From positions 248,001-312,000 of the forward strand of contig CALLMF010000002.1 in NCBI GenBank assembly GCA_938006335.1: DNA of 64,000 bases, given 5' to 3'. The notes beneath the pieces were generated by a model that made no database searches, was not told the DNA's origin, and was given only the letters and a program-made list of their open reading frames with translations. How positions within the stretch are numbered: position 1 is the stretch's first letter; the number at the start of each line of letters is the position of its first letter. Below, piece by piece: positions 1-64,000 of this stretch. A program made the position numbers and the translations under genes. Origin of the DNA: an uncultured Granulosicoccaceae bacterium. GTDB lineage: Bacteria; Pseudomonadota; Gammaproteobacteria; Granulosicoccales; Granulosicoccaceae.

Positions 1-2
1 AC

Positions 3-956
3 CCCGAGCGCGCTCAAAAGCTGGGACAGCGCAGGGCTGTCTTGCAGGAAACCGTGGATACCTTTGTCGCACTTGATGATGGCCTGGGCGATGCCAAGGA
101 CCTGCTCGAGATGGCGCGCGAAGAGGACGATGAGGAAACCGTGGCGTCGGTGGCCGAGGATCTTGCCTCCCTGGAAACACGTGTCGCCAAGCTCGAGTTC
201 AATCGGATGTTTTCCGGTGAGCAGGATGCAGCGCCTGCGTTTCTGGATATCCAGGCAGGCTCGGGGGGTACCGAAGCGCAGGATTGGGCCGAGATGCTAC
301 TGCGGATGTTCCTGCGTTGGGGTGAGCGCCAAGGCTTCAATACCGAACTGATCGAGGCATCCCCAGGTGAAGTGGCAGGCATAAAGTCAGCCACCGTACG
401 CTTCGAGGGAGACCACGCTTTCGGTTGGTTGCGCACCGAGACCGGGGTGCACCGACTGGTGCGCAAGAGCCCCTTCGATTCGGGTAATCGACGCCACACC
501 AGTTTTGCGGCGGTGTTCGTCGCGCCGGAAGTCGACGACGACATCGACATCGAGATCAATCCGGCGGATCTCCGTATCGATGTGTATCGCGCCAGCGGCG
601 CGGGTGGTCAGCACGTCAACCGAACCGAATCAGCCGTGCGCATCACGCACGAGCCGTCGGGCATCGTGGTGCAGTGCCAGAACGACCGCTCGCAGCACAA
701 GAACAAGGCCACCGCCATGAAGCAGCTCAAATCCAAGCTGTACGAAGCCGAGCTGACCCGACGCCAGGGCGATCAACAGATCACCGAGGACGCCAAGTCC
801 GACATCGGTTGGGGTAGCCAGATTCGCTCCTATGTGCTGGATCAATCGCGTATCAAGGACCTTCGAACCGGACATGAGACCAGCAACACGCAGGCGGTGC
901 TCGATGGGGACCTGACGCCGTTTCTGCAGGAAAGCCTCAAGGCTGGCCTTCAATAA
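3..956 (+). CDS. prfB: Peptide chain release factor 2 (5' end outside window)
   Basis: RF2 recognises UAA and UGA stop codons and triggers peptide release on the ribosome. The frame is open from the window edge, so the real start and any programmed frameshift site lie upstream. The stop-codon recognition tripeptide SPF is encoded at 468-476, and the peptidyl-transferase motif GGQ (in GAGGQHVN) at 603-611. SPF rather than PxT separates it from RF1. The C-terminal domain looks complete and ends at TAA. lysS follows 26 bases later on the same strand, a common prfB-lysS pairing. Identification is firm; only the N-terminus is missing. Confidence 0.97.
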
Positions 957-982
957 GCCGTACCGACAAGACGTACAGACTA

Positions 983-2476
983 ATGAGTGACGACAGCAAC
1001 GTGCTGATTCAGCAGCGCCGCGACAAGCTTGCGAGCCGCCGTGCTGCTGGCAGCGCGTTTCCGAACGACTTTCAGCCGGATGCACAGGCGGCAGCGCTGC
1101 ATGCCGCGCACGACGGTACCGAGAAGGAAACGCTTGCAGCACAGGCCGTCAAGGTCGCCGTCGCCGGGCGTGTCATGACACGTCGCATCATGGGCAAGGC
1201 AAGCTTCGCCACGCTTCGGGATGTGTCAGGTGACATCCAGATATTTGTCCAGCAGGCAGCCTTGGGCGAAGACGGCTATGCGGCGTTCAAGGACCTCGAC
1301 ATCGGTGACATCGTTGCCGTGACCGGCGAGATGTTCAAGACAAAGACAGACGAGCTATCCGTTCGTGCTGCGGATGTGCGTCTGATGGTCAAGGCATTGC
1401 GGCCGCTGCCGGAGAAATTCCATGGTCTGTCGGACCAGGAGACTCGCTACAGGCAACGATACGTCGATCTCATCACCAGCGAACAGACGCGTGCAAACTT
1501 TCGCATGCGCAGCCAGATCGTGTCTTACGTGCGCCGCTTTTTCGAGGCAAGGGAGTTCCTTGAGGTGGAGACTCCGATGATGCAGCCCATCCCCGGAGGC
1601 GCTGCTGCAAAGCCGTTTACCACGCACCACAATGCACTCGACATGCAGCTCTTTCTGCGTATCGCACCCGAGTTGTATCTGAAGCGCCTGGTCGTCGGTG
1701 GCTTCGAGCGCGTGTTCGAGATCAACCGCAATTTCAGGAATGAAGGCCTGTCGACCCGACACAATCCCGAGTTCACCATGCTCGAGTTCTATCAGGCCTG
1801 GGCCACCTATGAGGACCTGATGGATCTGACCGAGGAGTTGATGCGCGGTATTGCACGCGATGTCGTCGGTTCCAGCAGCATTGCCTCGGAAGATGGCAGC
1901 ACGTCCTATGACTTTGGAAAACCCTTCAAGCGGATCAGTCTTTTCGAAGCCGTGCTGGAGTTCAATAACGAGCTTGATGCCGCGGGGCTCGCTGATGTCG
2001 ACACCGTGCGCAAGGTGCTTTCGGCAGAGGGTGCCAAGGTCGAGAAGACCTGGGGCATTGGCAAGCTGCAAACCGAATTGTTTGAAGCCACGGTCGAAGA
2101 GAAGCTCATGGACCCGACCTTCATCACCTTGTACCCGACCGAGGTGTCACCACTGTCGCGGCGCAACGATGATGATCCTTCAGTGACGGATCGCTTCGAG
2201 TTGTTTGTTGGCGGTCGCGAGATCGCTAACGGCTTCTCCGAGCTGAACGACGCTGAAGATCAGGCCGAGCGTTTTCGCGAGCAGGTGGCAGGCAAGGATG
2301 CGGGCGACGAAGAGGCCATGCACTACGACGCGGACTATGTGCGCGCGCTGGAGTACGGCATGCCACCGACGGCTGGTGAGGGGATCGGTATTGATCGCCT
2401 GGTCATGCTGATGATCGGCGCGTCGACCATACGGGACGTGGTGCTGTTTCCGCATCTGCGGGCGGAGACGAGCTGA
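983..2476 (+). CDS. lysS: Lysyl-tRNA synthetase, class II
   Basis: Charges tRNA-Lys with lysine in the cytoplasm. The protein has 497 residues, normal for bacterial class II LysRS (about 505). An N-terminal OB-fold anticodon-binding domain covers roughly residues 55-150. Class II motif 1 (around EVETPMMQP) is near residue 193, motif 2 ([16 protein letters not shown]) near 250, and motif 3 ([10 protein letters not shown]) near 466. ATG 983 gives the expected short N-terminus, although the upstream Shine-Dalgarno is weak. It follows prfB directly and runs convergently into the next gene, only 17 bases away, with no clear terminator between them. Confidence 0.97.
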
Positions 2477-2493
2477 GGTTGTTGCACAGCGGT

Positions 2494-2967
2494 TCACGCA
2501 CTGGGTTCCTTGTCGTGACCCCACACCACGCTCCCCGTTGTCTGGTGCGCGGAGCCGAAAGCCGCCATGCAATGCCGTGCGCGCTCGAGGAAACCGGGCT
2601 TGTCATGCATCTGCCAGGATTCAAACTGCCAGGGGCCACTGCTGGGCAGAGTCTCGGGTGCGGCAAAAAGTTGTGCCGGGACTGAGCCGGTCGCGGTATC
2701 CACACGACGAGCCTCAAGCACATAGGTATCTCCCTCGAACCAGATCAGCCGTGCGCGGTCTGTGTCGTCAAGGTCGTGAATCAGCAGTCCATCGGCGTGT
2801 GCGCCGGGAGCGCTTACCAGCATCGGGTAGTCTCGCTCGCGCACCGTCCTTGCTGCGTAGTCGCAGAGGCTCGCTACCTCGGATCTGAAACGATCGGATC
2901 TGCCGAGTACCAAGGTGAGTACGTCAGGGTCGCGCAAGGTACCGAAGACAAAGAGTGGATAGTCCAT
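2494..2967 (-). CDS. Gamma-glutamylcyclotransferase-like (AIG2/GGCT fold) protein
   Basis: A 157-residue protein with the AIG2/GGCT signature YPLFVFGTLRDP at residues 3-14, matching the family's FVYGTLR substrate-binding loop, and an acidic region around residues 72-80 (IWFEGDTY) where the catalytic Glu of the family is expected. The family includes gamma-glutamylcyclotransferases and many members of unknown substrate, so the reaction is not assigned. It lies 9 bases after the secreted-protein gene at 2977-3687 on the same strand, probably as the second gene of a two-gene unit, and converges on lysS. Confidence 0.75.
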   Translation of the reverse strand: MDYPLFVFGTLRDPDVLTLVLGRSDRFRSEVASLCDYAARTVRERDYPMLVSAPGAHADGLLIHDLDDTDRARLIWFEGDTYVLEARRVDTATGSVPAQLFAAPETLPSSGPWQFESWQMHDKPGFLERARHCMAAFGSAHQTTGSVVWGHDKEPSA

Positions 2968-2976
2968 GCGGACATG

Positions 2977-3687
2977 TTAGCGCGCCAACAGCCATGTCGC
3001 CTGTTCGCTCAAGTAGCCATTGACGTAGATCGTCTCGCTGATTTCGACGCTGCCGCTTCCGTGTGCACGAGCTGTCATGTCGCTTTGCACGAGCGAGGAC
3101 TCCGTGAATGCCGGCCTTGGCGTGTTGGAAAATCCCCGGCGATATCGTCGGCTCGAAACGATGGACTGTCCATCTGCGCCGAGGGTCCATGTGGCCGGTG
3201 GCGGAAGCTCGATACCGATGAGCGTCAGGGAATCAAGCGACACTCGCCGATCCCGTCGGTCGGTCTCGAGTGTTTCCCTGTCTTCGAGAACACTCAGAAT
3301 TCCACTGCCGTTGGCGACAGGGTGGTATTCCACCTGCTCGAGTTCGAAGCGCATGCCTATCGGGCGGGTGATGTCACCTGAGCCGAGGCAGAGGGTCCGT
3401 TGTCCAGAGCCCGTTTGCAACAAACCCTCGGCGAGCACCTTGAAGAGGTCTGATGCCAATCCGGAAGCATTGTGTGCGTCGCGTTCGGCTTGCGTGTAGT
3501 CCGCGCTCAGCATGTAGTAGTCGTCCCCGAGTTCGATCAGCTGGGGAGACTCCGCAAGACATTCAAACGCCGGAAGTGCAGCGAATGCTGTGGTCGACGA
3601 GAGCAGCGCCACAAACAGGCCGGTCAACGCAAGGTGGCTGGACGCCGGGGCCAACGAAGGGTGTGTAACGGGTGTTTTGGCTTTCAT
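2977..3687 (-). CDS. Hypothetical exported protein
   Basis: Not recognised. The 236-residue product starts with a positively charged segment and a hydrophobic stretch (about residues 17-37, ending TTAFA-ALPAF), which reads as a Sec signal peptide with likely cleavage after AFA. The mature part has two cysteines (in FECLAES and TLCLGSG) that could form one disulfide, and no transmembrane helix, so a periplasmic location is inferred. It precedes the GGCT-like gene at 2494-2967 on the same strand. The region upstream is shared divergently with the ABC exporter genes at 3803. Confidence 0.6.
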   Translation of the reverse strand: MKAKTPVTHPSLAPASSHLALTGLFVALLSSTTAFAALPAFECLAESPQLIELGDDYYMLSADYTQAERDAHNASGLASDLFKVLAEGLLQTGSGQRTLCLGSGDITRPIGMRFELEQVEYHPVANGSGILSVLEDRETLETDRRDRRVSLDSLTLIGIELPPPATWTLGADGQSIVSSRRYRRGFSNTPRPAFTESSLVQSDMTARAHGSGSVEISETIYVNGYLSEQATWLLAR

Positions 3688-3802
3688 CCCGTGATGCTAT
3701 TGAACCCGTACCGATGTAGATGGCGAAGGGATCACAGATCCGTCAAGTGAAATCGTGCGCGGGTTATGATCGTGCGCTTCGAGTGCAATGCAAGGTCATG
3801 CC

Positions 3803-4630
3803 ATGAGACGCGTTCTGGTGCTCGCTCGCGCCGAGGTGCAACGTTTTATCGGATCGCGTCGCGGGCTGGTCTCATTGCTTGCATTCTGCTTGTTGTGGTA
3901 TCTCGCGCTCAGCTGGTTTGTACTGCCAGCCGGTAGGCTCGCCAGTGGTGGTACCAGTGTCGGCCTGGAAGCCATGCTGGACCAGTACCTCGGCCTCGGC
4001 AAGCTCTTGCGGTGGCCAGCCTCAGAGTACGCCGCGTGGTGGATTGCTGCCTTGTATCTGCTTCCGTTTGTCGCGGTCATGGCCTCGGCCGATCAGGTCG
4101 CCTCTGATCGCGCTCGCGGCACGCTGCGCTACCTCGTCTTGCGTGTGTCGCGGCTCGAGATTCTCGCCGGTCGGTTTCTCGGGCAGGCGTTCATCATGGC
4201 GGCAGCGGTGCTCGCCACGGTGCTCAGCACGCTTGCCGTGGTCTGGTATCAGCATCGGAGCCTGGCTCCCAATGACGCTGCAGACGGCGGTAGCGTGATA
4301 GCGGTGGTGGGTGTCGCCACGATAGCCTTGTGGGTGACACTGCTTCCGTGGCTTGCGCTGATGGCGCTGGTGTCCTCCCTGGCACGAACACCGGGTCAGG
4401 CAACACGCTATGCGCTTATCATCTGGGTGCTGTTGTCGATCGCCGCCGCGTGGCTGGCATCACGCTTTGGCGAACATGTTGTCCTTGATCATCTGCTGCC
4501 GGGATCGCCGGTCAGAACGTTGCTGTCACGCATGGGTAGCGAGGCCTTGGGCCCTGCCTCCATCGGTTTGATTCATACGATGGTGTTTCTCGCACTGGCG
4601 GCGGTTGTGATGTATCGGAGGGATCTATGA
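3803..4630 (+). CDS. ABC-2 type transporter permease
   Basis: Membrane subunit of an ABC exporter. The product (275 residues from this start) has about six hydrophobic helices: near residues 20-45, 75-100, 120-150, 170-200, 205-230 and 250-270. It also carries the ABC-2 pattern SDRARGTLRYLVLRVSR after the second helix. ATG 3803 is chosen because AAGG lies 7 bases upstream; an in-frame ATG at 3788 would add five residues. Its stop overlaps the ATPase start (ATGA at 4627), so the two subunits are translationally coupled. The layout resembles NosY/NosF, but no nos genes are nearby and the substrate is unknown. Confidence 0.82.
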   Translation: MRRVLVLARAEVQRFIGSRRGLVSLLAFCLLWYLALSWFVLPAGRLASGGTSVGLEAMLDQYLGLGKLLRWPASEYAAWWIAALYLLPFVAVMASADQVASDRARGTLRYLVLRVSRLEILAGRFLGQAFIMAAAVLATVLSTLAVVWYQHRSLAPNDAADGGSVIAVVGVATIALWVTLLPWLALMALVSSLARTPGQATRYALIIWVLLSIAAAWLASRFGEHVVLDHLLPGSPVRTLLSRMGSEALGPASIGLIHTMVFLALAAVVMYRRDL

Positions 4631-5553
4631 CCACGATGCTTACCTGCGATGCGCTGGTGCGCCGCTATGGCCGCACGCGCGCACTCGACGGTGTGGATCT
4701 TTCTCTCGACAGCGGTGCGCCGGTCGCGCTGGTGGGTCCTAACGGCGCTGGCAAGACCACCTTGTTTTCGGTCTTGTGCGGGTATGTGCGCCCGACATCC
4801 GGGAGCGTGACCGTGCTGGGACACAAACCCGGTAGCGCTGCGTTGCGAGGGCAACTGGGTGCGTTGCCACAGGACGCCGAGCTTGCACCGCGGCGTTCCA
4901 TCGGTGCCCAGATCGAGGACTTCGGGCGCTTGCAGGGAATGAGCCGCGGGCAGGCTCGCGCCGAACGCGAGCGCGTGCTCGACGTGGTTGATCTTGCCGA
5001 CGTGGCTCGGCAATTACCTGATTCGCTGAGCCACGGCATGCGCAAGCGTGTGGCCTTGGCGCAAGCGCTGATCGGCTCCCCTCGACTCATACTGCTCGAC
5101 GAACCGACCGCGGGGGTGGATCCACCGAACGTTCGTATCATCCATGGCCTGATCCGCGAGATGGCGGGTGATATCGATTTTCTGATCAGTAGCCACAATC
5201 TCGACGAACTGGAGCGCCTGACCGAGCGTGTGGTCTATCTCGATCAGGGGCAGGTCTCTTCACGCGGCGCTGTTGCCGTGGCCGATATGGCAGGCGATAC
5301 CGAAGCGCAAGGCCGCCTGACCATTACCCTCGACGTCGTGGATGCCGATGTTCACGATCGTGTTGCAGCTGCGGTGACAGGCCTGGCAAACGTGACCGGG
5401 TGTCGAGTCGCACCGCGAGGTGATCTTGTGGCCGATGTCCTCAGCGAAGACGCCGCAGCCGCAGAGGTGATTGGCTGGTGTGCCGGCAACGGGGTGAGGT
5501 GGCGTCGCGTGTCGCGCGGCAGGACTCTGGAGGAGCGTTTGTACGAAGCCTGA
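4627..5553 (+). CDS. ABC transporter ATP-binding protein
   Basis: Nucleotide-binding subunit of the exporter encoded with the permease at 3803-4630. Of 308 residues, the first 210 or so form the ATPase: Walker A GPNGAGKTT near residue 37, signature LSHGMRKRVALAQAL near 137 (LSHGM instead of LSGGQ, as in NosF/CcmA-type exporters), Walker B LILLDEPTAGVDP near 155, and a switch His in SSHNLDEL. The last 90 residues are a CcmA-type C-terminal extension. It overlaps the permease stop by four bases. Confidence 0.88.
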   Translation: MTTMLTCDALVRRYGRTRALDGVDLSLDSGAPVALVGPNGAGKTTLFSVLCGYVRPTSGSVTVLGHKPGSAALRGQLGALPQDAELAPRRSIGAQIEDFGRLQGMSRGQARAERERVLDVVDLADVARQLPDSLSHGMRKRVALAQALIGSPRLILLDEPTAGVDPPNVRIIHGLIREMAGDIDFLISSHNLDELERLTERVVYLDQGQVSSRGAVAVADMAGDTEAQGRLTITLDVVDADVHDRVAAAVTGLANVTGCRVAPRGDLVADVLSEDAAAAEVIGWCAGNGVRWRRVSRGRTLEERLYEA

Positions 5554-5586
5554 TTAACGATACCTGCGTGCCTTCACCCGCCGCGT

Positions 5587-6798
5587 TCAGGCAAGACGGG
5601 TACGCACATCGATGTCACCTTCGAGCGTCTTGTGCACCGGGCACTTGTCCGCAATTTCCAGCAATCGCTGCCGTGTCGCGTCATCAAGATCGCCTGTCAG
5701 GGTGACTGTGCGCGTGATCACGTCGATACGTTGCGGGGTGTCTTCGCACGCAGCGCAGTCCGCGTTGTGTTCACGCTCGTGTTCAAGCGTAACTGACACA
5801 TCATCCAGCGCTAGCTTCTTGCGTTCGGCATACATGCGGAGCGTCATCGCCGTACACGTACCGAGCGCTGCAAGCAGTTGTTCGTAAGGATCCGGCCCAC
5901 TGTTGCGTCCGCCTACCCGTGTCGGCTCATCAGAAATCCAGTGGTGGTCATCGGAATGCACGTCGAGCGCGAACGAGTGATCCCGTTCGGTAACCAGTAC
6001 TTTGCCGCGGTCAACCGTGGGCCTGGTTGCCGAGTCGGTCCTATCGAGTAGCCGCGACGACCATGCAGCCACGACAGACGCAACGTACTCCGCGTCGTGT
6101 GCCTTGGTCAACAGATGATCAGCGCCGTCGAGATCAACAAAACTCTTCGGATGTCTTGCAGCCTTGTAGATGCGCTCGGCCTGACTGATATCGACGACCG
6201 TATCGACCGGTGAGTGCATGACGAGCAGGGCGGGCTTCAGGTGCGTCAGATGGTCGGTACCGGTCTTGGAAATATCCTCGAGAAATTCGCGTTTGATCGT
6301 GAACGGGCGACCTGCCAACATCACATCGGCCTGGCCATCAGCATTGATGCGATCGATATCGCAAGCAAACTGCTTCGATACATGCTTTGCGTCCGCCGGT
6401 GAGCCGATGGTCACGACACCACGACACTCGGGAATCTGGTGGGCAGCGTTGAGCACTGCCGTGCCGCCAAGGCTATGACCGATGAGCAGGGAAGGCGCAC
6501 GGTCTTGCGCGCGCAGGTAATCGGCTGCGGCTACCAGATCGCCGACGTTGGAGCTGAAATTGGTGTTGGCGAAATCCCCATCGCTGCTGCCCAGGCCGGT
6601 GAAATCGAATCGCAATACCTCGTGACCTAGAGCCACCAGTGCACGTGAAACGCGAGAAGCGGCAGTGATGTCCATGCCGCAGGTAAAGCAGTGCGCAAAC
6701 AGTACGGTAGAGAGCGGATCCCGGTCTGGGGTTTCAAGCAGTCCGGCAAGACTGCTGCCATCCTGACCGGGAAAACTGAGCTTCGTGCGAGCGGGCAT
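5587..6798 (-). CDS. Fusion of alpha/beta hydrolase and OsmC-type peroxidase domain
   Basis: A 403-residue two-domain protein. Residues 1-255 are an alpha/beta hydrolase with nucleophile elbow GHSLGG (near residue 108), an Asp in MHSPVDTVVD and a His in GADHLL, a complete Ser-Asp-His set. Residues 265-403 are an OsmC/Ohr domain with the two redox cysteines in the contexts GTCTAM and DKCPVH. OsmC proteins reduce organic hydroperoxides with thiols. Fusion to a hydrolase is a known architecture, suggesting hydrolysis of a peroxidised ester followed by reduction, but that coupling is inference. A further acidic Cys pair (DCAACED) lies in the OsmC part. It is convergent with the ABC exporter. Confidence 0.88.
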   Translation of the reverse strand: MPARTKLSFPGQDGSSLAGLLETPDRDPLSTVLFAHCFTCGMDITAASRVSRALVALGHEVLRFDFTGLGSSDGDFANTNFSSNVGDLVAAADYLRAQDRAPSLLIGHSLGGTAVLNAAHQIPECRGVVTIGSPADAKHVSKQFACDIDRINADGQADVMLAGRPFTIKREFLEDISKTGTDHLTHLKPALLVMHSPVDTVVDISQAERIYKAARHPKSFVDLDGADHLLTKAHDAEYVASVVAAWSSRLLDRTDSATRPTVDRGKVLVTERDHSFALDVHSDDHHWISDEPTRVGGRNSGPDPYEQLLAALGTCTAMTLRMYAERKKLALDDVSVTLEHEREHNADCAACEDTPQRIDVITRTVTLTGDLDDATRQRLLEIADKCPVHKTLEGDIDVRTRLA

Positions 6799-6847
6799 GG
6801 GGCGGTCTCGGCTGTGTGGAGTGTGTGTGCTGACTCACCATGAACGA

Positions 6848-7516
6848 CTACGGTGATGTGACCCGTTCCAGTGCTCGCTTGATGTCGGGCAAGGTGTGTT
6901 CGAGGAGCAGCGGCTGCGCGTCGGCGGTCGGGTGTATTCCGTCGCGCTGGAAATAGCTGCGGTCGGTGGCAATGGGCTCGAGAAAGAAGGGCACGAGCAG
7001 GCTGTCGGTGGCCTTTGCCGCTTCTGCAAATGCGGCGCTGAAGGCCTCGGTATATGCCGGGCCATAGTTGGACGGGATCATCATGCCGAGCAACAAGGTG
7101 GCAGCGCCGCTTTGCTGTGCGGCCTCGGCCATGGCAATGAGGTTTGCACGCATCGAGTCGACCGGGTAGGCCCGCAGCCCGTCGTTGCCGCCAAGCTCGA
7201 TGATCACGAGATCCGGTTCGAAGCGCTCCAGAGCGCTCGGTAGGCGACGTAGGCCTCCGCCGGTGGTGTCCCCGCTGATGCTGGCATTGACAAGCTCGAC
7301 GTCCGGATATTCCTTTTGTAGCGCCTCACGCGCAAGATTTACCCAGCCATCTTCCTCCGCAAGTCCGTACGCTGCGCTGAGACTGTCTCCCACAACGAGA
7401 ATGACAGGTTCTGCGGTGTTGGCCGTGGCGTGGGGCACCGCCATCAGCAGGCCCACCAGCACCAGCGCACACGATCGACCGAAGCTCAGTAATCTCGACA
7501 TGTTCATTAATCCCAT
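6848..7516 (-). CDS. tesA: Lysophospholipase/arylesterase TesA (SGNH hydrolase)
   Basis: Periplasmic GDSL esterase acting on acyl esters and thioesters. The 222-residue product has a signal peptide (about residues 1-32, ending ATANTAEP), SGNH block I GDSLSAAYGL, block II with Gly in SGDTTGGG, block III GGNDGLR, and block V DGIHP carrying the catalytic Asp and His. AGGAG lies only four bases before ATG 7516; ATGs at 7507 and 7501 are alternatives. It is divergent from ybbA-ybbP, the same arrangement as tesA-ybbA-ybbP in E. coli, which supports the assignment. Confidence 0.93.
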   Translation of the reverse strand: MGLMNMSRLLSFGRSCALVLVGLLMAVPHATANTAEPVILVVGDSLSAAYGLAEEDGWVNLAREALQKEYPDVELVNASISGDTTGGGLRRLPSALERFEPDLVIIELGGNDGLRAYPVDSMRANLIAMAEAAQQSGAATLLLGMMIPSNYGPAYTEAFSAAFAEAAKATDSLLVPFFLEPIATDRSYFQRDGIHPTADAQPLLLEHTLPDIKRALERVTSP

Positions 7517-7594
7517 CGAACTCCTAATGCGAACAAGAGGTTGCAGCTGCGACCATACCGCATCACATCAAACCACCCGGATCTCACCCGTAAC

Positions 7595-8377
7595 ATGACC
7601 ACCCGAGCTGACAGCCCCGATGCGTTTGAGGTCACCGATGGTGAGCCGCCGAGTGTGCAGGGGGACGCGGCGGCCGCGGTGGGTCAGATCGGCGGTCTTG
7701 CGGGCGATGGCGTGGTGCTCGCCGCATCGGATGTCGGCAAGCGGGTGCACGGTCCGGAGGGCGAGCTGGTCATCCTGTCGGAGCTCAACATGCAGGTGAA
7801 CGGCGGCGAGGCGCTGGCGATTGTCGGGCCATCCGGGTCCGGAAAGTCAACGCTGCTGGGCCTGCTTGCCGGGCTCGACACCCCGACGTCAGGGGATGTC
7901 GAGCTGCTCGGTCAATCCCTGTCGACCTTGGACGAGGACGAACGCGCGCGCTTGCGCGCAGGGGACGTCGGATTCGTGTTCCAGAACTTCCAACTCCTGC
8001 CCGGCTTGTCAGCACTGGAAAACGTGATGTTGCCGCTCGAGCTCGTGGGTGCGGCGGATGCTGACGGCCAAGCTCGCCAGATGCTTGCCGAGGTGGGACT
8101 CGATCACCGTGCCGGGCATCAGCCCTTGCAATTGTCGGGAGGAGAGCAGCAGCGTGTCGCGCTTGCGCGCGCGTTCGTATCGCGCCCTGCCATCCTGTTT
8201 GCTGATGAGCCGACCGGCAATCTGGATGGTGAAACCGGCAAGCGGGTGATTGATCTGATGTTTTCGTTGCGTGAGAGCCGTGGTGCTGCGCTGGTGCTCG
8301 TCACGCATGATGAGCGGCTTGCTGCGCGATGCGACCGGCGCTTGTTGATGTCGGACGGCAGACTGGTGGCTGGATGA
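7595..8377 (+). CDS. ybbA: YbbA-like ABC transporter ATP-binding protein
   Basis: ATPase of the LolD/MacB-like exporter subfamily, 260 residues from ATG 7595. Walker A is GPSGSGKST, Q-loop FQNFQLLPGLSALENVMLP, signature LSGGEQQRVALARA, Walker B ILFADEPTGNLD, and H-loop VTHDER. An in-frame upstream codon at 7541 would add 18 residues that do not match the family. About 38 residues precede the ATPase core, longer than E. coli YbbA. The stop overlaps the permease start as ATGA at 8374, so the pair is coupled. It is divergent from tesA. Confidence 0.9.
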   Translation: MTTRADSPDAFEVTDGEPPSVQGDAAAAVGQIGGLAGDGVVLAASDVGKRVHGPEGELVILSELNMQVNGGEALAIVGPSGSGKSTLLGLLAGLDTPTSGDVELLGQSLSTLDEDERARLRAGDVGFVFQNFQLLPGLSALENVMLPLELVGAADADGQARQMLAEVGLDHRAGHQPLQLSGGEQQRVALARAFVSRPAILFADEPTGNLDGETGKRVIDLMFSLRESRGAALVLVTHDERLAARCDRRLLMSDGRLVAG

Positions 8378-10911
8378 ATGCCGTGGTCAAGCGTCAGGGT
8401 CCGATGCGTATGGGCCCGTCGCGTCAACTCCGCTTTGCCTTGCGCTCGCTCGGCAGGGATCTGCGTGCCGGTGAACTTCGGGTGCTCGCACTTGCGCTGA
8501 TCGTCGCCGTTGCCTCGGTCACCGCTGTAGGGTTCTTTACCGACCGCATTGGTCGGGCGGTTGAACGTCAGGCAGGCGATGTGCTCGCTGCCGATCTGCT
8601 CGCGTCCTCGGGTATCGCCCTGCCGGAAGGTCTCGAAGCGGCAGTCAGCGATTTTGAGGTGGACACGTCGTTGCACATGCGCTTCCCGTCGGTTGTCATC
8701 GATGCCGATGGTGAGTCGCAGCTCGTTGCGGTCAAGGCTGTTGGCAGCGGTTATCCGTTGCGGGGCAGCATCCGTGTTGCACCACTGGACGACCCTTCGG
8801 CGGTTGAGTCACTCGATCGGAACAACGGGCAACCGGAACCTGGAACCGTGTGGGTGGATGCGCCTCTGGTCGATGGTCTGGCACTCGCTCAGGACGAAAT
8901 GCTGGAGCTGGGCGCGGTGCGCCTGCGAGTGGCTCGCGTGATCGACTTCGAGCCGGACCGCGGCCAGAACTTCTTTGAATTCGCGCCGCGCGTCATGATG
9001 AACGCGGCGGATCTGTCCGATGCGGGCCTGCTCGGGCCGGGTAGCCGTGCAAGCTACGCGTTGTTGGTGGCGGGCGATCCCTCTGAGGTCGATCGCGTGG
9101 GCGATTATCTTCGCGATACCTATCCTGGCGAGCTGCGCGTGCAGGGCGTTCGGGATGGCAGTCCTCAAATGCAGCGTGCGCTGGATCGTGCACAGCGCTT
9201 TCTCGGTCTTGCATCGGTGGTCACCGTGTTGCTTGCGGGTGCTGCCATCGCTCTTGCGGTGCGCCATTTTGCACGCGCACAAGCGGACGCCGGCGCGGTC
9301 ATGCGTACACTCGGCGCATCGCGGCTGGACGTGATCATCTGGTTGGCCGCCCGGCTCGCGCTGATCGCATTGGTCGCATCAATCGTCGGGTCTATCGTGG
9401 GTTGGTTTGCGCAGGGTGTGCTCGCCAACATGCTCACGTCCTGGTTTGGTTTTGCGCTTCCGGCAGCCGGACTTGATGCGCCGTTTGTCGGAACGGTCAC
9501 GGCGTTCGTTGCGCTTGCAGGTTTTGGCTTGCTGCCAGTGATCAGAGCGGGTCGCGTCAATGTGATGCGGGTGTTCAAGAACGACTATGCTGGTGTTGAC
9601 GGTAGCTCTGTGCTCGCCTCTCTGATCGGCATCGCGTCTGCCTTCCTCATCGTGTGGATCCTGTCTGGTGATGCCATGCTGTCAGCCATCGTGGTGGCAG
9701 GCGTTGTGGCCATGTTGCTGGTGTTTGCGGTGTTCGGGCGCTTGATCATTCGTGGTGTTCGACGCCTGGCAGGTGCTCGGTATCGTCTTGCTGTAGCGGG
9801 CCTGGAGCGTCGGGCAGCATCCAGTGTTGTTCAGCTCAGCGCGTTTGCCATGGGCATCATGGCGCTGCTGCTCATCGCGATTGTGCGTGTCGACATTCTC
9901 GCCGCCTGGGAGCAGGACCTGCCACCGGACGCGCCCAACGTGTTCGTGGTCAATATCCAACCCGACCAGACCGAGGGCTTTGCCGCACGTCTGGATGCGC
10001 AGGGCATTCCCCACAAGGGATTGTTCCCGATGGTTCGTGCGCGTCTGGCAGCACACAACGACGAGGCGGTACTGCAGAACGCCGATGATCAGCGTGAGCA
10101 ACGTCGTGCCCGGCGCGAGTACAACCTGTCGTTTTCTGATGACTTGCCCGTCAGCAATACCATCGCCGAGGGAGAATTCTGGTCAGCCGGTGAGCAAACT
10201 CCGCAGCTGTCCATCGACAAGGCCTGGGCCAACGAACGCGGATTCGAACTCGGCGATACGCTGACCTTCCGGGTGGCCGGGGTCGATGTGTCGGGCACCA
10301 TAACTAGCTTTCGACTAGTCGATTGGGAGTCCTTCGACGTCAATTTTTTTGCGCTCGCCAATCCTGCCATGCTCGAAGACTTGCCAGCCACCTACGTCAC
10401 CAGTTTTCGGATCGATGAGGATTTCAGTACCGCGACGACCGGCTGGGCGCGCGAGTTCCCCGGGGTTGCCACCATCGATATCGGCTCGGTCATCACGCGT
10501 GTGAAGACACTCATGGACCGCGCGTCGCTTGCGGTCGAATACGTATTTCTGTTTACGCTTGCCGCGGGCCTGTGTGTGTTGCTCGCCGCGGTGCAGAGCA
10601 GTCAGCGCGAGCGCATTCGCGAAAGTGCCTTGCTGCGCGCACTCGGAGCATCTCACAAGCAGATTCGTGAAGCTGTGGTCAGTGAGTTCGCGATTCTCGG
10701 CGGTCTGGCAGGAGCACTGGCAGCGTTATTCGCCACGGTAGTGGCTTATAGCCTCAGTCGCTTCGTATTCGATCTGCCATTCCAGTTGAACGCCTGGCTG
10801 TGGTTGATCGGCGTGTGTGGTGGAGCCCTGGGTATCAGCGTCGCCGGTTACCTTGCAACACGCAAGGTGTTGAATACACCGCCCATGGTTGCACTCAATT
10901 CAGGCGTATAA
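8374..10911 (+). CDS. ybbP: YbbP-like ABC transporter permease (FtsX/MacB type)
   Basis: Large inner-membrane permease, 845 residues from ATG 8374 (E. coli YbbP is about 804). One helix follows the N-terminus (ALALIVAVASVTAVGFF), then a periplasmic domain, then two FtsX-type blocks of helices separated by a second large periplasmic domain (about residues 525-715). The last block, with LLRALGASHKQIREA between helices, is the typical FtsX coupling region. The start is set by the ATGA overlap with ybbA; an in-frame codon at 8329 is less likely. Substrate unknown; a role in lipid or envelope transport is inferred from family only. Confidence 0.88.
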   Translation: MNAVVKRQGPMRMGPSRQLRFALRSLGRDLRAGELRVLALALIVAVASVTAVGFFTDRIGRAVERQAGDVLAADLLASSGIALPEGLEAAVSDFEVDTSLHMRFPSVVIDADGESQLVAVKAVGSGYPLRGSIRVAPLDDPSAVESLDRNNGQPEPGTVWVDAPLVDGLALAQDEMLELGAVRLRVARVIDFEPDRGQNFFEFAPRVMMNAADLSDAGLLGPGSRASYALLVAGDPSEVDRVGDYLRDTYPGELRVQGVRDGSPQMQRALDRAQRFLGLASVVTVLLAGAAIALAVRHFARAQADAGAVMRTLGASRLDVIIWLAARLALIALVASIVGSIVGWFAQGVLANMLTSWFGFALPAAGLDAPFVGTVTAFVALAGFGLLPVIRAGRVNVMRVFKNDYAGVDGSSVLASLIGIASAFLIVWILSGDAMLSAIVVAGVVAMLLVFAVFGRLIIRGVRRLAGARYRLAVAGLERRAASSVVQLSAFAMGIMALLLIAIVRVDILAAWEQDLPPDAPNVFVVNIQPDQTEGFAARLDAQGIPHKGLFPMVRARLAAHNDEAVLQNADDQREQRRARREYNLSFSDDLPVSNTIAEGEFWSAGEQTPQLSIDKAWANERGFELGDTLTFRVAGVDVSGTITSFRLVDWESFDVNFFALANPAMLEDLPATYVTSFRIDEDFSTATTGWAREFPGVATIDIGSVITRVKTLMDRASLAVEYVFLFTLAAGLCVLLAAVQSSQRERIRESALLRALGASHKQIREAVVSEFAILGGLAGALAALFATVVAYSLSRFVFDLPFQLNAWLWLIGVCGGALGISVAGYLATRKVLNTPPMVALNSGV

Positions 10912-10912
10912 T
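10907..10912 (+). promoter_or_regulatory. Candidate -10 element for relA
   Basis: A consensus TATAAT overlaps the ybbP stop codon about 50 bases before relA ATG 10961. No good -35 hexamer sits 16-18 bases upstream; TTGCAC at 10889-10894 is too close. It may be a weak or activator-dependent sigma-70 promoter, or chance. Confidence 0.3.
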
Positions 10913-10960
10913 TCGTGCCCCGCAGATGCCTCGCGTGCCCGTCGCGCAAGACGGCCCTCC

Positions 10961-13168
10961 ATGAAGCACACGTTCAGCGCCGACGAAGGCGCACTTGCTA
11001 CCGCTGACGGCGCGCTGGACGTGTTGGCCGATGGTGTGACACGCACGCAACGCCTTGTGCTCAAGCGCGCGATCGATGCGTGGATGGCCATCCGCCATGA
11101 GCCGTCGAGCTACCCGGATGCCTTGTTTGTTGCCGCGCAGCTGAAGTCGATGCGGGCGGATACGCCCATTCTTGTTGCGGCTTTGTTCGGCACGGACAGC
11201 TCGGCCAGCTCATATAGCGTGGACTACGTACGCGAGCACTTCGGGCAGGAATGCGCGGAGCTGGTCAAGGGCGTTCGCTGGTTGAACGAACTCTCCATTG
11301 ACGATGCACACCTGCTGGGGTCTTCGAACCCGCGGGATCAAGCAGAGCGTTTGCGTCGCATGGTGTTGTCCGTGGTCGAGGACATTCGCGTGGTGCTCGT
11401 CAAGCTCGCCTTTCGCACTCAACGTTTGTACAAGATCGTCAAGGACAGGGCGCCAGGTGGCATCGCCATCGCCAACGAGACCCTGACGATTTACGCGCCG
11501 CTTGCAAACCGTCTTGGACTCGGACAATTGAAGTGGGAGCTCGAGGACATTGCGTTTCGCATCGTGCATCCGGAGGCCTACAAGCGGATCGCCAATTCGC
11601 TTGAGGAGAACCGGGCGGCGCGCGAAAGCTACATCGTGGAGTTTGTCGATAACCTGAGCCAGCGCCTGGTCACCGGAAACATCTCCGGTGCAGAAGTCTT
11701 CGGGCGACCCAAGCACATCCACAGCATCTGGAAGAAGATGCGTGCAAAGCATATCGAGTTCAGGGACCTGTTTGACGTGCGTGCGGTGCGCGTCCTGGTT
11801 GACGATGTGCAGGAGTGTTACGCCGCGCTCGGTGTTGCGCACGGTTGCTGGCAGCCGATAGCGGGCGAGTTCGATGATTACATCGCCAACCCGAAGGACA
11901 ATGGTTACCGGTCCTTGCACACGGCAGTGATCGGTCCAGGCGGCAAGCCGGTAGAGATTCAGATACGCACGCGCGGTATGGACAACGATGCCGAGAACGG
12001 CGTTGCGGCTCACTGGGCATACAAGGAAGGCAGTCCCGTCGATGCGGCACTGCAGAAGAACATCAATGCCTTGCGCCAGTTGCTCGAAGACAACGACGAT
12101 GACCAGCTCATCGAGGGCTTCAACCAGCAGCTCGACTCGAATCGGGTCTACGTGTTCACTCCCAAGGGCGAGGTGATCGATCTGATCAGCGGTGCAACGC
12201 CGCTGGACTTCGCCTACCACATCCACTCTGAAATCGGACACCGTTGCCGGGGTGCCAAGATCAATGGCAGCATCGTGCCTCTGACGCGTGCGTTGGCAAC
12301 CGGCGACCGGGTCGAGGTGCTGACCACGCGCGAGCCTGCGCCCAGTCGCGACTGGTTGAACCGTTCGCTCGGCTATCTGGCATCCAGCCGTGCGCGCAGC
12401 AAGGTACGCGCGTGGTTCAACACACGCGACTACGATCAGCACGTCGCAGACGGTCGTACCGTTCTGGAGCGCGAACTCAAGCGTCTGAAAGCCACGTCGG
12501 TGTCGATCGACAAGCTGGTGCGCCGACTCAAGTTCGATAAACCCGAAAGCTTGTTCGTTGCCATCGGTCGCAACGACGTGACCATCGCGCAAATTGCCGG
12601 TGCGGTAGAGCAATTGACCGAATCGGTCGCGCAATTGCCGGTCGTGAAGATGCCGCGGGCACGAGAGGGCCGTGGTCCAGCGGGTGCTGATCGGCGTGGC
12701 TCGAAAGGTGACGAAGGTATCCGCGTGCGCGGCGTCGGCAACCTGCTGACCTCTGTCGCGAGTTGCTGCCAACCGGTGCCATGGGATGACATCGTCGGTT
12801 ACATCACCCGTGGCAAGGGTGTGAGCATTCACCGCGCCGACTGCAACAACATCATCAGCCTTGACGAGACCGAACGCATGAGGCTCATCGAAGTCGATTG
12901 GGGCACGGATTCCGAACGAGACGACAGTCGCTACCAGGTGGAAATCCGCATAGACGCCTTCGACCGTCAAGGCCTGCTGCGCGATGTGTCCACCGTACTC
13001 GCCAATCAGAAAATCGATGTCGTGGCGGTCAACACGGTATCCGACCCCGACCTCCAGACGGCCGACATGCGCCTCACGGTTCAGATTCGCAACATGGGTG
13101 AGCTTGCGACGCTGATGGGGCAGGTACGTCAGCTTCCCAATGTCAGCGGTGTGGAGCGCGTCGTCTAG
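10961..13168 (+). CDS. relA: GTP pyrophosphokinase RelA (ppGpp synthase I)
   Basis: Makes (p)ppGpp on starved ribosomes. ATG 10961 gives 735 residues (E. coli 744). Domains in order: a degenerate HD domain (about residues 30-190) with VAALFGTDSS where SpoT has the metal-binding HD pair, so hydrolase activity is not expected; the synthetase domain (about 230-350) with EFDDYIANPKDNGYRSLHT, whose acidic EFDD marks the monofunctional RelA type; TGS (about 394-457); a Cys-rich zinc-finger domain with CCQPVP near 600; and ACT (about 657-733). The in-frame GTG/ATG region upstream of 10961 would overlap ybbP. DksA, its partner at RNA polymerase, is also encoded in this window. Confidence 0.95.
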   Translation: MKHTFSADEGALATADGALDVLADGVTRTQRLVLKRAIDAWMAIRHEPSSYPDALFVAAQLKSMRADTPILVAALFGTDSSASSYSVDYVREHFGQECAELVKGVRWLNELSIDDAHLLGSSNPRDQAERLRRMVLSVVEDIRVVLVKLAFRTQRLYKIVKDRAPGGIAIANETLTIYAPLANRLGLGQLKWELEDIAFRIVHPEAYKRIANSLEENRAARESYIVEFVDNLSQRLVTGNISGAEVFGRPKHIHSIWKKMRAKHIEFRDLFDVRAVRVLVDDVQECYAALGVAHGCWQPIAGEFDDYIANPKDNGYRSLHTAVIGPGGKPVEIQIRTRGMDNDAENGVAAHWAYKEGSPVDAALQKNINALRQLLEDNDDDQLIEGFNQQLDSNRVYVFTPKGEVIDLISGATPLDFAYHIHSEIGHRCRGAKINGSIVPLTRALATGDRVEVLTTREPAPSRDWLNRSLGYLASSRARSKVRAWFNTRDYDQHVADGRTVLERELKRLKATSVSIDKLVRRLKFDKPESLFVAIGRNDVTIAQIAGAVEQLTESVAQLPVVKMPRAREGRGPAGADRRGSKGDEGIRVRGVGNLLTSVASCCQPVPWDDIVGYITRGKGVSIHRADCNNIISLDETERMRLIEVDWGTDSERDDSRYQVEIRIDAFDRQGLLRDVSTVLANQKIDVVAVNTVSDPDLQTADMRLTVQIRNMGELATLMGQVRQLPNVSGVERVV

Positions 13169-13208
13169 ACGGGGGTTTCGATAGTGGCTCCCCGCGTATA
13201 CTTGCCCG

Positions 13209-14318
13209 ATGGCAGGTAATACCTTCGGAAAACTCTTCACCGTCACCACAGCGGGTGAAAGTCATGGCCCGGCACTGGTTGGCATCGTTGATGGGTGCCC
13301 ACCCGGAATCGCGCTGACCCGCGAGGATCTGCAAACCGATCTCGATCGACGCAAGCCAGGCCAGAGCCGCTACACCACGCAGCGCCGTGAGGCGGACGAG
13401 GTGGAGATTCTCTCTGGCGTGTTCGAAGGGAAAACGACGGGAACCCCCATCGGCCTGTTGATTCGCAACACCGACCAGCGTTCGCGCGACTACGCGAAAA
13501 TCAAGGATCGATTTCGTCCTGCGCACGCGGACTACACCTACGAGCGCAAGTACGGTATCCGCGACTACCGCGGTGGCGGGCGCTCGTCGGCACGGGAAAC
13601 GGCCATGCGTGTGGCAGCGGGTGCGATTGCCAAGCGCGCGTTGCTCGAAGGTTTTGGCACCTCGATCCGCGGATACCTCAGCCAGCTCGGCCCGATAGCT
13701 CTCGATCGCAGTCGCCACGACGCTGAGGAGGTAGAGCGCAATGCGTTCTTCTGGCCCAATGCCAATCAGGTCGAGGCGCTGGAGACGTACATGCAGCAGC
13801 TCAGCAAGGACGGTGACTCCATCGGTGCCAAGGTCGAGGTGGTTGCGACCGGTGTACCTACCGGCTGGGGAGAGCCCGTGTTCGATCGACTCGATGCGGA
13901 CATCGCGCATGCGCTGATGTCGATCAATGCGGTCAAGGGCGTGGAAATCGGCGCAGGCTTTTCCAGCGTGGCTCAGCGGGGCACAGAGCACCGCGATGAA
14001 ATGACCAGCAAGGGCTTTCTGTCCAACCACGCGGGCGGCGTGCTCGGCGGGATCTCCTCGGGCCAGGATATCGTCGCGTCGCTGGCGCTCAAGCCGACCT
14101 CCAGTATTCGACTGCCGGGCCGCGGTGTCGATATGGACGGCGCTGACATTGAGGTCATCACGACCGGCCGTCACGACCCCTGTGTAGGCATTCGAGCAAC
14201 GCCAATCGCCGAGGCCATGCTTGCCCTCGTGCTGATCGACCACGCGCTGCGCCACCGTGGGCAAAATGCCGATGCTGCGAGCTCCACTCCCGTTATTTCC
14301 GCATCCGCCAATCACTAG
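13209..14318 (+). CDS. aroC: Chorismate synthase
   Basis: Last step of the shikimate pathway: converts EPSP to chorismate using reduced FMN. The 369-residue protein starts with [17 protein letters not shown], the first family signature with a conserved His. [24 protein letters not shown] and the C-terminal GRHDPC block, also conserved, follow. Length is normal. ATG 13209 lies 41 bases after the relA stop; a TATACT sits 8-13 bases before the ATG, too close to serve this start. Confidence 0.97.
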
Positions 14319-14411
14319 CAGACAGAACCCCAGCAGCTGAACTTCGTGCAAGCTGCTGCGGAAAGTCGTACCGTACGCACCCCCAAATCCCAAGCACTAT
14401 CGAGTCACCCA

Positions 14412-14768
14412 ATGGCATACAAGGCGGAAGGCAAGATCCACAAGATCTTTGATACCGAACAGAAGAGCGCGACATTTCAGGCGCGAGAGTTCGTGATCGA
14501 GGTGGCTGACGGGCAATACCCCCAGATGGTCAAGTTCCAGCTGGTTCAGGACAAGTGCAACCTGGTTGACGGCATCAACGAGGGCGACGCCGTTGCCGTG
14601 GACTTCGATTTGCGCGGCCGTGAGTGGAACGGCAAGTACTTCACCAATTTGCAAGCCTGGCGGGTGTCCCGAGCCGATGGGGCGGCTGCTGACGGTGGCG
14701 CTGACAAGGCTGAATTCCCGACCCCGGCTCCGGCGGGTGGCGATTTCGACGACGACATCCCGTTCTAG
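14412..14768 (+). CDS. DUF3127 OB-fold-like protein with SSB-type C-terminal tip
   Basis: A 118-residue protein from ATG 14412. Residues 1-85 (from YKAEGKIHKIFD to FTNLQAWRV) match the DUF3127 family, a small beta-rich domain resembling single-stranded-DNA-binding OB folds. A low-complexity Ala/Pro/Gly linker follows, and the last residues are DFDDDIPF. Those eight match the C-terminal tip by which E. coli SSB recruits repair and replication proteins. Function unknown; binding of nucleic acid and of SSB-partner proteins is inferred. The TAG stop shares the palindrome CTAG with the stop of the convergent HipB-like gene. Confidence 0.78.
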   Translation: MAYKAEGKIHKIFDTEQKSATFQAREFVIEVADGQYPQMVKFQLVQDKCNLVDGINEGDAVAVDFDLRGREWNGKYFTNLQAWRVSRADGAAADGGADKAEFPTPAPAGGDFDDDIPF

Positions 14769-15397
14769 GCGCTGGTCTTCGAGGGGCGGGTCGCCAGCAC
14801 CAATGGCTTTTGTGGCGACGTGCGCCGTACTCTGATGACGAGCTCCAGCCCCAGAATCTCGAGAACGTCGAGCACCTTTCCGAACTGAACGGTGGACTTG
14901 CCGCATTCGGTCGAGCGCAGGAAGCTCGGGCTGACTTCTGCTCCGTCGCACGCTGTGGTGCGTGAAATGCCAAGGCGCTCGCGCCAGCTGCGCACGATGG
15001 CACCAAGCTCGCCAGAGTCGGCGATTCTGCGCGCCGGCCACGCTGACGCCAATGCATCCAATGTTGTGGGGACCGTCGTCGCGAAGCTGGGTACGCGCAT
15101 CTGGGCCACGCCATCCGGATCGGTCTCCAGCGTGTAGCCTCGGTCGGCAAGGCGACGCAGGGCTTGCTGGGCGAGCAGGTATGCGTTGCGTTGTTTCTCG
15201 TTGTTGCCGTAGCCGGCCTTGCCCGGAAGGCGCGCCATGAGGTAGTGGCGCTGTTCAGCGGCGTTGCGCGTTTGCTTGTCGGTGTTCGTGTCCATGTGAA
15301 TCTCAACATCGTCGGTGGCAGATGTGGCGACCCTAGCGGGTGTTTTCGTGCCCTTGCCGGACGGGATTGCGGAATTCACTGGGCGATCACTTTTCAC
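14765..15397 (-). CDS. HipB-like XRE-family transcriptional regulator (orphan)
   Basis: The C-terminal 75 residues form a helix-turn-helix domain, GELGAIVRSWRERLGISR followed by AEVSPSFLRSTECGK and KVLDVLEILGLELVIR, the layout of HipB antitoxins. The first 100 or so residues are an extension of unknown role. The longest frame starts at GTG 15397 (210 residues); ATG 15295 (176 residues) has a slightly better upstream context. HipB normally pairs with the kinase toxin HipA, but no hipA-like gene is adjacent, so this is an orphan or a fused regulator. Palindromes at 15407-15424 and 15474-15529 lie just upstream. It is convergent with the DUF3127 gene, overlapping by four bases. Confidence 0.65.
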   Translation of the reverse strand: MKSDRPVNSAIPSGKGTKTPARVATSATDDVEIHMDTNTDKQTRNAAEQRHYLMARLPGKAGYGNNEKQRNAYLLAQQALRRLADRGYTLETDPDGVAQMRVPSFATTVPTTLDALASAWPARRIADSGELGAIVRSWRERLGISRTTACDGAEVSPSFLRSTECGKSTVQFGKVLDVLEILGLELVIRVRRTSPQKPLVLATRPSKTSA

Positions 15398-15406
15398 GGT
15401 GTGAGG

Positions 15407-15424
15407 ACTGTTTTTTTAAACAGT
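15407..15424. promoter_or_regulatory. Palindrome upstream of the HipB-like gene, candidate operator
   Basis: Perfect 7-bp arms ACTGTTT and AAACAGT with a TTTT spacer, ending 10 bases before GTG 15397 of the HipB-like gene. The position suggests autoregulation, as HipB proteins bind palindromes near their own promoter. Inference only. Confidence 0.45.
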
Positions 15425-15473
15425 TATGTGGGGCTCGCCCCGGAGTGTCGACCACACCCTTCGTGGACCCTGT

Positions 15474-15529
15474 AAAAATTTGACTTGATCGCAACACCTG
15501 CCGATGTGTTGCGATCGAGTCAAATTTTT
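15474..15529. repeat. Long near-perfect inverted repeat (24-bp arms, 8-base loop)
   Basis: Arms 15474-15497 and 15506-15529 pair over 24 positions with one T/G mismatch, around loop CTGCCGAT. The arm ends are AT-rich (AAAAATTT) and the inner part carries GATCGCAACAC. It lies between the LysR stop (15585) and the HipB-like start. It may be a bidirectional intrinsic terminator for the LysR gene, with the T tract inside the stem, or a large operator. The arms are much longer than a typical terminator stem. Confidence 0.7.
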
Positions 15530-15584
15530 GGATATACCCGACAAGAGGTGGCCGACGCTCATCCTCGTTGCTCAATCCCGTTGC

Positions 15585-16487
15585 TCAACCTCGTTGTGCT
15601 TGAGGTTGTACTCGAATCTCCTGCAACAGGCTGTGAAAGGCGGCCCCGGCTCGGCTTAGCGTGCGTTCACGGCGAATCACCGCGCCGAGTTCGCGTCGCA
15701 TGGACAGCCGCGCGATACCGACTTCGGTGACGCTGTCGTCGATCATGCTGGCGGGCAGGGCGCTCCATCCGAGGCCAACGCCGACGAGCATCTTGATGGT
15801 TTCGAGGTAGTTCGTTTCCAGCGAGGTGGTTGGAGTGACGCCGTGCGGCTCGAGTGCGTGCAAGAGAATGCGTCGCGTGACCGTGCCGCGGCCCGGCAAT
15901 ACGGCCTTGTGATGCGACAGCACATCGGGAGGGAGCCGCTTGTGTCGGCTCGGTTTGACCAGCGGATGATCGGGTGCGCTGACGATGACCAGAGGGTCTG
16001 GCCATACCAGTTCGGTTTGCAGCGTGGAAATGATGTCATCGGGCAGGGTCACCACGGCGAGCTCGAGAGCCCCTTCGGCAACCGCGGCGCAGGCCTGCTC
16101 GGAATCCATGAACACGAGATCCAGTTCCACGTCCGGATAGCGCCGCACAAACTCCCTGAGCACCGGGGGTAGGCGGTGGATGCCCACGTGATGGCTCGTC
16201 GCAAGCTTGAGTCGCCCGCCGATGTTTTCCTTCAGAGAACGCACCGCTTCGCTGCTCGCTCGAAAGTCTGCGAGCAGGCGACGGGCGCTGATCAGAAAAT
16301 TCTCTCCCGCCTCGGTCAACCGAATGCGGCGGCCAAGTCGGTCGAACAGTGTCGCGTCAAGCTCTGCCTCCAGCGCGGCAATGCGTTTGCTGACGGCGCT
16401 TTGGGTTAGAAAGCTGCGTTCTGCCGCACGCGAGAAGGAGCCCGATTCGGACACTGCCACAAACACGTCGAGGGTCGTGAAATCCAC
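15585..16487 (-). CDS. LysR-family regulator, divergent from leuC
   Basis: A 300-residue LysR-type regulator: N-terminal winged HTH (LDVFVAVSESGSFSRAAER, then TQSAVSKRIAALEAEL) over residues 5-65 and a periplasmic-binding-like effector domain from about residue 90. The start is GTG 16487, supported by AGGAG seven bases upstream. It faces leuC across 116 bases containing CATTC/GAATG inverted repeats, so control of leuCD-leuB is likely by the usual LysR divergent-gene rule; an isopropylmalate or leucine-related effector is inference. Confidence 0.88.
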   Translation of the reverse strand: MDFTTLDVFVAVSESGSFSRAAERSFLTQSAVSKRIAALEAELDATLFDRLGRRIRLTEAGENFLISARRLLADFRASSEAVRSLKENIGGRLKLATSHHVGIHRLPPVLREFVRRYPDVELDLVFMDSEQACAAVAEGALELAVVTLPDDIISTLQTELVWPDPLVIVSAPDHPLVKPSRHKRLPPDVLSHHKAVLPGRGTVTRRILLHALEPHGVTPTTSLETNYLETIKMLVGVGLGWSALPASMIDDSVTEVGIARLSMRRELGAVIRRERTLSRAGAAFHSLLQEIRVQPQAQRG

Positions 16488-16506
16488 AGTCGGGCTCCTG
16501 CTGTAG

Positions 16507-16544
16507 CATTCCAGAAAAGAATGGCTCGAATAATAAACATTCGT
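16507..16544. promoter_or_regulatory. Candidate LysR operators upstream of leuC
   Basis: Two adjacent inverted repeats with 7-base spacers: CATTC...GAATG (16507-16511, 16519-16523) and CGAAT...ATTCG (16528-16532, 16540-16544). Single CATTC copies follow at 16556 and 16571. ATTC-N7-GAAT sites fit the interrupted palindromes bound by LysR proteins. Confidence 0.5.
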
Positions 16545-16603
16545 TTGAGTAATTTCATTCCGGTCGCTAACATTCGAACAGGCAAACCCGTTCGGAGAGG
16601 CTC

Positions 16604-18004
16604 ATGCCCGGCAAAACGCTCTACGACAAGGTGTGGGATGCGCACATCGTCAACCAGCAGGAAGACGGCACCGTGTTGCTGTACATCGACAGGCACCTGG
16701 TTCACGAGGTGACGTCGCCGCAGGCCTTTGAGGGGCTGCAGATCGCCGGACGCAAGCCCTGGCGAACCGGTTCCATGCTCGCCGTGGCTGACCATAATGT
16801 GCCGACGCAGGGTCGCGATCAGGGCATCGCGGACCCGGTGTCCCGACTCCAGGTGGAGACGCTGGATGCCAACTGCGCGACCTTTGGTGTTACCGAGTTT
16901 CGGATGAACGATCTGCGTCAGGGCATCGTGCACGTCATCGGCCCCGAGCAAGGGGCAACGCTGCCCGGCATGACCGTGGTTTGCGGCGATTCACACACTT
17001 CTACGCATGGCGCCTTCGGTGCGCTGGCGTTCGGCATTGGAACCTCCGAGGTCGAGCACGTCATGGCAACTCAGACCATCCTGCAGAAGAAGGCGAAGAA
17101 CATGCTGGTCAGTGTGGACGGGCAGGTCGGCCCGGGGGTGACTGCCAAGGACATCGTGCTCGCCGTTATCGGTCGTATTGGCACCGCGGGCGGTAATGGA
17201 TGCACGATAGAGTTTGGTGGCGATGCTATTCGCGCGTTGTCGATGGAAGGCCGCATGACCGTGTGCAACATGTCGATCGAGGCGGGTGCACGTGCAGGCA
17301 TGATCGGCGTTGACCAGACGACTGTCGACTACCTCAAGGAGCGTCCCTTTGCTCCGCGTGGTGAGATGTTTGCACAGGCAGAGGCTGCCTGGCTCGACTT
17401 GAAGAGCGATGCTGACGCTCATTTCGATGAGGTCGTCCATATCGACGCGGCGAGCATCGAGCCTCAGGTCACCTGGGGGACGTCGCCGGAGATGGTCACC
17501 GGCGTGGGCGGCGCTGTGCCGGATCCGGTATCGCTGGAGCAGGCAAAGGTGGAAGGTGCGCGACGTGCGCTTGAGTACATGGATCTCGAGCCGGCTACAC
17601 CGATGAAGGACATCAAGCTCGATCGTGTGTTCATCGGCTCTTGCACCAACTCGCGGATCGAGGATCTGCGAGCCGCCGCCGCGGTCATTGGTGATCGGCG
17701 GGTCGCGGATTCGGTCAAGCAGGCGATGGTGGTGCCGGGGTCCGGGCTTGTAAAATTACAGGCCGAAGAAGAAGGCCTGGACAAGATCTTCATCAATGCA
17801 GGGTTCGAGTGGCGTGATCCGGGGTGTTCGATGTGTCTTGCGATGAACGCGGATCGGCTTGAGGCGGGAGAGCGTTGCGCGTCTACCAGCAACCGCAACT
17901 TTGAAGGGCGGCAGGGCCAGGGTGGACGCACTCATCTGGTCAGTCCGGCCATGGCGGCCGCTGCTGCACTGGCCGGTCACTTTGTTGACGTGAGGACATT
18001 TTGA
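16604..18004 (+). CDS. leuC: 3-isopropylmalate dehydratase large subunit
   Basis: Isomerises 2- to 3-isopropylmalate in leucine synthesis, with LeuD, using a 4Fe-4S cluster. The 466-residue protein has the aconitase-family pattern: [25 protein letters not shown], cluster Cys in IGSCTNSR, and the paired cysteines in [11 protein letters not shown]. The end [27 protein letters not shown] is typical. GGAGAGG lies seven bases before ATG 16604. Its TGA overlaps the leuD ATG by one base (TGATG at 18002). Confidence 0.97.
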
Positions 18005-18675
18005 TGCGTGCGTTTACCAGGCTACAAGGTATTGCTGTGCCGTTGATGCGCTCCAACATCGATACCGACGCCATCATTCCAAAGCAGTTCCTCAAATCGA
18101 TCAAGCGGTCAGGTTTCGGCAAGAACCTGTTTGATGACTGGCGGTATCTGGACACCGGTGAGCCGGGCCAGGATGTGAGTGAACGTCAACCTGACCCAGA
18201 GTTTGTGCTCAACCAGGGCCGCTATCGTGGCGCGGAGGTACTGCTTGCCGGAGAGAACTTCGGTTGTGGCAGTTCACGTGAGCATGCGGTGTGGGCACTT
18301 GACGACTACGGCATTCGGGCCGTCATCGCGCCGGACTTCGCCGACATCTTCCACAACAACAGTTTCAAGAGTGGCTTGTTGCCGATACGTCTTGAAAAGA
18401 CCATTGTCGAGCAGTTGGCAAAGGAGTGCGAGACCAGTGAGGGCTATCAACTGTCCATCGATCTTGAAGCGCAAACCGTGACGACACCAGGTGGTGAAGT
18501 GTTTGCATTCGAAGTGGACGCATTCCGCAAGGACTGCTTGCTGAACGGTCTGGACGATATCGAGCTTACGTTGCAGCAACGCACACGCATCAAAGACTAT
18601 GAGTCTCGACGTCGTGAGTCTGCACCTTGGTTGTTTTCCGTGCCGCAGCTCGAGCCGGATGCTGGTGAGCAATAG
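18004..18675 (+). CDS. leuD: 3-isopropylmalate dehydratase small subunit
   Basis: Swivel-domain partner of LeuC, 223 residues from ATG 18004. Signatures: [22 protein letters not shown] near the N-terminus, and the loop [17 protein letters not shown] that carries substrate-binding residues. A TTG at 18001 is in frame but inside the leuC end; the ATG overlapping the leuC stop is the better start. Five bases separate it from the GST-like gene. Confidence 0.97.
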
Positions 18676-18680
18676 CCCGC

Positions 18681-19328
18681 ATGAAGCTGATCATCGGTAA
18701 CCACAATTATTCGTCATGGTCGATGCGGCCCTGGCTCTTGATGAAGCAGGTGGGCATCGAGTTCGACACCGTTCGTATTCCCTTGAACACTGATGAGACG
18801 GACGCCTTGCTTGACCAGTGGTGTCCCGCTCGCCAGGTGCCAGTGTTGCATGATGGACCTCTCGTTCTATGGGACTCGCTCGCGATTTGCGAGTACATCG
18901 CCGACAAGCTTCCGGAAGCCGGTTTATGGCCTGTGCCGGCGGATGATCGGGCGCGGGCGCGGGCCATGTGTGCCGAGATGCATGCAGGCTTTCGGCACGT
19001 GCGGCGCAAGATGCCGATGAACTGTCGCCGCCAGGTGGTCGGATTCGAGCCCGACCTCGACACTCGCATCGAGATCAACCGTCTGGTGCAGCTCTTTGAA
19101 GATGCGCTGCAGGGCAGCGGCGGTCCCTGGCTGTTCAAGAGCTTCGGCGTTGTTGACGCCATGTTCGCCCCGATCGCGTCGCGATTGCACACCTACGGGG
19201 TCCATGTGCCTGCCGACAGTACATCGTGGATGACCCGGATCCTGGAGCACGAGAGCGTGCGCGAGTGGTATGCGCTGGCGGCAGCAGAGACCGAAGTCAT
19301 CGAACCGGCTGAAGTGCCTGACGCCTGA
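18681..19328 (+). CDS. Glutathione S-transferase family protein
   Basis: A 215-residue GST. The N-terminal thioredoxin-like domain begins LIIGNHNYSSWSMRPWLLMK, with a Ser-rich loop where the glutathione-activating residue sits, cis-Pro in ARQVPVLHDG, and LWDSLAICEYIADK for glutathione binding. An all-helical C-terminal domain follows. The substrate is not assigned. It sits between leuD and leuB on the same strand, five bases after leuD, so it is probably cotranscribed; no role in leucine synthesis is known for this family. Confidence 0.85.
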   Translation: MKLIIGNHNYSSWSMRPWLLMKQVGIEFDTVRIPLNTDETDALLDQWCPARQVPVLHDGPLVLWDSLAICEYIADKLPEAGLWPVPADDRARARAMCAEMHAGFRHVRRKMPMNCRRQVVGFEPDLDTRIEINRLVQLFEDALQGSGGPWLFKSFGVVDAMFAPIASRLHTYGVHVPADSTSWMTRILEHESVREWYALAAAETEVIEPAEVPDA

Positions 19329-19367
19329 AACACGCCTACACACCTTCGACCCCCAACATTTCTGATC

Positions 19368-20465
19368 ATGAGTACATCCGCACGCCGAATCGTCGTATTG
19401 CCGGGCGACGGCATTGGCCCCGAGATTGTCGCTGAAGGGCGTCGTGTTCTCGACGCTGTCGTGGCGTCACACGGACTCAATCTCGAGATCGAGGAGCATC
19501 CCTTCGGCGGTGCTGCCTACGATCTTCACGGACATCCCTTGCCCGAATCCACACTTGCACCTTGCCGTGAGGCGGATGCGATCCTGTTGGGTGCGATTGG
19601 AGGCCCGATCTACGACAAGGCCCCACGCGACTTGCGCCCGGAGCGCGGACTGCTCGGTTTGAGGAGTGCTCTCGGGCTGTTTGCCAATTTGCGCCCGGCC
19701 ATGCTGTACCCGGAGTTGAGCGACGCGAGTTCATTGAAGCCGGAGTTGGTGGCGGGCCTTGATATCGTGATATTGCGGGAGCTCACCGGCGGGATCTATT
19801 TTGGTAGCCCACGCGGCATCGAAGAGCGCGACGGGGTGCGTACCGGTTTCAATACGATGGTGTACGACGAAAACGAGATCCATCGTATTGCCGTGCGCGC
19901 CTTCGAGTTATGCCGCGCAAGACGGCCTGAAGGAGGCGCGCGTTTGTGTTCGGTGGACAAGGCGAACGTGTTGGAGGTGTCCGAGCTGTGGCGTGAGACC
20001 GTGACCCGGGTGTCCGCGGACTACCCGAACGTCGAGCTCTCGCACATGTACGTGGACAACGCCGCGATGCAGTTGATCAGAGCGCCCAAGCAGTTCGATG
20101 TGATTGTTACCGGCAATTTGTTCGGCGATGTGTTGTCCGACGCTGCCGCAATGCTGACGGGCTCGATCGGCATGTTGCCGTCGGCATCTCTGGATGATGC
20201 GGGCAAGGGCCTCTACGAACCCATTCATGGGTCGGCCCCTGATATTGCCGGCAAGGGCATTGCCAACCCGCTCGCGACGATCCTGTCGGTGGCGATGATG
20301 CTGCGGTACACCTTGAACGAAGGCGCGGCCGCCGATGCAATCGAGTCGGCGGTGCAACGAGTGATCTCGGCAGGTGTGCGTTCGGCTGACATCGCTGTTG
20401 AAGGCGAGGCGACGGTTGGCACGCGTGCCATGGGGCAGGCCGTCCTCGACGCCCTGGCAGGCTGA
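19368..20465 (+). CDS. leuB: 3-isopropylmalate dehydrogenase
   Basis: NAD-dependent oxidative decarboxylation of 3-isopropylmalate, third enzyme of the leucine branch. The 365-residue protein has [11 protein letters not shown] at the N-terminus, the substrate loop [24 protein letters not shown], and the metal/NAD region [26 protein letters not shown] followed by [19 protein letters not shown]. Length and motif order are normal. ATG 19368 follows a 39-base gap after the GST gene. Confidence 0.97.
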
Positions 20466-20506
20466 CCCATCTTCCTAATTTATTGGAATTACCCTGGAAC
20501 CATCCC

Positions 20507-21535
20507 ATGAGCAAGACTTTTGACGTTGCCGTTGTCGGCGCTACTGGCGCTGTCGGCGAGACCATGTTGTCCATCCTCGCCGAGCGCACGTTCCCCGTCG
20601 GCAAGGTCTACGCGGTAGCGAGCGAGCGTTCGGCTGGCAAGCGCGTCGAGTTCGGCACCAGGCAGCTGGTGGTGCAGGATCTCGCGACCTTCGATTTCTC
20701 CACCGTTCAGATCGGGCTGTTCAGTCCGGGTGGCAGTGTTTCTAGAATTTACGCACCGAAGGCAGCGGCCGCCGGCTGTGTCGTGATCGATAACACCAGT
20801 GAGTTTCGCTACGATGATGACAAGCCGCTGGTGATTCCGGAGGTCAATGCGCACGCCATCGCCCAGTACAAGAGCACAGGGATCATCGCCAACCCCAACT
20901 GCTCGACCATCCAGATGCTGGTGGCGCTAAAACCCCTGCACGATGCCTTTCGGATCACGCGTATCAATGTGTGTACCTACCAGGCGGTGTCGGGTACCGG
21001 AAAGGAGGCCATTGAGGAGCTCGGCCGGCAGACCGCGCGGTTGCTCAATGGTCTGGACGTCAGCTGCGAGGTCTATCCCAAGCAGATCGCCTTCAATGCG
21101 TTGCCACACATCGACACCTTTCAGGACAACGGATACACGAAAGAAGAGATGAAAATGGTGTGGGAGACACACAAGATCATGGAAGACGACACCATTCGTG
21201 TGAACCCTACCTGTGTTCGCGTGCCGGTCTTCCATGGTCACTCGGAAGCCGTGCACATCGAGACCGAGCGCCCGATCAGCGCCGATGAGGCGCGAATTTT
21301 GCTGGAAGCATCCGAGGGGATCGTTGTGATGGATACGCGCGTTGACGGCGGTTATCCGACAGCGCAAACCGAAGCCGCTGGAATGGACCCCGTGTTCGTC
21401 GGGCGGATTCGCGAAGATATCAGTACCGAGAATGGGCTCAATCTATGGGTCGTGTCAGACAATCTGCGCAAGGGCGCCGCGCTGAACAGTGTTCAGATTG
21501 CGGAATGCCTGATCAAGGATCATCTCGGGGCCTGA
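20507..21535 (+). CDS. asd: Aspartate-semialdehyde dehydrogenase
   Basis: Reduces aspartyl phosphate to the semialdehyde, the branch point for Lys, Met, Thr and diaminopimelate. ATG 20507 (MSKTFDVAVVGATGAVGETML) gives 342 residues; the in-frame TTG at 20483 adds eight atypical residues. The nucleophilic Cys is residue 132 in NPNCSTIQM; the His and Arg region HGHSEAVHIE also matches. It is the type common in Pseudomonas and Gram-positives rather than the longer E. coli type, judged by length. Confidence 0.95.
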   Translation: MSKTFDVAVVGATGAVGETMLSILAERTFPVGKVYAVASERSAGKRVEFGTRQLVVQDLATFDFSTVQIGLFSPGGSVSRIYAPKAAAAGCVVIDNTSEFRYDDDKPLVIPEVNAHAIAQYKSTGIIANPNCSTIQMLVALKPLHDAFRITRINVCTYQAVSGTGKEAIEELGRQTARLLNGLDVSCEVYPKQIAFNALPHIDTFQDNGYTKEEMKMVWETHKIMEDDTIRVNPTCVRVPVFHGHSEAVHIETERPISADEARILLEASEGIVVMDTRVDGGYPTAQTEAAGMDPVFVGRIREDISTENGLNLWVVSDNLRKGAALNSVQIAECLIKDHLGA

Positions 21536-21715
21536 CACCCAGGCCGTGGTTGGAAAGCGTTCCGTGGAATGTACAGTGGCGGCGGACGCCTTAATTTGAG
21601 CTATACAATAGCGCTACAGCATGTTTAGCGTTCGGTCAGGTGCGGTTGTCAGCGTTCATTTGTGCGCGGTCGACCTCGCTTGCCGGATGAGACGCCAAGT
21701 GGGACGGATCTTATC

Positions 21716-24700
21716 GTGGGAAAACTCAGGCTAGCAGCCGCAGTAAGCCTTGTGCTTGCGTCTCAGGGCGCATTCGGGCTCGGACTCGGCGACATAGAAA
21801 TGCGTTCGGCGCTGAACCAGCCGATGAACGCGGAAATCAGGCTGACCTCGGTCAAACCTGGTGAGCTGGATGGCATGATCGTCAAGCTTGCGTCGGCCGA
21901 TGCGTTCTCCCGAGCGGGGATAGAGCGGTCGCAAAGCCTGCAGGATCTGCGTTTTTCGGTGGATCAGTCAGGACCGACGCCGGTCATCCGGATTACCAGC
22001 GCCGGCCCCGTGGTCGAGCCATTCCTCAACTTCCTTCTCGAAGTTGACTGGCCGCAAGGGCGCATGGTTCGTGAATACACCGTACTGCTCGATCCACCCG
22101 TATTCCTGTCGCCGAGTTCGACCTCCGGTGGTGCCAGTGTTGGCGATTCGCCCGCACTCACCAACCGCAATGACAATGCGTTGGTGGCTCCCGCCCGGAT
22201 TGATCGCGAGGCGTCGAATGCGTCAGTGGTCGACGGTTTTGAAGTCGAGCTCGTCGGCGCAGGCGCAGAAATCGCCAACGACACCGCGATCGAAAATATC
22301 GGTGGCGGTATCGGTGCCGATGAGGGTGAGGTCGTATCGCTTGATGAGCTTGGCGGACTCTCCGACGAGCCGCTGAACGGTTCCGAAGGTGAGGTCGTCT
22401 CCCTGACCGACCTTGCAGCTCCCAATGTCGCTGCCGAAGAAGCGCGCGATGTCGCGGCACAATCCGCCGAGGACTACGACTTCGAGGTTGAAGTGGTTGG
22501 CAGTGCCACGGAAGTCGGCAACGACGTGCCGGGTTCCGATGACATCGTCAATGCTGGCGTATCGGGCGATGCCAGCGATGGTGAGATCGTCTCTCTGGAC
22601 AGCCTGGACCCGAACGCGATTGCGTCTAGCGACACGGCATCCGTGAGCGCTGGAGGCGCATTGTCCGGCCCTACATCCGATGAGTCACTGACCGTTCAGC
22701 AGGGCGACACCTTGTATGAAATCGCCGAAAGCATCGCCGCTGACGGCGTCAGCGTGCAGCAGATGATGCTTGCGCTGCTCAGCGCCAATGAGTCCTCGTT
22801 CATCGATGGCAACATCAATCTCGTGCGTGCAGGCTCGATTCTTCGCGTGCCCAGTGCTTCGGATGCAAATACGGTATCCCAGGCAGAAGCGATAGCCGCC
22901 GTAGCCAGTCAGAACCAGCTGTGGCAGGAATACCGTGACAATGCTCGGCGCAGCCAAGGTACCCGGCTTGCATCCGATGCGCGCGGTGACGCGAGCGGTT
23001 CTGGTGCTGGCAGTGCAGCCGAGCTTGCAGACAACGGTGTGGTCGAAGCATCCACCGATGACGCTGAGGCCACCGAAGCGGATGTGCTGTCGGCTGACGC
23101 TCGCGCCATCCTCGAGCAAGCGAGGCAGGAAATCCTGGAGCGCGACGAACTCCGCATTTTGGGTGAAGACAGCTCCAGCAGTGTTGCCGCCAACGTCGGC
23201 GATGCTCGTGACGGCAGTGGCGCCGTCGCAGACATCGACCGCCGTTTGCAGCTCGCCCGGGAAGAGCTGTCGTCCTCGCGACTGGAAGTCCAGGAGCTTG
23301 GCGATCAAGCCGGCGAACTGAGTAGCACCAGCGACAACCTGGATGCGCTCGTGGCATTGCGACAGAACGAAATCGCGGCACTGGAGCAGCGACTGGCTGA
23401 TGCGCGTGAAGCAGAAAGCGCGGCAGAGAGCTCACTTGAAAACGCGGCAGCCAACGTCAGCGATGCGGTCGCCGATGCCGCGGCAGACGCAGGTGATGCG
23501 GCGTCCGATGCCCTGGCAGGTGCGGGTGATCTCGCAGCAGGTGCCGTGGCAGGTGCCGGGGATGCGGTTGACGCCGCTGCAGAGGGTGCCGGAGATGCAG
23601 TAGACGCGACCCGCAATGCCTTGTCCGACACCGGTCAGGAGCTCGCAGACGTCGAGCTGGTCGATGAGACCGTCGACACTGCGTCAGGCGCGTTGAGCGA
23701 CGCCGAGCAAGCCGCGGCCGACGCCGCCGCTGCGGCCGGTAATGCCTCACAAGCTGATCAGCCCTGGTACCAGAGCCTGTTGTCCGATCCGCGCAAGCTC
23801 GGTATTGCGGGCGTGGGTGGTCTGGCTCTGCTCGGTGCGCTTGGTACCTTGCTGTGGCGCCGTCGCAAGACCGATGACGACGCCATGTTCGACTTCGACG
23901 AAGATGATGTCGAGTTCCTCGACGAAGATGGCTTTGCGGCTGATGCCGGCGGTGCTGTCGCGTCAGCGGGCGATGCGGTAGGCGACGCCGCCGGCAAGAT
24001 CGGTGAAAAATTCAGTGCGGGTGGCGCTGCCGTTGCCGCAGCGGGTACCGCGGGCGTTGCAGGTATCGCGGGTGCCGCTTCAAAGCTCAAAGGCGATGAC
24101 GACAAGGTAGCCGACTTCGATACGGACAGCTTCGACGAACTCGATGCTGCGGTGGGTGGAGCTACCGAAGAATCGCTCGACAAGGACGACACGATTTCGG
24201 AGATCGATGTCTACCTTGCCTATGGCTTGCATGGCCAGGCGGAAGAGCTGCTGACTGATGCGATGACGAGCGACCCGAACAACCCGGTGTATCCCAAGAA
24301 GTTGCTCGATACCTACCACGCCCAAGGCAATGGCGAAGGCTTCGCTACCGTTGCGGCTGACTACCACACACGTTTTGGTGGCAATGACGCGCCGCAGTGG
24401 GATGAGGTCGTTGCCATGGGTCACGAGTTGCGTCCGCAGGATGCGCTCTTTGCCGGTGGCGCCGCCGCTGTTGCCTCCATGGGTGCCCGTGGTGCGGCCG
24501 GTGGTGCGATGTCTGATGACGACTTCGCGGGTATGGCCAGTGGTGATGGTGCTGCAAGCAGTATCAGCCGGGATTTCGGCGAAGCCGACGAGTCGCTCGA
24601 TTTTGGTAGTAGCGCAGCGAGTGACCTCGGCGATGAAACCGATCTGATGGACCAGAGTCTGGATCCGGCCTTTGCATTTGATGAAGGTGATCTCGAGGCG

Positions 24701-25243
24701 ACCGGTGATTTCTCGCAGATTGCCGACGAGATGGCGGCGGAATCGGCGGACGGTGTGATTGAATTCGCGGCCTTTGATGAGCCTGCGACTGAATCCGCTC
24801 CAAAGGCCGCTGCGGCGTCAGCGATGGACGGCATCGAGGCGCCCGACCTTGATTCTCTGGGTCTGTCCTCCAGCGCATCGGCTACCAACGATCAGCTCGA
24901 CGATGTGGCCACCAACCTCTCGGACGACCTGACTCTGGACCTGGACCAGCTCTCTGGTGACATGTCGCTCGAGGGCAGTGAGCTGCTCGATGGTGGAGAA
25001 CTTGGCTCGGTCGAGTCGCTGGAGATCCCGGATCTCACTGCCGACAATGAACTGCTGACCGATGGAGATCTCGGCGCGGTCGGCGCTGACGCCGACGAAA
25101 TGGACACCATGATGGACCTTGCCAAGGCGTACATCGACATGGGTGACAAGGACTCTGCGTCCAATGCGCTCGGAGAGATCGTCAAGAGCGGTAGCCCGGA
25201 TCAGGTCAGCGAAGCGGAAACCCTGCTGCGCAAGATCTCCTGA
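21716..25243 (+). CDS. fimV: FimV-like polar hub protein with LysM domain
   Basis: Large inner-membrane protein of the FimV/HubP family, which organises pole-localised machinery such as type IV pili. The best start is GTG 21716 (1,175 residues), which puts a signal peptide (LRLAAAVSLVLASQGAFG) at the N-terminus; GTG 21662 is an upstream alternative. Domains: FimV N-terminal beta region (about 22-125), acidic linker with repeated GEVVSL motifs, LysM peptidoglycan-binding domain (about 322-378, VQQGDTLYEIAESI), coiled coil (about 460-580), transmembrane helix near 700 followed by WRRRK, a long acidic Asp/Ala-rich cytoplasmic part, and the C-terminal TPR-type FimV domain (last 50 residues). The position between asd and truA matches Pseudomonas. 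Confidence 0.93.
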   Translation: MGKLRLAAAVSLVLASQGAFGLGLGDIEMRSALNQPMNAEIRLTSVKPGELDGMIVKLASADAFSRAGIERSQSLQDLRFSVDQSGPTPVIRITSAGPVVEPFLNFLLEVDWPQGRMVREYTVLLDPPVFLSPSSTSGGASVGDSPALTNRNDNALVAPARIDREASNASVVDGFEVELVGAGAEIANDTAIENIGGGIGADEGEVVSLDELGGLSDEPLNGSEGEVVSLTDLAAPNVAAEEARDVAAQSAEDYDFEVEVVGSATEVGNDVPGSDDIVNAGVSGDASDGEIVSLDSLDPNAIASSDTASVSAGGALSGPTSDESLTVQQGDTLYEIAESIAADGVSVQQMMLALLSANESSFIDGNINLVRAGSILRVPSASDANTVSQAEAIAAVASQNQLWQEYRDNARRSQGTRLASDARGDASGSGAGSAAELADNGVVEASTDDAEATEADVLSADARAILEQARQEILERDELRILGEDSSSSVAANVGDARDGSGAVADIDRRLQLAREELSSSRLEVQELGDQAGELSSTSDNLDALVALRQNEIAALEQRLADAREAESAAESSLENAAANVSDAVADAAADAGDAASDALAGAGDLAAGAVAGAGDAVDAAAEGAGDAVDATRNALSDTGQELADVELVDETVDTASGALSDAEQAAADAAAAAGNASQADQPWYQSLLSDPRKLGIAGVGGLALLGALGTLLWRRRKTDDDAMFDFDEDDVEFLDEDGFAADAGGAVASAGDAVGDAAGKIGEKFSAGGAAVAAAGTAGVAGIAGAASKLKGDDDKVADFDTDSFDELDAAVGGATEESLDKDDTISEIDVYLAYGLHGQAEELLTDAMTSDPNNPVYPKKLLDTYHAQGNGEGFATVAADYHTRFGGNDAPQWDEVVAMGHELRPQDALFAGGAAAVASMGARGAAGGAMSDDDFAGMASGDGAASSISRDFGEADESLDFGSSAASDLGDETDLMDQSLDPAFAFDEGDLEATGDFSQIADEMAAESADGVIEFAAFDEPATESAPKAAAASAMDGIEAPDLDSLGLSSSASATNDQLDDVATNLSDDLTLDLDQLSGDMSLEGSELLDGGELGSVESLEIPDLTADNELLTDGDLGAVGADADEMDTMMDLAKAYIDMGDKDSASNALGEIVKSGSPDQVSEAETLLRKIS

Positions 25244-26085
25244 TCCCTCCCGCATCACGCATCGCGCTCGCCGTTGAATACGACGGCAGCGCGTTCTGCG
25301 GCTGGCAGCGCCAGTCGCACAGCCCGTCAGTACAGCAGGCGGTAGAGACCGCGCTTGCGGCGGTCGCCCGCGTTCCTGTCACGCTGCATTGTTCCGGGCG
25401 CACCGATACCGGGGTGCATGCGCTTGCGCAGGTCTGTCACTTCGATGCTCCCGTTCTGCGCCCCTTGCGTGCCTGGGTGTTCGGGGTCAACAGTCATCTT
25501 CCGGATGCGGTGGCGGTGCATTGGGCATCGCCGATGGCACCCGACTTTCACGCCCGCCATAGCGCCTTCGAGCGCTCGTATCGCTACACAATCCTGAACC
25601 GCGCCACCCGGCCGGGGCTGGAGTCCGGTCGTGTCGCCTGGATTCGTGAGCCGCTGGTGGCAGAGCGGATGCACGAGGCAGCTCAGGTGCTCGTAGGCGA
25701 GCACGACTTTCAGAGTTTCCGCGCGGCGGAGTGCCAGGCATTGCATGCGCGGCGCGAGATCACGCGTATCGCTGTCCGGCGCGACGGTCAGCGCGTGATG
25801 CTGGACATAGCGGCCAACGGGTTCCTGCACAACATGGTGCGCATCATCGCCGGGTGTCTGATCGCGGTCGGTCGCGGTGACCGCGAAGCGGATTGGATTG
25901 CCGAGGTATTGCAGGCTCGGGACCGGACCTGCGGTGGCATCACGGCACCGCCGCAGGGGCTGGTGTTCCAGCAGGCGAGATACCCGTCACGGTTTGCCGT
26001 TCCCGACTTCACCGATACGTCACGACCCGTGTGGCGCCCGGACTGCGAGACCGAAGAGGCTTCTGGTATCGTCAACGCTCGATGA
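25240..26085 (+). CDS. truA: tRNA pseudouridine(38-40) synthase, non-canonical start
   Basis: Isomerises uridines 38-40 in tRNA anticodon stems. The conserved N-terminus (RIALAVEYDGSAFCGWQRQ) and the catalytic Asp in GRTDTGVHA (25405-25407) lie upstream of the first GTG in the frame (25414), so a start there would give a dead enzyme. The frame is closed by TAG at 25192-25194, and between it and the conserved region there is no ATG, GTG or TTG. CTG 25240 overlaps the fimV TGA as CTGA and yields 281 residues with Asp at 56, fitting the family (E. coli Asp60). A start at ATC 25243 is also possible. Ends in an ATGA overlap with trpF. Confidence 0.88.
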   Translation: MIPPASRIALAVEYDGSAFCGWQRQSHSPSVQQAVETALAAVARVPVTLHCSGRTDTGVHALAQVCHFDAPVLRPLRAWVFGVNSHLPDAVAVHWASPMAPDFHARHSAFERSYRYTILNRATRPGLESGRVAWIREPLVAERMHEAAQVLVGEHDFQSFRAAECQALHARREITRIAVRRDGQRVMLDIAANGFLHNMVRIIAGCLIAVGRGDREADWIAEVLQARDRTCGGITAPPQGLVFQQARYPSRFAVPDFTDTSRPVWRPDCETEEASGIVNAR

Positions 26086-26780
26086 CTGAGCGTACCCGGG
26101 TAAAGATCTGCGGCTTCACGCGGCTCGAGGATGCGCTGGCAGCGGCGCGCCTCGGCGTGGACGCACTCGGCTTCAATTTCGTGCCGGCCAGTAGCCGGTA
26201 CGTGGACGTCGAGAAAGCGGCAGCCATGGTCCGCGCCTTGCCGGCGTTCGTCATCCCTGTCGGCTTGTTCCTCGATGCGCCCTCGCAGGTGGTGGAGGAC
26301 GCGCTGGAACGTATCCCGGGCCTGGTGCCGCAATTTCACGGCGTGGAGACGCCTGAGGAGTGTGAGCGCTTCGGCAGGCCTTACCTGAAGGCCCTGGCGC
26401 TCGGTACTGACCCGGACAGCGGCAACCCGAAAGAGCCTTTGTCTCGTAAGGTTCAGGACAGTGCGGCGCGGTTTTCCGGCGCCAGTGGTTTTCTGCTCGA
26501 CAGCCACGCTCCTGGCGCATTGGGAGGCACGGGTGTCGCGCTCGATTGGGACCAGCTCGATGACGTCGACGAGGCGCTCGGCGGGCGTCCGCTCATTCTC
26601 GCTGGCGGGCTCACTGCGCAATCGGTCGCGCGAGCGATCGAGATCGTGCGGCCATGGGCGGTGGATCTCAGTTCGGGCGTAGAGTCCGCCAAGGGAATCA
26701 AGTGCGCAGACGCCATGTCGGCCTTCATGTCGGCGGTGGCACAAGCGGACCGCCAGCAGGTGTCGCCGCAACAGCTTTGA
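26082..26780 (+). CDS. trpF: Phosphoribosylanthranilate isomerase
   Basis: Third step after anthranilate in tryptophan synthesis, a TIM-barrel isomerase. ATG 26082 overlaps the truA stop (ATGA) and gives 232 residues. The catalytic Cys is in VKICGFTR near the N-terminus and the general-acid Asp in [22 protein letters not shown] and [13 protein letters not shown] form the phosphate-binding end. The C-terminal tail ([11 protein letters not shown]) is slightly long. trpB starts 16 bases later. Confidence 0.95.
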
Positions 26781-26796
26781 AGAGATAAAACGAGAC

Positions 26797-28023
26797 ATGA
26801 ACAGCGAAGCAGGAATCCAGAAAGATCAGGCAATACCGCAACCGGATGGCAAGGGCCATTTCGGTGTCTATGGCGGCAGCTTCATTGCAGAGACCCTGAT
26901 GGATCCGGTGGCAGAGTTGCAGCAAGCCTACGAGCGCTACCGCCTCGACAATGAGTTCATCACCGAATTCGAGTGGGAGCTCAAGAACTTCGTGGGGCGT
27001 CCCAACCCGCTGTATCACGCCAGGCGCTGGTCCGATGAGTTGGGCGGCGCACAGATCTGGCTCAAGCGCGAGGACCTGAACCATACCGGCGCACACAAGA
27101 TCAACAACACGGTCGGACAGGCCTTGCTTGCTCGCCGCATGGGCAAGAAGCGCATCATTGCCGAGACCGGGGCAGGGCAGCACGGCGTGGCCACAGCCAC
27201 CGTGTGCGCGCGTTGGGGCATGGAGTGCATCGTGTACATGGGCGCCGAGGACATCGTGCGCCAGGCACCCAATGTATTCCGCATGAAACTGCTCGGCGCC
27301 AAGGTTGTGCCGGTCGAGTCAGGCTCACGCACCCTGAAGGACGCGCTCAACGAAGCGATGCGCGATTGGGTGGGTAACGTGGACGACACCTTCTACATCA
27401 TCGGCACCGCAGCTGGCCCGCACCCGTACCCGACGATGGTGCGCGACTTCAACAGCGTGATAGGACGCGAGATCAAGGAGCAGTCCATCGAGCATACCGG
27501 GCGTCTGCCCGATGCCGTGATTGCCTGTGTGGGTGGCGGCAGTAACGCGATTGGCGCTTTCCACCCCTTTCTGGAGGACAAGGAGGTTGCGCTGTACGGG
27601 ATCGAAGCGGGTGGCGATGGCGTCGAGACCGGGCGGCATGCGGCGCCACTCACCGCCGGGCGCCCGGGCGTACTGCACGGCAATCGCACCTACCTGATGG
27701 AAGACGATGCCGGGCAGATCATCGAGACGCACTCGGTGTCGGCAGGGCTGGACTACCCGGGTGTCGGTCCGGAACACGCCTGGCTCAAGGACATCGGGCG
27801 TGTGATCTACGACGCGGCAACCGACACCGAAGCACTCGAAGCCACTCACACCTTGTGCCGTCTGGAAGGCATCATTCCGGCACTCGAGTCCGCGCATGCA
27901 CTCGCGCATGCCGTGAAGCTTGCACCCACGCTCAGCAAGGAGCACAACCTCGTTGTGAACCTCTCGGGTCGCGGTGACAAGGACATCAACACGCTAGCAA
28001 CACTGGAAGGCATCACGCTGTAA
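26797..28023 (+). CDS. trpB: Tryptophan synthase beta subunit
   Basis: PLP enzyme joining indole and serine. The 408-residue product has the PLP lysine at residue 101 in HTGAHKINN, the catalytic Glu in ETGAGQHG, the PLP phosphate loop GGGSNA, and the conserved SGRGDKD at the C-terminus. The stop TAA shares its last A with the trpA ATG (TAATG at 28021), coupling the two subunits of the alpha2-beta2 complex. Confidence 0.97.
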
Positions 28024-28838
28024 TGCACACTGCAGGTAATCGTCACCGGATCGCGGAGAGCTTCGCGAAAGACCCCGAGCGCACGTTGCTCGTGCCGTAC
28101 ATCACCGCCGGTGATCCGGACCTCGATACCTCGCTTGCCTTGATGCACACGATGGTCGAAGCGGGTGCCGACATCATCGAGCTCGGTGTTCCGTTTTCCG
28201 ATCCGATGGCGGACGGACCGGTGATCCAGTTGGCGTGTGAGCGCGCGCTTGCTGTCGGCACTCGGCTGGTCGACGTCATTGACCTGGTGGCTCGCTTTCG
28301 CGAAAGCAATCACGACACGCCGGTGGTGTTGATGGGCTACATGAATCCGTTGGAGCGCTTGGGCTACGCCGAGTTTGCTGACCGCGCGGCGCAGGCAGGA
28401 GTAGACGGCGTATTGACGGTGGATCTGCCGCCCGAAGAGGGCCGTGAGCTGGGCGCTGAACTCGAGCGTACCGGTCTCGATGCGATCTACCTGTTGTCCC
28501 CAACAACGCCGGATGCCCGGCTGCAAGCCGTGGCAGAGCGTGCCTCCGGCTATCTGTACTACGTGTCGCTCAAGGGCGTAACCGGGGCTGCCAAACTCGA
28601 TACCTGCGAGGTGGCAACGCGGGTCAAGCACATCAAGACGCTCGCCAAGCTGCCGGTCGCCGTCGGTTTCGGTATCCGTGACGCCGAGTCGGCCGCCACG
28701 GTATCCGCCACCGCAGACGCGGTGGTCGTGGGCAGCGTGCTGGTTTCGCTGGTCGGAGAACACGGCGCAGACCGCGAGGCGGCCAAGGCTGCCGTCGGCG
28801 AGGTGATTCGCAGCATGCGCGAGGCGATGGACGCCTGA
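28023..28838 (+). CDS. trpA: Tryptophan synthase alpha subunit
   Basis: Cleaves indole-3-glycerol phosphate to indole, channelled to TrpB. The 271-residue TIM barrel has the catalytic Glu in IIELGVPFSDPMADGPVIQ, the catalytic Asp in GVLTVDLPPEE, and the phosphate-binding GFGIRD and VVGSVLV. The stop codon is the first base triplet of a 13-bp tandem repeat (28836-28874). Confidence 0.97.
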   Translation: MHTAGNRHRIAESFAKDPERTLLVPYITAGDPDLDTSLALMHTMVEAGADIIELGVPFSDPMADGPVIQLACERALAVGTRLVDVIDLVARFRESNHDTPVVLMGYMNPLERLGYAEFADRAAQAGVDGVLTVDLPPEEGRELGAELERTGLDAIYLLSPTTPDARLQAVAERASGYLYYVSLKGVTGAAKLDTCEVATRVKHIKTLAKLPVAVGFGIRDAESAATVSATADAVVVGSVLVSLVGEHGADREAAKAAVGEVIRSMREAMDA

Positions 28839-28874
28839 CACCAGACCGTGACACCAGACCGTGACACCAGACCC
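28836..28874 (+). repeat. 13-bp tandem repeat, three copies
   Basis: Unit TGACACCAGACCG repeated at 28836, 28849 and 28862 (the third ends in C). It starts at the trpA stop codon and extends into the trpA-accD gap. Confidence 0.85.
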
Positions 28875-28924
28875 TGACGCCGGGCGCACGCCAGGGCATA
28901 CCGTCGCGCGATGACGTCGCGGGG

Positions 28925-28930
28925 TAGAAT
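28925..28930 (+). promoter_or_regulatory. Candidate -10 element for accD
   Basis: TAGAAT in the 135-base trpA-accD gap fits a sigma-70 -10 box and would allow accD to be transcribed independently of trp. No convincing -35 is seen. Confidence 0.3.
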
Positions 28931-29033
28931 GCGCGGATCGAACGAACTTTCGACCTCTGGTGACCGACGCCCTGTGAGCGACGACGACAAGAACAAGCCG
29001 ACCGAAAAACCCGCACCCGGCAGCGGACGTCGC

Positions 29034-29987
29034 ATGAGCTGGTTCGAACGGCTCATCCCGGCGCGTATTGGTGCCCGCAGCGAAGCGAAAGTCGCGGACA
29101 GGGGCACCTTCCCCGAAGGCCTGTGGGTCAAGTGCGAGAAATGCAGCGAGGTGCTGTACCACGCCGAGCTCGAGCGGTCGCAGGACGTCTGCGACAAGTG
29201 CAATCATCACATGAGGGTGCGCGCCCGCAAGCGTATCGAGCGTTTGCTGGATCCCGGCTCAGGTGTGGAAATCGGCGCTGGAATCAAGCCTGTGGACATG
29301 CTCAAGTTCAAGGACTCCAAGCGCTACAAGGACCGCCTCACGCAGGCGCAGCGCGACTCGGGCGAGTCGGATGCGCTGGTTGTCCAGCACGGCACCATCC
29401 ATGGATTGCCCGTGGTCGTTGCGGTGTTTGATTTCGAGTTCATGGCCGGGTCCATGGGCTCGGTCGTCGGCGAACGCTTCTGCCGTGCCTGTGACCATGC
29501 GCTCGAGGCGGGCGTGCCCTTTATCTGCTTCAGCGCCAGTGGCGGTGCAAGAATGCAGGAGGCGCTCTTCTCGCTGCTGCAGATGGGAAAGACCAGTTCG
29601 CTACTCACACGGCTGAGCGCGCGTCGCCTGCCATATATCTCCGTACTCACCGACCCGACGATGGGCGGTGTTTCTGCGAGCCTGGCGATGCTAGGTGACA
29701 TCAATATTGCCGAGCCGGGTGCGCGTATCGGCTTTGCCGGACCTCGCGTCATCGAACAAACCGTGCGCGAGAAACTGCCGGAAGGCTTTCAGTCTGCCGA
29801 GTTTCTGCTCGAACACGGCGCCATCGACATGATCTGCGATCGCCGCGAGATGCGCGACACGCTGGCGCGCCTGCTCGCCAAGCTGTGTGATCGCGCCGCT
29901 CCGGTCATGACGCCTTCAAACAGCGCGGTGCTGCCCCAGACCCAGAACCAAGCCGGCGACGCTGCGGTCGCCGACGGCACCGCCTGA
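29034..29987 (+). CDS. accD: Acetyl-CoA carboxylase carboxyltransferase beta subunit
   Basis: Transfers carboxyl from biotin to acetyl-CoA, the first committed step of fatty-acid synthesis, with AccA. ATG 29034 gives [13 protein letters not shown], the usual family start, and 317 residues. GTG 28974 would add a charged 20-residue leader ([14 protein letters not shown]); no strong ribosome site decides between them. A four-Cys zinc ribbon ([10 protein letters not shown]...CDKCNHHM) is followed by the crotonase-fold domain with [25 protein letters not shown] and [12 protein letters not shown]. folC follows seven bases after the stop. Confidence 0.94.
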
Positions 29988-29994
29988 GTCCGGT

Positions 29995-31335
29995 TTGCAA
30001 CCTGTCAGCAGTACAGGGAGACCCACAGTAGAGGACGTGCTCGAGCGCATCGCCGCCGCGCACCCTCACGCGATGGACCCGGGCCTCGAACGCTTGCGCG
30101 CCGTTGCCCAGCGTCTCGGAATGCTCGACGTGGACGTGCCACTTGCCATCGTGGCGGGCACCAATGGCAAGGGCTCTACCGTCGCTTGCCTGGAGGCCAT
30201 CTGGCGCGCCGCCGGGCGTCGCACCGGCGCTTTCCTGTCGCCACACCTCATTCGTTTCAATGAGCGTATACGCATCAACGGAGAGGACGCGGACGATGCG
30301 ACGATCATCAACGCGCTCGAGCACATCGAGTTGCAGATCGCGCCCGACTCGCTGACCTATTTCGAGGCAGCAACGCTCGCCGCCATGGTGTGCTTCAGGC
30401 AGGCGGGTTGCGATGCCATCGTGCTGGAAGTCGGCCTCGGCGGTCGTCTTGACGCGAGCAATCTCTGGGATGCCGATGGCGCCATTCTCACCAGTGTGGC
30501 ACTCGATCACGCGGACTGGCTGGGTACCGACCTCGGTGTCATCGCGACCGAGAAGGCCGCGGTTGCACGCCGCGGCGGCGCGCTGGTGGTCGGCGAACGG
30601 CATCCACCCGACACCCTGGAACCCTGGGCGAGAGAGGCGGGGGTGCGTCTGCTTTCCATAGACCCGGTACTCGCTCGCCTCGACTCGCCCAGTCATCTCG
30701 CGGGCGAGCATCACCGCAGAAACGCCGCGTGTGCAGTGACGCTTGCGCATGAGCTTCATGACAAGGTTCCGGTCAGCGAGTCAGCGATAGCCGCTGGCCT
30801 TGCCACCGCACGCATTGCCGGGCGCATGCAATTGCTGCGTGTCGGTGCCATCGATGTCGTGGTGGACGTCGCCCACAATCCGGCGGCTGCCGAGGCCCTG
30901 GCGCTGGCTCTCGGTCAGTCTCAGGCTGAGGTCGGCCCTGAAGAAGGCTTCCATCTCGTGTTCGCGGCACTCGCCGACAAGGACATTGCAGGAATTGCCC
31001 GGGCCTTGCTGCCCATCGCGCGTTCCGTCGCCTGCGCGGACCTGGAAGGGGACCGCGCCTTGTCCTCCGATGCACTTCTGGCGCTCATCAAGGCCGAAGT
31101 CGATGCCGTTACCGACGGCCCCCCGGTCATCCTCGACGCGCACGCGTCGGTCGAGGCGGCCTGGCAGGTGGCTGCGGCACGAGCACAGCACGATCAGTGT
31201 CGAGTGCTGGTTATCGGGTCTCACGTCACGGTGGGTGCGTGGTTGGCCCAGCGTCAGGCCGAGCGTCAGGCCCAGCGTCAGGCCCAGCGTCAGGCCCAGC
31301 GTCAGGCCAAGTCCGCTTCGTCGAAGGCAGGATGA
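29995..31335 (+). CDS. folC: Bifunctional folylpolyglutamate/dihydrofolate synthase
   Basis: Adds glutamate to dihydropteroate and to folates. Mur-ligase fold: ATP loop VAGTNGKGSTVACLE near residue 53, FLSPHLIRFNERIRING, EVGLGGRLDASN and VVDVAHNPAAAEAL. The start is TTG 29995, seven bases after accD; a later GTG would cut conserved N-terminal helix residues. The protein (446 residues) ends in a low-complexity QRQA tail encoded by five 12-bp repeats (31249-31308), longer than usual for the family and probably not functional. Confidence 0.94.
   Translation: MQPVSSTGRPTVEDVLERIAAAHPHAMDPGLERLRAVAQRLGMLDVDVPLAIVAGTNGKGSTVACLEAIWRAAGRRTGAFLSPHLIRFNERIRINGEDADDATIINALEHIELQIAPDSLTYFEAATLAAMVCFRQAGCDAIVLEVGLGGRLDASNLWDADGAILTSVALDHADWLGTDLGVIATEKAAVARRGGALVVGERHPPDTLEPWAREAGVRLLSIDPVLARLDSPSHLAGEHHRRNAACAVTLAHELHDKVPVSESAIAAGLATARIAGRMQLLRVGAIDVVVDVAHNPAAAEALALALGQSQAEVGPEEGFHLVFAALADKDIAGIARALLPIARSVACADLEGDRALSSDALLALIKAEVDAVTDGPPVILDAHASVEAAWQVAAARAQHDQCRVLVIGSHVTVGAWLAQRQAERQAQRQAQRQAQRQAKSASSKAG
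31249..31308 (+). repeat. 12-bp tandem repeat in folC 3' end, five copies
   Basis: Unit CAGCGTCAGGCC repeated without gaps; the second copy begins with G instead of C. Encodes QRQA/ERQA units. Being a multiple of three, gain or loss of copies would keep the frame. Confidence 0.9.
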
Positions 31336-31336
31336 C

Positions 31337-31936
31337 ATGAGCGACGATCCACTCGATCAGGAGGAGAGGAGTGCGCGTTTGCGTCAACGCCTCTGGGGCG
31401 CTGCCGTCCTGGTTGCCCTGCTGGTCATCGTGTTGCCCCTGGTGCTCGATGGTTCGGGCAGTGAGAGTCAGTTTCGGCGCGTCGAGCGTCTGCGCGAAGA
31501 GCCACCACGCGTCATCGATGCCAATGGCCAGCTTGAAACGCCGGTTGCCAGATCGGCTCAAGGACCTGCTGATGCGCCCGAGGCAACGGTCACCGAGACG
31601 CCCAGCGCGCCACCTGCGATCCACGTCGGGGAGGAGGCGCCACCCAACTACTATGGGTCTGCCTCGGACACTGACGTCAGCGCAGCACGCTCATCGGAGC
31701 CTCTGACCGCCTGGGTTGTTCAGGCCGGTAGCTTTGGAGATCAAGGTAACGCCATGGCCGTGCGTGACCAGCTGCGTCGCGCGGGTTTTCCGAGTTTTGT
31801 CAGCGCCGCCGAAGACGGCCGGTCGCTATACCGGGTGCGAGTAGGCCCGATGATCGATGCCTATCGCGCCGAAGCCACGCGCGATGCGGTCGTTGCCTTA
31901 CTGGGGCGCGACGCCATCGTGGTGAAATATCCGTGA
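31337..31936 (+). CDS. dedD: SPOR-domain cell-division protein (DedD-like)
   Basis: A 199-residue bitopic membrane protein: short charged N-terminus, one helix at about residues 20-40 (LWGAAVLVALLVIVLPLVL), a Pro/Glu-rich periplasmic linker, and a C-terminal SPOR domain (about 125-199) beginning WVVQAGSFGDQGNA and containing YRVRVGPM. SPOR domains bind denuded glycan strands at the septum. ATG 31337 lies one base after the folC stop. The order folC-SPOR-cvpA-purF is conserved in gammaproteobacteria, which supports the DedD identity. Confidence 0.88.
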   Translation: MSDDPLDQEERSARLRQRLWGAAVLVALLVIVLPLVLDGSGSESQFRRVERLREEPPRVIDANGQLETPVARSAQGPADAPEATVTETPSAPPAIHVGEEAPPNYYGSASDTDVSAARSSEPLTAWVVQAGSFGDQGNAMAVRDQLRRAGFPSFVSAAEDGRSLYRVRVGPMIDAYRAEATRDAVVALLGRDAIVVKYP

Positions 31937-32000
31937 TCGTCCTCGGCTACACTCGCGCTCTACCCGGCCACGGCGCCGCGTGCAAAAAGGTGATTTCCTC

Positions 32001-32510
32001 GTGATCGGGATCGATATCGCTATTGTCATCGTGTTACTGATCTCGGGCGCGATCAGCTTCTGGCGCGGCTTCTTTCGCGAAGCGCTCAGCCTGATCACCT
32101 GGGTCGGCGCGATCCTGATCACGCTGGCCTATACCTCACGTTTCGCGACTCTGCTGCCGCGCGACTCCATCCAGAGCCCGGAAGCCCGTGCAACGATCAG
32201 CGCCATTGCGCTGTTCTTGATCTGCATGGCTATCGGAATGATCGCGCGCTGGTTGTTCGGCCGTATCATGGCGGGCCGCAAACGCGGCATCACGGACCGC
32301 TTGATCGGGGTGGTCTTCGGCTTGGCTCGAGGGGTGGTGATCGTGGCTTTGCTCGTGTTGGTGGCACATCTGGCACCATCGCTCCAACAGGAACCCTGGT
32401 GGCTTGAATCGGAGCTCTTGCCCGAGTTCGACAAGGTCGCCCGATCGATACATGAGCAGTTGCCCGAGGACGTGGCGCAGCATTTCCAATTTTCACCGGC
32501 ATCGTCCTGA
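32001..32510 (+). CDS. cvpA: CvpA family inner-membrane protein
   Basis: A 169-residue protein with four hydrophobic helices (about residues 2-22, 28-48, 60-85, 105-130). The N-terminus [20 protein letters not shown] and [13 protein letters not shown] match CvpA. GTG 32001 is chosen because it aligns with the E. coli start and has AAAAAGG ten bases upstream; GTG 31980 is possible. CvpA is linked to colicin V production and envelope homeostasis; its molecular role is not settled. Always found next to purF. Confidence 0.87.
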
Positions 32511-32571
32511 GCGTCGACGCCATCATCGCGACGAAACCCCCGGTGTCGTCGTTTGGAGTTTCCCGGAACAC

Positions 32572-34068
32572 ATGTGCGGCATTCTCGGCATTGTTGGTCA
32601 TGAAGCGGTCGGCGCGCGGCTCTACGATGGACTCACCCTGTTGCAACATCGTGGGCAGGACGCAGCAGGTATCGCCACCTGCGACGACGGTCGGCTGATA
32701 CTGCGCAAGGGCGCTGGCCTTGTTCGCGATGTATTCAGGCCTTCAGACATGCAGCGCCTGTCGGGGTCGCTGGGTATCGCTCATGTGCGTTACCCCACGG
32801 CCGGCAGTTCAGGTGACGCCGAGGCGCAGCCCTTCTATGTGAATTCCCCCTACGGCATCGTGATGGGGCACAACGGCAACCTGACCAACAGCGATGCGCT
32901 GCAGCAGGAGCTGTTTGAATCCGACTTCAGACATATCAACACGCGCTCGGACAGTGAAGTGCTGTTGAACGTCTTTGCGCACGAGCTGCAGGCGCTTCAG
33001 CCATCCAGTGCATTGAGTGCAGCGGACCTGTTCGATACGGTGCGTGCTGTGCACCGGCGTTGCAAGGGCGCTTATGCCGTCATCGGGATGGTGGTCGGAC
33101 GGGGTGTGTTTGCCTTTCGCGACCCGCTGGGTATCAGGCCGGCGGTCATTGGTGTGCGGCAAACAGATTCCGGTACCGAATATGCGGTGGCCTCGGAGAG
33201 TGTGGCCCTGCGTGGACTTGGTTTTTCCTTGCTGCGCGATATCGCACCGGGAGAAGCGGTCTGGATCGATTGCAATGGAGAGATCGTGTCCGAACAGTGC
33301 ACTGAAACGTCAAGCCTGGCACCGTGCATTTTCGAGTACGTCTACCTGGCGCGGCCAGACAGCATCATTGATGGAGTATCGGTCTACAAGGCGCGACTGC
33401 GCATGGGAGAAGCGCTGGCGCAAAAGATTCTGCGCGAGCGACCCGATCACGACATCGACGTCGTGATCCCGATTCCTGATACCAGCCGTACCTCAGCGCT
33501 GGAAGTTGCCCTGGGCCTGGGGGTCAAGTACCGCGAAGGCTTTATCAAGAATCGCTATATCGGTCGTACCTTCATCATGCCGGGACAGGCCATGCGCAAG
33601 AAAAGCGTGCGGCAGAAGCTCAGTGCGGTGGACCTCGAGTTCAAGGGCAAGAACGTACTGCTGGTAGACGACTCCATCGTTCGCGGTACCACCTCGGGCC
33701 AGATCGTGGAGATGGCCCGTGAAGCCGGCGCCAGGAATGTCTACATGGCATCCGCTGCACCACCGGTGCGCTTTCCGAATGTATATGGCATTGACATGCC
33801 TGCCCCCAACGAGTTGATTGCACACGGGCGTGACGTCGGTGAGATCGAATCGATGATCGGCGCAGACTGGCTCGTGTACCAGGACCTCAAGGACCTGGAG
33901 TCTGCCGTGCGTTTCAGCAAGCGCCCCATCGAGCACTTCGAAAGCGGCTGCTTCACCGGTGAGTACATCACGGGGGATGTTGATGCGGACTACCTTGCCA
34001 AGCTCGAGGTCCAGCGCGCGGACTCCAAGCGTCGGGAAATCAGCGAGGATGGATTACTCGTGCTCTAA
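32572..34068 (+). CDS. purF: Amidophosphoribosyltransferase
   Basis: First committed step of purine synthesis: PRPP plus glutamine to phosphoribosylamine. ATG 32572 places the glutamine-amidotransferase nucleophile at Cys2 ([11 protein letters not shown]), as required after Met removal. The 498-residue protein has the Ntn domain (1-230) with [10 protein letters not shown] and GHNGNLTN, and the PRTase domain with PRPP loop [15 protein letters not shown] near residue 361. Length is near E. coli PurF (505). It converges on the HD-GYP gene with a six-base gap. Confidence 0.97.
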
Positions 34069-34074
34069 AGAGCA

Positions 34075-35421
34075 CTACATCATGCGCAGACCGGCGCGTT
34101 GGAAATCACCAACGTCGATGCCGAAGCTGCCGTCGCTATGGGTTGTCTTGACCTGGTACACAACACCTTCGCTATCGGTGTCCATCTTGAACAGGTCTAT
34201 CACGCGCTGCTGACACGGCTCATGTGCCGCGTCCAGAATCATGATGATGCGCGGACGCAGTTTGTCATTGGTGTTGGACAGCACGATGCCGATTTCGCCG
34301 TTGAGCATCTCCACGATGCTGCCGGGTGGGAAGATGCCCACCGCGTCGATGAATCGAATGACCAGATCATCGTCGTACTGCTTGCTACGCAAGGCGTACA
34401 GCTCCTGCAGTGCATCCGACGGAGACATCGCCGTGCGATACGGTTGTGTGGTGGTCATCGTGTCGTAACTCTCGGCAATGGACACGATCTGTGCAAATAT
34501 TGGAATGCTGTCGGACGTCAGATTGCGCGGATAGCCTGTGCCGTCCGGGCGCTCATGATGAGAGTGAGCAACGTCAGCCGCGCCCGACATGACCGATTTG
34601 GTGGATACCAGGATGTCACGACCGTAGCGTGCATGCTTTTGCATCTCCTCCATTTCCGCCTCATCCAGAGGACCGGCCTTGTCGAGGACTTCCGTGGAGA
34701 CGCTGGTCTTGCCCACGTCGTGCAGCATGCCGCACACACCAATGTCCTCGAGCTCGCGGGTGGTCATGCCCATGGACTTGGCCATGACAATCGACAGGGC
34801 AGAGACGTTCATCGAATGCTGTGCGGTACCCTGATGTTTCGCTTGTATGCGTGTCATCCACACACTGGCGTCGGGGTTGCGCAAGATACTATCGACGCAT
34901 CCGTTGACCACTTGCTTGACCTTGCCGCCGTCAATCTGGGCGCCGAGGCGAATCTCTTCGAACAAGGTGCCGATGGCCTGCGTGGCCAGCGAGTGGACTT
35001 CCTGAGCTGCTTCAAACTCATCCTCGACCGCCACGCCCGAGTCGCGTGTTGAACCCACCCCCGCGGCTGTGGGGCCCTTGGCGGACACGCCCTTGCCAAG
35101 GCTGAATTCGTCGTAGTCGACGAATACGTACTTGCACTCTTTCTGCACGGCGATGACGTCCGACGGGGACTTCAGCTCAAGCCCCTGAAACATGAAGCTC
35201 GACTCTTCCCACGGTTTATCCAGCTCGACCACGAACATGCCGACACGCAGGTCCTTGACGTCCATGCGCTGGTGCAACTTGCGATTCTTCCGGGTGTGAC
35301 CGGTCTTGACCTGCGACGCGCGTTTGCGCGGGCGCTTGTCATCCTCGTCATCACCGGATTTGAAAAGCTTGCCGAACACTTTTCTGGTAGTTTCGCCAAT
35401 GGGTGGTGTGCACCACGTCAC
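34075..35421 (-). CDS. HD-GYP phosphodiesterase with DUF3391 N-terminal domain
   Basis: Predicted cyclic-di-GMP phosphodiesterase of 448 residues. Residues 50-150 (MDVKDLRVGMFVVELDKPW onward) match the DUF3391 domain often fused to HD-GYP. The catalytic part has HDVGK (HD pair), HSHHERPDGTGYP (the HHERxDGxGYP signature complete) and DALQELYAL with the later QYDDDLVIRFI segment, so it looks active. The start is GTG 35421, which gives a basic N-terminal stretch; ATG 35265 would begin exactly at the DUF3391 domain. Last gene of a reverse-strand trio with the YkuD and TPR genes. Confidence 0.9.
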   Translation of the reverse strand: MTWCTPPIGETTRKVFGKLFKSGDDEDDKRPRKRASQVKTGHTRKNRKLHQRMDVKDLRVGMFVVELDKPWEESSFMFQGLELKSPSDVIAVQKECKYVFVDYDEFSLGKGVSAKGPTAAGVGSTRDSGVAVEDEFEAAQEVHSLATQAIGTLFEEIRLGAQIDGGKVKQVVNGCVDSILRNPDASVWMTRIQAKHQGTAQHSMNVSALSIVMAKSMGMTTRELEDIGVCGMLHDVGKTSVSTEVLDKAGPLDEAEMEEMQKHARYGRDILVSTKSVMSGAADVAHSHHERPDGTGYPRNLTSDSIPIFAQIVSIAESYDTMTTTQPYRTAMSPSDALQELYALRSKQYDDDLVIRFIDAVGIFPPGSIVEMLNGEIGIVLSNTNDKLRPRIIMILDAAHEPCQQRVIDLFKMDTDSEGVVYQVKTTHSDGSFGIDVGDFQRAGLRMM

Positions 35422-35449
35422 CCATTAATCGACTGTTACCGTGGAATCT

Positions 35450-36583
35450 TTAGGGGGCCTGCGCTATGGCTGAGCGGGGTTCGGCGGGCTGCTGTCGTGT
35501 GGGCAGGGGCACATAACGCCACGAGGACACGGCATCCGATGTGCCAGCGGGCAACCACCCGAGCCAGCGGCGGCCGGCGATGTCCGGTATTTCCAGCAGG
35601 GTGGCCGTCTCCAGGGGCGCGCTGTCGGGCTGAGCGGCGTCTCGCGCGCCGATGATCCTTGCGCGCAGCTGAGGATGGCCCGCATGCCGGATCGCGGCCT
35701 GCCAGCGTTGCTGCAGCTCGGCGCGGGTGGCGCTGTCTATCCACTCGATGTGGTCTGTCAGCACCACGAGGGCCGTGGACTGCTCTATTCCTCTGGCGAG
35801 GTGCAGAAGATGGTCATTTGACATCGTGACGCAGCCCTCACTCGACCACGGTGAGCGACTGAGCGTATCGGTCGGTATGCCGTGTAGCCAGATCCCGGAG
35901 CCGGTACGGCCGAGAGCGGTATCCAGTGCGTTCGGATAGTCGAGCATCAATGCGCCATCACCATAGAGCGCCGGAAGGGTCTTGCCGTCCCGGTAGCCGT
36001 CAATTCGGTAGACACCGAGTGGTGTGCGCAGATCTCCTTCGCGCTGCTTGCCAAAGCCTGCGCTGCCGCTGGATACATAATGTCGGTACTCGAGCTGCGG
36101 CTGCCCGTCGCGCACCGAGAAGTAGAGCAGCTCGGAGCGGCCGAGATCGACCAGCACGACATCGGAAATGTCGTCACCCAGGTGGGCAAGAGATCGCGGA
36201 ATTGCTCCCGTGTGTGTGTCGAGTTGCTGGCGCTGAAGGTAGGTCTCCAGTCGGGTCCGGGCTTCGAGCATCAGGCTGATCTGAGCATCGGACCAGGCCG
36301 AGGCGTCAGCCATGCGCGGTGTGTCCATCGCAGCGACGCTTGCCAACTCGGCGTACAGCCATTGCGCCAGCCGCAGTCGAGGGTAGGCGCGTGCAATCTC
36401 TCGTGAATGTTCAGCGGCCTCGATGATCTCGCCGCGCGCGAGCAGCTCCAGCAGCTGCTCTACGGCGACGTCCATGTGGCTCGCGGTACTGGTGTTGTCG
36501 GGCGGCGAGCTCGCCGGCTCGCTTGCCGCGCCGGCCACAGCGCAAGCCAACCCGAATACGCACAGCAAGACGCAGAGTTTCAT
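35450..36583 (-). CDS. L,D-transpeptidase (YkuD domain), exported
   Basis: A 377-residue protein with a signal peptide (about 1-19), a helical region (about 38-130), and a YkuD catalytic domain (about 140-280). The motif HGIPTDTLSR...SEGCVTMSN holds the catalytic Cys; the usual SHGCIRM is SEGCVTM here, a variant seen in the Cds6-like subgroup. YkuD enzymes form 3-3 peptidoglycan crosslinks or attach proteins to the wall. The C-terminal 95 residues are of unknown role. Its ATG overlaps the stop of the TPR gene (36580), so the two are coupled and may act together. Confidence 0.85.
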   Translation of the reverse strand: MKLCVLLCVFGLACAVAGAASEPASSPPDNTSTASHMDVAVEQLLELLARGEIIEAAEHSREIARAYPRLRLAQWLYAELASVAAMDTPRMADASAWSDAQISLMLEARTRLETYLQRQQLDTHTGAIPRSLAHLGDDISDVVLVDLGRSELLYFSVRDGQPQLEYRHYVSSGSAGFGKQREGDLRTPLGVYRIDGYRDGKTLPALYGDGALMLDYPNALDTALGRTGSGIWLHGIPTDTLSRSPWSSEGCVTMSNDHLLHLARGIEQSTALVVLTDHIEWIDSATRAELQQRWQAAIRHAGHPQLRARIIGARDAAQPDSAPLETATLLEIPDIAGRRWLGWLPAGTSDAVSSWRYVPLPTRQQPAEPRSAIAQAP

Positions 36584-37410
36584 GGCAAGTGCAGCTCTTC
36601 GTGAATGCGCCAGCGATCATTCTGTAGGCGCAGCAGCAGTACCAGATCGTGGGATGTTGATGCCTCCGGAGACGTCCAGCTGAGCGTCGCCACCGCCTCG
36701 CGTCCGGTAAACCGAACCGAATGTCGTACCGACTCCCAGTCGGGCAGAGTACCCAAGGTGCCAGAGATGAGCAGCGCAATCGCAGCGTCCGGCTCGACGT
36801 AGTGCTCTCGATGGTGACTGCGTTTGCCTTCGGTGGCGGAGCGCCACCATTCCCAGAGTTCGTACTCGATGACCGTGGTGTCGTACAGATCCGCATCGCG
36901 GTCCAGCAGACGACGGGCATCGCTGTTGACGTCCCTCGAAGTTTGTACCTCCAGGGTGGGCGCTTTCGGTTGATTGTCGCTATCGAGCGCTCGGGCGTAG
37001 GCCTTGGCCGCGTGCCAGCGGTGGATGCTGCGCAGGGCGTTCACGCTGTCGGCCGCGCGCCGGTCGAGTGCGATGGCGCTTTCCAGACGTGCGATCGCCG
37101 AGTCCCACTCTCCCTCCCGAGCGTCGAGAACGGCCAGGTTGTGATGCAACTGCGGTACGTCGGGGCAGTCCTCAAGCAAGGACTCATGGCGGGAGCGGGC
37201 GCTGTTCCGTGCACTGCGGGCGCTACTTGCTGCTGCGTCCACGCGCGCAAGACACTCGTTTCCAGACCACGCCTCGTGCGTGGCTGTGCTGCCGTCTGCG
37301 TCCGCATTGGCGCCGAGTGTTCCGGAACCTGTGATGGATGCGGCAAGAACCAGTGTCAGAAACGGCCGCACGAAACCAGATGCAAGGTGTAAAAAGGAGT
37401 GATCCCCCAA
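36580..37410 (-). CDS. Exported TPR-like protein, partner of the transpeptidase
   Basis: Function not recognised. 276 residues from TTG 37410; GTG 37371 is an alternative that shortens the leader. A signal peptide (FLTLVLAASITGSGTLGANA) is followed by a Cys-containing segment and a TPR-like helical unit around residues 85-125 (HNLAVLDAREGEWDSAIARLESAIALD). The C-terminal 90 residues, ending LLLRLQNDRWRIHEELHLP, look like a small alpha+beta NTF2-like fold, which is associated with some L,D-transpeptidases. The ATGA overlap with the YkuD gene supports a joint periplasmic role. Divergent from metZ with about 20 bases between. Confidence 0.62.
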   Translation of the reverse strand: MGDHSFLHLASGFVRPFLTLVLAASITGSGTLGANADADGSTATHEAWSGNECLARVDAAASSARSARNSARSRHESLLEDCPDVPQLHHNLAVLDAREGEWDSAIARLESAIALDRRAADSVNALRSIHRWHAAKAYARALDSDNQPKAPTLEVQTSRDVNSDARRLLDRDADLYDTTVIEYELWEWWRSATEGKRSHHREHYVEPDAAIALLISGTLGTLPDWESVRHSVRFTGREAVATLSWTSPEASTSHDLVLLLRLQNDRWRIHEELHLP

Positions 37411-37430
37411 GTGTAGCGCAGACCTCCCAC

Positions 37431-38639
37431 ATGACTTCCGACCACAAGGTGTTTGATGGCACGGGCTTGCACGACGACACGCTCGCCGTGCGCGCCGGCT
37501 TCAAGCGCAGTGATTTCGGTGAGCACGCCGAGCCGATAATGACCACCTCGAGCTATGTGTTTGCGTCGGCTGCGGAGGCTGCCGCCCGTTTCTCGGGTGA
37601 GCAGGAAGGGCCGATCTACTCGCGCTTCACCAACCCGACGGTACAAACCTTCGAGCGACGCCTCGCCGCGTTGGAGGCGATGCCGGCGGCCATCGCCACA
37701 GCGTCCGGTATGGCGGCCACGGCAGCCTTGATGCTTGGCACGCTGCGCCAGGGGCAACGCGTTGTTGCTACACGCAACATGTTTGGCAGCACGGTCAATC
37801 TGTTCCGGAACTTCCTGCCGCGCTATGGCATCGAGGTCGATTGGGTGGATGGCTTTGACCCTGACGAATGGGCAGCAGTGTGCACCAGCGACACGCGATT
37901 CCTGTTCCTCGAGTCACCGACCAACCCACTGACAGAGGTGGCGGACATCGCGCGGCTTGCGGATGTCGCGCAATCAGTGGATGCCGAACTGGTCGTCGAT
38001 AATTGTTTCTGCACGCCGGCACTACAAAAGCCGGCGGAGCTTGGCGCCCATGTGGTCATCCACTCCGCGACCAAGTACCTCGATGGACAGGGTCGTTGCG
38101 TCGGTGGCGCTGTCGTAGGGAGCGAGGCGCTTATTGAACAGCTCACGAGCTTCATGCGCAGTGCCGGACCGTGCATGAGTCCGTTCAATGCATGGGTATT
38201 TACCAAGGGCCTCGAAACACTCGGTCTGCGCATGGACCGGCACTCGTCCAATGCACACGCGGTCGCCTCGTGGTTGCAATCGCGCGCAGGCATCGGCCAT
38301 GTGAATTACCCCTCGCTTGAGTCCCATCCGCAGCATGCACTCGCCAGCCGGCAGCAAAGCTCGGGCGGGGGCATCCTGTCGTTTGCCTTGACCGGTGGCA
38401 AGAGCGCTGCGTGGAGCCTGATCGACCGGGTGCGCATCTGCTCGATCACCGGCAATCTCGGCGACTCGCGCACCACCATCACTCACCCGGCATCCACGAC
38501 CCACGGGCGCATGACCGCGGAAGACCGCGCAGCCGCAGGTATTGGAGATGACCTGGTACGTCTCGCTGTCGGTCTTGAGCACGTCGATGACCTGATCACG
38601 GATCTGGATCGCGCCATCTCTCTAGGGGTCGGCGTTTGA
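37431..38639 (+). CDS. metZ: O-succinylhomoserine sulfhydrylase
   Basis: PLP enzyme that makes homocysteine directly from O-succinylhomoserine and sulfide. ATG 37431 gives 402 residues. Markers of the Cys/Met metabolism PLP family: YSRFTNPTVQTFERRLAALE, ASGMAATAA, DNCFCTPALQ, and the PLP lysine at residue 215 in HSATKYLDGQGR. GDSRTTITHPASTTH near the C-terminus is typical of MetZ/MetB. metZ normally follows purF directly; here three reverse-strand genes separate them. Its TGA overlaps the next gene's TTG. Confidence 0.93.
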   Translation: MTSDHKVFDGTGLHDDTLAVRAGFKRSDFGEHAEPIMTTSSYVFASAAEAAARFSGEQEGPIYSRFTNPTVQTFERRLAALEAMPAAIATASGMAATAALMLGTLRQGQRVVATRNMFGSTVNLFRNFLPRYGIEVDWVDGFDPDEWAAVCTSDTRFLFLESPTNPLTEVADIARLADVAQSVDAELVVDNCFCTPALQKPAELGAHVVIHSATKYLDGQGRCVGGAVVGSEALIEQLTSFMRSAGPCMSPFNAWVFTKGLETLGLRMDRHSSNAHAVASWLQSRAGIGHVNYPSLESHPQHALASRQQSSGGGILSFALTGGKSAAWSLIDRVRICSITGNLGDSRTTITHPASTTHGRMTAEDRAAAGIGDDLVRLAVGLEHVDDLITDLDRAISLGVGV

Positions 38640-39817
38640 CCCGCGCGCAACCCACGCGGACACGCACCGAGGATCTGCTGCTCGATCTGTTTGCGGCAGG
38701 AGTCGACGCGGTAGCCGGTCGACCGGCCACCGCGCGTGCCTTGCGATCAATAGCACTCGGTGATCAGATTCGAATCCTTGCTTTCGGCAAGGCGGCTGAT
38801 GCCATGGTGCAAGGTGCGCTGCCTGCGTTGAGCGGTTGCTTGTCCGCGGGCCTGGTCGTCACCAAGTACGGTCACCTGAGTGAAACAACACGGGACCATC
38901 CGCTGCTGGACTGCATCGAATCTGCACACCCGGTGCCTGACGAAAACTCATTGAAAGCGGGCGATGCGGTGTGTCGTTTTGTCAGTGAAACCCCGGACGA
39001 TGCGCACTTGCTGGTGCTGATCTCCGGTGGCGGTTCAGCCTTGGTGGAATCCTTGATCGATGGACTCGACCTCGAGGACTTGCGCCAACGTACCGGGACG
39101 CTGATCAGCAGCGGGGCAGATATCGGCGAGATCAATCGGCAGCGGCGCGAACTCTCGCGTATCAAGGGTGGCGGTCTGCTCGAGTTGATCGGGCCGGCAC
39201 GGGTCACTCAGCTGTTGATCAGTGACGTACCGGGAGACCACGTCGACGATATCGCCTCCGGGCCGTTCGTTGCCGGCGACGGCTCGTCCGCACGGGCTCT
39301 GGCCTGCGATATCGACACCCACATCATCGCGTCCAACACGGTGGCGCGCGCGGCTGTCGCGAAACGTGCAGAGGCGCTTGGGCTTCAGGTAGTCAGCCAC
39401 GACGGATCGCTCGATGGAGATATCCATGACGCCGCCGAACGCCTGATGGCAGCCTTGCCCGATTCACCCGGGCAGGTCGTGATCTTTGGTGGTGAGCCCA
39501 CGGTGGTGCTTCCGGAGAAGCCGGGAAGAGGTGGGCGTAACCAGCAATTGGCTGCTCTCATGGCGCAGCAGCTGCGCGGCCACCATGATCTCGCTGTGCT
39601 CGTTTGTGGTACCGACGGAACCGACGGGCCGACCGATGCCGCTGGAGGTGTCGTGGACTGCCAGCGCGTCTCAGGCGCTGACGCAGCAGAGCTTCAGGAT
39701 GCAATAAACCGCGCTGACACCGGACGTTGGCTGGAAGCGCACGATGCGCTTGTGCGTACCGGGCCTACCGGTACCAACGTCATGGACCTGGCGATCGTAT
39801 TGCGGTTGACGGTGTAG
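38636..39817 (+). CDS. Glycerate 2-kinase (DUF4147/MOFRL family)
   Basis: A 393-residue member of the GckA/TtuD glycerate kinase family: N-terminal DUF4147 with FGKAADAM, HPVPDENSLKAG, ISGGGSALVESL and the RRELSRIKGGGLLEL segment, then a C-terminal MOFRL domain with FGGEPTV, GRGGRNQQLAAL, GTDGTDGPTDAAGG and RTGPTGTNVMDL. It phosphorylates D-glycerate to 2-phosphoglycerate. TTG 38636 overlaps the metZ stop (TTGA), implying coupling, although no metabolic link with MetZ is obvious. Ends one base before the convergent parvulin gene. Confidence 0.88.
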   Translation: MTRAQPTRTRTEDLLLDLFAAGVDAVAGRPATARALRSIALGDQIRILAFGKAADAMVQGALPALSGCLSAGLVVTKYGHLSETTRDHPLLDCIESAHPVPDENSLKAGDAVCRFVSETPDDAHLLVLISGGGSALVESLIDGLDLEDLRQRTGTLISSGADIGEINRQRRELSRIKGGGLLELIGPARVTQLLISDVPGDHVDDIASGPFVAGDGSSARALACDIDTHIIASNTVARAAVAKRAEALGLQVVSHDGSLDGDIHDAAERLMAALPDSPGQVVIFGGEPTVVLPEKPGRGGRNQQLAALMAQQLRGHHDLAVLVCGTDGTDGPTDAAGGVVDCQRVSGADAAELQDAINRADTGRWLEAHDALVRTGPTGTNVMDLAIVLRLTV

Positions 39818-39818
39818 C

Positions 39819-40742
39819 TTACTTGCGTTCGATGTCGCCCGATTCGCGCAGTTCCGACAAGCGCCGAGTGACCAGCTGCGTAACAGCCGTCTCGACGATG
39901 CGTGGCTTGATGTCGTCGAAGTCAGGCTTTGGAGCACGACGTGACTCATCAAGGCGCAGGATGTGGAAACCATAATCGCTTTCCACAGGGACTGTATTGA
40001 ATTCACCGGGCTTCAATGACGACAGCGCCTCGATGATTTCTGGTGTGGCGGTCCGTGAGGTGACCCAGCCCAGACTGGCGTTCGGTTCGGTGGAGTTGAC
40101 CGATGCCAGCTCGAGGAAGTCCGCGCTGTCCTGTAGCTCGGCAACAAGTGCCTCTGCCTTGGCCTTGTCGTCGACCAGGATGTGGCTTGCGCGAAACTCA
40201 TCGTTCGGCAAGGTGGCGAGATATTCCTCGTAGGTCGCTCGCAACTGCTCTGCGTCGTTGGCGGTCAGGCGCTTTTGTTCGGCAACCCATTCGTTGGCGA
40301 GAGTGTGGGTGTATTGCAACATGAGCTCAGCGGCGATCTCGGGACGCTGATGCAGTCCATCGAGCTCGGCCTGTTGCGCAAGGATCTCCATGTCGATGAT
40401 TTCCTCGAGCACCATTTCCCGGTCGGGCCGCTCGGCGCCTTCCGGCCGTTGCGTCATCATCGCTTCGATCATCGCGACGGGAATTCGTCGCCCATTGACG
40501 AGAACAGCCACTTCCTCGTCGGCGAGTGCAATTGCCGCCCCCAAGCGTGGCGGCTCGGTGATGCTGGCTGTCAATGAACTGTCGCTGGCGCTGTCGTTGG
40601 CCAGTGTCGCCACACCCGGATCTGTCTCGACGGCCTCGACCGTACGCGTCGACTGAACGGCCAGCAGCAAACTCAGGACCGCAAACGGGGTCGCGAGCAG
40701 GACCGGATGGAGGACAGTGGTCGGAGAAAGTCGGTTGAGCAT
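39819..40742 (-). CDS. Periplasmic parvulin-type peptidyl-prolyl isomerase
   Basis: Folding helper for exported proteins. ATG 40742 gives 307 residues with a signal/anchor segment (about 13-29), a SurA-N-like helical region with NGRRIPVAMIEAMM and EEIIDMEILAQQAELDG, and a rotamase domain from about residue 195 (FRASHILVDDKAKAEALVAEL, then SLGWVT and VPVESDYGFHILRLDESR). The layout matches PpiD/PrsA-like parvulins. Divergent from yciO across 226 bases that hold an 11-bp tandem repeat. Confidence 0.88.
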   Translation of the reverse strand: MLNRLSPTTVLHPVLLATPFAVLSLLLAVQSTRTVEAVETDPGVATLANDSASDSSLTASITEPPRLGAAIALADEEVAVLVNGRRIPVAMIEAMMTQRPEGAERPDREMVLEEIIDMEILAQQAELDGLHQRPEIAAELMLQYTHTLANEWVAEQKRLTANDAEQLRATYEEYLATLPNDEFRASHILVDDKAKAEALVAELQDSADFLELASVNSTEPNASLGWVTSRTATPEIIEALSSLKPGEFNTVPVESDYGFHILRLDESRRAPKPDFDDIKPRIVETAVTQLVTRRLSELRESGDIERK

Positions 40743-40799
40743 CAGGCAATATCTGGGCGTCAGGCGCGTCCGCGCGATATCGACACGACCATGCAATCG

Positions 40800-40832
40800 T
40801 CGGACCGGGGTCGGACTGGGGTCGGACCGGGG
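40800..40832 (+). repeat. 11-bp tandem repeat, three copies
   Basis: Unit TCGGACCGGGG at 40800, 40811 (one change) and 40822, inside the divergent gap between the parvulin and yciO genes. A TACAAT at 40891-40896 downstream may be the yciO -10 box. Nothing else is seen in this 226-base gap. Confidence 0.85.
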
Positions 40833-40968
40833 CCAGAGCGTGCAAGTCCAGACAGCCCCGACCGACGTGCCGAGCAGCCGGTGGACCGCGTACAATCGAG
40901 GCTCAGGTTGCCAGGTTTGCCGCTGGCGGGCTAAGCCGTACACCCTCGATGACCCAGACTGGTACGTT

Positions 40969-41592
40969 TTGAGCCAATTTTTCGAAATTCACCCGGATAA
41001 CCCGCAGCGCAGGCTCATTGCGCAGGCGGTCAGCATCGTGCAGAAAGGCGGGGTGATCGTCTACCCGACGGACTCGTGCTATGCCCTGGGTTGTCATGTC
41101 GGCAACAAAAGTGCGATGGAGCGCATCAGCCGCATCCGCCGAACCGACAAGAACCATAATTTCACACTTGTTTGTCAGGACCTTTCGGACCTCGCGACCT
41201 ACGCCCGGGTCGACAACCGCGCGTACCGACTGCTGAAGTCACTGACTCCTGGCCCGTATACCTTCATCCTCGCTGCCACGAGCGAGGTGCCGCGCAGGCT
41301 GCAGAACCCCAAGCGCAAGACCATCGGCCTGCGGGTGCCGGACAATGCGATATGCCGGGCGCTGCTCGATGCTCTTGGTGAGCCGATGATGTCCAGCACA
41401 CTGATCATGCCGGACAAGGACCTGCCAGAAACCGAACCCGATGACATTCGCACCTTGTTGGGAAAGCACGTCGATCTGATCATCGACGGTGGCAACTGTG
41501 GCTTTGATCCCACGACCGTGCTCGAGATCGATGAGGATGGCGAGGTCACGGTCATGCGAGAGGGGCGCGGAAGCCTCGCTTTTCTGGAGTGA
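40969..41592 (+). CDS. yciO: YciO/Sua5/YrdC family protein, TTG start
   Basis: A 207-residue protein of the YrdC fold. From TTG 40969 it reads SQFFEIHPDNPQRRLIAQAV, aligning residue for residue with the E. coli YciO N-terminus, so TTG is very likely the start although the frame stays open further upstream. GGVIVYPTDSCYALGCHV, PGPYTFIL and KTIGLRVPDN follow. The YrdC fold binds RNA and nucleotides; TsaC makes threonylcarbamoyl-AMP, but the YciO branch has no settled role. scpA follows 4 bases later, an association common in gammaproteobacteria. Confidence 0.88.
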   Translation: MSQFFEIHPDNPQRRLIAQAVSIVQKGGVIVYPTDSCYALGCHVGNKSAMERISRIRRTDKNHNFTLVCQDLSDLATYARVDNRAYRLLKSLTPGPYTFILAATSEVPRRLQNPKRKTIGLRVPDNAICRALLDALGEPMMSSTLIMPDKDLPETEPDDIRTLLGKHVDLIIDGGNCGFDPTTVLEIDEDGEVTVMREGRGSLAFLE

Positions 41593-41596
41593 GTGA

Positions 41597-42514
41597 ATGA
41601 GCGCAGAACCCCAACCGCTTGCGGTCGTAGAAGGCAGCCCGGTCACCGAGCTCCCCCTCGATCTGTACATTCCGCCGGATGCGCTGGAGGTCTTTCTCGA
41701 CACCTTTGAAGGCCCGCTGGACCTGCTGCTGTACCTGATCAAGAAGCAGAATCTCGACATCCTGGATATTCCGATCGCGGAGATCACCGCGCAGTACATG
41801 TCCTACATCGAGCTGATGGAGGAAGTGCGCCTCGAGCTTGCCGCGGAATATCTCGTGATGGCGGCCATGCTCGCAGAAATCAAATCCCGTCTGCTTCTGC
41901 CGCGTGCAGAGGACGGAGACGACGACGAAGAAGACCCGCGCGCAGAGCTCGTGCGGCGCCTGCAGGAATACGAGCGAATCAAGGAAGCAGCGGAGAACGT
42001 AGACGCGCTGCCACGAATGGAGCGTGAGAACCACCAGCTCAAGGCAGTCGCGCCTGAGGCAGGAAAAGAGCAGGTATTGCCGGACATCACGATGAAGGAG
42101 CTACTGATGGCCCTTCGGGACGTATCCGAGAGAGCGCGTGTCAACGGCCATCACGCGATTGCTCGCGAAACGCTCTCTGTGCGCGCGCGCATGTCCCATG
42201 TGCTATCGACGCTGCAGATCGGCGACTTCTGCGAGTTCACGACGCTATTCAATCCCGAAGAGGGCAGGCTGGGCGTCGTGGTGACCTTCCTTGCGATTCT
42301 CGAGCTTTGCAAGGAGTCGATGATTGACATCGTACAGAACGAACCTTTCGCACCGATCTACTTGAAGCCGCGTACCGCGTCGGTCGAAGGTGGCGAGGAC
42401 GGCGATATCGATAGCGCTGAAGTCGTTGAAGCCGACGGGCATGCGGACGGGCATGCGGAAGGGGCAGATGAAGCTTCCGAGCACGACCCGCAGAACGGCA
42501 GTGCGGAGGATTGA
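41597..42514 (+). CDS. scpA: Segregation and condensation protein A
   Basis: Kleisin subunit that bridges SMC heads. The 305-residue product has the kleisin N-terminal core FEGPLDLLLYLIKKQNLDILDIPIAEITAQYM, the helix VRLELAAEYLVMAAMLAEIKSRLLLP, and a C-terminal winged helix (GRLGVVVTFLAILELCKESMIDI). A 45-residue acidic tail (DIDSAEVVEADGHADGHAE) is added, a feature shared with ScpB here. GGAGTGAGTG precedes ATG 41597. No smc gene is in the window. Confidence 0.95.
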   Translation: MSAEPQPLAVVEGSPVTELPLDLYIPPDALEVFLDTFEGPLDLLLYLIKKQNLDILDIPIAEITAQYMSYIELMEEVRLELAAEYLVMAAMLAEIKSRLLLPRAEDGDDDEEDPRAELVRRLQEYERIKEAAENVDALPRMERENHQLKAVAPEAGKEQVLPDITMKELLMALRDVSERARVNGHHAIARETLSVRARMSHVLSTLQIGDFCEFTTLFNPEEGRLGVVVTFLAILELCKESMIDIVQNEPFAPIYLKPRTASVEGGEDGDIDSAEVVEADGHADGHAEGADEASEHDPQNGSAED

Positions 42515-42521
42515 CGCAAGT

Positions 42522-43727
42522 ATGGAAATGAACGAATCCACTACGCCAGAGCCTGATGCGGACCATGCAAAGCACGTGATCGAAGCGTGCTTGCTGGTCG
42601 CTGGACGCGCGCTGTCATTGCGTGAACTCGAAGCGCTGTTTCAGGACGACACACCTCAGCCCGGCAAGGAGCACCTGCGTGCCGCACTGACATCACTGCA
42701 GGAAGACTACGAAGGACGCGGTATCGAGCTGGTTGAAGTCGCCAGCGGCTGGCGCCTGCAATCCAGAGTAAGCATGGAACCCTGGGTGTCACGCCTGTTC
42801 AAGGAAAAGTCGCCTCGTTACTCACGAGCCCTGCTCGAAACACTGGTGCTTGTCGCCTACCGGCAACCGATCACCCGCGGCGAGATCGAAGACGTGCGCG
42901 GCGTGGCCGTCAGTTCCAACATCATCAAGACGCTGCAAGAACGCGAATGGGTACGCGAAGTTGGCCACAAGGACGTACCCGGCAAGCCGGCCCTGTTGGG
43001 CACCACCCGCCAGTTCCTCGACTACTTCAATCTCAAGCGCCTTGAGGATCTTCCAAGCCTCGGTGACCTCAAGGATCTGGATCAGATCGACGACGCACTC
43101 GGCAAGGAACTGGCAGCCGAACTCGGCGTGGTTGACTCGACTGCGGCAAATGACGAATCAGGAGAACGAGGAAGCGGCGACGAAGCGGACGTCACACGCG
43201 CAGACGACGCGCCGGACGGTGATGCAGGTGACGGCTCGTCGAGTGACGCTGACAGTTCCGACGAGGCACATGATGGTGAGCAGGCGTCTGACGATGCCGG
43301 CGAGGGCGTGACGGACGTTGACTCGGTTGACTTGCTGTTACCCGAATCAGTCCCCGTCGACTTGACGCAATTCCTCGAACCCGACGGCGTGCAGAGCGAA
43401 GACGTGCAGAGCGAAGACGTGCAGAGCGAAGACGTGCAGAGCGAAGACGTGCAGAGCGAAGACGTGCAGAGCGAAGACGTGCAGACCGAAGATCCTCAGG
43501 CACGTCTGCGTCGTGTTGTTGATGAGTTTGCTGGCGAGCATCGCCAAGAACTTGAAGCAGAGCGGCAGGTGCTACCTGCACGCAAATCTGCGGATGCCGA
43601 CGAAGCCGTTCCAACCGATGTCGCCCCAGCTGTGACTTCCAACACTGAATTGGAAGCGGAGTTGGAAACAGCCGATACCAGTCCAGCAGAGCGGTCTAGA
43701 CCAGACCGCAATGACACGGTCCCCTGA
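42522..43727 (+). CDS. scpB: Segregation and condensation protein B with long acidic tail
   Basis: ScpB dimers bind the kleisin ScpA in the SMC-ScpAB condensin. ATG 42522 gives 401 residues, about twice the usual 190-200. The conserved double winged helix covers residues 12-205: VIEACLLVAGRALSLRELEALF, ALLETLVLVAYRQPITRGEIEDVRGVAVS and KPALLGTTRQFLDYFNL. After that comes an acidic low-complexity tail with six VQSED units plus one VQTED (43389-43493). The stop is UGA followed by C, and the same frame stays open for another 1.25 kb (see 43806-44978). Confidence 0.95.
   Translation: MEMNESTTPEPDADHAKHVIEACLLVAGRALSLRELEALFQDDTPQPGKEHLRAALTSLQEDYEGRGIELVEVASGWRLQSRVSMEPWVSRLFKEKSPRYSRALLETLVLVAYRQPITRGEIEDVRGVAVSSNIIKTLQEREWVREVGHKDVPGKPALLGTTRQFLDYFNLKRLEDLPSLGDLKDLDQIDDALGKELAAELGVVDSTAANDESGERGSGDEADVTRADDAPDGDAGDGSSSDADSSDEAHDGEQASDDAGEGVTDVDSVDLLLPESVPVDLTQFLEPDGVQSEDVQSEDVQSEDVQSEDVQSEDVQSEDVQTEDPQARLRRVVDEFAGEHRQELEAERQVLPARKSADADEAVPTDVAPAVTSNTELEAELETADTSPAERSRPDRNDTVP
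43389..43493 (+). repeat. 15-bp tandem repeat in scpB tail, seven copies
   Basis: Unit GTGCAGAGCGAAGAC, six identical copies plus one with two changes, encoding VQSED. The high identity at third codon positions points to recent expansion by slippage. Confidence 0.95.
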
Positions 43728-43805
43728 CTGGCAAGACGGGTAGGGGCAACGCGATGGATCGCGGATAACCAGCAGGAAAGTCGTTCGCTAGTCGTAGCCG
43801 GGCCG

Positions 43806-44978
43806 TTGGTGCTCGGACGTACGCCTGCGGAATCCGACGTGACTGATGCTGACGCCGCACCCGTGCGTTCAGAAGCGCTGCAAAGTGATACTGAACAAGA
43901 AACGACTCGGACACTGTCTGGTGAGACAGAGAATGCGGCTGACAAGCTGTTTGGTCTCGGTGCAATCTCGAGTTCAGCGTTTGTTCCCGATGCAAGAATG
44001 TGGGAACGCCTCGATAGGTCTGGTGAATTCGATACGTCGAATGATCCCAATACCTCCGAGCTTGAGCGCTCGGATGTGGAGCTTGCACGCGATAGCGAAT
44101 TCGATGACGTCGATGAGCTTGAGACGCTGGTAGAGATTGTCGACGTTCAGGCAGCACCGGTGCCTGAGGCTCGTATCCGAGATGAGGACGAAGCGTTCGA
44201 CGACGATTCGGTATTGCCGGAATCAGTGTCGTTGCTCGACGCAGATTCAATGGAGGTCGAGCACATCGATCTGGCTGACGAGTCAATCGTTGAGGCCAGC
44301 GAGCTAGAAGAAGCTACCAGGCTCGAAGCAGAGCGGCTCGAAGCAGAGCGCGTTGAAGCAGAGCGCGTTGAAGCAGAGCGCGTTGAAGCAGAGCGCGTTG
44401 AAGCAGAGCGGGTTGAAGCAGAGCGGGTTGAAGCAGAGCGGCTCGAAGCAGAGCGGCTCGAAGCAGAGCGGCTCGAAGCAGAGCGGCTCGAAGCAGAGCG
44501 GCTCGAAGCAGAGCGCGCCCAAGTGGCTAGCGACGACGTCTTCGATTCAGTACAACAGACCATTCAGGAAGCAGGTCCTGACATCGATCTTGGCGCAGAG
44601 ACTTCAGCGGGATCGATCGAACACACCGGCGACACTCTTGACAGTACCGATGTGCACGACCTGTCGATTTCGCCAGGAGGCCGTCCGGTCCCCGGTGAGG
44701 CCTTCGATCTGGAATTTGATTCGTCCCGAGAGATCATGTCTACCGATACTCTCGTCAACACTACGCTCACCGCGGCGATAAGCGCAGATCTTTCTGTAGC
44801 CGATGGTCGAGAGTCCACGGGTGACGATTTCGTGACCGACCTTGCCGTTCGAGAGACAGATGCCTGGCCCGTTCAGTCTTTGTCGCAGCCTGCCGGATTG
44901 TTCAGGCGGGTGTTTTCCCGCCTGATGAGATTGGTCAAATCGCTACCGCGACGGATATTCAATCGGCGCAGAAAATAG
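43806..44978 (+). CDS. Acidic repeat-rich reading frame in phase with scpB
   Basis: Not a recognised family. It is in the same frame as scpB: after the scpB UGA (43725-43727) there are 26 open codons, then TTG 43806 and GTG 43809, the first usable starts, with no ribosome site. From 43806 the frame has 390 residues: acidic, Asp/Glu/Ser-rich, 13 [10 protein letters not shown] units (44322-44516, predicted long charged helix), and a strongly basic Arg-rich end ([24 protein letters not shown] in two parts). Possibilities: a tail made only by UGA readthrough (total about 818 residues), an independently started protein, or the 3' part of a longer ancestral scpB cut by a nonsense mutation. The intact frame over 1.2 kb argues against long decay. 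Confidence 0.5.
44322..44516 (+). repeat. 15-bp tandem repeat, thirteen copies
   Basis: Units CTCGAAGCAGAGCGG and GTTGAAGCAGAGCGC in tandem: two Leu-type, six Val-type, five Leu-type, encoding LEAER or VEAER. Blocks of identical variants show stepwise duplication. Confidence 0.95.
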
Positions 44979-44998
44979 GACGTAAGCATAATTACAGC

Positions 44999-45026
44999 TT
45001 GTACCGATCCACTGTATATATTATCT
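44999..45026 (+). promoter_or_regulatory. Candidate sigma-70 promoter for the HNH gene
   Basis: TTGTAC at 44999-45004, 16-base spacer, TTATCT at 45021-45026 in an AT-rich patch (TATATATTAT), about 78 bases before ATG 45104. The gap 44979-45103 has no other recognisable feature. Confidence 0.4.
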
Positions 45027-45103
45027 GTTCTGTAAGCCTGAGCAAGTGACATTCCGAGCGACCTCCAGTACGCTATTCAAGCGGCTTGCAAGGAGGTGCT
45101 CCG

Positions 45104-46786
45104 ATGGGTTTTGACCATGCGAAATCACTGTATTTGATGAAGTGCGCGGGCACGCTGCATGTCGCGGAAGATGCGCCGGCTTACACCTCGGCAGCTCCTG
45201 CCCTACGGACAGACGGCGAGGTACTTCGACTTGCCATGTCGCTTGTCGAAGGCGTTCGACTTTCATCGGCGGATCGTGCTGCCACACACTCAAAGCTGAA
45301 GCAGGTCTGCGCGAATGCGGCTGGCGTCGCGTTCGGCCAACAGATGATCACCGATAACGCTACGTGTACCGATAGCGAACTCGGCAAGCGTCTGATGGCT
45401 ATTGCGCGTCAGTCAGATCGCTTGTTGTCACAGCAGCTTGAGTTGCTCGTTCGTTTTGCGGATGCGGAGCTGTACCTCAAGGACGGTTGTCGCAGCATGG
45501 TCCAATGGATGGATGTGTACCTCGGCATGGGTCGAATAAACGCCTTCGAGCACATGCGGGTCGGTCGTGCGCTACGCGAGCTTCCTTGGTGTGCTGCGTT
45601 GTTTAGTGTCGGCAAGCTGTCGTTTTCAAAAGCCCGCGTCATCACGCGGCACGCAACCCCTGCAACTGATGAAGCGTTTGCCACAGCGACGCAGGAACTG
45701 TCAGCGTCTGAAACAGAAGCCTGGTGCGATCGCTACCGCCACGAGCAGGACGTGGAATCCATCCGGGCGGCCGAGAATTCAGAAGCGCAGGCCATGTTGA
45801 TGGCTTTCGACAAGCGTGGTCTGCGCACACGTGCTCTCGACGCTCATTCAACCCGCATAACCATTGATCTTCCCGTGGATATGGCTGCGGAATTCTTGCG
45901 CAGTCTCGAGCAGTGTGATGAGCTGGTTCTTGATGAAGCTCGCGAGCAGCGCGCTGACCAGGATGCGACAGAGGCTGAGGACGGTACGCCCAGTGCGAGT
46001 CAACGTCACGCAGATGCAGTCGTCCTCATGAGTCGTCGCTCACTCGCCCATGCGGGAGAGGCTGTTTCGATGGCCGACCGATTCCGCGTGAACGTGACAG
46101 TCAATGCCGAAACACTGATGAACCAGTGGGAGCCAGAATATCCTTCCAGCGCCGGGCTTGTCCCCAAGCCAATGATCGATGGCCGTGCGCCGATCGCGTC
46201 TGCAACCGTGAGACGGCTTGCCGAACTTGCTGGCTATACGGCCTTTGTTGTCGATGGTGAGGGTGATCCCGTCGCATCAAGGCGCGTGGCTGCTCCGTTT
46301 TCACGGCGTCAGCTACGCGCGCTACGTGCCCGTGACGGCTGTTGTCAGATGCCGGGCTGTGGCGCCACCCGTCATCTGGACGGGCATCATGTATTGCCGC
46401 GGGCAGCCGGTGGTGAGTCCACACTTGGCAATGCCGTGCTGTTATGCAGCGGTTGCCATCGACTGCTGCATGAGGGTAACTTCCGGTTGGAGCGTGTTTC
46501 CCTCGTGGGTGCATGCCACGCGAGCGATAAGGCACGTACTGATACCGTACGCCGATATCGCTTGTTCGATGCAGATGGTAGAGAGTGTGGTAGTCGTGGA
46601 GCTGCTCTTCAGCGCGCCAGGTCGGGCGAAGAGTTTACTCGCGTAAATAATGTCGCGCTCTCTACTCGAGTGAAGCCGTTTATTCGCGTAAACGAGTCTA
46701 GCCAGCGCGACTCGACCAAAGCGACGTCACCCGGTTTCTTCAGGGCGTCTCAACAACACGTACACGGCCCCGGTCCCGCCGTCTGA
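45104..46786 (+). CDS. DUF222 / HNH endonuclease domain protein (13E12-like)
   Basis: A 560-residue protein from ATG 45104, with AAGGAGGT seven bases upstream, the strongest ribosome site in the window. Residues 65-320 are the helical DUF222 domain (ELYLKDGCRSMVQWMDVYLGMG). The C-terminal part has an HNH nuclease: LRARDGCCQMPGCGATRHLDGHHVLPRAAGG, then LGNAVLLCSGCHRLLHEG, with zinc-type Cys pairs and the catalytic HH. This family (13E12 in mycobacteria) often occurs in several copies per genome and its role is unknown. The last 20 codons overlap the convergent Smr gene by 60 bases. The C-terminal tail has three degenerate TRVN-like repeats. Confidence 0.85.
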   Translation: MGFDHAKSLYLMKCAGTLHVAEDAPAYTSAAPALRTDGEVLRLAMSLVEGVRLSSADRAATHSKLKQVCANAAGVAFGQQMITDNATCTDSELGKRLMAIARQSDRLLSQQLELLVRFADAELYLKDGCRSMVQWMDVYLGMGRINAFEHMRVGRALRELPWCAALFSVGKLSFSKARVITRHATPATDEAFATATQELSASETEAWCDRYRHEQDVESIRAAENSEAQAMLMAFDKRGLRTRALDAHSTRITIDLPVDMAAEFLRSLEQCDELVLDEAREQRADQDATEAEDGTPSASQRHADAVVLMSRRSLAHAGEAVSMADRFRVNVTVNAETLMNQWEPEYPSSAGLVPKPMIDGRAPIASATVRRLAELAGYTAFVVDGEGDPVASRRVAAPFSRRQLRALRARDGCCQMPGCGATRHLDGHHVLPRAAGGESTLGNAVLLCSGCHRLLHEGNFRLERVSLVGACHASDKARTDTVRRYRLFDADGRECGSRGAALQRARSGEEFTRVNNVALSTRVKPFIRVNESSQRDSTKATSPGFFRASQQHVHGPGPAV

Positions 46787-47287
46787 GGCACGTGCAGAAC
46801 AGAAGGCGAGGACATGCTTGCTTCGTTGCAGCCAGGCGTTGACGGCGGGCTTGAGCCTTGGGCCACGGTCGCCGCGTGCGATACCCTTGCCGTGGATGAC
46901 CCGAACACACAGTCGTCGTTCCTGTCGTGCCGCGGCAAGAAAACCTGTGAGTTCGACGCGTGCTTCCTCGACCACAAATCCGTGCAGATCGATCTCACCC
47001 TGAATCGAGTATTTGCCGCTCTTCAGCTTGCGCAGAACCGAGCGTTGTACGCCGGGTCGCGTCCAGGCGAGGTGCTCGCCAGTTTCCAGAAAGTCGTTTT
47101 CCGAGAGGTCTGACAGTAAAGCCGCCATGACTGAGCGGTCGTCGTCGTCGCGCTGACGCAGTCGTGGTTGCTTGGGGCGTACGGGTGTCTCGTGCACGCG
47201 ATCGTTCTTGACCGGCCGAACGTCGCCTACCGCGTCGCGAAAGAGAGCCATGTCGTCATCACTGACCGATGTCTTTTTCGCGCTCAT
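46727..47287 (-). CDS. Smr-domain protein (possible DNA endonuclease)
   Basis: A 186-residue protein from ATG 47287: charged N-terminal part (about 1-85) and a C-terminal Smr domain (about 95-185) with [19 protein letters not shown] and [24 protein letters not shown], matching the LDLHG and HGxG motifs. Stand-alone Smr proteins such as SmrA/SmrB nick or cleave nucleic acids, SmrB acting on mRNA at collided ribosomes; which substrate applies here is unknown. Its 3' end overlaps the HNH gene. Confidence 0.88.
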
Positions 47288-47345
47288 GCCCCAGTATACG
47301 TTCGTTGTCGTACAAGCTACCAGTCGTATACGAGGAGCCAGCGCC

Positions 47346-47756
47346 ATGCCACGCAAAATTGAGAAGTCCTTGGAAGAATGGGCCGAGAGCCTGACCCCGG
47401 AGCAGTTTCGAGTTGCTCGCCAGAAGGGAACCGAGCGCGCGTTCACGGGTCAATATGATGGCTTCAAGGGTGATGGAAAATACACCTGTGTATGTTGTGG
47501 CGAGACCTTGTTCGACTCCCAGCACAAGTACGATTCTGGAAGTGGCTGGCCGAGTTTCTACCAGCCTGCGTCTGAGGACGTGGTGGACGAGGAGACTGAC
47601 AGTACCCATGGCATGACGCGCACCGAGGTATTGTGCGATGCCTGTGGTTCGCACCTTGGGCATGTGTTCCCTGATGGTCCTCGGCCGACGGGCCTGCGGT
47701 ACTGCATCAATTCGGCATCGCTGCAGTTCGTTGAACGCGATGATAAGGGCGACTAG
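47346..47756 (+). CDS. msrB: Peptide-methionine (R)-S-oxide reductase
   Basis: Repairs the R epimer of methionine sulfoxide. The 136-residue protein has two zinc CxxC pairs (CVCCG and CDACG), the substrate motif [31 protein letters not shown] with catalytic Cys at residue 120, and SASLQF. Start ATG 47346 has GAGGAG upstream. Divergent from the Smr gene and followed after 15 bases by a TlpA-like thioredoxin gene that could supply reducing power, an inference from adjacency. Confidence 0.95.
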
Positions 47757-47771
47757 GGAAGCGCAACGATA

Positions 47772-48356
47772 ATGAAGGCCTCGACCGTATTGCTGATCGG
47801 AGCGTCCGTGCTCGCCGCTGCGGCGTGTTCGTCAGAAGACGCTGCCGATCAAGTGGACGAGCCCGCACCAGTGGAAACGCAAGTCCAGGCGGAGGCAAAG
47901 CCAGAAGCGCAAGATCCCGAGCAGTTGGTGACCGAAGTTGAACGGCCACTGCCGGACTTCGAGCTCGCGTCTCTGGATGGGCAGACGTTCAACAAGAGCA
48001 CGCTGGCCGGCAAACCGTGGATCGTCAACTTCTGGGCGAGCTGGTGTGGCCCCTGTATTGAAGAGATCCCGGCCATGAATCGCGCCTGGGAGGCGGTTGA
48101 GCCTGACGGTATTGGTATGCTCGCGATCAATGCTGGCGAAGGGCAGGAGGCGATCGAGACGTTCCTGGCGAAAGTGCCGGTGGACTTTGAAGTCATTCTG
48201 GGCGATGGCGACACCCTGCCGGACTGGAACGTGGTGGCCTTGCCTACGACGGTGGTTGTCGATGCCAATGGCCAGGTGGTTTTTGAGGCTCTCGGTCCGC
48301 GTGAGTGGGATGATCCGCAGCTACTCGACAGGGTGCGTGCGCTGATCGCGGACTGA
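47772..48356 (+). CDS. TlpA/ResA-like thioredoxin lipoprotein
   Basis: A 194-residue exported thiol-disulfide protein. The N-terminus is a lipoprotein signal with lipobox LAAAAC (Cys19), then a 40-residue acidic Gln/Glu linker, then a thioredoxin fold with active site WASWCGPC near residue 92 and cis-Pro in ALPTTVV. Such proteins reduce periplasmic partners, for example in cytochrome c maturation or methionine sulfoxide repair. Probably cotranscribed with msrB; converges on acs with a nine-base gap. Confidence 0.88.
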   Translation: MKASTVLLIGASVLAAAACSSEDAADQVDEPAPVETQVQAEAKPEAQDPEQLVTEVERPLPDFELASLDGQTFNKSTLAGKPWIVNFWASWCGPCIEEIPAMNRAWEAVEPDGIGMLAINAGEGQEAIETFLAKVPVDFEVILGDGDTLPDWNVVALPTTVVVDANGQVVFEALGPREWDDPQLLDRVRALIAD

Positions 48357-48365
48357 TCGCAAGCC

Positions 48366-50309
48366 TTAGCTGCCTTTCTGCCGCAGCTCCACCAGTGCGT
48401 CGACGACGTTGGCATCAGCCAGGGTTGTGGTGTCGCCGAGGTCGTCCACCGCGCCGTTCGCAATCTGTTTGAGAATTCGGCGGAGGATTTTTCCGGAGCG
48501 CGTCCGAGGTAAGGCCGGCGCCCACTGAATGACGTCAGGCACTGCGGTTTCGCCAAGGCTTTCCTGGACGCGATTCTTCAGCGCGTCCGCTAGAGCGTTG
48601 TCTGTGACGGTGTCGATCCGCGGTGTTACCCACGCATAGATGCCGTCCTTGCCGTCATCGCGGGTGTATGCCACCACCGCAGCCTCGGCGATACCGGCAT
48701 CCGAGGTGATCGCGTTTTCAACATCGGACGTGTCCAGTGTTACGCCGGCGATGGTGATGCGGTCGTCAACATGGCCGGTGATACGGTAGTGACCGTCGGC
48801 ATCACGATGCGCGGCATCGCCTGTCGTGTAGTGGCCTGGGTTGGCGGACAGATAGGACTCCACGAAGCGGTCGTGGTTGCCATACAGCGAGCGCATTTGT
48901 CCGGGCCAGGATCGCGATAGCACCAGATGCCCGGTGGCTTCGCCTTCCAGCAGCTCACCGGAATCGTCGACAAGTCCTGCTTCGATTCCGAAGAAAGGCT
49001 TGGCAGAAGCTCCGGGTTTGATCGATTCGGCTGCCGGCACGGGCGAGAGGACAATACCGCCGGTTTCGGTTTGCCACCAGGTATCCACTACCGGGCAATC
49101 GTCCTTGCCGACTTTGCTGTGGTACCAGTTCCATGCTTCGGCGTTGATCGGCTCGCCGACAGTGCCGAGTACGCGCAGGCTGTTTCGTCGAGTCGTCTCC
49201 AGATGGCTGTCGCCTTGTGCCATCAGGGTCCGAATCAGGGTGGGTGTCGTGTACAGGCTGTTGACCTGGTACTTGTCCACGATTTCCCAGGTGCGGGCCG
49301 GTTTCTTGGCATCGAAGCTGCCCTCGAAGAGCACGACAGTGCCGCCGTTGGCCAGAGGGCCGTACACCGAGTAGGTGTGGCCTGTAATCCAGCCCAGCTC
49401 TGCGGTACACCAGTGGACGTCGCCCGCGTGGTGGTCGAGAATGACCTCGTGAGTGAGTGCGGCATACACCAGGTAACCACCTGTCGTGTGCAATACTCCT
49501 TTTGGCTTGGAAGTCGCGCCCGAGGTGTACAGAATGAACAGCGGGTCCTCTGCACCCATCTCTGCGGCTGGCGAGTCCGAGGGAGCGCCTCGTAGCAGAT
49601 CGTCGAACCAGAGGTCACGACCGTCCTTCCAGTCGACATCGTCGCCGCCGCGGCGCACGACCACAACGCGTTTTACCGACTCGAGATTTTCGCAGGCGAT
49701 ATCGACGCGCGCCTTCAAGGGCACCTTTCGCCCGAAGCGTATCGCCTGGTCCGCCGTGATGACGACCGAGGCCTGAAAGTCGTCGATTCGCTCGCGCAAG
49801 GCATCCGGTGAGCAACCGCTGAACACCACCGAGTGGATTGCACCCATGCGTGCGCACGCCAGCATCGAGATGACCGCTTCCGGAATCATCGGCAGGTACA
49901 GACACACGCGATCGCCGCGTTTCACACCGATGCCACGAAGTGCGCTGGCCGAGCGGCAGACGGCGTCGTGCAATTCCCTGTAGGTGAATCGCCGGTTCTC
50001 GGCGGACTCGTCTTCCGGCTCCCAGATCAACGCGGTACTGTCGGCGTTGTTCTCGAGGTGTCGGTCGAGGCAGTTGTAGGCAGCGTTGAGTTTCGCGCCC
50101 TCGAACCAGCGCGCGTCTCCGCCTGCCAGGGATCCGGACTGCACCGATTCCCACGACGTAAACCAGTGGAGTAGACGGTTTGCCTGTTCAGCCCAGAAAC
50201 TATCGCTGTCTTCGAGCGACCGACGGTACATCTCGTCGTAGCTCGTGGCGCTTACGTTCGCCGAATCCCGGAACGCTTCCGGTACAGGACGAGCCGTGCT
50301 GTCCGTCAT
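48366..50309 (-). CDS. acs: Acetyl-CoA synthetase-like ligase (AMP-forming), divergent motifs
   Basis: AMP-forming ligase of 647 residues, near Acs length (652). The substrate region looks like Acs: AELGWITGHTYSVYGPL, GTVGEPINAEAW and WWQTETGGI, and the catalytic, acetylatable Lys is in RTRSGKILRR near residue 606. Two core motifs differ: the P-loop is YTSGATSKPKG instead of YTSGSTGKPKG, and the hinge is ITGHVDDRITIAGVTL instead of ITGRVDDVINVSGHRL, losing two conserved arginines. Acetate activation is likely but the substrate or activity may have shifted. It is downstream of a CbrAB-like two-component pair on the same strand, 97 bases after the regulator. Confidence 0.85.
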   Translation of the reverse strand: MTDSTARPVPEAFRDSANVSATSYDEMYRRSLEDSDSFWAEQANRLLHWFTSWESVQSGSLAGGDARWFEGAKLNAAYNCLDRHLENNADSTALIWEPEDESAENRRFTYRELHDAVCRSASALRGIGVKRGDRVCLYLPMIPEAVISMLACARMGAIHSVVFSGCSPDALRERIDDFQASVVITADQAIRFGRKVPLKARVDIACENLESVKRVVVVRRGGDDVDWKDGRDLWFDDLLRGAPSDSPAAEMGAEDPLFILYTSGATSKPKGVLHTTGGYLVYAALTHEVILDHHAGDVHWCTAELGWITGHTYSVYGPLANGGTVVLFEGSFDAKKPARTWEIVDKYQVNSLYTTPTLIRTLMAQGDSHLETTRRNSLRVLGTVGEPINAEAWNWYHSKVGKDDCPVVDTWWQTETGGIVLSPVPAAESIKPGASAKPFFGIEAGLVDDSGELLEGEATGHLVLSRSWPGQMRSLYGNHDRFVESYLSANPGHYTTGDAAHRDADGHYRITGHVDDRITIAGVTLDTSDVENAITSDAGIAEAAVVAYTRDDGKDGIYAWVTPRIDTVTDNALADALKNRVQESLGETAVPDVIQWAPALPRTRSGKILRRILKQIANGAVDDLGDTTTLADANVVDALVELRQKGS

Positions 50310-50355
50310 GTAGTGCTTATCAACGCTTTCATGGGGGGAAGTGTACCTGCCTCCC

Positions 50356-50414
50356 GACTATCCGAATAGTCCCGATTTGGTCAGCGTAAGTACTTGATAA
50401 AAAAGACTATTCGG
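50356..50414. promoter_or_regulatory. Repeated palindromic sites upstream of acs
   Basis: GACTAT-CCGA-ATAGTC (50356-50371) is a perfect palindrome. CCGAATAGTC at 50362-50371 recurs inverted as GACTATTCGG at 50405-50414, about 43 bases centre to centre, partly over the regulator's stop codon. Candidate binding sites for the Fis-type HTH of the adjacent regulator or another acs activator. No sigma-54 -24/-12 element is visible here. Confidence 0.5.
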
Positions 50415-51675
50415 TCGGTCTCAGCAGGCCGCTTCGTTGGCGGCGCTCCCATAGGGCCTTGCGGCTGATGCCCAGCCTGCTTGCAAGTTCGGTTTCCGAG
50501 AGGCTGCTTTGATGAAACTCGACAAACCAGCGAAAGTACTCGTCGAGGCTTAGCGCACTTCCGGACGCGGCTGTGGTGCCGGCAAGGTCCGAGAGATTCA
50601 GCGTTGCCGTGTCCGAGTTGGCGACCGACATCGCGATCAGAGCCTCGAGCTCCGGTACTTCGCCGGGCCAGGGGCGCGTTCTAAGCCAGTTTTCGAGGCG
50701 GACATCAAGCGTGGGCGCCGGCCGGCCGTAGCGACGTGCCGTCAGTTCAGCGACGCGTTGGGCGCAGGCAATGACGTCATCGGGCCGCTCGCTGAGTGCC
50801 GGAATCTTGTGCTGTTGCTCCGCGTTGAAGAGGGAAGCGAAAAAAGGTGCGAGGCGTTTCTCGAGTACCAATTGATCCAGGCTGTTGCTGGAGATGCAAC
50901 ACAGATGTGCGTGGTCGGCGTCGAGTCGATGGGCAAGCGCCTCCTGCATGTCCGCGCCGATCAGTTCGGGGTATCGGATAACCAATGTGCCGTGTCTGGC
51001 CGCACGTAGCTCCGGTGACTCCGGTGCGCCCTCCTGCGTGTTGGCAAGGACCGCGACATGGTCGTCAGCCGAGGCAACATCAAGCACGATCAATGGTCCC
51101 TCAGCGTGTGCGCTTGCCGCGTGGACCGCTCTGGCAACGCCCTCTCGACCGGATCCGGGTGGGCCGTGCAGAAAGCATCGCAGCGCAGACTCTGACGCGG
51201 CGCCATCCGTTGCAGTGGCGCCTGATATCGACATGGCCAGTGACTCCAAGGTCGTACCGGTGACGCACCGGCTACTGGCAATCTGTTGTGCGAGGTCACG
51301 CTCCAGCGCCGAGACACGGATGGCGAGGCGGTCGCGTTGCATGGCACGCTCCAGCACCAGTAACAATTCATCGTGGTCGAAGGGTTTTGCGATGTAGTCG
51401 CTTGCGCCGGTCTGCATGACGTCGACGGCTGATCTGACGCTTGCGTGACTCGTCATCACCACCACCGGGGTGGGGGCGACCGCATCAATGATGTCGGTAC
51501 CGGGTGCGCCGGGCAGGCGCAGGTCCACGAGTACGACGTCAAACGATTTCAGGGGTGTGGCTTCGGCCGCTTCGATCGTGTCGACATCCGTTACTCGAAA
51601 CTGCTTGCGCTCCAGCAGGCGCTTGAGCGCACGCCGAATCACGTCCTCGTCTTCGATCAGCAGTAGGCGTCTCAT
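50407..51675 (-). CDS. CbrB-like response regulator with degenerate AAA+ domain
   Basis: A 422-residue NtrC-architecture regulator. The receiver domain has the phosphoacceptor Asp51 in LVDLRLPG, Thr/Ser in VMTSHAS and Lys97 in IAKPFD, all intact. The central AAA+ domain is damaged: Walker A reads GPPGSGREG (Arg in place of Lys), Walker B reads GTLVIRYPELIG without the DE pair, and the sigma-54-binding GAFTGA loop is absent. A Fis-type HTH ends the protein (ETELASRLGISRKALWERR). So ATP-driven sigma-54 activation is not expected; it may act as a plain DNA-binding regulator. ATG overlaps the kinase stop (ATGA). Gene order matches cbrA-cbrB. Confidence 0.85.
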   Translation of the reverse strand: MRRLLLIEDEDVIRRALKRLLERKQFRVTDVDTIEAAEATPLKSFDVVLVDLRLPGAPGTDIIDAVAPTPVVVMTSHASVRSAVDVMQTGASDYIAKPFDHDELLLVLERAMQRDRLAIRVSALERDLAQQIASSRCVTGTTLESLAMSISGATATDGAASESALRCFLHGPPGSGREGVARAVHAASAHAEGPLIVLDVASADDHVAVLANTQEGAPESPELRAARHGTLVIRYPELIGADMQEALAHRLDADHAHLCCISSNSLDQLVLEKRLAPFFASLFNAEQQHKIPALSERPDDVIACAQRVAELTARRYGRPAPTLDVRLENWLRTRPWPGEVPELEALIAMSVANSDTATLNLSDLAGTTAASGSALSLDEYFRWFVEFHQSSLSETELASRLGISRKALWERRQRSGLLRPTE

Positions 51676-54614
51676 GCTGCAGGGGTCTCCGGCAAGCTGA
51701 CGACAATGGTGGCGCCTTGCTCGCGGTCTTCAATGCGTACCCTGCCTTCGTGTCGTGAGACGATGCCGTGAACGATGGATAAACCAAGTCCAGTACCTTC
51801 ACCGACTCGTTTGGTGGTGAAGAATGGGTCGAATATCTTTTCGCGCAGGTCGGGGTCGATACCGGTGCCGTTGTCGCTGACCGCGATATGGCAGTAGCCA
51901 TCACCGCGGTAGCCTTCGATGTCTATTGTCCCACCCACAGGCGATGCCTGGCAGGCATTGTTGATCAAGTTGACAAACACCTGCGACAACTGATTCGGGT
52001 CTCCGGCCACAGCCAGGTCGTCAGCCACACTTGCGCTGAATGTGAAGTCGCGTGCTTGCGGGTCCAGCTGCACCAGTTGCAAGGCGTCTGCGACAACCGT
52101 ATTCAAGGATACAACGGCAAGCTGATCTGACTGGCTTTCCCCGGCATGTGAAAAACCAAGCAGGGAATGTACGATGGTATCGATACGGCCCACCTGATGA
52201 AGGATTTCGTTGGCCTGGTCATTGACCAATTGCGGGGCGTCGGGCTCGCGCACGTCGTGGCGCAGGTTTTGTGCAAGGCTTGCGATACCGGTGAGTGGAT
52301 TGCCGATTTCGTGAGCGACGCCGGCGGCCAGACGGCCCACTGATGCCAGCCGTTCGCTGTGGGCAAGTTCTGATTCCAGCAGGTCCAGATTGGTTCTGTC
52401 TTCGACCAGAATCACCTGTCCGGCCAGTGCATTGTCGATACCGGCGGGTGTACCGATGTCTGCCTTGTGGAGGTTGATGGTGAGGGTCCTGGAACCGACG
52501 GTCACCCGCTGACGGCGAGAGACGGTATCCGGACTCGCGACGAAGTCCGCCAGCGTATCTCCCCATGGTGCATCCAGTGACCGGAGCGTACGGTCTCTGG
52601 CGTCGCGTTCGTCGATACCGGTCAGCTCAGCCTGCTTCTGATTCCAGATATACACGTGATCGTTGTCGGCAATCGAGCAGACACCCACCGGCAGGTCACG
52701 CAGCACGTCTCCAAGATATCGTCGCAGATTGTCCAGTTGGCGCGTCAGGCCGCGCAATCGTTCTCGCGATGCCTCCAGGCGAAGCTCCAGTACCCGGTTG
52801 TCGCTGCTGTCACTGAACCCCGATTCGCCGGTCATCTGACGGCGCGGTCGCAGGGTGTCACGAGCAATGGTCGGGCCGACAAGTCCGGTGAGGTTTCTCT
52901 CCAGGCGGTCGTGCAACAGCCTGAGCTCCACCGTTCGCGCTTCGCGCTGGTCGAGCCCCGTTTCTGTCAGTGCGCGCTGGAATTCCTCGTTGGCCACGTG
53001 CGTGCCGAGCACTTGTTGCATCGCGTAGCGATAGTGCAATCCCGAGCGGGGCAGTTCGGGTGGCGAGAGGCCAAGAGTGCCGACATGGGCGGTGCTCTCT
53101 GCCGTGAGTTCACCGACATGCACGTCGGTTTCTCTGGGTGCAAACATCAGCGACACAAGGACAAAAACCACAACGTTGGCCGTGAGTGAACAGAACGTCG
53201 ACAAGGTCCAGATATCAGTCTCGACTGCAAACCAGTCAAGCGGTTGCACCGCGGATAGCAGCGGGAGAATCAGCAGTATGAACCACACCAGGGCGCCACA
53301 AACGAGTCCGGCGACAAAGCCCGTGGGGGTGGCGCGAGGCAGGAACAACAGGGCGATGATTCCCGGTAGTAGCTGCGCCGAGGCAACAAAGCTGATCAGG
53401 CCGAGGCTTGCCAGCCCCGTGTTCTGTTCGATCACGATGTAGAAGCCGAATCCCGCTGTCACGATGCCGGCAATGACCAGGCGCTTGCTCCACAGGATTC
53501 TCCGGTATACGTCGCCTGCACGATTGTTGGACAAGGAGGCGGGCAGGAGTATGTGGTTGAGAAACATTGATGATAATGCAAGCGTGGTTACAATCATCAT
53601 GGCGCTTGCAGCAGACAGTCCACCAAGAAAAATCAGTATGGCAAGCCACTCGTGCTCGAGTGTCGCGGCTATCCCCAGGACGTAGAAATCCGCAGCAAGG
53701 CCTGTGCTCTGCAGATCAAGGAACCTCCCCGCAAACAGGATCGGCACGATAGGCAGGTTGAGCAACAGCAGATAGAGCGGAAACATCCAGTACGCGGTCG
53801 AGAGATGTTCCGGCTTTTCATTCTCCACGAAGGTCATGTGGTATTGACGGGGCAACAGGAATGCCGCAGAGAAGGCCAGTAGCAACAAGGTCGTCCACAG
53901 GCCGCTGCCGGTGGGTTCGTACAAAGCCTGCAGCATGTCTGGACGGGCCGACGCCCATTCGTTCATGTCGCCAGGAGAGTCGAACACCGCGAACATGACG
54001 AAGGCGCCCGCTACCAACAGTGCTCCGAGCTTCACTGCTGATTCGAAGGCGATCGCGACGACCAGGCCTCGGTGCTTTTCTCGAGGTGACAGATGGCGTG
54101 CGCCAAACAGCACCGAGAACACCACGATGACCACGCAGAATCCGAGTGCGGCAAAGCCCGCTGGGATGCTGTCTGACAACAGTTGCAGTGATTCGGTCAC
54201 TGCTCGGATCTGCAGCGAAAGGTAGGGGAGGATGCCGAACAACATGAACAGCGTGACCGCCACGCCGCTGATGCGCCCGCCATAACGAAACGCCAACAGA
54301 TCTGCAATGGACGTCAGTTGATGTTCTCGCGCCAGCGCCAGAATCGGTGCAAGCAGGCGGGGTCCAAGAACAAAAGCACCGGTAACACCCAGATAGATAG
54401 TCAGGAAGGCATAACCGCTGGTGTCGGCAAGACCTACGCTGCCGTAATACGTCCACGAGGTGGCATAGACCCCGAGCGACAGGCTGTACACCAAGGGGTT
54501 CGAGACCAGTCTTGTCGGTAGCCATCCGGCATCGGTGGCATGCGCGATAAGAAACAGCAAGCCCAGATACACCAGCCCGACTGCAATCAGCGTCGAGGGC
54601 TCGATCGTGAACAT
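51672..54614 (-). CDS. CbrA/CrbS-like sensor kinase with sodium:solute symporter domain
   Basis: About 980 residues from ATG 54614; GTG 54635 or the longer frame to 54740 are alternatives. Residues 1-500 are a sodium:solute symporter domain with 12-13 helices ([21 protein letters not shown] near the start). A linker and PAS domain (about 630-740, [17 protein letters not shown]) follow, then the histidine kinase: His768 in [12 protein letters not shown] box [10 protein letters not shown] boxes DNGTGID and [15 protein letters not shown]. In Pseudomonas CbrA senses nutrient status and regulates carbon use; CrbS-type kinases control acs. Coupled to the regulator gene by ATGA and upstream of acs. 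Confidence 0.9.
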
Positions 54615-54640
54615 GGAGAGGCTGCCGTCGTCCACGTCTT

Positions 54641-54820
54641 TCAGTTTGATGCCTGGCGTTGGGTCCACCACACCAGAGCGATGAAAAGCCCCCACGGGAT
54701 GAACATGGCGTACCAAGGCAGGCTCAGCGCTGTCCACCAATGCGTGAGGGGAGAGTTCATGATGAATAACGCAGCTGCGCCAATCAACAAGGAGTAGTCC
54801 TGGTTGCTGCGCTGCCTCAT
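54641..54820 (-). CDS. Small membrane protein upstream of the sensor kinase (CbrX-like)
   Basis: A 59-residue protein from ATG 54820 with two hydrophobic stretches: YSLLIGAAALFIM and WWTALSLPWYAMFIPWGLFI. It lies 10 bases after gluQ and ends 26 bases before the kinase ATG. In Pseudomonas a small hydrophobic gene, cbrX, occupies this place and is translationally coupled to cbrA; position and size agree, so the same role is inferred. A longer frame to 55012 exists but overlaps gluQ extensively and is unlikely. Confidence 0.65.
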   Translation of the reverse strand: MRQRSNQDYSLLIGAAALFIMNSPLTHWWTALSLPWYAMFIPWGLFIALVWWTQRQASN

Positions 54821-54830
54821 GTCGTTGCTC

Positions 54831-55805
54831 TCATGCCGCCACTCGTATGGATGCAACACGTGGGATGCGTTCTGGCTGCCACGCATCTCGCACACTGGCA
54901 ATGAAGTCTTCGGTGCGATCGGCGTGAATGGCAGCTTGCCCGAGCGCGCACCATACGTTGTGTAGTGCGTCGAGCGGTTCGGTGATGGCGGGTGCCTCTG
55001 TTTGCTTGCCAAGCTTGGCGCTGTGCTTGTCCACCAATACCGGAAGGTGCGCGTAGGCGGGTATTGATCGGTCGATACCTTGCATCAGTGCGATCTGCGC
55101 GGCGGTAGCGCCGAGCAGGTCTGCGCCACGCACTACATTGTCAATGTCATCGGAATCATCAACGGCGGCTGCAAGCGGGTACGCGATGATGCCGTCGCGT
55201 CGATGCACGATCACGTCGCCGGCCTCTCGCGTCAGGTCGCACGTCTGCGGGCCCTGGATCATGTCTTCAAAATGCACCATGCCGTCCAGGCGTGCTCGTA
55301 CCGCGGAGTCAAAACGGGTGCTGGATGCAGGTTTCAATCGCTGCTCGAGTTGATCAGCGCTCAGTGTATTGACTCGGCAATGGCCTGGATAGATCGGATT
55401 GCCGCCGAGCTGGCGCCGGCTGCAGGTGCATGCATACAGGAGGCCCGCTTGGCATAGGTGGCGTAACGCCGTGTGGTAGTGATCCTTGCGTTGGCTTTGA
55501 CAAAGCCACGGCGTCTGTTCAGTCGTCAGAGCACAGGCCTTGAGAGTGCGTCTGATGGACTCGCTGGAGCCAGGGACCACGCGCGGCGTGTCAAGGTCAT
55601 CAATCCTTACGGACCAATGTACGCTCCATGCGTAACTCGCAAGCGCTGCAAGCAGGGAGCCGAGGTGCAGGTGGCCGGTCGGCGATGGTGCGAACCGGCC
55701 ACACCCGCCCCCTGCAAGGGGGCGGGACAGGTCGTGACTTGTGTCGTGACCTGTCAGGCGATTTGCCGCTCGCGGATTTCCTCGAGGGTCTTGCAATCGA
55801 TGCAC
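54831..55805 (-). CDS. gluQ: Glutamyl-Q tRNA(Asp) synthetase, start uncertain
   Basis: Transfers glutamate to queuosine in tRNA-Asp; a truncated GluRS without anticodon domain. The catalytic core has GRFAPSPTGHLHLGSLLAALASY (HIGH-like), a zinc site CTCSRRQL...YPGHC, and DKHSAKLGKQ (KMSKS-like). No ATG, GTG or TTG occurs between the dksA stop (55754) and the core. The usable starts are GTG 55805 (taken here, 52-base overlap with dksA), TTG 55796, or CTG 55757, which overlaps the dksA stop as CTGA and gives about 19 residues before GRF. Two hairpins lie in this junction. Confidence 0.85.
   Translation of the reverse strand: MHRLQDPRGNPRAANRLTGHDTSHDLSRPLAGGGCGRFAPSPTGHLHLGSLLAALASYAWSVHWSVRIDDLDTPRVVPGSSESIRRTLKACALTTEQTPWLCQSQRKDHYHTALRHLCQAGLLYACTCSRRQLGGNPIYPGHCRVNTLSADQLEQRLKPASSTRFDSAVRARLDGMVHFEDMIQGPQTCDLTREAGDVIVHRRDGIIAYPLAAAVDDSDDIDNVVRGADLLGATAAQIALMQGIDRSIPAYAHLPVLVDKHSAKLGKQTEAPAITEPLDALHNVWCALGQAAIHADRTEDFIASVRDAWQPERIPRVASIRVAA
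55704..55755. repeat. Two adjacent hairpins at the dksA-gluQ junction
   Basis: A perfect 10-bp GC stem with a 3-base loop (CCCGCCCCCT at 55704-55713, AGGGGGCGGG at 55717-55726) abuts a second inverted repeat, GACAGGTC (55726-55733) and GACCTGTC (55748-55755), the latter touching the dksA stop. They could attenuate transcription or control gluQ translation. No T tract follows, so not a simple terminator. Confidence 0.7.
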
Positions 55806-56641
55806 AGTTCTGCAGTGAGGCGTGCTTCCAGGCGTGCTACACCGATCTCGATACCACAGCTCTCGCAGTAGCCGTATTCCTCGTCATCGATGCGACGCTG
55901 CGCTTCGTTGATCTTCTTGATCAACTTGCGTTCGCGATCTCGTGTGCGTAGCTCGAGGCTGAACTCTTCTTCTTGCGTGGCGCGATCGTTGGGATCCGGA
56001 AAGTTGGTGGCGTCGTCCTTCATGTGATCGACGGTACGGTCAACTTCCTCCATCAGCTGTTGCTTCCACTCGGCAAGCAGCTTGCTGAAGTGCTCCAGCT
56101 GGGACTTGTCCATGTAGTGGCCGGAACGCTGTGAATCGCTTGGCGACACCTTGCTGTCGTTAGCTGCGTTGGACGGTGAATCTGTCATTGCCTCTTTGGA
56201 ACTCGTGGCTTTGGTAGTACGGCGCTTCGAGTTCGCCGCAACGGAAGTGCCTTCCGCAGAGGACTTTGTAGTCGCCTTCGGCGCTGTTGTCTCTTCCGCT
56301 GTCGACCTGGTCTTTGCCGCGGCAGTGGTTTTCTTCCTGGCTGTTGCCGCCGGCTTTGCTGTCGCCTTCTTCTTGGCCGTTGCCGTCGTCTTTGCTGTGG
56401 CCTTCTTCTTTGCGGTGGCCTTTGCTGCGGGTTTGGCGGCGGTCTTCGATGTCTTCTTCGCAGTCTTCTTTGCCGCGGACGCAGCGGCTTTGGCCGAATC
56501 GGCGACCGGGTTGTCAGCAGACGCCTGCTTGGCCGCTACCTTCTTCGTGGCGGTCTTCTTAGCTGTGGCCTTTTTGGCTGTGGCCGTTTTGGAAGCCACC
56601 TTCTTGGCCGTCGCTTTCTTTTTCGTGGTCTTCGTTGCCAT
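55754..56641 (-). CDS. dksA: DksA with histone H1-like N-terminal tail
   Basis: RNA-polymerase secondary-channel regulator acting with ppGpp. The C-terminal 120 residues are a normal DksA: helix SQLEHFSKLLAEWKQQLMEEV, coiled-coil tip DPNDRATQEEE near residue 215 with both Asp and the Ala, and a C4 zinc finger (CESCG...CIDCK). The first 170 residues are a Lys/Ala/Thr-rich tail of KKATAKK-type repeats, as in histone H1 or AlgP-like proteins, expected to be disordered and to bind nucleic acid; then an acidic-Ser linker. 295 residues against 151 in E. coli. Such tails are seen in some Xanthomonas-like DksA. GGGAGGAG precedes ATG 56641. Upstream of gluQ as in Pseudomonas. Confidence 0.93.
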   Translation of the reverse strand: MATKTTKKKATAKKVASKTATAKKATAKKTATKKVAAKQASADNPVADSAKAAASAAKKTAKKTSKTAAKPAAKATAKKKATAKTTATAKKKATAKPAATARKKTTAAAKTRSTAEETTAPKATTKSSAEGTSVAANSKRRTTKATSSKEAMTDSPSNAANDSKVSPSDSQRSGHYMDKSQLEHFSKLLAEWKQQLMEEVDRTVDHMKDDATNFPDPNDRATQEEEFSLELRTRDRERKLIKKINEAQRRIDDEEYGYCESCGIEIGVARLEARLTAELCIDCKTLEEIRERQIA

Positions 56642-56652
56642 ATCGACTCCTC

Positions 56653-56673
56653 CCAGAGCTTCCGGGCCTCTGG
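56653..56673 (-). promoter_or_regulatory. Hairpin beside the dksA ribosome site
   Basis: CCAGAG (56653-56658) and CTCTGG (56668-56673) form a 6-bp stem with a 9-base loop directly next to the GAGGAG of dksA. It could affect translation. The rest of the 188-base gap to xseA shows no clear promoter or terminator. Confidence 0.35.
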
Positions 56674-56829
56674 ATACCGGAATATGCAGCGCGCCCTTTT
56701 ATCAGAACGGGCAACAGGATGCAAATCCCTTGGTGTTCAAAACGTGCATCCACTGCCCGAAAAAACGGCCCTGGCTGCGGATAGATGTGACCGGCTCCCG
56801 GAATCCGGTCGGCGCCGGTGCCGGTGTGC

Positions 56830-58251
56830 TTACGATTCCCGACGCACTGATTCGACTCGCGTCACGATATCGCCGTCCACAAGCGTAGCTGTTATCGATG
56901 AGTCTTTTGTGATGTCGGACACGCGGGTCACCAATCCCTTGTCGTTGTTCAGCAGCGCATAGCCACGCGCCAGCACGGCGCGGGGCCCTACCGCGTGCAA
57001 GGCACGCTCGGCTGGCTGCAGTCGCGAATGAGCGGCGGTCAGTTGTTTTCCCATGCTCGCGACCAGGCGCTGGTGCAGCGACTCGTGGCGTCGGGTCATC
57101 TCGCTCACGCTCCGCCTCGGGTGACGCGCATGCAGGCGTGACGTCAATTCACCGAGCTTGAGTGCGCGCTGTCGGTTGAGCTGGAGTGTGGCGCGATTCA
57201 GGCGTTGGTCGAGCTCGTCCACGTGGCGCGCACGGGCAGCCAACGTCTTTCGAGGCTGCCTTGCGGCGAGCCGGATATCCATTGATTTCAAGGTGCGCTG
57301 CGCATCGTCGAGGCGCCGCTGCATGGCGTGCACAAGATTGCGCTGCTGACGCTCGCTGGCGACGCGCAGGGCCTGGCTGTCCGGGGTGGCCAATTCTGCT
57401 GCTGCCGACGGGGTGGGTGCGCGCAGATCGGCCACCAGGTCGGTGATGGTGATGTCCACCTCATGACCGACGCCGCTGACGGTGGGGATTGCGCAACCCC
57501 TGAGGGCTGCCGCCACGCTGCGCTCGTTGAAGCCCCACAGATCCTCGAGTGATCCGCCGCCGCGTACCACCAGCAGTACATCCACCTCCTGACGCCGGCT
57601 TGCCTGCTCGATGGCCTTGACGATGCCGGACGCCGCTTGAATCCCTTGTGTTTGCGTCGGATACAGCACGACCTCCGCTTGCGGATAACGCCGCTGCAGC
57701 ACGTGCAGCACATCGCGGAGCGCCGCGCCGGTGGGTGAGGTGACCACGCCGATGCTTGCGGGCATCGATGGCAGGCGGCGCTTGGTCTCGGTGCTGAACC
57801 AACCCAGCTCGTCGAGTTCCCGCTTGGTGCGCTCGAAGGCCGCCTGCAGCTGGCCGGCCCCGACGGGCTCCATGTGATCGACGATGAGCTGGAAGTCGCC
57901 GCGGGCGGCGTACAAGCCGAGGGTGCCGCGCACCAGCACGGCGTCTCCGTGGGCGGGCTCGAAGTCCAGTCGGCTGTTACGGCCCTTGAACATCGCGCAA
58001 CGGATCTGGGCACGACTGTCCTTGATCGAAAAGTACAGATGCCCGCTGCCCGGACGCGACACATTCGACAACTCGCCCTGCAGCCAGACGGTGCCAAAAC
58101 CGGATTCCAGTTGTTGTTGTACTTCCTGCAGCAGTCGCGCGACGGTGAACACCTTGCGCTGACTCCCGGTCGGCACCGCAGCAGCAGGCGATGGTCTCAA
58201 GCCGGGGCGGGCACGGCGACCCGGTGTGGGCGAAGAAGTCTTCTCACTCAT
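56830..58251 (-). CDS. xseA: Exodeoxyribonuclease VII large subunit
   Basis: Large subunit of the single-strand exonuclease with XseB. 473 residues: N-terminal OB fold (about 35-130, VFTVARLLQEVQQQLESGFGTVWLQGELSN, then GHLYFSIKDSRAQIRC), catalytic domain (about 145-340) with GVVTSPTGAALRD, RGGGSLEDLWGFNE and SGVGHEVDITITD, and a helical C-terminal region. A 30-residue Pro/Arg-rich leader precedes the OB fold. ATG 58251 is close to and divergent from guaB. xseB is not in the window. Confidence 0.95.
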   Translation of the reverse strand: MSEKTSSPTPGRRARPGLRPSPAAAVPTGSQRKVFTVARLLQEVQQQLESGFGTVWLQGELSNVSRPGSGHLYFSIKDSRAQIRCAMFKGRNSRLDFEPAHGDAVLVRGTLGLYAARGDFQLIVDHMEPVGAGQLQAAFERTKRELDELGWFSTETKRRLPSMPASIGVVTSPTGAALRDVLHVLQRRYPQAEVVLYPTQTQGIQAASGIVKAIEQASRRQEVDVLLVVRGGGSLEDLWGFNERSVAAALRGCAIPTVSGVGHEVDITITDLVADLRAPTPSAAAELATPDSQALRVASERQQRNLVHAMQRRLDDAQRTLKSMDIRLAARQPRKTLAARARHVDELDQRLNRATLQLNRQRALKLGELTSRLHARHPRRSVSEMTRRHESLHQRLVASMGKQLTAAHSRLQPAERALHAVGPRAVLARGYALLNNDKGLVTRVSDITKDSSITATLVDGDIVTRVESVRRES

Positions 58252-58274
58252 GCCGCGAGCTTACCGCTTCGCTG

Positions 58275-58280
58275 TACAAT
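58275..58280 (+). promoter_or_regulatory. Candidate -10 element for guaB
   Basis: TACAAT 35 bases before guaB ATG 58315, in the divergent gap with xseA. No matching -35 is evident. Confidence 0.3.
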
Positions 58281-58305
58281 GCCGACGCATCTCGCGCCAT
58301 TGTAG

Positions 58306-59775
<1,470 letters not shown>

Positions 59776-59814
59776 CCGCCCGATTCCGATTTTTTCAAGA
59801 CCCGAGACAACGCC

Positions 59815-61389
59815 TTGAACACATCCGCCGTGGATATCCACGACGAGCGCATCCTGATCCTCGACTTCGGTGGACAGACCACGCAGCTGATCGCACGCCG
59901 CGTGCGAGAAGCCGGGGTATTCAGCGAGGTACATCCCTGGGACATGAGCGACGAGGCCTTGCGGGCGTTCAAGCCACGCGGCGTGATCCTCTCAGGTGGG
60001 CCGGAATCGGTTGTCGCCGACGGTGCGCCTACAGTGCCTTTGTCAGTCTTCGAACTCGAGGTGCCGGTGCTCGGCATCTGTTACGGGCAGCAGGCGATGG
60101 TGCACGCGCTGGGCGGCAAGGTTGTCGCGGCCGCAGGCGAGGCGGAGTTCGGCTACGCCGAGGTGCAGCTGACAAGGGCGTGCACCTTGTTCGATGGCAT
60201 ACGCGATCGGGAAGACCGTATCGACGTCTGGATGAGTCATGCGGATCATGTGGTTGACCTCCCCGATGGCTTTGCCAAGGTCGGTGTCAGCGCCAACGCC
60301 CCATGCGCCGTCATCGCCGACGAAGCGCGAAAACACTTCGGTATCCAGTTTCATCCGGAAGTCACGCACACGGTGCAGGGTGCCGAGATCCTGTCGCGTT
60401 TTGTGCGCGACATCTGCGGCTGCAGTGGTTTGTGGACGCCGGGCAACATCATCGAAGACGCGGTCAGCCGTGTGCGCGACACCGTCGGTGGCGACAAGGT
60501 ACTGCTGGCACTCTCCGGTGGCGTCGACTCTTCGGTGGTTGCTGCCCTGCTGCATCGCGCGATTGGCGATCAGCTGACCTGCGTGTTTGTCGACAATGGC
60601 CTGTTGCGCCTGGGCGAGGGTGACCAGGTCATGAAGACCTTTGCCGACAACATGGGCGTCAACGTGATTCGCGTGGACGCCGAGGCCCGCTTTCTGGACG
60701 CGCTCGCAGGCGTTGATGACCCGGAGAAAAAACGCAAGATCATCGGCGGGCTCTTTATCGACGTGTTCGAGGAAGAAGCCGAACGGCTCACCGAGGTGTC
60801 CTGGCTTGCGCAGGGCACCATCTACCCGGACGTGATCGAATCTGCAGCGTCGTCCACCGGTAGCGCACATCTGATCAAGTCACACCACAACGTGGGTGGT
60901 CTGCCGAGCGAGATGCGTCTGAAACTGGTCGAGCCCCTGCGTGAGTTGTTCAAGGACGAGGTCCGGACCATCGGCAAGCAGTTGGGTTTGCCGGCGGTCA
61001 TGGTCATGCGGCATCCGTTTCCCGGGCCGGGTCTCGGGGTGCGTATTCTCGGTGAGGTCAGGAAGGACTTTGCCGATACACTGCGGGCCGCAGATGCCAT
61101 CTACATCGAGGCGCTGCGACGTCGCGATCTGTATGACTCCGTCTCGCAGGCTTTTTGCGTGTTTCTTCCGGTCAAATCGGTTGGCGTCACGGGAGACGGG
61201 CGGCGCTACGCGCACGTGATCGCATTGCGGGCGGTCGAGACCATCGATTTCATGACTGCACGCGCGGCGCAGCTGCCGTACGAATTCCTCGATGAAGTCT
61301 CGCGGGCCATTTGTAACAGCGTGCCCGATGTATCCCGTGTCGTCTACGACGTCTCGAGCAAGCCTCCCGGCACCATAGAGTGGGAATGA
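59815..61389 (+). CDS. guaA: GMP synthase (glutamine-hydrolysing)
   Basis: Converts XMP to GMP. 524 residues from TTG 59815; GTG 59830 is an alternative. The class I amidotransferase domain has [18 protein letters not shown], catalytic Cys89 in GICYGQQ and His/Glu in FHPEVTHT. The ATP-pyrophosphatase domain has [14 protein letters not shown] near residue 234. The C-terminal dimerisation domain ends KPPGTIEWE, the exact family ending. Confidence 0.97.
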
Positions 61390-61471
61390 CCGGCGCTCGG
61401 ACCTTGTGTCCTCGTCCTCATCTACTACGCTCGCGGGGCGGGGCCTGCGCCGTGCCTGGTGATAGCGAGCG

Positions 61472-61819
61472 ATGTCAGAAACACGTCAAGAACACTCATC
61501 CGACCGCGTCAGCGACGTTTTCAGCGATGAGGCCTTACCGGCGTTTGCCCTTGTTTTTTTCGTGGTTGCGCTGAGCGCGGGGTTCCTGTTGGTGCCGATA
61601 TTCCACGTGTTGATCGCGTCGGGTTCCAGCGCTGAGGTGCTTGGTACTGCGGTCGAGAATGTTGCGGCGGCCTTGCTCACGGTATCCAGGGACATCGCGA
61701 TTCTGCTCGTCGCCCTTGCGGGGATCACGATGCTTGCGTGGCGCAATACCGTTCGTTTGCATCGCGGCCGGGTGTCGGGACCTGGCGTGGCTGGATTGTC
61801 TGGAGGAGTTGTTCATTGA
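61472..61819 (+). CDS. Small inner-membrane protein of unknown function
   Basis: Not recognised. 115 residues with two predicted helices: ALVFFVVALSAGFLLVPIFHVLI (about 26-48) and ISRDIAILLVALAGITMLAW-like segment (about 72-92). Starts at ATG 61472 after a GAGCG. Its TGA overlaps the next gene's TTG, and GGAGGAG for that gene lies within its 3' end, so the two are likely coupled. It may anchor or assist the OmpA-like lipoprotein, an inference from position only. Confidence 0.6.
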   Translation: MSETRQEHSSDRVSDVFSDEALPAFALVFFVVALSAGFLLVPIFHVLIASGSSAEVLGTAVENVAAALLTVSRDIAILLVALAGITMLAWRNTVRLHRGRVSGPGVAGLSGGVVH

Positions 61820-62376
61820 GTACAGCGCGACGACGGGCTGCTGTGCTGGTGCTGGGATGTGCGGCCCTGGTGTCCAGCGGATGCAGTACCTTGGGCGTGG
61901 GTGGCGGCACCAAGACGGGGCCGGGCAGCCTCCCTGCGGACGTTGACGCCGATGGTGACGGGATCGCCGACACCCTCGACCTCTGTCCCGATACGACGTT
62001 CACTGTCGGTGTTTCTACCGATGGCTGCTCGCCGTTCAACGGCACTGTCGCAGGCGTGGTCTTTGCGTCCGGTGGCGTTCAGCTCGGTCGGGACGCGCGC
62101 TCGGCCTTGAATCCTCTGGTGGAGGCGCTGTTGGCCCACCCGGACGTACGGCTTGAAGTGCAGGGTCATACCGACAACCGCGGCTCGGCAGAGGCAAACC
62201 TTGAATTGTCGAAACTTCGGGTGATGGCCGTGGTCAGGTATCTTGTGACGTCGGGCGTCGCGCCCGAGAGACTGGACCCGGTCGCTTTCGGTGAAAGCCG
62301 ACCCATAGAAAAGAACGCTACCGCCGAAGGGCGGGCCGCCAACCGACGCATCGAAGTGCGAGCTATCGGGTCTTGA
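61816..62376 (+). CDS. OmpA-family peptidoglycan-binding lipoprotein
   Basis: A 186-residue outer-membrane lipoprotein. TTG 61816 is the start: GGAGGAG (61802-61808) lies seven bases upstream, and the product begins with a lipoprotein signal with lipobox LVSSGC. A calcium-type repeat (DADGDGIADTLDLCPDT) is followed by an OmpA C-terminal domain (about 85-186) with VRLEVQGHTDNRGSAEANLELSKLRV and the Arg-containing ANRRIEV that contacts diaminopimelate. Role: tethering outer membrane to the wall. Confidence 0.85.
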   Translation: MSTARRRAAVLVLGCAALVSSGCSTLGVGGGTKTGPGSLPADVDADGDGIADTLDLCPDTTFTVGVSTDGCSPFNGTVAGVVFASGGVQLGRDARSALNPLVEALLAHPDVRLEVQGHTDNRGSAEANLELSKLRVMAVVRYLVTSGVAPERLDPVAFGESRPIEKNATAEGRAANRRIEVRAIGS

Positions 62377-62416
62377 ACCCATCGCGCTATGATGTAGCCA
62401 CGCTTTACACCACACC

Positions 62417-62914
62417 ATGAATCACATCGACACTGTATCGCCCGTTTGCCGTGCTCTGCTCGTTGCCGTGGCTGTCGCATTCTCCGGCTGCGCGACCACT
62501 GAACAGGCGCCTGCGACCATTGCCGACGACACGCCGGTATTCCTTGGTGAAACCCTGCCGGACGGCTCGGTGCGCGTTGATACCGAGGATGCGCGCATCG
62601 CCCAATTGTGGTCTGCTGCACAGCAATCGGCGACCGAACAAGACGACCCGCAAGCCCTTGAATACCTCTACCAGGCACTCGAGCTCGACCCGCAGAACAG
62701 CCTGCTATGGAGCCGTGCTGCCGAACTTCAGCTCGACAACGAACAGCCGGCCCAAGCCGAAAACTTTGCGGTCAAGTCCAATCTGTTTGCGGGCGAAAAT
62801 CGTGGCCTGCTGTACCGCAACTGGCTGATCATCGAACATGCTCGTAACATGCGTGGAGATCTGCTCGGCGTGCGCAGCGCCCACCGGAAGGTACAGCAGT
62901 ACCAGTATCAGTAA
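62417..62914 (+). CDS. TPR-containing lipoprotein
   Basis: A 165-residue exported protein: signal with lipobox VAFSGC (Cys25), a short linker, and a TPR unit around residues 75-125 (DPQALEYLYQALELDPQNSLLWSRAAELQL). Specific function unknown. It follows the OmpA-like gene by 40 bases; a TATGAT at 62388-62393 in this gap may be a -10 box. Confidence 0.72.
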   Translation: MNHIDTVSPVCRALLVAVAVAFSGCATTEQAPATIADDTPVFLGETLPDGSVRVDTEDARIAQLWSAAQQSATEQDDPQALEYLYQALELDPQNSLLWSRAAELQLDNEQPAQAENFAVKSNLFAGENRGLLYRNWLIIEHARNMRGDLLGVRSAHRKVQQYQYQ

Positions 62915-62971
62915 ACTCGACACCCCCGTCGCTCGATCCGAGCGACTCCCGGAGCATGGAGGCACCGGCTT

Positions 62972-64000
62972 ATGACAATCGATATCGAAGATGCGCGCGA
63001 GGAGTGCACAGACGAATTCTCGGATGCGTCCGAACTCGTCGACAGCGCGGATGTGGTGGCGCTACTTGGCGCGCACGGGCCTTTCAGCGAATCGCTCTCG
63101 CACTTTGCCCCACGAGAAGAGCAGCAGCATCTGGCGGAGGCGGTGACGCGCGCACTGGCTGACTACGGCACGCTGGTAGGTGAGGCCGGCACCGGTACCG
63201 GCAAGACCTTTGCCTACCTCGTCCCGGCCTTGCTCTCCAACGATCGCATCGTCATCTCCACCGGTACCCGGCACCTTCAGGATCAGCTCTTCCACAGCGA
63301 TCTGCCGCTGGTGCGTCGCACGCTGGGCGTGCCGGTGGTGGCAAGCCTTCTGAAAGGGCGGGCCAACTACCTGTGCCGACATCGGCTGAGGCGTGCCCGC
63401 ACTCATCCTGCGATGAGCGATGGCACCCTGCGACGCCATCTACTGATCATCGAGGAGTGGGCGCGCACCACCGACACCGGCGACATCGCCGAAGTGATCG
63501 CCGTGCCCGAGGAGTCTGCCGTGTGGCAGTACGTCGTGTCGAACGAGGACTTCTGCTCACGGCATGAGCGCGAGGATCTGCCCGATTGCTTCATCCACAA
63601 CGCGCGCAAGCACGCCCAAGAGGCAGACATCGTTGTCGTCAATCATCACCTGCTGTGCGCAGACCTTGCGTTGAAGGAGCAGGGCTTTGGCGAGCTCCTG
63701 CCGAGTGCCCGTGGCTTCGTGATAGACGAGGCGCATCAGTTGCCGGAAGTGGCTGCGCAGTTCTTTGGCAAGAAGCTCTCGAGCCGTCAGTTGCTGGATC
63801 TTGCGCGCGACACCATCGGCGAGCAGGTTCACGAAGCACCTGACATGAAGGAGCTGCGCGAACAGGCCATGGCGCTGGAGACCGGAGTGCGGCACTTCCG
63901 ACTGGCCTTTGCCATCGAGCCTGCGAGGGACACCTGGGCCTCGATAGCCACACGTCCGGAAATGGAGCGCGAGCTCGAGCGCATGTCGCTGTTGCTCGCT
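62972..64000 (+). CDS. DinG/YoaA-type iron-sulfur DNA helicase (3' end outside window)
   Basis: The first 343 residues of an XPD-like superfamily 2 helicase, open to the window edge. Walker A EAGTGTGKT has Lys78; the DEAH box reads VIDEAHQLPE from residue 250. Four cysteines between (LCRHRL, FCSRHE, PDCFIHN and LLCAD) are placed like the 4Fe-4S ligands of DinG/XPD. GGAGG stands upstream of ATG 62972. DinG unwinds R-loops and D-loops; YoaA acts with a polymerase III subunit in damage tolerance. Which of the two this is cannot be decided without the C-terminal half. Confidence 0.9.
   Translation, partial: MTIDIEDAREECTDEFSDASELVDSADVVALLGAHGPFSESLSHFAPREEQQHLAEAVTRALADYGTLVGEAGTGTGKTFAYLVPALLSNDRIVISTGTRHLQDQLFHSDLPLVRRTLGVPVVASLLKGRANYLCRHRLRRARTHPAMSDGTLRRHLLIIEEWARTTDTGDIAEVIAVPEESAVWQYVVSNEDFCSRHEREDLPDCFIHNARKHAQEADIVVVNHHLLCADLALKEQGFGELLPSARGFVIDEAHQLPEVAAQFFGKKLSSRQLLDLARDTIGEQVHEAPDMKELREQAMALETGVRHFRLAFAIEPARDTWASIATRPEMERELERMSLLLA

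Follow-up and report, generated by a model that had tools for sequence, protein, structure and literature searches.

A candidate programmed UGA readthrough site in the condensin gene scpB, conserved across a genus of Granulosicoccaceae

The scpB locus and its features

The window analysed here is a stretch of 64,000 nucleotides from an uncultured Granulosicoccaceae bacterium, and belongs to a 3.8-Mb genome (G000) that is 93.75% complete. Its condensin genes scpA and scpB adjoin each other on the plus strand, and the scpB frame continues, past an in-frame UGA, into a long open stretch. The features of this region are as follows.

41597..42514, + strand: scpA, condensin kleisin gene adjoining scpB (Pfam PF02616, E 4.8e-32)
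42522..43727, + strand: scpB, proposed short isoform of 401 aa, ending at UGA 43725-43727 (Pfam PF04079, E 2.9e-52, residues 19-180; PDB 3w6j ScpB, E 1.4e-29)
43388..43492, + strand: 15-bp repeat, 7 copies (VQSED), in the acidic tail of ScpB (TRF, 98% match)
43725..43727, + strand: in-frame UGA, proposed readthrough site, +4 base C (UGA in 18/18 readable same-genus genomes; +4 base C or A in 19/19 sequences)
43725..43769, + strand: conserved 45-nt putative recoding element, comprising the UGA, a MUAGCWAGR context and a hairpin (56.9 bits under covariance model R1, the window sequence being one of the training sequences)
43750..43763, + strand: hairpin of the element, 43750-43754 pairing with 43759-43763 around loop 43755-43758 (covariation; thermodynamically weak)
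43728..44978, + strand: proposed readthrough extension, 416 sense codons then TAG (open frame, in phase in 18/18 readable genomes, purifying selection between related genomes)
43728..43769, + strand: conserved N-terminal segment of the extension, 14 codons, [LI]AR.. consensus (sequence comparison)
44320..44515, + strand: 15-bp repeat, 13 copies, in the extension linker (TRF, 96% match)
44892..44975, + strand: C-terminal cationic amphipathic stretch, 28 codons (tail profile, hydrophobic moment, low-confidence AF2 helix)

The scpB gene starts at ATG 42522, and its product is identified as ScpB both by the PF04079 profile match and by the adjoining scpA. The UGA is followed by C, by 26 sense codons (43728-43805) and then, from a TTG at 43806, by 390 codons that run to TAG at 44976-44978; with the UGA decoded, the product would have 401 + 1 + 416 = 818 residues. 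This layout had been described in an earlier note on the DNA, and is borne out by the sequence and its translation. The 15-bp repeat expansions that the note placed on both sides of the UGA are real, and the end of the frame is strongly basic as claimed, with a net charge of +11 in the last 32 residues. The note also stated that no ATG follows the stop, which holds close to the UGA, the first in-frame ATG being codon 91 of the extension, but codon 27 is TTG and codon 28 GTG. Three extensions were searched against Pfam and matched no family, and a search of 43400-45100 against Rfam gave nothing near a gathering score.

Some neighbouring features can be recorded here. A 12-bp repeat lies at 42434-42463 in the acidic C-terminal tail of ScpA, so that ScpA and ScpB, both condensin partners, have acidic repeat-bearing tails. 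Directly downstream of the extension is a gene with an HNH endonuclease domain (PF01844; 45104-46786). Elsewhere in the window there are short tandem repeats of 13 and 12 bp (28836-28878 and 31245-31308, respectively), as well as overlapping 36- and 18-bp repeats at 56331-56422, perhaps in a Lys/Ala-rich tail on the minus strand.

Conservation across the genus

We surveyed 27 genomes of the genus, among them Granulosicoccaceae MAGs (loci L076-L084); a core-protein tree divides the genus into several well-supported deep clades. Eighteen genomes are readable beyond the scpB stop. In 16 of these the contig also carries the scpB core, while in G011 and G015 the core is on another contig and the acidic tail alone precedes the stop. 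One genome, G022, has a second copy on another contig (90% amino acid identity over 153 codons of the extension), which gives 19 sequences from 18 genomes. The other nine genomes are uninformative on the stop: in six (G004, G005, G014, G016, G039 and G041) the contig breaks off within the scpB tail while the frame is still open, and in three (G001, G003 and G013) the scpB core was not found.

The stop is UGA, never UAA or UAG, in all 18 readable genomes, and the frame beyond it is open and in phase with scpB in every one, which is what the earlier note had suggested looking for in relatives. The +4 base is C in 8 and A in 11 of the 19 sequences. Eleven extensions are complete, with 229, 255, 302, 393, 416, 430, 465, 659, 728, 743 and 760 codons; in the remaining readable genomes the frame is open up to the contig end, and for G008 and G018 the missing second half begins another contig, with the same repeat continuing. 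The rows for G020 and G039 in this comparison, picked in a wrong frame, were disregarded. Assemblies of the genus break repeatedly within the scpB tail or the extension (G004, G005, G008, G011, G014, G015, G016, G018, G039 and G041), so public records probably often carry a shortened gene.

An open stretch after scpB is not rare by itself, and as an observation on a single genome it is weak: among 71 scpB loci from outside the genus (the stop of one, L131, having been misplaced by the script), in 10 the scpB frame stays open for 250 codons or more past the stop, presumably the next gene in phase. It is the genus-wide conservation that gives the observation its significance.

The conserved element downstream of the UGA

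The 45 nucleotides from the UGA onward are the most conserved part of the region. Their consensus is UGA-(C/A)UA-GC(A/U)-AG(A/G)-NNG, followed by a short hairpin that starts after 22 nt; the window departs from this at codon 1, with CUG rather than CUA, and is the sole exception in the 19 sequences. Codon 3 after the UGA is AGA or AGG in 19/19, though AGR accounts for only 15% of the 356 scpB arginine codons, and codons 4 and 8 invariably end in G while the encoded amino acids differ. As a control we used the ScpB core, in which third-base identity stays below 90% at all 51 amino-acid-invariant columns of degenerate residues. The comparison indicates that constraint after the UGA acts on the nucleotides, beyond what the protein needs.

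In 15 aligned sequences, 96% of the cells of the hairpin are paired, and this drops to 16-39% when the structure is slid along the alignment. There are seven double-changed cells (2.0 in shuffles), and the covariation score is above that of 500/500 shuffles. Two of five pair measures are not above shuffles, with the double-change pairs matched by 123/500 and the further pair types by 464/500 that are as high. Pair 29-36 shows at least two changes on the core tree; in the held-out genome G040 this pair is broken, but by eye a pair is gained at the base of the stem. Lowest-energy folds of the 45-mers contain the whole hairpin in 11 of 19 sequences, part of it in two and none of it in six, and the stability of the 76-mer from the window is not unusual (z -0.85). 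Taken alone, the hairpin is only moderately supported. In the window RNA the hairpin is closed by a long-range stem, which was rejected as part of the element because most relatives have no such counterpart.

With the covariance model, strong matches (33-68 bits) occur solely at scpB ends, in 18 of the 27 genus genomes, among the best 150 or 131 first-look candidates scored per genome, a scope within which weak copies elsewhere could be missed. Three of the matched genomes, G011, G015 and G040, had been held out of model building. The next match after the scpB ends scores 20.9 bits, and the maximum in 21 sister-genus genomes is 20.3 bits; a weak match in G041 (L180) proved unrelated on inspection. 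A short degenerate pattern was discarded as a description of the element, since it gave 56 matches in 27 genomes vs 52 for its reversed control and missed the window's own site. The evidence points to a conserved cis element 3' of the stop, with a putative role in stimulating readthrough.

The extension and its tail

The extensions share a general layout, in which [LI]AR.. and a short conserved segment are followed by a fast-evolving, mostly acidic, repeat-rich linker and then by a cationic stretch. Conservation is confined to the first ~12 residues after the UGA and to the C-terminal stretch, and is poor in between. The “long charged helix with an Arg-rich tip” of the earlier note is therefore too specific: the linker evolves fast and is rich in repeats, the extensions range over 229-760 codons, and LEAER-like or EARQAE-like repeats are found in some species only, but the cationic amphipathic C-terminus is indeed conserved.

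The note had proposed a dN/dS analysis, and repeat-masked comparisons of related genomes give values of 0.30-0.60 for the extension where calculable. Seven of eight pairs show Sd above Nd at p<0.05 (p over all eight = 0.04, 1e-3, 8e-3, 0.084, 2e-28, 2e-15, 7e-7 and 4e-6), the non-significant pair being G018/G023 (p 0.084). The eight pairs share genomes, and were drawn from 11 unmasked pairs with G009/G022, G008/G021 and G000/G017 left out; the last of these is the window's own pair, for which dS is saturated (unmasked). The values indicate that the extension evolves as coding sequence and that purifying selection acts on it among related genomes.

In 11/11 complete extensions the C-terminus is a cationic stretch whose helical hydrophobic moment is high, and the last 32 residues have net charges of +4 to +12. 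Its amphipathicity is equalled by 0-72 of 1000 shuffles, and by under 50 in 9 of the 11 cases. With a tail profile, matches at E 2.6e-5 or better occur in 18 of the 27 genomes of the genus, including seven held out of the profile, and nothing below E 0.04 occurs in the 21 sister-genus genomes. In the AlphaFold (AF2) model of the final 60 residues, a helix spans residues 33-59, with low confidence (mean pLDDT 60). The amphipathic character suggests that the tail may serve as a tether to membrane or nucleic acid, with membrane a slightly more probable partner than DNA or RNA.

Origin of the extension

For the sister genera of the same family we examined 21 genomes, of which 20 have an scpB match and 18 are readable to the stop. 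In 18/18 readable genomes the ScpB C-terminus is (L/I)H, followed by TAG (13), TGA (4) or TAA (1), and 0-65 in-frame codons lie beyond the stop, with no extension. Nine genomes of the genus keep ...TLH immediately before the UGA. These two observations together mark the UGA as the ancestral end of ScpB, and the extension appears to be derived, gained rather than split off. The earlier note had offered, as one of its two readings, an ancestral long tail divided by a nonsense change, and this is contradicted by the sister genera, which end at the same (L/I)H with no extension.

Proposed mechanism and alternative explanations

We propose that scpB carries a programmed UGA readthrough site and yields two ScpB isoforms, and give this reading a probability of roughly 0.8, based on comparative sequence evidence. 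Most ribosomes would stop at UGA 43725 and release ordinary ScpB, while a fraction would decode the UGA by a near-cognate tRNA, probably tRNA-Trp. The context UGA-(C/A)UAGC would weaken termination by RF2, aided by the short hairpin starting 22 nt downstream. Readthrough would add the C-terminal extension, with its ~12-residue segment, repeat-rich linker and cationic amphipathic stretch, and some condensin complexes would then bear a long tether whose tip may bind membrane or nucleic acid. What the sequences show is the conserved UGA, element, frame and tail and the selection on the extension; that readthrough takes place, how often, by which tRNA, with what help from the hairpin and with what tether function is inferred. 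The ~818-residue readthrough product was the other reading of the earlier note, and gains support from the UGA, 3' context and frame kept in 18/18 readable genomes and from the coding selection on the extension. According to PMC5289835, UGA-C terminates poorly in bacteria and UGA-A is readily misread by tRNA-Trp; in premature-stop reporters in E. coli, UGA is the stop most read through, usually by Trp (PMC11126739). Our commitment to programmed readthrough rests on this leakiness of UGA-C and UGA-A, the E. coli data on UGA, the UGA-CUA(G) motif and the weakening of the rival explanations.

The reading frames narrow the ways of reaching the extension. A frameshift was rejected, because the extension is in the same frame as scpB; in 14 of 15 sequences the +1 frame meets a stop at its first codon, and in ten the +2 frame does so at codon 2, so that only in-phase decoding, hopping or reinitiation would lead into the extension. 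Reinitiation just past a stop is common in bacterial operons, and the downstream frame could on this precedent be a gene of its own, reached by reinitiation past the UGA or by an internal start. AUA, a very weak initiator codon, directly follows the UGA in 11 of 19 sequences, and GTG and TTG codons are present further into the extension. However, no ATG, GTG or TTG position is conserved in 15 sequences, the first in-frame ATG falling at codon 22-411 or being absent (2/15) and the first GTG or TTG at codons 17-60. The strongest conservation starts directly after the UGA, upstream of any such start, and reinitiation needs no phase with scpB, yet the extension is in phase in 18/18 genomes. An AAGGA loop in some of the sequences resembles a Shine-Dalgarno sequence, but it is not the loop of every sequence and has no standard start after it. 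We regard a separate gene as unlikely. Still less probable is that ribosomes pass the stop by in-frame hopping (bypassing) rather than by decoding it. This process has been demonstrated with synthetic constructs in E. coli, according to PMC5009743, and in scpB a hairpin comes after the stop; by eye, however, the aligned sequences have no conserved matching take-off and landing codons, and the codons after the UGA are partly conserved as peptide, which suits decoding. The split of an ancestral tail, with its downstream part now decaying, would account for the acidic composition and the 15-bp repeats on both sides of the UGA, but it is most improbable given the (L/I)H ends and lack of an extension in the sister genera, the TLH kept in nine genus genomes, the frame open in 18/18 and the excess of Sd over Nd.

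The UGA could in principle encode selenocysteine, with the hairpin as a bacterial SECIS; like scpB, bacterial selenoproteins combine an in-frame UGA with a downstream hairpin. The loose bacterial SECIS rule fits a hairpin with a G in the loop ~27 nt after the UGA, as in the element, and G010 has selA and tRNA-Sec, and G002 tRNA-Sec. The selenocysteine genes are nevertheless rare in the genus: selA passes in 1/27 genomes, tRNA-Sec is found at E<=1e-9 in 2/24 (G039-G041 being outside that set), with one more borderline match in G014 (47.9 vs a gathering score of 47 bits; a comparable match in G031 is tRNA-Ser), and selB is over the cut-off in 0/23 genomes, 15 of them in the genus, a set that includes G000 and leaves G023 outside. 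The single-contig genome G023 and the window genome are both without selA and tRNA-Sec, yet keep the UGA. Selenocysteine is ruled out in G023, which refutes it as a general mechanism, and its use in the window genome is very improbable; overall the chance of it is slight. In G010 (L072, L075) tRNA-Sec and selA are on one contig, and in G002 (L071) tRNA-Sec occurs without selA; either selenocysteine is used by a few members of the genus, or these contigs are strays in the metagenome bins. Reassignment of UGA, or a UGA-suppressor tRNA, is also unlikely: a UCA anticodon occurs in 0/35 tRNA matches of G023 and 0/30 of G000, in lists that are incomplete (tRNA-Ile is missing from both, and the best 150 of 210 G023 candidates were scored), and tRNA-Trp looks ordinary by eye, with a CCA anticodon and a 5-bp anticodon stem rather than the 4-bp stem sought as a mark of UGA decoding. 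Programmed readthrough is thus our preferred reading.

Comparison with known systems

Viruses and animals provide documented cases in which the readthrough of an ordinary stop is conserved. In the fungal and animal metabolic enzymes that are read through at UGA CUA the extension is a peroxisomal signal, whereas in scpB it is a long linker with a cationic amphipathic stretch on a condensin subunit. Both have the same short UGA CUA(G) weak context, and in both the extension can relocate part of the protein, as in the dual localisation of the enzymes and potentially also for ScpB; downstream mRNA sequences are said to be needed for higher levels of readthrough of the enzymes (PMC4207609). The eukaryotic UGA-CUAG readthrough genes OPRL1, OPRK1, AQP4 and MAPK10 (PMC4132726) resemble scpB in having a conserved UGA followed by CUA(G), nucleotide-level constraint past the stop and a conserved coding extension, and in OPRL1 the following bases GC are conserved too, as in the scpB element. 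The scpB case differs in involving a bacterial ribosome and RF2, in a +4 base that may also be A and in an extension of hundreds of codons, and it is a prediction from sequence. With respect to bacterial SMC-ScpAB condensin, the short product is an ordinary ScpB (PF04079) encoded next to scpA; the scpB case departs from the usual one in the long acidic tail and in the additional, extended isoform proposed here.

In the parts of the open-licence literature that were searched, we met no report of ScpB stop codon readthrough, of readthrough in Granulosicoccus, of programmed readthrough of bacterial genes or of an extended second ScpB isoform. Stop readthrough is a known kind of event; what would be new is the conserved, element-associated readthrough of a bacterial chromosomal housekeeping gene.

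Implications

The scpB element would offer a natural case from bacteria, tied to a single gene, to set beside the eukaryotic UGA-CUAG motif, and with it the weakening of termination by 3' nucleotides could be studied on the simpler bacterial ribosome. Extensions of this sort would be overlooked by gene callers that halt at the first UGA, and further cases may therefore lie hidden. For the cell, the finding suggests a condensin in two forms, one of them with a long tether. Tentatively, and at somewhat under even odds, we suggest that a cis-acting bacterial element, convergent with the animal UGA-CUAG, sets the ratio of the ScpB isoforms, that the long form tethers condensin to the membrane or nucleoid via its low-complexity linker and amphipathic helix, and that the ratio may follow the growth state via RF2 or tRNA-Trp.
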